From positions 1 to 13,107 of the forward strand of contig CANPNQ010000009.1 in assembly GCA_947575425.1 (NCBI GenBank): DNA of 13,107 nucleotides. The letters run 5' to 3'. A program made the translations under genes and the position numbers. This document shows positions 1 to 13,107 of the stretch, piece by piece (within the stretch, counting starts at the first letter, position 1; each line of letters begins with the position of its first letter). Under the pieces are notes generated by a model that saw only the letters and a program-made list of their open reading frames with translations, was not told where the DNA came from and did no database searches. Source of the stretch: an uncultured Erysipelotrichaceae bacterium. GTDB taxonomy: Bacteria; Bacillota_I; Bacilli_A; Erysipelotrichales; Erysipelotrichaceae.

Positions 1-243
1 CCCTGTCACATAAAAGCGACATAATGCTCTGACAACATACATCACTAGCAATCCGATAAATAATAAAAACAAACTGTCGAGAATGGCCTGTTTTGTATCG
101 AGATATAGTGTCCGATTCAAATAATTCAATATCTGGGGAAATGCCAGATCAATGACACTGATCACACAGGCACATAACATATCCAAAAAGAAGATTCTTT
201 TGTACGGTTTATAATAACCGATAAATTTTTTCATCACGTGCAT
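1..243 (-). CDS. ABC exporter, N-terminal part (runs off the left edge)
   Basis: Only the first 81 codons are in the window. The protein begins MHVMKKFIGYYKPYKRIFF and continues with two hydrophobic stretches: about residues 16-36, and about 60-75 ending just before an RFYVTG segment at the edge. This pattern, a short basic YYKPYK head followed by membrane helices, is typical of the transmembrane half of MsbA/LmrA-type exporters that carry membrane and ATPase domains in one chain. No nucleotide-binding motif is visible because that part lies outside. The start at 243 is chosen because AGGAGGG (255-249) is 5 bases upstream; a second ATG at 234 would be 14 bases away. The substrate cannot be told. 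In this group such exporters often come in pairs, but the partner would be outside the window. Confidence 0.75.
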   Translation of the reverse strand, partial: MHVMKKFIGYYKPYKRIFFLDMLCACVISVIDLAFPQILNYLNRTLYLDTKQAILDSLFLLFIGLLVMYVVRALCRFYVTG

Positions 244-265
244 ATGATCCCTCCTCAAATTCGTT

Positions 266-274
266 ATTATAACA
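266..274 (-). promoter_or_regulatory. Extended -10 promoter for the ABC exporter
   Basis: On the minus strand this reads TGTTATAAT, a perfect -10 with the TGn extension. The -35 region is poor (TGGCTT at about 17 bases), as is usual for extended -10 promoters. Transcription would start near 259, only a few bases before the ribosome site at 255-249, giving a very short leader. Confidence 0.55.
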
Positions 275-616
275 AAAATCGCAGGAAAAAGCCATATCTT
301 AGTGTTCGCCTGTACATAGATCATGGATGATCACCCTATCCAATGAAAAAGTCAAAATAGGAGGGAGCAGCAAGAGCGTGGGAGCAGTTACCACGATACA
401 GAAACAGGCAGAGATCTATTGGAAAGGGATGAAAGTCAATCAAACCAGTTGCATCCTTATTTATAAATAATTATATATTGCGCCTGTTTTAGCGTGGATT
501 CACCGACATGGACGATCTGTCGCACAAAACGTGAGAAAAGGTCAGTGCCAACACACTGACCAGACAAGGGTATCTGCGCTCATGTCAGCCTATATAACAT
601 GATGAATGTCAATGAT
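275..616. other. Non-coding spacer between histidine kinase and ABC exporter
   Basis: No convincing gene is present in these 342 bases. They hold the kinase terminator (535-561), the inverted repeat GATCAT-GG-ATGATC (319-332) upstream of the exporter promoter, and the 14-base AT-rich palindrome TTATTTATAAATAA (457-470). A 30-codon frame from GTG 378 on plus has an AGGAGGG about 12 bases upstream, but it resembles nothing I recognise and I do not call it. Confidence 0.5.
535..561 (-). terminator. Intrinsic terminator after the histidine kinase
   Basis: GGTCAGTG (540-547) and CACTGACC (554-561) form a perfect 8-bp stem with a 6-base loop. Read on the minus strand the stem is followed by TTTTCTC, a short U-tract. 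It lies about 55 bases after the kinase stop codon. Confidence 0.7.
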
Positions 617-1432
617 CTACATCAATGCATGCGCTTTATTGATACCTCCCTGATCCATCTCTGCTTTGGAAAAGCGAAGCATTACCTTAAACAAATCTGC
701 ATCCATTTGGATGCGCAGGGTACCGCCCTGTAGCTGTGTGAAGCATTTGACGATTGCCAAGCCAAGTCCACTTCCCTCACTGTTTCGAGAGGTATCGCCG
801 CGGGTAAAGCGTTCTGTCAGATCGTCGGGATCCATATGCAGCTCCGCTGCCGAAATATTGCGCAAGGTGATATCCGCATAAGAATCATAATCCATCATAT
901 CAATATATACACGCGTTTGTTTCATCGCGTATTTGGAGATATTCATCACCAGATTTTCAAAGATGCGATAGGTGCGCACAGGATCAAGCGGACAAATGAT
1001 TTTATCATCGCTGTGGGAAAAGCAAACCTTCAGCTTATGCTTGCTCAGCGCATCCTCACATTCCACCAGCACTTGGTTCATCAATGCCACGATATCCACG
1101 TCCACCACATCCAATTTCATTGTATGGCTGTTTGCCTTAGAAAGATCAAACAGATCATTGATCAGCTGTTTCAGGCGATGGGAATTGCGCTCCAGCACCT
1201 CCGTATATTTCTTTTGATCCTTATCCGAAAGATCCCTTTGTTTTAACAGATCCACATAAGTAATGATATTGGTGAGCGGTGTTTTCAAATCATGAGAGAT
1301 ATTGGTAATCAGCTCAGTTTTCATTCGCTGCGAATGGACTTCCTTTTCCACTGCTGCGCCAAAGCCTTGCTGGATCTCGCATAAAGGCTGCTTCATTGGT
1401 TCAAATAAGCCAAGCGCCATGTCAAGAGGCAT
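617..1432 (-). pseudogene. Histidine kinase catalytic half, sensor region missing
   Basis: The 271-residue frame carries a complete transmitter: an H-box around NISHDLKTPLTNII with the phospho-accepting His47, an N-box FENLVMNISKYA (about 158-169), an ERFTRGDTSRN segment (207-217) and the ATP-lid motif GSGLGLAI (220-227). This order and wording match Bacillota sensor kinases that normally have several membrane helices in front. Here nothing hydrophobic precedes the H-box. The frame stays open only 14 codons upstream of ATG 1432 to a TAA at 1475-1477, and no ribosome site precedes 1432 or the next ATG at 1420. A transcription terminator lies just upstream at 1528-1566. No response regulator is adjacent. 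The likeliest reading is the remnant of a larger kinase gene that lost its 5' part. A soluble, partner-fed kinase is possible but lacks a translation start signal. Confidence 0.6.
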
Positions 1433-1527
1433 AGCATTTGGATGATCCTGTAAAGATAGTATATCGAATATGCGTTAAGAAACGTGGGTGGAAATTCTTA
1501 ATATTTTCTAAAGATTATCCGATGAAG

Positions 1528-1566
1528 TGAAAAGAAAAAGCATCTATGTCACAGACAAAGATGCTT
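1528..1566 (-). terminator. Strong intrinsic terminator, minus strand
   Basis: AAGCATCT (1538-1545) pairs with AGATGCTT (1559-1566). Inside, after a single T-T mismatch, TGTC and GACA pair around a TGT loop. On the minus strand the stem runs straight into TTTTTCTTTTC, a good U-tract. It stops transcripts from the small RNA or regulator region before they reach the kinase remnant. A second pairing, ATGCTT with AAGCAT over 1561-1577, would compete with it. Confidence 0.85.
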
Positions 1567-1582
1567 GAAATAAGCATAGGGG

Positions 1583-1674
1583 AATATAAAAATGCGGCAG
1601 GTCTGCAAAATGGGGTTTTTACAGCACCAAAGCAAGGTTAAAGTGGGGGAGTTGCTTTGGCAGTGCCTGCCGCA
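1583..1674 (-). ncRNA. Probable small regulatory RNA with two C-rich hairpin loops
   Basis: No protein is encoded on this strand here, but the sequence folds into a clean three-helix RNA. P1 closes it: TGCGGCAGG (1674-1666) with CCTGCCGCA (1601-1593), 9 perfect pairs. P2 is CCAAAGCAA (1660-1652) with TTGCTTTGG (1635-1627), 9 perfect pairs, with a 16-base loop starting CTCCCCC. P3 is CTGTAAAA (1624-1617) with TTTTGCAG (1610-1603), 8 pairs including one wobble, with loop ACCCCA. P1 is followed at once by TTTTTATATT (1592-1583), which fits an intrinsic terminator end. A consensus promoter places the RNA start at 1673-1674, exactly the first base of P1. The C-rich loops resemble anti-Shine-Dalgarno loops of Bacillota small RNAs such as RsaE/RoxS and the csRNAs; that is a comparison of design, not homology. 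A readthrough form ending near 1528 is also possible. I do not recognise the family. Confidence 0.7.
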
Positions 1675-1679
1675 CCTAT

Positions 1680-1708
1680 ATTGTAATGCTTGCGTCATTT
1701 CCTGTCAA
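1680..1708 (-). promoter_or_regulatory. Sigma-A promoter of the small RNA
   Basis: On the minus strand: TTGACA at 1708-1703, a 17-base spacer, and TACAAT at 1685-1680. That is a perfect -35 and a 5-of-6 -10 at ideal spacing. The predicted start, 6-7 bases downstream, is at 1673-1674, where the closing helix of the small RNA begins. It lies after the stop codon of the XRE regulator (1757), so the RNA has its own transcription. Confidence 0.8.
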
Positions 1709-1736
1709 TGGAAAGAAAGGCGATGGAAAAGGTATC

Positions 1737-1754
1737 CCATCCTTGCTTGGATGG
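1737..1754 (-). terminator. Short hairpin at the end of the XRE regulator gene
   Basis: CCATCC (1737-1742) and GGATGG (1749-1754) form a 6-bp stem with a 6-base loop, starting right after the regulator stop codon. On the minus strand it is followed by GATACCTTTTCC, a weak and displaced U-tract. Termination is likely partial. Confidence 0.4.
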
Positions 1755-1756
1755 TG

Positions 1757-2083
1757 TCAGCCGGGAATGCTTTCTTTGAGCATTTCATTGAGTTGGTGAA
1801 GAATCCGAAGCAGTGCCAGCTTTTGTTTTTCATTCATGGCGGCACTGAGGGAAAGCAGCTGTGCATTCAAGGTATCTGCAGTTTCATACAGATAGGGATC
1901 CACCCGCACATTCAATATTTTGCATACCTTCAAAAAGGTGTCTGCTTCCGGAATCGCTCTGCCGACGCACCAGCGGTTGACAGTCGCTCGCTCAATCCCT
2001 AATATTGCCGCAAGTGCTGCTTGGGTCATATGATTTTTTCGTAACCCGTCTTTGATAATTGTCTTTATTTCATAATTATTCAT
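1757..2083 (-). CDS. Small XRE-family (Cro/C1-type) DNA-binding regulator
   Basis: The 108-residue product has an N-terminal helix-turn-helix of the Cro/C1 type. MTQAALAAILGIERATVNRW (about 19-38) supplies the two helices, and the IPEADTFLKVCKILNV segment (about 44-59) completes the fold. The remaining 45 or so residues are helical and charged (LSAAMNEKQKLALLRILHQL), perhaps for dimer contact; no sensory domain is visible. The start at 2083 is preferred over the ATG at 2089 because the GAGG at 2094-2091 lies 7 bases from the first and only 1 base from the second. The -10 TATAAT at 2109-2104 suits a leader of about 15 bases. The gene sits between the probable small RNA (downstream, same strand) and a divergent 44-codon gene; it could control either, but no operator pair could be assigned. 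Confidence 0.85.
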   Translation of the reverse strand: MNNYEIKTIIKDGLRKNHMTQAALAAILGIERATVNRWCVGRAIPEADTFLKVCKILNVRVDPYLYETADTLNAQLLSLSAAMNEKQKLALLRILHQLNEMLKESIPG

Positions 2084-2103
2084 AAGCATACCTCGTGTAT
2101 GCC

Positions 2104-2109
2104 ATTATA
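2104..2109 (-). promoter_or_regulatory. -10 element of the XRE regulator
   Basis: On the minus strand this is TATAAT, about 10 bases upstream of the ribosome site of the XRE gene. No good -35 is seen at 16-18 bases, so the promoter is either weak or activator-dependent. Confidence 0.4.
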
Positions 2110-2190
2110 CTATTTTATGGAGAATCGTTTATAGGCTATTGATATATAAAAGTAGGCTTATGAGACGCAAATAGTAGTTCTTGGTTTCTA

Positions 2191-2196
2191 TATAAT
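2191..2196 (+). promoter_or_regulatory. Possible -10 element for the 44-codon gene
   Basis: TATAAT lies 81 bases upstream of the small gene start in the divergent region shared with the XRE regulator. No clear -35 sits at the right distance. An alternative, TACTAT at 2246-2251 with TTGTAT at 2222-2227, is weaker in sequence but better placed. Confidence 0.3.
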
Positions 2197-2276
2197 AGGA
2201 AATTGCGGATGGAGAAATCTCTTGTATGGGAAAAAGGGATTATGTTACTATATAGGAATCATAAGGAGGCAAAAGT

Positions 2277-2411
2277 ATGGAAGAAATGATAGAGGAATTG
2301 GCGGCTTATTACGCGGCATTGGGATATCCGCTGTATCAACGGGAAGAATTGGATAAAATGGAGGAGGAAGAGCTGGTGAATCTATATGAATTGACGTTTC
2401 CCAATCGCTAG
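2277..2411 (+). CDS. Small acidic protein of 44 residues, function unknown
   Basis: The frame encodes 44 residues: an acidic N-terminus (MEEMIEEL), an AAYYAALGYPLY segment, then a very acidic stretch around KMEEEELVNLYEL, ending FPNR. AAGGAGG at 2263-2269 stands 7 bases before the ATG, which is optimal. An intrinsic terminator follows 20 bases after the stop, so the gene is its own transcription unit, divergent from the XRE regulator. The two segments could form two short helices joined by the GYP turn. No signal peptide, membrane helix or metal-binding cysteines are present. I do not recognise the family and give no function. The strong ribosome site and the independent terminator are the arguments that it is real. 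Confidence 0.65.
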   Translation: MEEMIEELAAYYAALGYPLYQREELDKMEEEELVNLYELTFPNR

Positions 2412-2430
2412 ATCAATGATTGAATGAGCC

Positions 2431-2478
2431 ATCTTGCGCGGGTGGACCTCATCCGTTTGATGTAAGATTTTTATTTTC
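2431..2478 (+). terminator. Intrinsic terminator of the 44-codon gene
   Basis: ATCTTGC-GCGGGTG (2431-2444) pairs with CATCCGT (2450-2456) and GTAAGAT (2462-2468), with a 5-base bulge on the 3' arm and a few G-U pairs. The stem is followed by TTTTTATTTTC. The bulge makes it weaker than a perfect stem, but the U-tract is good. Confidence 0.6.
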
Positions 2479-2639
2479 ATGGTTTTAAGGTGCGATTGTC
2501 TGTGGCGATCGCCTGTTGGAAAAAGGCAATCATTTGTCTCATTTCAACTCACTGCTTTTGATCATGACCAATCTTAAGGAAAAGACTGTTTTTACATCGC
2601 AAAACATGATAAAATAGGGAAGGAAAGGAAGGACTTTTT

Positions 2640-3269
2640 GTGCAAACAAAATGCTTTGAATCTACCGCCATCGATGCGATCGTAGATTTGCTTCAAAAGG
2701 GCGGTGTAGTCGCATTTCCCACAGATACTGTCTATGGTTTGGGTGTGATCTATGGTGATACCAAAGCCTTAGCGGCATTAAAACAAGCCAAGGGACGACC
2801 TGATCATAAGCCAATTCCGGTGATGATTGCCAGCTTGGATCAACTTTATGAACTGGCAGAGGTCAGCGAAGCCGCACGTAAGCTGGCAGATGCCTTTATG
2901 CCCGGTGGACTTACCCTGATTTTGAAGAAACGTGCTTGCGTAGCGGATGTGTTCACCAATGGCTGCGCGACGATAGCGATCCGTATGAGCGAGGATCCTT
3001 TTGTGCAGTCTCTGATTCAGAAATGCCAAAAACCGTTATTGGTAAGCAGTGCCAATCGCTCGGATGAGCCAACCGGGGTCAATGCTTCCCAAGTAATGGC
3101 ACAGCTGGATGGACGCATTGACGCTATTGTGATGGGAGAAGCCCATGGCACTATTGCCAGCACCATCGTCGATGTGAGCGGGGAAAGCGTCACCATTGTA
3201 AGACAGGGAGTCATTGAAGAAGCCGCCATTGCTGCGGTGTTACATACCAAAGAGGAGGAAAGACAATGA
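2640..3269 (+). CDS. tsaC: Threonylcarbamoyl-AMP synthase (TsaC/YrdC short form)
   Basis: This enzyme joins threonine, bicarbonate and ATP to threonylcarbamoyl-AMP, the first step in making t6A at position 37 of ANN-decoding tRNAs; it acts in the cytoplasm. The 209 residues form one YrdC domain. Visible are FPTDTVYGLG (26-35), the KGRPDHKP segment with conserved basic residues (51-58), PGGLTLIL (88-95), SSANRSDEPTG (136-146), STIVDV (174-179) and the RQG near the end (188-190). The extra C-terminal domain of the longer Sua5 form is absent, as in E. coli TsaC. The start is GTG at 2640, with AGGAAGGA (2626-2633) 6 bases upstream; no in-frame ATG fits better. The stop overlaps the rpiB start by 4 bases (ATGA). 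In many Bacillota this gene pair lies near prmC, which is not present here. Confidence 0.93.
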   Translation: MQTKCFESTAIDAIVDLLQKGGVVAFPTDTVYGLGVIYGDTKALAALKQAKGRPDHKPIPVMIASLDQLYELAEVSEAARKLADAFMPGGLTLILKKRACVADVFTNGCATIAIRMSEDPFVQSLIQKCQKPLLVSSANRSDEPTGVNASQVMAQLDGRIDAIVMGEAHGTIASTIVDVSGESVTIVRQGVIEEAAIAAVLHTKEEERQ

Positions 3270-3724
3270 AAATCGGAATCGGATGCGACCATGGCGCATA
3301 TGATTACAAGGAAATCATCAAGGAAATGCTTACCAAGGAGGGACATGAAGTAGAGGACTTCGGTACTTACAGTCATGATTCCTGCGACTATCCCGACTTT
3401 GCCTATGCATGTGCAAAATCAGTTAGCGAAGGAAGTAATGAACGGGGCATTGTGATCTGCGGTACGGGGATTGGAGTCAGTATCACCGCAAACAAGGTAA
3501 AGGGAATCCGCTGCGCCTTATGCTCAGAAAGTGTCAGCGCGAAGCTCACAAGGGAACACAATGATTCCAATATGCTGGCGATGGGACAGCGGGTGATCGG
3601 TGTCGAGGTCATGAAGGATATCGTACATACATGGATCAACACACCTTTCTCCAAGGAGGCACGTCATCAAAAACGTATCGACAAAATCACAGCGATGGAA
3701 GAAAAGGAAAACGAATCGAGGTAA
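3266..3724 (+). CDS. rpiB: Ribose-5-phosphate isomerase B (RpiB/LacA/LacB family)
   Basis: RpiB interconverts ribose 5-phosphate and ribulose 5-phosphate in the non-oxidative pentose phosphate pathway. The 152-residue frame has the family features in order: CDHGAY (7-12), the YPDFAYACAKSV helix (42-53), CGTGIGVSITANK with the catalytic Cys65 (65-77), and REHNDSNMLAMGQRV with the conserved His98 (96-110). The length is normal for the family. LacA/LacB galactose-6-phosphate isomerase subunits are relatives, but they usually occur as an adjacent pair with other lactose genes, and none is here. AGAGGAGG at 3251-3258 lies 7 bases before ATG, inside the end of tsaC, so the two are one operon with coupled translation. 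A strong terminator follows. In this setting it is probably a housekeeping enzyme. Confidence 0.93.
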   Translation: MKIGIGCDHGAYDYKEIIKEMLTKEGHEVEDFGTYSHDSCDYPDFAYACAKSVSEGSNERGIVICGTGIGVSITANKVKGIRCALCSESVSAKLTREHNDSNMLAMGQRVIGVEVMKDIVHTWINTPFSKEARHQKRIDKITAMEEKENESR

Positions 3725-3749
3725 CATCATCAAAGATCAGCAACAGCAC

Positions 3750-3783
3750 AACGCCATGAGCCTACATCCCCATGGCGTTTTTT
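3750..3783 (+). terminator. Strong intrinsic terminator after rpiB
   Basis: AACGCCATG (3750-3758) pairs perfectly with CATGGCGTT (3771-3779) around a 12-base loop, and the 3' arm runs into six T residues (3778-3783). It lies 26 bases after the rpiB stop. Confidence 0.92.
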
Positions 3784-3793
3784 GATGGAATAA

Positions 3794-3815
3794 ATGCTTA
3801 CTGCCACATAAGCAT
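3794..3815. repeat. Inverted repeat ATGCTTA-N8-TAAGCAT
   Basis: Seven perfect base pairs flank an 8-base centre, between two plus-strand terminators. There is no U-tract on either side strong enough to call it a terminator. The same half-sites (ATGCTT/AAGCAT) recur at 1561-1577. It could be an operator or the 5' hairpin of a short transcript. Confidence 0.4.
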
Positions 3816-3892
3816 AACCTCATATTTTTATCGAAAAATACAATATTTCAATTTTTGTGATGATTGAGCATAAATATAAGCAATTCACGAAG

Positions 3893-3926
3893 AAGCGCTG
3901 TGCTATTTGCATATAGCGCTTTTTTC
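3893..3926 (+). terminator. Second plus-strand terminator, upstream of the VTC operon
   Basis: AAGCGCT (3893-3899) pairs with AGCGCTT (3915-3921), and three further G-T and T-A pairs extend the stem inward. Six T residues (3920-3925) follow. It stands 110 bases after the rpiB terminator and 75 bases before the VTC-domain gene, so it is either a backup terminator, the end of an unseen small transcript, or an attenuator in the leader of the next operon. Confidence 0.75.
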
Positions 3927-3999
3927 ACATACTTTTCAGTTTTCTGACATGGGGCTTCCATTTTCCTCGGATAAAATATCTGCGACATGAGGTGATAAG

Positions 4000-4800
4000 A
4001 TGAAACCGACAAAAATGACCTTTCAACGTTTGGAAAAGAAGTATTTGCTTCCAAAGGAACAATGTGTACAGTTTTGTGAAAGCGCGAAGGAATATCTTGA
4101 AATGGACCCTTACGGTCCCTCAACCATATGCAATATTTACTTTGACACAGAGGATGATCGCTTGATATCCACTTCTTTACAGAAGCCGCCTTATAAGGAA
4201 AAACTGCGGTTACGCAGTTATGGGGTTGCGAAGGAGGATTCCCTCGTATATTTAGAGATCAAAAAGAAATGCCGCGGCGTGGTCAGCAAGCGCAGAATCG
4301 CATTGAGTTTGGAAGAGGCAAGGGCAAATATCAATGAGGGCATTGCGATTGCGCACCACTCACAAATACTATCGGAGATCGAATACTTTATGCACTTTTA
4401 TCATCCTTTCCCTAAAGTATTTTTGGCGTATGACCGCATTCCGTATATCGGCAAAGAACAGGATGGCTTGCGCATCACCTTTGATGAGCGGATTCGCAGA
4501 AGATATGATCATTTGGATTTAGGCTATGGAGATGATGGCGAGCTGTTATTGAAAGAGGGTATGACATTGATGGAGATCAAGGTGACGAATGCGTATCCAT
4601 TATGGCTGACCCATATGTTATCTGATATGCAAATATATCCGATCTCTTTTTCAAAATATGGCAGCGTTTTTACCAAAGATACGTTGCAGCAGGAGGCGGA
4701 TAAGAAAAAAAGAAGTGCTTATAGGCAAACCGATAGCTTATCATTGGCAGAAGGAATATCCTCACAGAAAGGAGCTGTACTATGTTCACCGGTATTTTAA
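4000..4800 (+). CDS. VTC-type polyphosphate polymerase domain protein
   Basis: The 266-residue protein has the charged tunnel pattern of the VTC (vacuolar transporter chaperone) catalytic domain: RLEKKYLL (10-17) near the N-terminus, KEKLRLRSYG (66-75), YLEIKKK (85-91), SKRRIAL (96-102), LAYDRIPYIG (142-151), TFDERIRRRYD (159-169), LMEIKV (190-195) and SFSKYG (216-221). In yeast Vtc4 such basic and acidic residues bind ATP, metal and the growing phosphate chain. The bacterial relatives are named polyphosphate polymerase domain proteins, but their products are rarely tested. No membrane helix is present, so it is probably cytoplasmic and acts at the membrane with the next gene. GAGGTGAT at 3989-3996 precedes the ATG. 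The end overlaps the DUF4956 gene by 19 bases. The last 30 residues are hydrophilic and loosely conserved in appearance. Confidence 0.88.
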   Translation: MKPTKMTFQRLEKKYLLPKEQCVQFCESAKEYLEMDPYGPSTICNIYFDTEDDRLISTSLQKPPYKEKLRLRSYGVAKEDSLVYLEIKKKCRGVVSKRRIALSLEEARANINEGIAIAHHSQILSEIEYFMHFYHPFPKVFLAYDRIPYIGKEQDGLRITFDERIRRRYDHLDLGYGDDGELLLKEGMTLMEIKVTNAYPLWLTHMLSDMQIYPISFSKYGSVFTKDTLQQEADKKKRSAYRQTDSLSLAEGISSQKGAVLCSPVF

Positions 4801-5456
4801 ATGAAGGAATGAATAGCTTGACATTTATGGAGGGTGCGATATGCACGCTTACTTCCTTGCTTTTGGGCGCATGGATTGCCATCGTTTATGCGATCCAAGG
4901 CAATTCAAGCAAACAGTTCCGCATATCGCTGGTATTGCTTCCGGGATTGGTGCAATTAGTCATTATGATGGTAAACGGTAATCTGGGGACCGGTGTTGCG
5001 GCATTGGGCGCATTTTCGCTGGTGCGCTTTCGATCTGTGCCGGGCAGTTCCAGAGAGATCGTTTTTATCTTCTTTGCGATGGCCATCGGCTTGGCAAGCG
5101 GTATGGGCTATTTGAGCTTTGCCTGCTTTATTTCCTTTGTCATAGGGCTTGCGACATTACTGCTTTATAAATTGCCATTTGGAAATATCCCTACGACAAA
5201 GAAGGATCTCCACATTACGATACCGGAAAACTTGGATTATACGCAGATATTTGACGATATCTTTGCGCGCTATCTCAAGCAGGTGGAATTGATTAAGGTA
5301 AAGACGATCAATCTTGGCTCTATGTTTGAAGTATATTATCAAGTTACGTTAAAAGATGTTCACGAAGAAAAAGCGATGATCGACGCCATTCGCTGCCGCA
5401 ATGGTAATTTGAGTGTTGTCGTATCGAGAAGGCAGGTAATCAGTGATGAATTATAA
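4782..5456 (+). CDS. DUF4956 membrane protein
   Basis: The 224-residue product starts with a membrane half. Helices are seen at about 18-38, 48-65, 70-82, 92-108 and 111-130. The conserved-looking loop AALGAFSLVRFRSVPGSSRE (73-92) marks the DUF4956 family. The C-terminal 90 residues are soluble, with beta-alpha character (DLHITIPENLDYTQIFDDIF), as in a small cytoplasmic regulatory domain. AAAGGAG at 4768-4774 lies 7 bases before ATG, and the gene overlaps its neighbours on both sides, so translation is coupled. The family regularly sits next to VTC-domain genes. The inferred role is a membrane partner or channel for whatever the VTC protein makes; its biochemistry is not established as far as I know. 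Confidence 0.88.
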   Translation: MFTGILNEGMNSLTFMEGAICTLTSLLLGAWIAIVYAIQGNSSKQFRISLVLLPGLVQLVIMMVNGNLGTGVAALGAFSLVRFRSVPGSSREIVFIFFAMAIGLASGMGYLSFACFISFVIGLATLLLYKLPFGNIPTTKKDLHITIPENLDYTQIFDDIFARYLKQVELIKVKTINLGSMFEVYYQVTLKDVHEEKAMIDAIRCRNGNLSVVVSRRQVISDEL

Positions 5457-7419
5457 GAAGGAATATCTTATAGCAGGTAGGGAGGAACCCCGCTGCCATG
5501 GGAAATTTCATTTTAGGAATGGTCAAAAGCAAAATCGAAAAAGAATGCTTGCACTCGCCCTTTGTCTGAATGTGCTATGGGGGTGCAGCCATGGAAATGA
5601 TAACACAAGCGCAGCGGATCATGATGCGTCATCAGATGTCATTTCATATGATGCGGACGACTGGTACAGCGACTATGATCCGGCGAATGTCAGCGCGATT
5701 GATCTCAGTGCGCAAAGCGGAAATGTAACGATCACAAAGGCAGGCACTTATGAGTTGAGCGGTACTTTAAAAGGCAGTGTCGAAATAAACGTAGGGAAAA
5801 ACGATACCGTTCGTTTGATCCTGAACAATGCGACCATTCAAGCAAAGAGCGGTCCGGCGATCATCAGTACACAGGGAGAAAAGCTGATACTCTCTATGCC
5901 GAGCGGGACAAAGAATGCGGTATCGGATGGCGCTTATGACAGCAATGGCAGCGGAGCAGACGCAGCGATCTTTGTTCAGGATGATCTGACGATCAATGGG
6001 GAAGGACAGCTGAGCGTCACAAGCGGCTATTATGATGCGATCAAAACGAAGGATACACTGAAGCTGATGTCGGGCAGTTATGTGATAACAGCTGCAGATG
6101 ACGGTATCGTAGGCAGAGATTTCATCTATGTGCATGATGGTGCCTATGTGCTCGAGGTTTCCGGTGATGCAATGAAAACCACATACGATACAGATGACTT
6201 TAAAGGAGATATCATAATTGAGAATGGCACCTTTGATATCCAAGCGGGAAATGACGGGATTCAAAGTGAGCATCGCCTGTCTCTGTATGATGGAAACTAT
6301 AAGATCCAAACCGGCGGCGGCAGTGTAAATGGGGTGACAGCGGAAAATGCATTTGAAAAGGGTGGATTCGGTCGTTGGAATGAGGCGAGCAGCAATGCGC
6401 TGCAAAGCGAAGATACTCCCAGCGCCAAAGGGATCAAGTCCGGCAGTGATATGGTTCTGTATGGGGGAATCTATGATATGGACACAAGCGATGATTCCTT
6501 TCATTCCAATGCGAATCTGACGATCAAAGGCGGTAATTTTACCATTGCCAGCGGGGATGATGGGTTTCATAGTGACGCTGTATTGACGCTTGCGGATGGC
6601 AGTGTCGATGTGATCAAAAGCTATGAAGGATTGGAAGGTAGCGATGTGATCATCCATGGTGGTTATCTGCTGGTAAAAGCTAGTGATGATGGAATCAATG
6701 CGGCGGGCGGCAGTGATGGCGATAATGCGTCCCAGCCTTCACCGGATCATTTTATGGATTCCGATCATGTGATTGAAATTCATGGCGGAGCGATACAAGT
6801 GGATGCGATGGGGGATGGATTGGACTCCAACAGTTCCATTGTGATGAATGGGGGAAGCGCGGTGATCTGCGGACCGGATGACGGTGCCAATGGTGCATTG
6901 GATTATGAAGGGGTGTTTGCGATGAATGGCGGTATCTTGGTTGCGTTGGGAAGCTCGCAAATGGCAATGGCTCCTTCCTCCAGCTCAAAGCAATACGGAC
7001 TTATGATCCATACATCGATGCAGGAGGCAAAATCCATCGCTTACCTAAGCGATGAAGCTGGCAATATGATCATAGGCTTTACATCTCCTCGTGCTTACTC
7101 CAGTATTGTGATCAGTACACCGCAGTTACAGGCGCAGCAAACCTATCAACTGTATGTGAATGCGAGCGGCGGCAATGTCAATGACAACGGATATATCGAA
7201 AGCGGTATACAAGAGGGTACTTTGGCAGAGACCATTACCTTATCGCAGCAAATGACCGTTTCGGGCAATGCAGGAATGAATGGCATGGAATTCCATGGCG
7301 GGATGAGAGACCAAGGAGGTATGGAAACTCAAGGCAGGGAGCCTATGGAGTTTGATGGGCAATTCCCGCAAGAGCCTCCGCAGATGAAAGAAGGAGGGAA
7401 AGACGCTTTCAGACAATAA
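5446..7419 (+). CDS. Beta-helix lipoprotein, Cthe_2159-type carbohydrate-binding domain
   Basis: This 657-residue surface protein has a 33-residue basic head, then a hydrophobic core and a lipobox (MLALALCLNVLWGC, Cys47), so it should be lipid-anchored outside the membrane. After a Ser/Asp-rich linker, residues from about 80 to 500 repeat units of roughly 20-50 residues with the theme DDG[IF]xS followed by a beta-strand (ADDGIVG, GNDGIQS, GDDGFHS, SDDGINA, GDGLDS, PDDGANG). This is the pattern of right-handed beta-helix proteins of the Cthe_2159 type, which bind calcium and acidic polysaccharide. The last 50 residues are rich in Gly, Met, Gln and Pro. ATG 5446 overlaps the DUF4956 stop by 11 bases; GTG 5443 is an alternative. 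ATG 5545 would give a normal-length signal peptide but has no ribosome site. The ligand is unknown. Confidence 0.85.
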   Translation: MNYKKEYLIAGREEPRCHGKFHFRNGQKQNRKRMLALALCLNVLWGCSHGNDNTSAADHDASSDVISYDADDWYSDYDPANVSAIDLSAQSGNVTITKAGTYELSGTLKGSVEINVGKNDTVRLILNNATIQAKSGPAIISTQGEKLILSMPSGTKNAVSDGAYDSNGSGADAAIFVQDDLTINGEGQLSVTSGYYDAIKTKDTLKLMSGSYVITAADDGIVGRDFIYVHDGAYVLEVSGDAMKTTYDTDDFKGDIIIENGTFDIQAGNDGIQSEHRLSLYDGNYKIQTGGGSVNGVTAENAFEKGGFGRWNEASSNALQSEDTPSAKGIKSGSDMVLYGGIYDMDTSDDSFHSNANLTIKGGNFTIASGDDGFHSDAVLTLADGSVDVIKSYEGLEGSDVIIHGGYLLVKASDDGINAAGGSDGDNASQPSPDHFMDSDHVIEIHGGAIQVDAMGDGLDSNSSIVMNGGSAVICGPDDGANGALDYEGVFAMNGGILVALGSSQMAMAPSSSSKQYGLMIHTSMQEAKSIAYLSDEAGNMIIGFTSPRAYSSIVISTPQLQAQQTYQLYVNASGGNVNDNGYIESGIQEGTLAETITLSQQMTVSGNAGMNGMEFHGGMRDQGGMETQGREPMEFDGQFPQEPPQMKEGGKDAFRQ

Positions 7420-7744
7420 GGAGAGAGAAGAAGCGCATAGGAAATCGTATCTTATGCACGTTTGCTTTTGACTTTACTTTCCGCTGATAGTTCAGTAAAA
7501 TTTCAAAAAGAGAGATGCACGTATGATAGAGAGGATGAGCAGGATATGCAGGAAGCATCTGTTGTCCCTCCTATTTGACTGATATGGCAGAAAATCGTCC
7601 GATTTGATGCATGAATGTGTGGGAAAAGGACATAGTAAACAGTAAAGAAATCGCATGCGCACCCCGCTTTGCCATATGCGATATCAGGATTTACGAATTC
7701 AAGAAGTAAAAGGTATGAATTTGATGATGAAGGAGGAAGCCGTT
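7420..7744 (+). other. Non-coding leader between the lipoprotein and hydrolase genes
   Basis: No credible gene fills these 325 bases. A hairpin, GCATAGGA (7435-7442) with TCTTATGC (7450-7457), could be a weak terminator for the VTC operon; the following T-rich stretch is broken by G and C. An inverted repeat ATCGCAT (7650-7656) / ATGCGAT (7676-7682) lies 63 bases before the hydrolase start. No promoter with both hexamers in place was found; TTTACG (7690-7695) with TATGAA (7714-7719) at 18 bases is a weak candidate. Confidence 0.45.
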
Positions 7745-8719
7745 ATGTGTACTGCAATTACCTTTCAAACAAAAGATTTCTATTTTGGAAGAACGATGGA
7801 CTATGATATTTCTTACAATGAAGAGATTGCAATCACACCGCGCAATATGCCATTCTATTTCCGTCACACCAAGGAGCTCTCTCATCATTATGCGCTGATC
7901 GGCATGGCGTATGTCAATGGAGGATATCCGCTGTATTATGAAGCGGTGAATGAAAAGGGACTTGGTATGGCTGGATTGAATTTTCCCGGCAATGCGGCAT
8001 TTTATGAGCGGGAGGAAGGCAAGGATAACATTGCCCAGTTTGAAATGATCCCATGGATCTTGGGACAATGCGAAAGTGTGAAGGAAGCGAGAGATTTGCT
8101 TGCGCATTTGAATCTTGTGAATACCTCTTTTCATGAAGATCTGCCGACAGCCGAATTGCACTGGATCATTGCCGATCAAAATGAATGCATTGTCTTGGAG
8201 TGCGTCAAAGAGGGGATGATGGTGTACGATAACCCCATTGGCGTCCTTACCAATAATCCGCCCTTTCCCCAGCAGCTGCTTCGTTTGAATGATTATGTGC
8301 AGCTGAGTCCTAAACAGCCGCAGAATCGCTTTAGCGAGCAATTCCCCTTTACTCCATACAGCCGCGGCATGGGAGCGATTGGGCTGCCCGGAGATTTGTC
8401 CTCACCATCACGCTTTGTACGTGCCGCCTTTGTGAAACTGAACTCCCTCTGTGAACAAAGCGAAGCAAAAAGCGTCAGTCAGTTTTTCCATATCTTGAAT
8501 GCGGTCGACCAACAGCGCGGGTGCTGTGAAGTGGCAGACGATACATTTGAATTTACCATTTATACTTCCTGTTGCAATGCAAGCAAAGGCATTTATTACT
8601 ATACGACTTATGATAACCATCAGATTCAAGCGGTCGATATGCGCAAGGAAAATTTAGATGGAAGTGAATTGATCCGCTATGATTTGCGGCAGGAAGAATC
8701 CATTCATGTTCAGAATTGA
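7745..8719 (+). CDS. Choloylglycine hydrolase family enzyme, bile salt hydrolase-like
   Basis: This is an N-terminal nucleophile amidase that would cleave glycine or taurine from conjugated bile acids, or a related amide such as penicillin V. The start is set at 7745, not the upstream ATG at 7655: AAGGAGG (7730-7736) is 8 bases before it, and it yields MCTA, so removal of Met exposes the nucleophile Cys2. Other expected active-site residues are present: Arg16 and Asp19 in FGRTMD, Asn79 in AGLNFP, Asn170 or Asn171 in LTNNPPF, and Arg223 in SPSRF. The YSRGMGAIGLPGD segment (205-217) matches bile salt hydrolases of gut Bacillota. At 324 residues it is full length with no signal peptide, so the enzyme is cytoplasmic. 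It is a single-gene unit with no bile transporter beside it. Bile salt hydrolase is favoured over penicillin acylase. Confidence 0.88.
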   Translation: MCTAITFQTKDFYFGRTMDYDISYNEEIAITPRNMPFYFRHTKELSHHYALIGMAYVNGGYPLYYEAVNEKGLGMAGLNFPGNAAFYEREEGKDNIAQFEMIPWILGQCESVKEARDLLAHLNLVNTSFHEDLPTAELHWIIADQNECIVLECVKEGMMVYDNPIGVLTNNPPFPQQLLRLNDYVQLSPKQPQNRFSEQFPFTPYSRGMGAIGLPGDLSSPSRFVRAAFVKLNSLCEQSEAKSVSQFFHILNAVDQQRGCCEVADDTFEFTIYTSCCNASKGIYYYTTYDNHQIQAVDMRKENLDGSELIRYDLRQEESIHVQN

Positions 8720-8824
8720 TATGCAAGGATATGGTAAAAGGCACATGGTGCGACGATTTGAAAGATCGGTAAATCGCGAATTAAAGATGCTGCATGCGGT
8801 GGTGTGAAAAAGAAAAGCATCGCC

Positions 8825-8849
8825 AAAAAAACTCCCGGTTGGGAGTTTT
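8825..8849 (-). terminator. Shared terminator between convergent hydrolase and HAD genes
   Basis: AAAACTCCC (8828-8836) and GGGAGTTTT (8841-8849) form a 9-bp stem with a GGTT loop. On the minus strand the T-run is seven long and ends the PTS operon; on plus it is four T followed by CATTTG, so it also stops the hydrolase transcript, less efficiently. Confidence 0.88.
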
Positions 8850-8873
8850 CATTTGTGCACATGTATTTGCGGA

Positions 8874-9533
8874 TCAAGCAAGATGATCGAGCAGCCCATT
8901 GAGATCTTCAATAAACGCATCTGCTTTTTGCTGGTTGAGATGAAAGATGTGATCCTTACGAGCAATGACCTTCATCCCGGCACTTTTTCCGGCTTGAATG
9001 CCAATCTCACTATCCTCTACAATGAGACATTCTTCCTTTTCAAACCCGAAATGATTCAGACAATAGAGATAAATATCCGGCGCGGGCTTACTGCGCTCAA
9101 AGTCATCACAAGTGACGATCAGATCAAATAATTGTACTAAATCATCGCTGTTTAAGACCTCTTTGATATAGCTCATATTACTGCTGGAGGCACATGCGAG
9201 CTTGATTCCCATCTCCTTGAGCTTTGTTAAAACTGCCTTGGTTTCCGGAAACAAGTGTTCTTGATAATTCACCTTTGCCAATCGCTTCGCCTTATAAGCA
9301 TGTAAGCGCTCCTTTAATTCCTCTGCACTCATATTCAAGGATAAGCCATCCAATATTTGCGCCCATGGATTCAAGCTTTTATGCGATCCGATCAATAAGT
9401 AAAAGCGCTCCGGCGGGATTGGGACACGCTCCTCCCTGAGCCAATCCTCCGTCATATTCTGATGCATCACTTCGGAATTAACGAGAACACCGTCAAGATC
9501 GAAAAACACTGCTTTGATATGCTTGTTTATCAT
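8874..9533 (-). CDS. HAD-family phosphatase/phosphomutase, beta-phosphoglucomutase-like
   Basis: The 219-residue protein carries all four HAD motifs: FFDLDGVL with nucleophile Asp12 and acid/base Asp14, motif II in ASSSN (115-119), Lys149 in KPAPDIY, and the metal-binding acids in VEDSEIGIQAG (172-182). A helical cap domain lies between motifs I and II (about 20-85), as in subfamily I enzymes such as beta-phosphoglucomutase and small sugar-phosphate phosphatases. The exact substrate cannot be read. It is the last gene of the PTS operon, 4 bases after the stop of the membrane protein gene, so it may act on the sugar phosphate delivered by the PTS or remove toxic excess. The ribosome site is weak (AAAGG or CTGG before TAATCGT-ATG), so translation may depend on the upstream gene. 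Confidence 0.88.
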   Translation of the reverse strand: MINKHIKAVFFDLDGVLVNSEVMHQNMTEDWLREERVPIPPERFYLLIGSHKSLNPWAQILDGLSLNMSAEELKERLHAYKAKRLAKVNYQEHLFPETKAVLTKLKEMGIKLACASSSNMSYIKEVLNSDDLVQLFDLIVTCDDFERSKPAPDIYLYCLNHFGFEKEECLIVEDSEIGIQAGKSAGMKVIARKDHIFHLNQQKADAFIEDLNGLLDHLA

Positions 9534-9537
9534 ACGA

Positions 9538-10200
9538 TTACCAGCCTTTCTTTACTATTTGATCGATTTTCTTTTTCATCGGCTCCTTTGCCTCCTTGCT
9601 TGCCAGCTTCAGCTGCTTTTTGCTTTCTGCGTGATTTCCGGCAAACTCATAGAGGCGTGCCAAACGAACGCGGTAGATGACCTTAGCATCCAAATCCATA
9701 TCGGAATCCACTGCCTCTTGCAGCACAGGAATTTTAGAAAGATCTTTTTTTATATAAATATCATACAACAACTGGCAATCCATGTACAGAAGAATCAGAT
9801 CATTGTCTTTGGAACGATCGCATTTTTTCTTCAGCGCTTCCAAAAGCGGGAGTGAATCTTCCCGCTGCTTTTCGGTATAGTAACCGATCGCCGCCGAATA
9901 AAAAGCCTTTGTATTGTTTTTATCCAAGCGTGTGTTTTGCAGGCGCGTCACGGTTTTTACCACCTTTTCCTCTTCATCGTTGGCAATATAATAATTTAGC
10001 TTGATCAACTGGCGCGAGCCTTCCGACATCAGCATTTTTGCCTGCGGTGAATTGGCGTGCAGCAAAAACAATTCTCGATCTTTTTTTACATAAGCGCTTG
10101 TATAAAGCTCCTGTAAGAGCTTTTGCAGCGTCCTTTTGCGCAGGTAGCTCGCAATTCCCGCAAAGAGGATGACAAGCGCAAAGACCCAAAGATAATTCAT
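9538..10200 (-). CDS. Single-pass membrane protein with a TPR-like helical domain, unknown function
   Basis: The 220-residue protein opens with one membrane helix (about 4-20, WVFALVILFAGIASYL) followed by basic residues RKRTLQK, which predicts the soluble part in the cytoplasm. The remainder is alpha-helical, with paired helices rich in Leu, Ala, Tyr and Lys (for example AFYSAAIGYYTEK and VIYRVRLARLYEFAGNH), reminiscent of degenerate tetratricopeptide repeats. No catalytic motif is seen. The start at 10200 is chosen because GGAGGG (10212-10207) is 6 bases upstream; a longer frame from 10242 would include the terminator hairpin. It stands directly after that hairpin and 4 bases before the HAD gene, so it is probably expressed by readthrough from the PTS genes. 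It may be a scaffold or assembly factor, which is a guess. Confidence 0.7.
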   Translation of the reverse strand: MNYLWVFALVILFAGIASYLRKRTLQKLLQELYTSAYVKKDRELFLLHANSPQAKMLMSEGSRQLIKLNYYIANDEEEKVVKTVTRLQNTRLDKNNTKAFYSAAIGYYTEKQREDSLPLLEALKKKCDRSKDNDLILLYMDCQLLYDIYIKKDLSKIPVLQEAVDSDMDLDAKVIYRVRLARLYEFAGNHAESKKQLKLASKEAKEPMKKKIDQIVKKGW

Positions 10201-10217
10201 CTTGATCCCTCCGATCC

Positions 10218-10257
10218 ATATAGAAACAGGGCAGAAAGCCAAAGCATTCCGCCCTGT
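10218..10257 (-). terminator. Weak terminator or attenuator after the EIID gene
   Basis: ACAGGGC (10226-10232) pairs with GCCCTGT (10251-10257), and three more pairs (GAA/TTC) extend the stem past one mismatch. On the minus strand only TTT and then CTATAT follow, a poor U-tract. It should reduce, but not block, transcription into the membrane protein and HAD genes. Confidence 0.6.
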
Positions 10258-10263
10258 GAAGCA

Positions 10264-11073
10264 TTACATGATACCGATAAGTGTCATGACGATTCCAAAG
10301 CCAAGCAATCCGAAAATGATATAATTGACCTTTGTACCCTTCATTAACAGTTTATAGACAAACAAGGATAACAGCAGCGGCAGTAAATTCGGCATGATAC
10401 CGTTTAATACATCCGCTAGGACAAAGGTGCCGCCGCCCATTTCCCAAGTTAATGACAGCGGGAATCTGACGATCTGCGGGATCATACCGCCGATAACGAC
10501 CATGGCAAGTACCTTTGCAGCATCTGTCAATTTAGCCAAAGTACCGTCTGCCTGTATTCTGGCAAGGAATTGGCGTCCTCCGTTATAACCGAGCTTAAAT
10601 CCATACCATCTGGTCAAGGTGGATGGAATCAGGTTCAGCAACAGATACAAAATGACACCAAGCACATTGCCTTCCGCGGCAAGCGGTGCGCCGACACCAC
10701 ATGCGATCAGTCGGAATGTACCCCAGAAAAAACTGTCACCAATGCCCGCAAGAGGTCCCATCAAGGCAATCTTTACTGCTCCGATGCTGTCAGGATTAAA
10801 TTGACCGCTCTCATCGTTGGCATATTCCTCTTCCATGGCACAGGAGATGCCTAAACAGAAAGGTACAAATGCGCAGGTGGTATTGAACATCGTATTGTGG
10901 CGCTTCATCGCCTCGATCAGCTTATCCTGTTCGGGGTATAGCTTCTGTAATGCGGGAAGCATGGCTCTCAAATAAGGGATACCCTGTTGCTTATCATAGG
11001 AGTAACAGCCCAGAGCCTGATAATGCCTCCAATATACTGAATTGAGTTCTTTCTTTGTTAGTGATACGCCCAT
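10264..11073 (-). CDS. PTS mannose-family EIID membrane component
   Basis: EIID pairs with EIIC in the membrane to carry sugar inward while EIIB phosphorylates it. The 269 residues match the family in length and order: a cytoplasmic N-terminal region with LTKKELNSVYWRHYQALGCY (5-24), which resembles the conserved start of EIID; an amphipathic region with KRHNTMFNTT (57-66); the signature IALMGPLAGIGDSFFWGT (102-119); several hydrophobic helices; and a final membrane anchor ending LGFGIVMTLIGIM. GGAGG (11088-11084) is 10 bases before ATG. The gene starts 2 bases after the EIIC stop, so the two are translated together. Which sugar is carried cannot be told from EIID alone. Confidence 0.94.
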   Translation of the reverse strand: MGVSLTKKELNSVYWRHYQALGCYSYDKQQGIPYLRAMLPALQKLYPEQDKLIEAMKRHNTMFNTTCAFVPFCLGISCAMEEEYANDESGQFNPDSIGAVKIALMGPLAGIGDSFFWGTFRLIACGVGAPLAAEGNVLGVILYLLLNLIPSTLTRWYGFKLGYNGGRQFLARIQADGTLAKLTDAAKVLAMVVIGGMIPQIVRFPLSLTWEMGGGTFVLADVLNGIMPNLLPLLLSLFVYKLLMKGTKVNYIIFGLLGFGIVMTLIGIM

Positions 11074-11075
11074 AA

Positions 11076-11816
11076 TTAGTCATCCTCCACTTCGTTTGGT
11101 TTTAAGAAGAAGTAAATCAATGCGGCACCGACGCCTGCCAGTGCAACTGCGACACTTCCAAACTCCAAATAGGTAGGCAATAAGAAGCCGAGGAGGAAGA
11201 AGCCCACAAATTTGATATCAAAGGAATACTGCATTAAGATTCCGATGCCGACTGCCGGCAAAATTGCACTGGCATTGGATAATCCATCACGCACGATTTG
11301 CGGAATGGATTCAATGACGGCATTGACTGCCGCAGATCCTGCAGATACAGCCAAGAATACCGCTGTACCGTACATCAGTGCTTGCGTTGCACATCCGGCA
11401 AGACCCAACCACCAGATCTTTTTGGTATCACCGACTTCTGCCGCTCTGTTTGCCATCGGAGACCAAACAGTAATAGTGATCGTATTATTCACCTCACCGA
11501 TCAGGGTAGCCAATAAGCCGACCGGAATCGCGATGGTGATCGCTTCCGCAACGGATAAACCGTTGATAATTGCCAATCCGCACGCTACCGTAGAACCGGT
11601 AACTACCTCTGTTGGCGTTGCGCCAACCTGAACGACACCTGCCCAAATCAATTCCAAAGATCCGCCGATGATAACTCCTTGTTGAAAATCACCCAACAGT
11701 AAGCCGACAAGCGGACATAACCAAATTGGTCTTGCGATCATCTGCTGCCCCATCCAGCCTTGTTCCAAACGACCGTACACAGCGACCAAGCAAACTAAAA
11801 ACGCTTGTAAAATCAT
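11076..11816 (-). CDS. PTS mannose-family EIIC membrane component
   Basis: EIIC is the main sugar channel of the mannose-family PTS. The 246-residue protein is hydrophobic throughout and shows family segments: an N-terminal helix, RPIWLCPLVGLLLGD (about 29-43), the signature GGSLELIWAGVVQVGATPTE (51-70) and NNTITITVWSPMANRAAEVGD (about 109-129), then C-terminal helices ending in an acidic tail (EVEDD). The start at 11816 is chosen because AAGGAG (11829-11824) lies 7 bases upstream; a longer frame from 11870 would run through a long RNA hairpin and add a basic head foreign to the family. It is separated from EIIB by 198 bases, unusual inside an operon, and lies 2 bases before EIID. Confidence 0.94.
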   Translation of the reverse strand: MILQAFLVCLVAVYGRLEQGWMGQQMIARPIWLCPLVGLLLGDFQQGVIIGGSLELIWAGVVQVGATPTEVVTGSTVACGLAIINGLSVAEAITIAIPVGLLATLIGEVNNTITITVWSPMANRAAEVGDTKKIWWLGLAGCATQALMYGTAVFLAVSAGSAAVNAVIESIPQIVRDGLSNASAILPAVGIGILMQYSFDIKFVGFFLLGFLLPTYLEFGSVAVALAGVGAALIYFFLKPNEVEDD

Positions 11817-11842
11817 ATTTTTTCTCCTTTTCTCTTTCCTGA

Positions 11843-11891
11843 TGTGCAATATAGAGCGAAGACAAAACAACAGAACTCTATCGATTGCACA
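11843..11891 (-). other. Long intercistronic hairpin between EIIB and EIIC
   Basis: TGTGCAATATAGAG (11843-11856) pairs with CTCTAT (11876-11881) and ATTGCACA (11884-11891), giving 14 base pairs with one 2-base bulge (CG) and a 19-base loop. It ends 14 bases before the EIIC ribosome site. On the minus strand no U-tract follows, so it is not a terminator. It may set the EIIC/EIID expression level by protecting mRNA or marking a processing point. No promoter for EIIC was found in the gap. Confidence 0.6.
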
Positions 11892-12014
11892 ATGCTGCCA
11901 AATACTTAATAAAATTCGCTATAAATTGTTTCACCACTCATTGAATGTGGGGCTTTCATGCCCTGCGCCATATACCGTGATATTGACTATATCCATGGAC
12001 TGCTTCCGCGCGTA

Positions 12015-12518
12015 CTACTTGAATTTTGCTTCAATGTCGCTCCATTCTACCTTTGGCATTGCAGTAGTGATTTGCGCAAAGATCTCCTTGCCTTCCTCAT
12101 GAAGCTCCTTCAAAAGATTGAATTTGGCTTCACTGATCCACACATCCTCACTAATCTCTTTTTTTCCTTCTGTGACCCGACCATCGCCGCCATCTACTTC
12201 CGGACCGATATTGATGGTTTGAATGGCAGAACAGCGCTTCGCAATATCATAGGCATCCTCTACGGTTGCGACAGTAATAAACATTTTCTTTTTATCATAC
12301 TTACCGCTGTTGATCCGTTCCACTGCCTTATCCTTTGTCCATACAAAGCATTTTTCCACGCTGCCGGGCTTTGCCAGTTTTAAGGTCATTGTGTGAAATT
12401 CATCATTGGCAGCCGCATCATTGACGACTGCTAAAATCTGCGGATTGTACATTCCACACCATGTAACTGCGACCATACCATGAATCAAACGCCCATCTAC
12501 TCTAACTAGCTGGATCAT
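12015..12518 (-). CDS. PTS mannose-family EIIB component
   Basis: EIIB is the cytoplasmic phosphocarrier that takes phosphate from EIIA and passes it to the incoming sugar. The 167-residue product begins with the family signature VRVDGRLIHGMVAVTW (5-20); His13 is the expected phosphorylation site. The usual form reads RVDDRLIHGQV, so Gly9 and Met15 are minor variants. Later features include ILAVVNDAAANDE (28-40) and the INIGPEVDGGDGR segment (101-113), both typical of this fold. The length is normal. AGGAG (12531-12527) is 8 bases before ATG, and ATG overlaps the EIIA stop by 4 bases (ATGA), so the two soluble parts are made together. After the stop comes a 198-base gap before EIIC. Confidence 0.94.
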   Translation of the reverse strand: MIQLVRVDGRLIHGMVAVTWCGMYNPQILAVVNDAAANDEFHTMTLKLAKPGSVEKCFVWTKDKAVERINSGKYDKKKMFITVATVEDAYDIAKRCSAIQTINIGPEVDGGDGRVTEGKKEISEDVWISEAKFNLLKELHEEGKEIFAQITTAMPKVEWSDIEAKFK

Positions 12519-12943
12519 GAAACATTCTCCTCTCTTTCATCGTCATCATCATCGTCATCTGACGCTTGAAGCAATACATCATTCATATAGGCGAACTGTT
12601 GCTTGGAAGCCTCCAGCGCATTGCGAAGGAACGCTTCATCGATTTCTGTTTGTGCAAACATACATTCCATGATGACTGCTAGATTCATTCCGGTAATCAA
12701 ATGAAAGCGATATTTTGCCAATAAGCGGAAAAAGCATTGATTGACAGAGCCTCCATACAGATCGGTAAATACGATACAATTCTTGTCCTTGTGCTGTTCT
12801 AACAGATCCTCTGCCTTGTTCGCAAAGCCGGAATCGGTCAGTGTCTGTTCTAAAACCAAGACCTCACCGCCACCGAAGAAGCGCAATGTTTCTGCCATGC
12901 CCGAAGCCAGTTTACTGTGAGATGCAAGTATAATCTGATTCAC
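12515..12943 (-). CDS. PTS mannose-family EIIA component with Asp-rich tail
   Basis: EIIA accepts phosphate from HPr. The 142-residue product starts NQIILASHSKLASGM, with His9 as the expected phosphorylation site, and contains the FTDLYGGSVNQ segment (59-69), which matches the conserved DLxGG loop of EIIA-Man domains. The start is GTG at 12943: GAGGTGA (12956-12950) lies 6 bases upstream and no in-frame ATG fits. The end is unusual: seven aspartates in a row (129-135), written as GAT and GAC triplets, then EREENVS. In mannose-type proteins with fused EIIA and EIIB such acidic or flexible stretches act as linkers; here the gene for EIIB follows as a separate frame with a 4-base overlap. It is the first gene of the operon. 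Confidence 0.93.
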   Translation of the reverse strand: MNQIILASHSKLASGMAETLRFFGGGEVLVLEQTLTDSGFANKAEDLLEQHKDKNCIVFTDLYGGSVNQCFFRLLAKYRFHLITGMNLAVIMECMFAQTEIDEAFLRNALEASKQQFAYMNDVLLQASDDDDDDDEREENVS

Positions 12944-12975
12944 TGATGATCACCTCGTTTCGTCTGATTTGTTTC

Positions 12976-12991
12976 AATGCCAAGCGGCATT
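12976..12991 (-). promoter_or_regulatory. Leader hairpin or operator of the PTS operon
   Basis: AATGCC (12976-12981) and GGCATT (12986-12991) form a perfect 6-bp inverted repeat around AAGC. It lies in the 5' leader, about 15 bases after the predicted transcript start and 20 bases before the EIIA ribosome site. It could be a regulator site or a small hairpin; no U-tract follows. Confidence 0.4.
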
Positions 12992-13010
12992 ATGAGCTAT
13001 TAGTAATTAG

Positions 13011-13039
13011 ATTATATATATTATTTGCTGCTATGTCAA
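13011..13039 (-). promoter_or_regulatory. Consensus sigma-A promoter of the PTS operon
   Basis: On the minus strand: TTGACA (13039-13034), a 17-base spacer, and TATAAT (13016-13011). Both hexamers and the spacing are perfect. Transcription should start near 13004, giving a leader of about 60 bases. Many mannose-family operons use sigma-54 with a LevR-type activator; no -24/-12 element was seen here. Confidence 0.88.
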
Positions 13040-13107
13040 TATAAAATATATATGAATTATTTCGGATGTCGCCATTTTGGGTTATCACAAAGTCAAAAGG
13101 GGCATAA

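Follow-up and report, generated by a model that had tools for sequence, protein, structure and literature searches.

The window, i.e. the whole stretch of DNA that was analysed (13,107 nt, contig CANPNQ010000009.1 of an uncultured Erysipelotrichaceae bacterium), carries on its minus strand a candidate small RNA (sRNA) gene located between an Xre-type HTH gene and a histidine kinase gene. The features of this region are as follows.

1757-2089, minus strand: HTH (Xre-type) gene, upstream of the candidate (PF01381, 3.9e-10)
1680-1708, minus strand: promoter TTGACA (1708-1703), 17-nt spacer, TACAAT (1685-1680), with 11/12 matches in the promoter scan
1673, minus strand: most likely transcription start (G), 7 nt past the last base of the -10 element, as predicted from the usual promoter spacing
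1593-1674, minus strand: three-helix core P1, P2 and P3, from folding and a shuffle test
1674-1666/1601-1593, minus strand: P1, 9 bp, from fold prediction
1661-1652/1635-1626, minus strand: P2, 10 bp including one terminal G-U pair, from fold prediction
1636-1651, minus strand: P2 loop CTCCCCCACTTTAACC, which contains UCCC, from sequence and fold
1624-1617/1610-1603, minus strand: P3, 8 bp, from fold prediction
1611-1616, minus strand: P3 loop ACCCCA, from sequence and fold
1588-1592, minus strand: U5 directly after P1, a possible first terminator that would give an RNA of ~86-91 nt
1579-1583, minus strand: third C run UCCCC (CCCC at 1582-1579) in the linker, present in the longer form only
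1535-1566, minus strand: terminator-like hairpin AAGCATCT...AGATGCTT (1566-1538) with U5 (1539-1535), folding at -13.5 kcal/mol
617-1432, minus strand: histidine kinase gene (271 aa), downstream of the candidate, from domain and protein searches

Promoter and predicted fold

The near-consensus minus-strand promoter claimed in the preliminary description was recovered by the promoter scan. Just two promoters of the window reach at least 11/12 matches, and the site at 1708-1680(-) ranks behind the perfect promoter at 13039-13011(-); a looser scan (at least 9/12 matches) gave 35 sites in the window vs 27.6 expected (sd 5.9). The best-placed purine for a transcription start is G1673, the second base of P1; starts at 1674 or 1672 are possible alternatives. 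The start is thus predicted to fall at the edge of P1, as had been proposed, but not exactly on the first base of this helix.

The 92-nt stretch 1674-1583(-) was predicted to fold at -35 kcal/mol (z -6.45), and none of 200 shuffled sequences was equally stable, which bears out the closed three-helix RNA described earlier. P1 and P3 have the lengths given there, while P2, taken to be 9 bp, has 10 bp when the terminal G-U pair is counted; the core contains two G-U pairs. The mean pair probabilities of P1 to P3 were 0.96-1.0 in transcripts of 91, 146, 233, and 562 nt. The plus-strand copy of the element gave a z of -2.45, with 5 of 200 shuffles as stable. When 1,736 tiled 92-nt windows covering both strands of the whole window were folded, the lowest free energy was that of 1586-1677(-) (-37.0 kcal/mol), with the runner-up windows near in energy (-35.7 kcal/mol). 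Another strong fold in the window was located at 2476-2567(+) (z -5.1).

Loops, unpaired bases and 3' ends

The two C-rich loops, the U-run after the closing helix, and a further CCCC, all mentioned in the preliminary description, were found in the sequence and the predicted fold. Unpaired UCCC occurs in the loop at 1651-1636 and in the linker at 1583-1579, while the loop at 1616-1611 has ACCCC, not UCCC; the linker C run is unpaired in the predicted folds starting at 1673-1674. Among the 38 unpaired bases, there is one G (hypergeometric P 0.001), and the 15 C are not unusual (hypergeometric P 0.09). The comparison set consisted of 30,158 tiled windows, which are out of register, and 983 of them folded at -28 kcal/mol or better. 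Within these 983 windows, again out of register, 11 had no more than one unpaired G, and three combined this with at least 15 unpaired C, none of the three being the element locus. Two unpaired CCCC runs were found in 0/983 stable windows and in 75/30,158 of all windows, with the same limit of register. G-poor unpaired bases with C runs would be expected of an RNA that shows seeds to G-rich partners and avoids self-pairing, and the predicted fold fits this expectation.

The hairpin at 1566-1535 is absent from the preliminary description and was not listed by the terminator scan of the window. It would end a longer form of the RNA of ~140 nt.

Searches for homologues

A BLASTN search with 311 nt against 194 relatives gave matches in six genomes including its own, and the RNA core was found nowhere else in this set. 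The five non-self matches covered 24-43 nt; three were inside long frames and two were ahead of another gene. A covariance model (R1) was built on the single sequence. In the 194 relatives at E 1, R1 gave four matches, namely its own and three in coding frames. In 272 family genomes at E 0.5, it gave six, namely its own and five others, two of which repeated the search of the 194 relatives. The three new matches were rejected: two (E 0.005 and 0.011) are inside the same membrane-protein-like frame, and the third (E 0.42) overlaps the start of another membrane-protein-like frame. At E 0.01, R1 matched its own genome only in 392 phylum genomes, and its own genome plus the E 0.005 match already seen in 315 order genomes. 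The element was found by R1 in 0/6 congeners. These genome sets overlap one another, and for sets of more than 40 genomes, which were searched with stricter filters and candidates partly scored in 10 to 22 genomes each, weak relatives could escape.

Phage and plasmid records gave no match at 1e-5, and at E 10 four plasmid records had 25-nt matches. Four exact patterns (22-29 nt) gave 0 matches each in viral contigs. A loose pattern was found in at least 118 stretches of genome contigs scattered over phyla, and R1 matched none of the 80 of these stretches that were searched at E 1. The whole window had no Rfam family match at E 5. When 231 nt were compared with Rfam, eight weak matches were obtained, none of which reached the gathering score and none of which was RsaE; the single riboswitch among the eight was SAM-I-IV, on the opposite strand and at 15.5 bits vs a gathering score of 41.1. 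The covariance search (Infernal/Rfam) that had been suggested as a check, thus, returned no homologue from the searched genomes and none from Rfam. The element appears to be an orphan, seen in a single genome so far.

Neighbouring genes

The stop codon of the HTH gene is 48 nt ahead of the -35 element, and the RNA would begin ~80 nt after this stop. Two weak terminator-like sites (1754-1737 and 1741-1722) are located between the HTH stop and the promoter; read-through from the HTH gene could also feed the RNA. In five of six congeners, the HTH gene adjoins sua5 and rpiB, and it is absent from the stretch fetched of the sixth. The region beyond the HTH gene differs between this genome and the congeners. 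Four congeners have there genes that we take to be those of S6, ssb, and S18, recognised without a family search, and one has a HAD-type gene on the other strand. The RNA, therefore, sits in a segment not common to the congeners, which could be newly acquired or the survivor of a deletion.

The downstream kinase gene is probably 5'-truncated, i.e. its product lacks an N-terminal part. This reading rests on the closest relative among those listed (77% identical, 433 aa) and two others examined (457 and 441 aa). The 120 relatives listed, from a search admitting only lengths of 0.55-1.75 times the query, range from 245 to 470 aa, so short kinases do occur, in some cases on contigs of great length. 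The homology to the closest relative begins near residue 4 as judged by eye, and the ~100 nt ahead of the kinase ATG contain stops in all three frames. The same kinase protein is recorded on five contigs, so a one-off error of assembly does not explain this form. For the HTH protein, 10 contigs are recorded, and HTH relatives with 91% and 90% identity are known from one contig each.

Chance tests in the own assembly

Chance tests, which were picked after the element had been seen, were performed on 699 kb of the own assembly, made up of 81/292 contigs; the completeness of this assembly is 66.5%. Five first-order Markov sequences had 12-26 promoters with 11-12 of 12 matches, and the 699 kb had 59. 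Folding of the 92 nt that follow each of the 59 promoters gave an in-register comparison, in which the leader of the element was the most stable. The second-best leader (-27.2 kcal/mol) looks like a tRNA leader, judged by eye from the letters. In arbitrary register, 59/55,434 tiled windows fold as well as the element after G+C correction. The number of promoter-fold coincidences expected in 699 kb, calculated as a product, was about 0.06. This figure is a lower bound, since the element was placed in its optimal register and the tiled windows in an arbitrary one. On a coarser grid, the pair of windows closest to the element fold at just -20.6 and -16.0 kcal/mol. A chance origin of the promoter together with the fold is unlikely but possible.

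Two other loci, G000:C13 ~2600-2690 and G000:C4 ~16125-16216, gave some of the strongest folds in the sampled contigs. They are long inverted repeats that appear on both strands and may be terminators or the ends of mobile elements.

Pairing of the loops with predicted gene starts

The energy of duplex formation with 553 starts called by a script was calculated for the P2 loop, the P3 loop, and the tail, with 12 shuffles and one reversal each; the test ignores accessibility, and the start calls are crude and come from 81/292 contigs of an incomplete assembly. At these 553 crudely predicted starts, the loops did not outperform shuffled versions with the same composition. The mean of the best 20 starts was -16.6 for the P2 loop (-17.7 for its shuffles), -11.5 for the P3 loop (-11.7), and -14.8 for the tail (-15.0). 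Reversed loops outscored the real loops at the predicted starts, and the best match of the P3 loop and of the tail was the opposite strand of their own locus. The P2 loop had a mean of -8.5 at starts vs -7.2 in gene interiors; since shuffled loops bind starts at least equally (-9.7), this slight preference is no special fit.

Near-exact loop complements were also sought in the 81 contigs. One of them, AGTGGGGGAGA before an ATG in contig C70, resembles a ribosome site; it is inside a longer frame (5076-5943) and was rejected as coding sequence. As regards the earlier suggestion of a trans regulator acting on Shine-Dalgarno sites, the G-poor loops with C runs fit such a role, but the comparison with shuffled loops at predicted starts speaks neither for nor against it.

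A putative sRNA gene with exposed C runs

The promoter, the fold edge, the U-run, and the terminator-like hairpin follow one another in order on one strand. By sequence alone, the element has features of a stand-alone sRNA gene, namely its own promoter, its own terminator, and no coding sequence. These features support the transcribed, structured RNA proposed in the preliminary description, and a stand-alone sRNA gene is likely to be present. We consider it somewhat more probable than an even chance that 1674-1535(-) is such a gene with exposed C-rich seeds for trans pairing with G-rich mRNA.

Based on this reading, it was hypothesised that the RNA acts as described below. RNA polymerase with the housekeeping sigma factor would start transcription at ~1673. 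A part of the transcripts may stop at U5 after P1, giving an RNA of ~90 nt, and the remaining transcripts would stop at the hairpin 1566-1535, giving an RNA of ~140 nt. The RNA is predicted to form a rigid Y fold, the stems of which take nearly all of the G, leaving two C runs exposed in the short form and three in the long form. The C runs would most likely serve as seeds for pairing in trans with G-rich mRNA, e.g. at ribosome-binding sites, and this pairing may lower the translation or stability of the target mRNA.

C-rich sRNAs are known in Bacillota. Streptococcal csRNAs have C-rich stretches that are said to pair with ribosome sites. The candidate resembles them in its C-rich stretches and differs from them in having no Rfam match. 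An unpaired UCCC motif is reportedly present in 48% of the curated sRNAs of S. aureus, and these curated sRNAs are mostly species-specific (PMC5826253). An orphan bearing UCCC would, therefore, be no exception. The candidate is like the UCCC-motif sRNAs of Bacillota in its own promoter and terminator and its unpaired UCCC (PMC5826253); unlike them, it is known from its sequence alone and the search for targets gave none, and no relation to them in sequence or structure is apparent. RoxS binds the ribosome site of ppnKB via a C-rich region, and RsaE/RoxS, like the candidate, has several C-rich regions (CRR1-4) (PMC4409812). Unlike RsaE/RoxS, the candidate has no Rfam match, and while RsaE/RoxS is conserved between Bacillus and Staphylococcus, the candidate was found in a single genome.

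Tentatively, the element may be the first member of an undescribed sRNA family, in which a Y scaffold presents C runs for many G-rich ribosome sites and the choice of terminator gains or loses the third run; we regard this extension as doubtful. If it is transcribed, the candidate would add a well-defined sRNA gene to the cases of C-loop design, one whose sequence shows no visible kinship with those described so far. The element lends itself to testing, being short, clearly bounded, and open to simple predictions, and as an sRNA it would overturn nothing known.

Alternative explanations

The element may instead be a relic or a chance structure, i.e. a strong fold in rearranged DNA next to a promoter-like sequence, with no functional RNA gene. 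The junction, which is not common to the congeners, and the probable truncation of the adjoining kinase gene agree with this explanation, as do the homologue searches, none of which found the element in another genome, and the existence of windows in arbitrary register that fold equally well. Against a relic speak the ordering of promoter, fold edge, U-run, and terminator-like hairpin on a single strand, the weaker fold of the opposite strand, and the first rank of the element among the 59 promoter leaders. We consider a relic rather unlikely.

A leader of the riboswitch-like attenuator type would consist of a three-helix sensor and a terminator, the downstream gene having been lost or cut in the rearrangement of the kinase region. 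The candidate is like a riboswitch with a terminator in that promoter, three-way junction, and terminator follow in order, with a gene behind them, and a 6-bp hairpin (-4.2 kcal/mol) that shares the 5' arm of the terminator could be an anti-terminator. Unlike such a riboswitch, it contains no known aptamer by Rfam, where no riboswitch reached the gathering score, and it is not closely followed by a gene that looks intact; between the hairpin and the kinase ATG lie ~100 nt that contain no open frame. Besides, P1 is not in competition with the terminator, and the long P2 loop lacks G and is unpaired. These points make a leader improbable.

The RNA could also derive from the HTH mRNA, the structured 3' end of which would be released or stabilised as a 3'-UTR RNA; the promoter-like site would then be secondary. 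It is on the same strand as the HTH gene and begins ~80 nt past its stop, and the core fold was also predicted in HTH read-through transcripts. This origin is quite improbable in view of the near-consensus promoter immediately ahead of P1, the two weak terminator-like sites that separate the HTH stop from this promoter, and the failure of R1 to find the element in any of the six congeners, though the HTH gene is next to rpiB in five of them. An antisense RNA directed at a plus-strand message, in the style of an antitoxin RNA, is scarcely credible: the element is the perfect complement of the start of the open frame 1592-2002, which has AGGGGA before its ATG, but most of this frame is a mirror of the HTH gene, Pfam gave no match for it at E 0.1, and the nearby plus-strand promoter-like sites are just weak (9/12).

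Other features of the window

The sequence TTTAGAAAATATTAAGAATTT is located at 1492-1512(-), and an identical copy is found before a membrane-protein-like frame in two genomes of another genus (L005 and L006). TATACT follows it in all three places. TTTAGAAAATATTAAGAATTT with TATACT is possibly a regulated promoter severed from its gene. Elsewhere in the 81 contigs, TTTAGAAAATATTAAGAATTT was not found with three or fewer mismatches, and two places were found with four or fewer.

A 44-aa frame at 2277-2411(+), divergent from the HTH gene, has no Pfam match, and one congener (L256) has a similar small protein at the same place. Adjacent genes at 4000-7419(+) encode proteins with VTC, DUF4956, and Cthe_2159 domains. 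A protein of the choloylglycine hydrolase (CBAH) family, of which bile salt hydrolases are members, is encoded at 7655-8719(+). The genes for IIA, IIB, IIC, and IID of a mannose-type PTS are located at 10264-13039(-) behind the perfect TTGACA-17-TATAAT promoter at 13039-13011.
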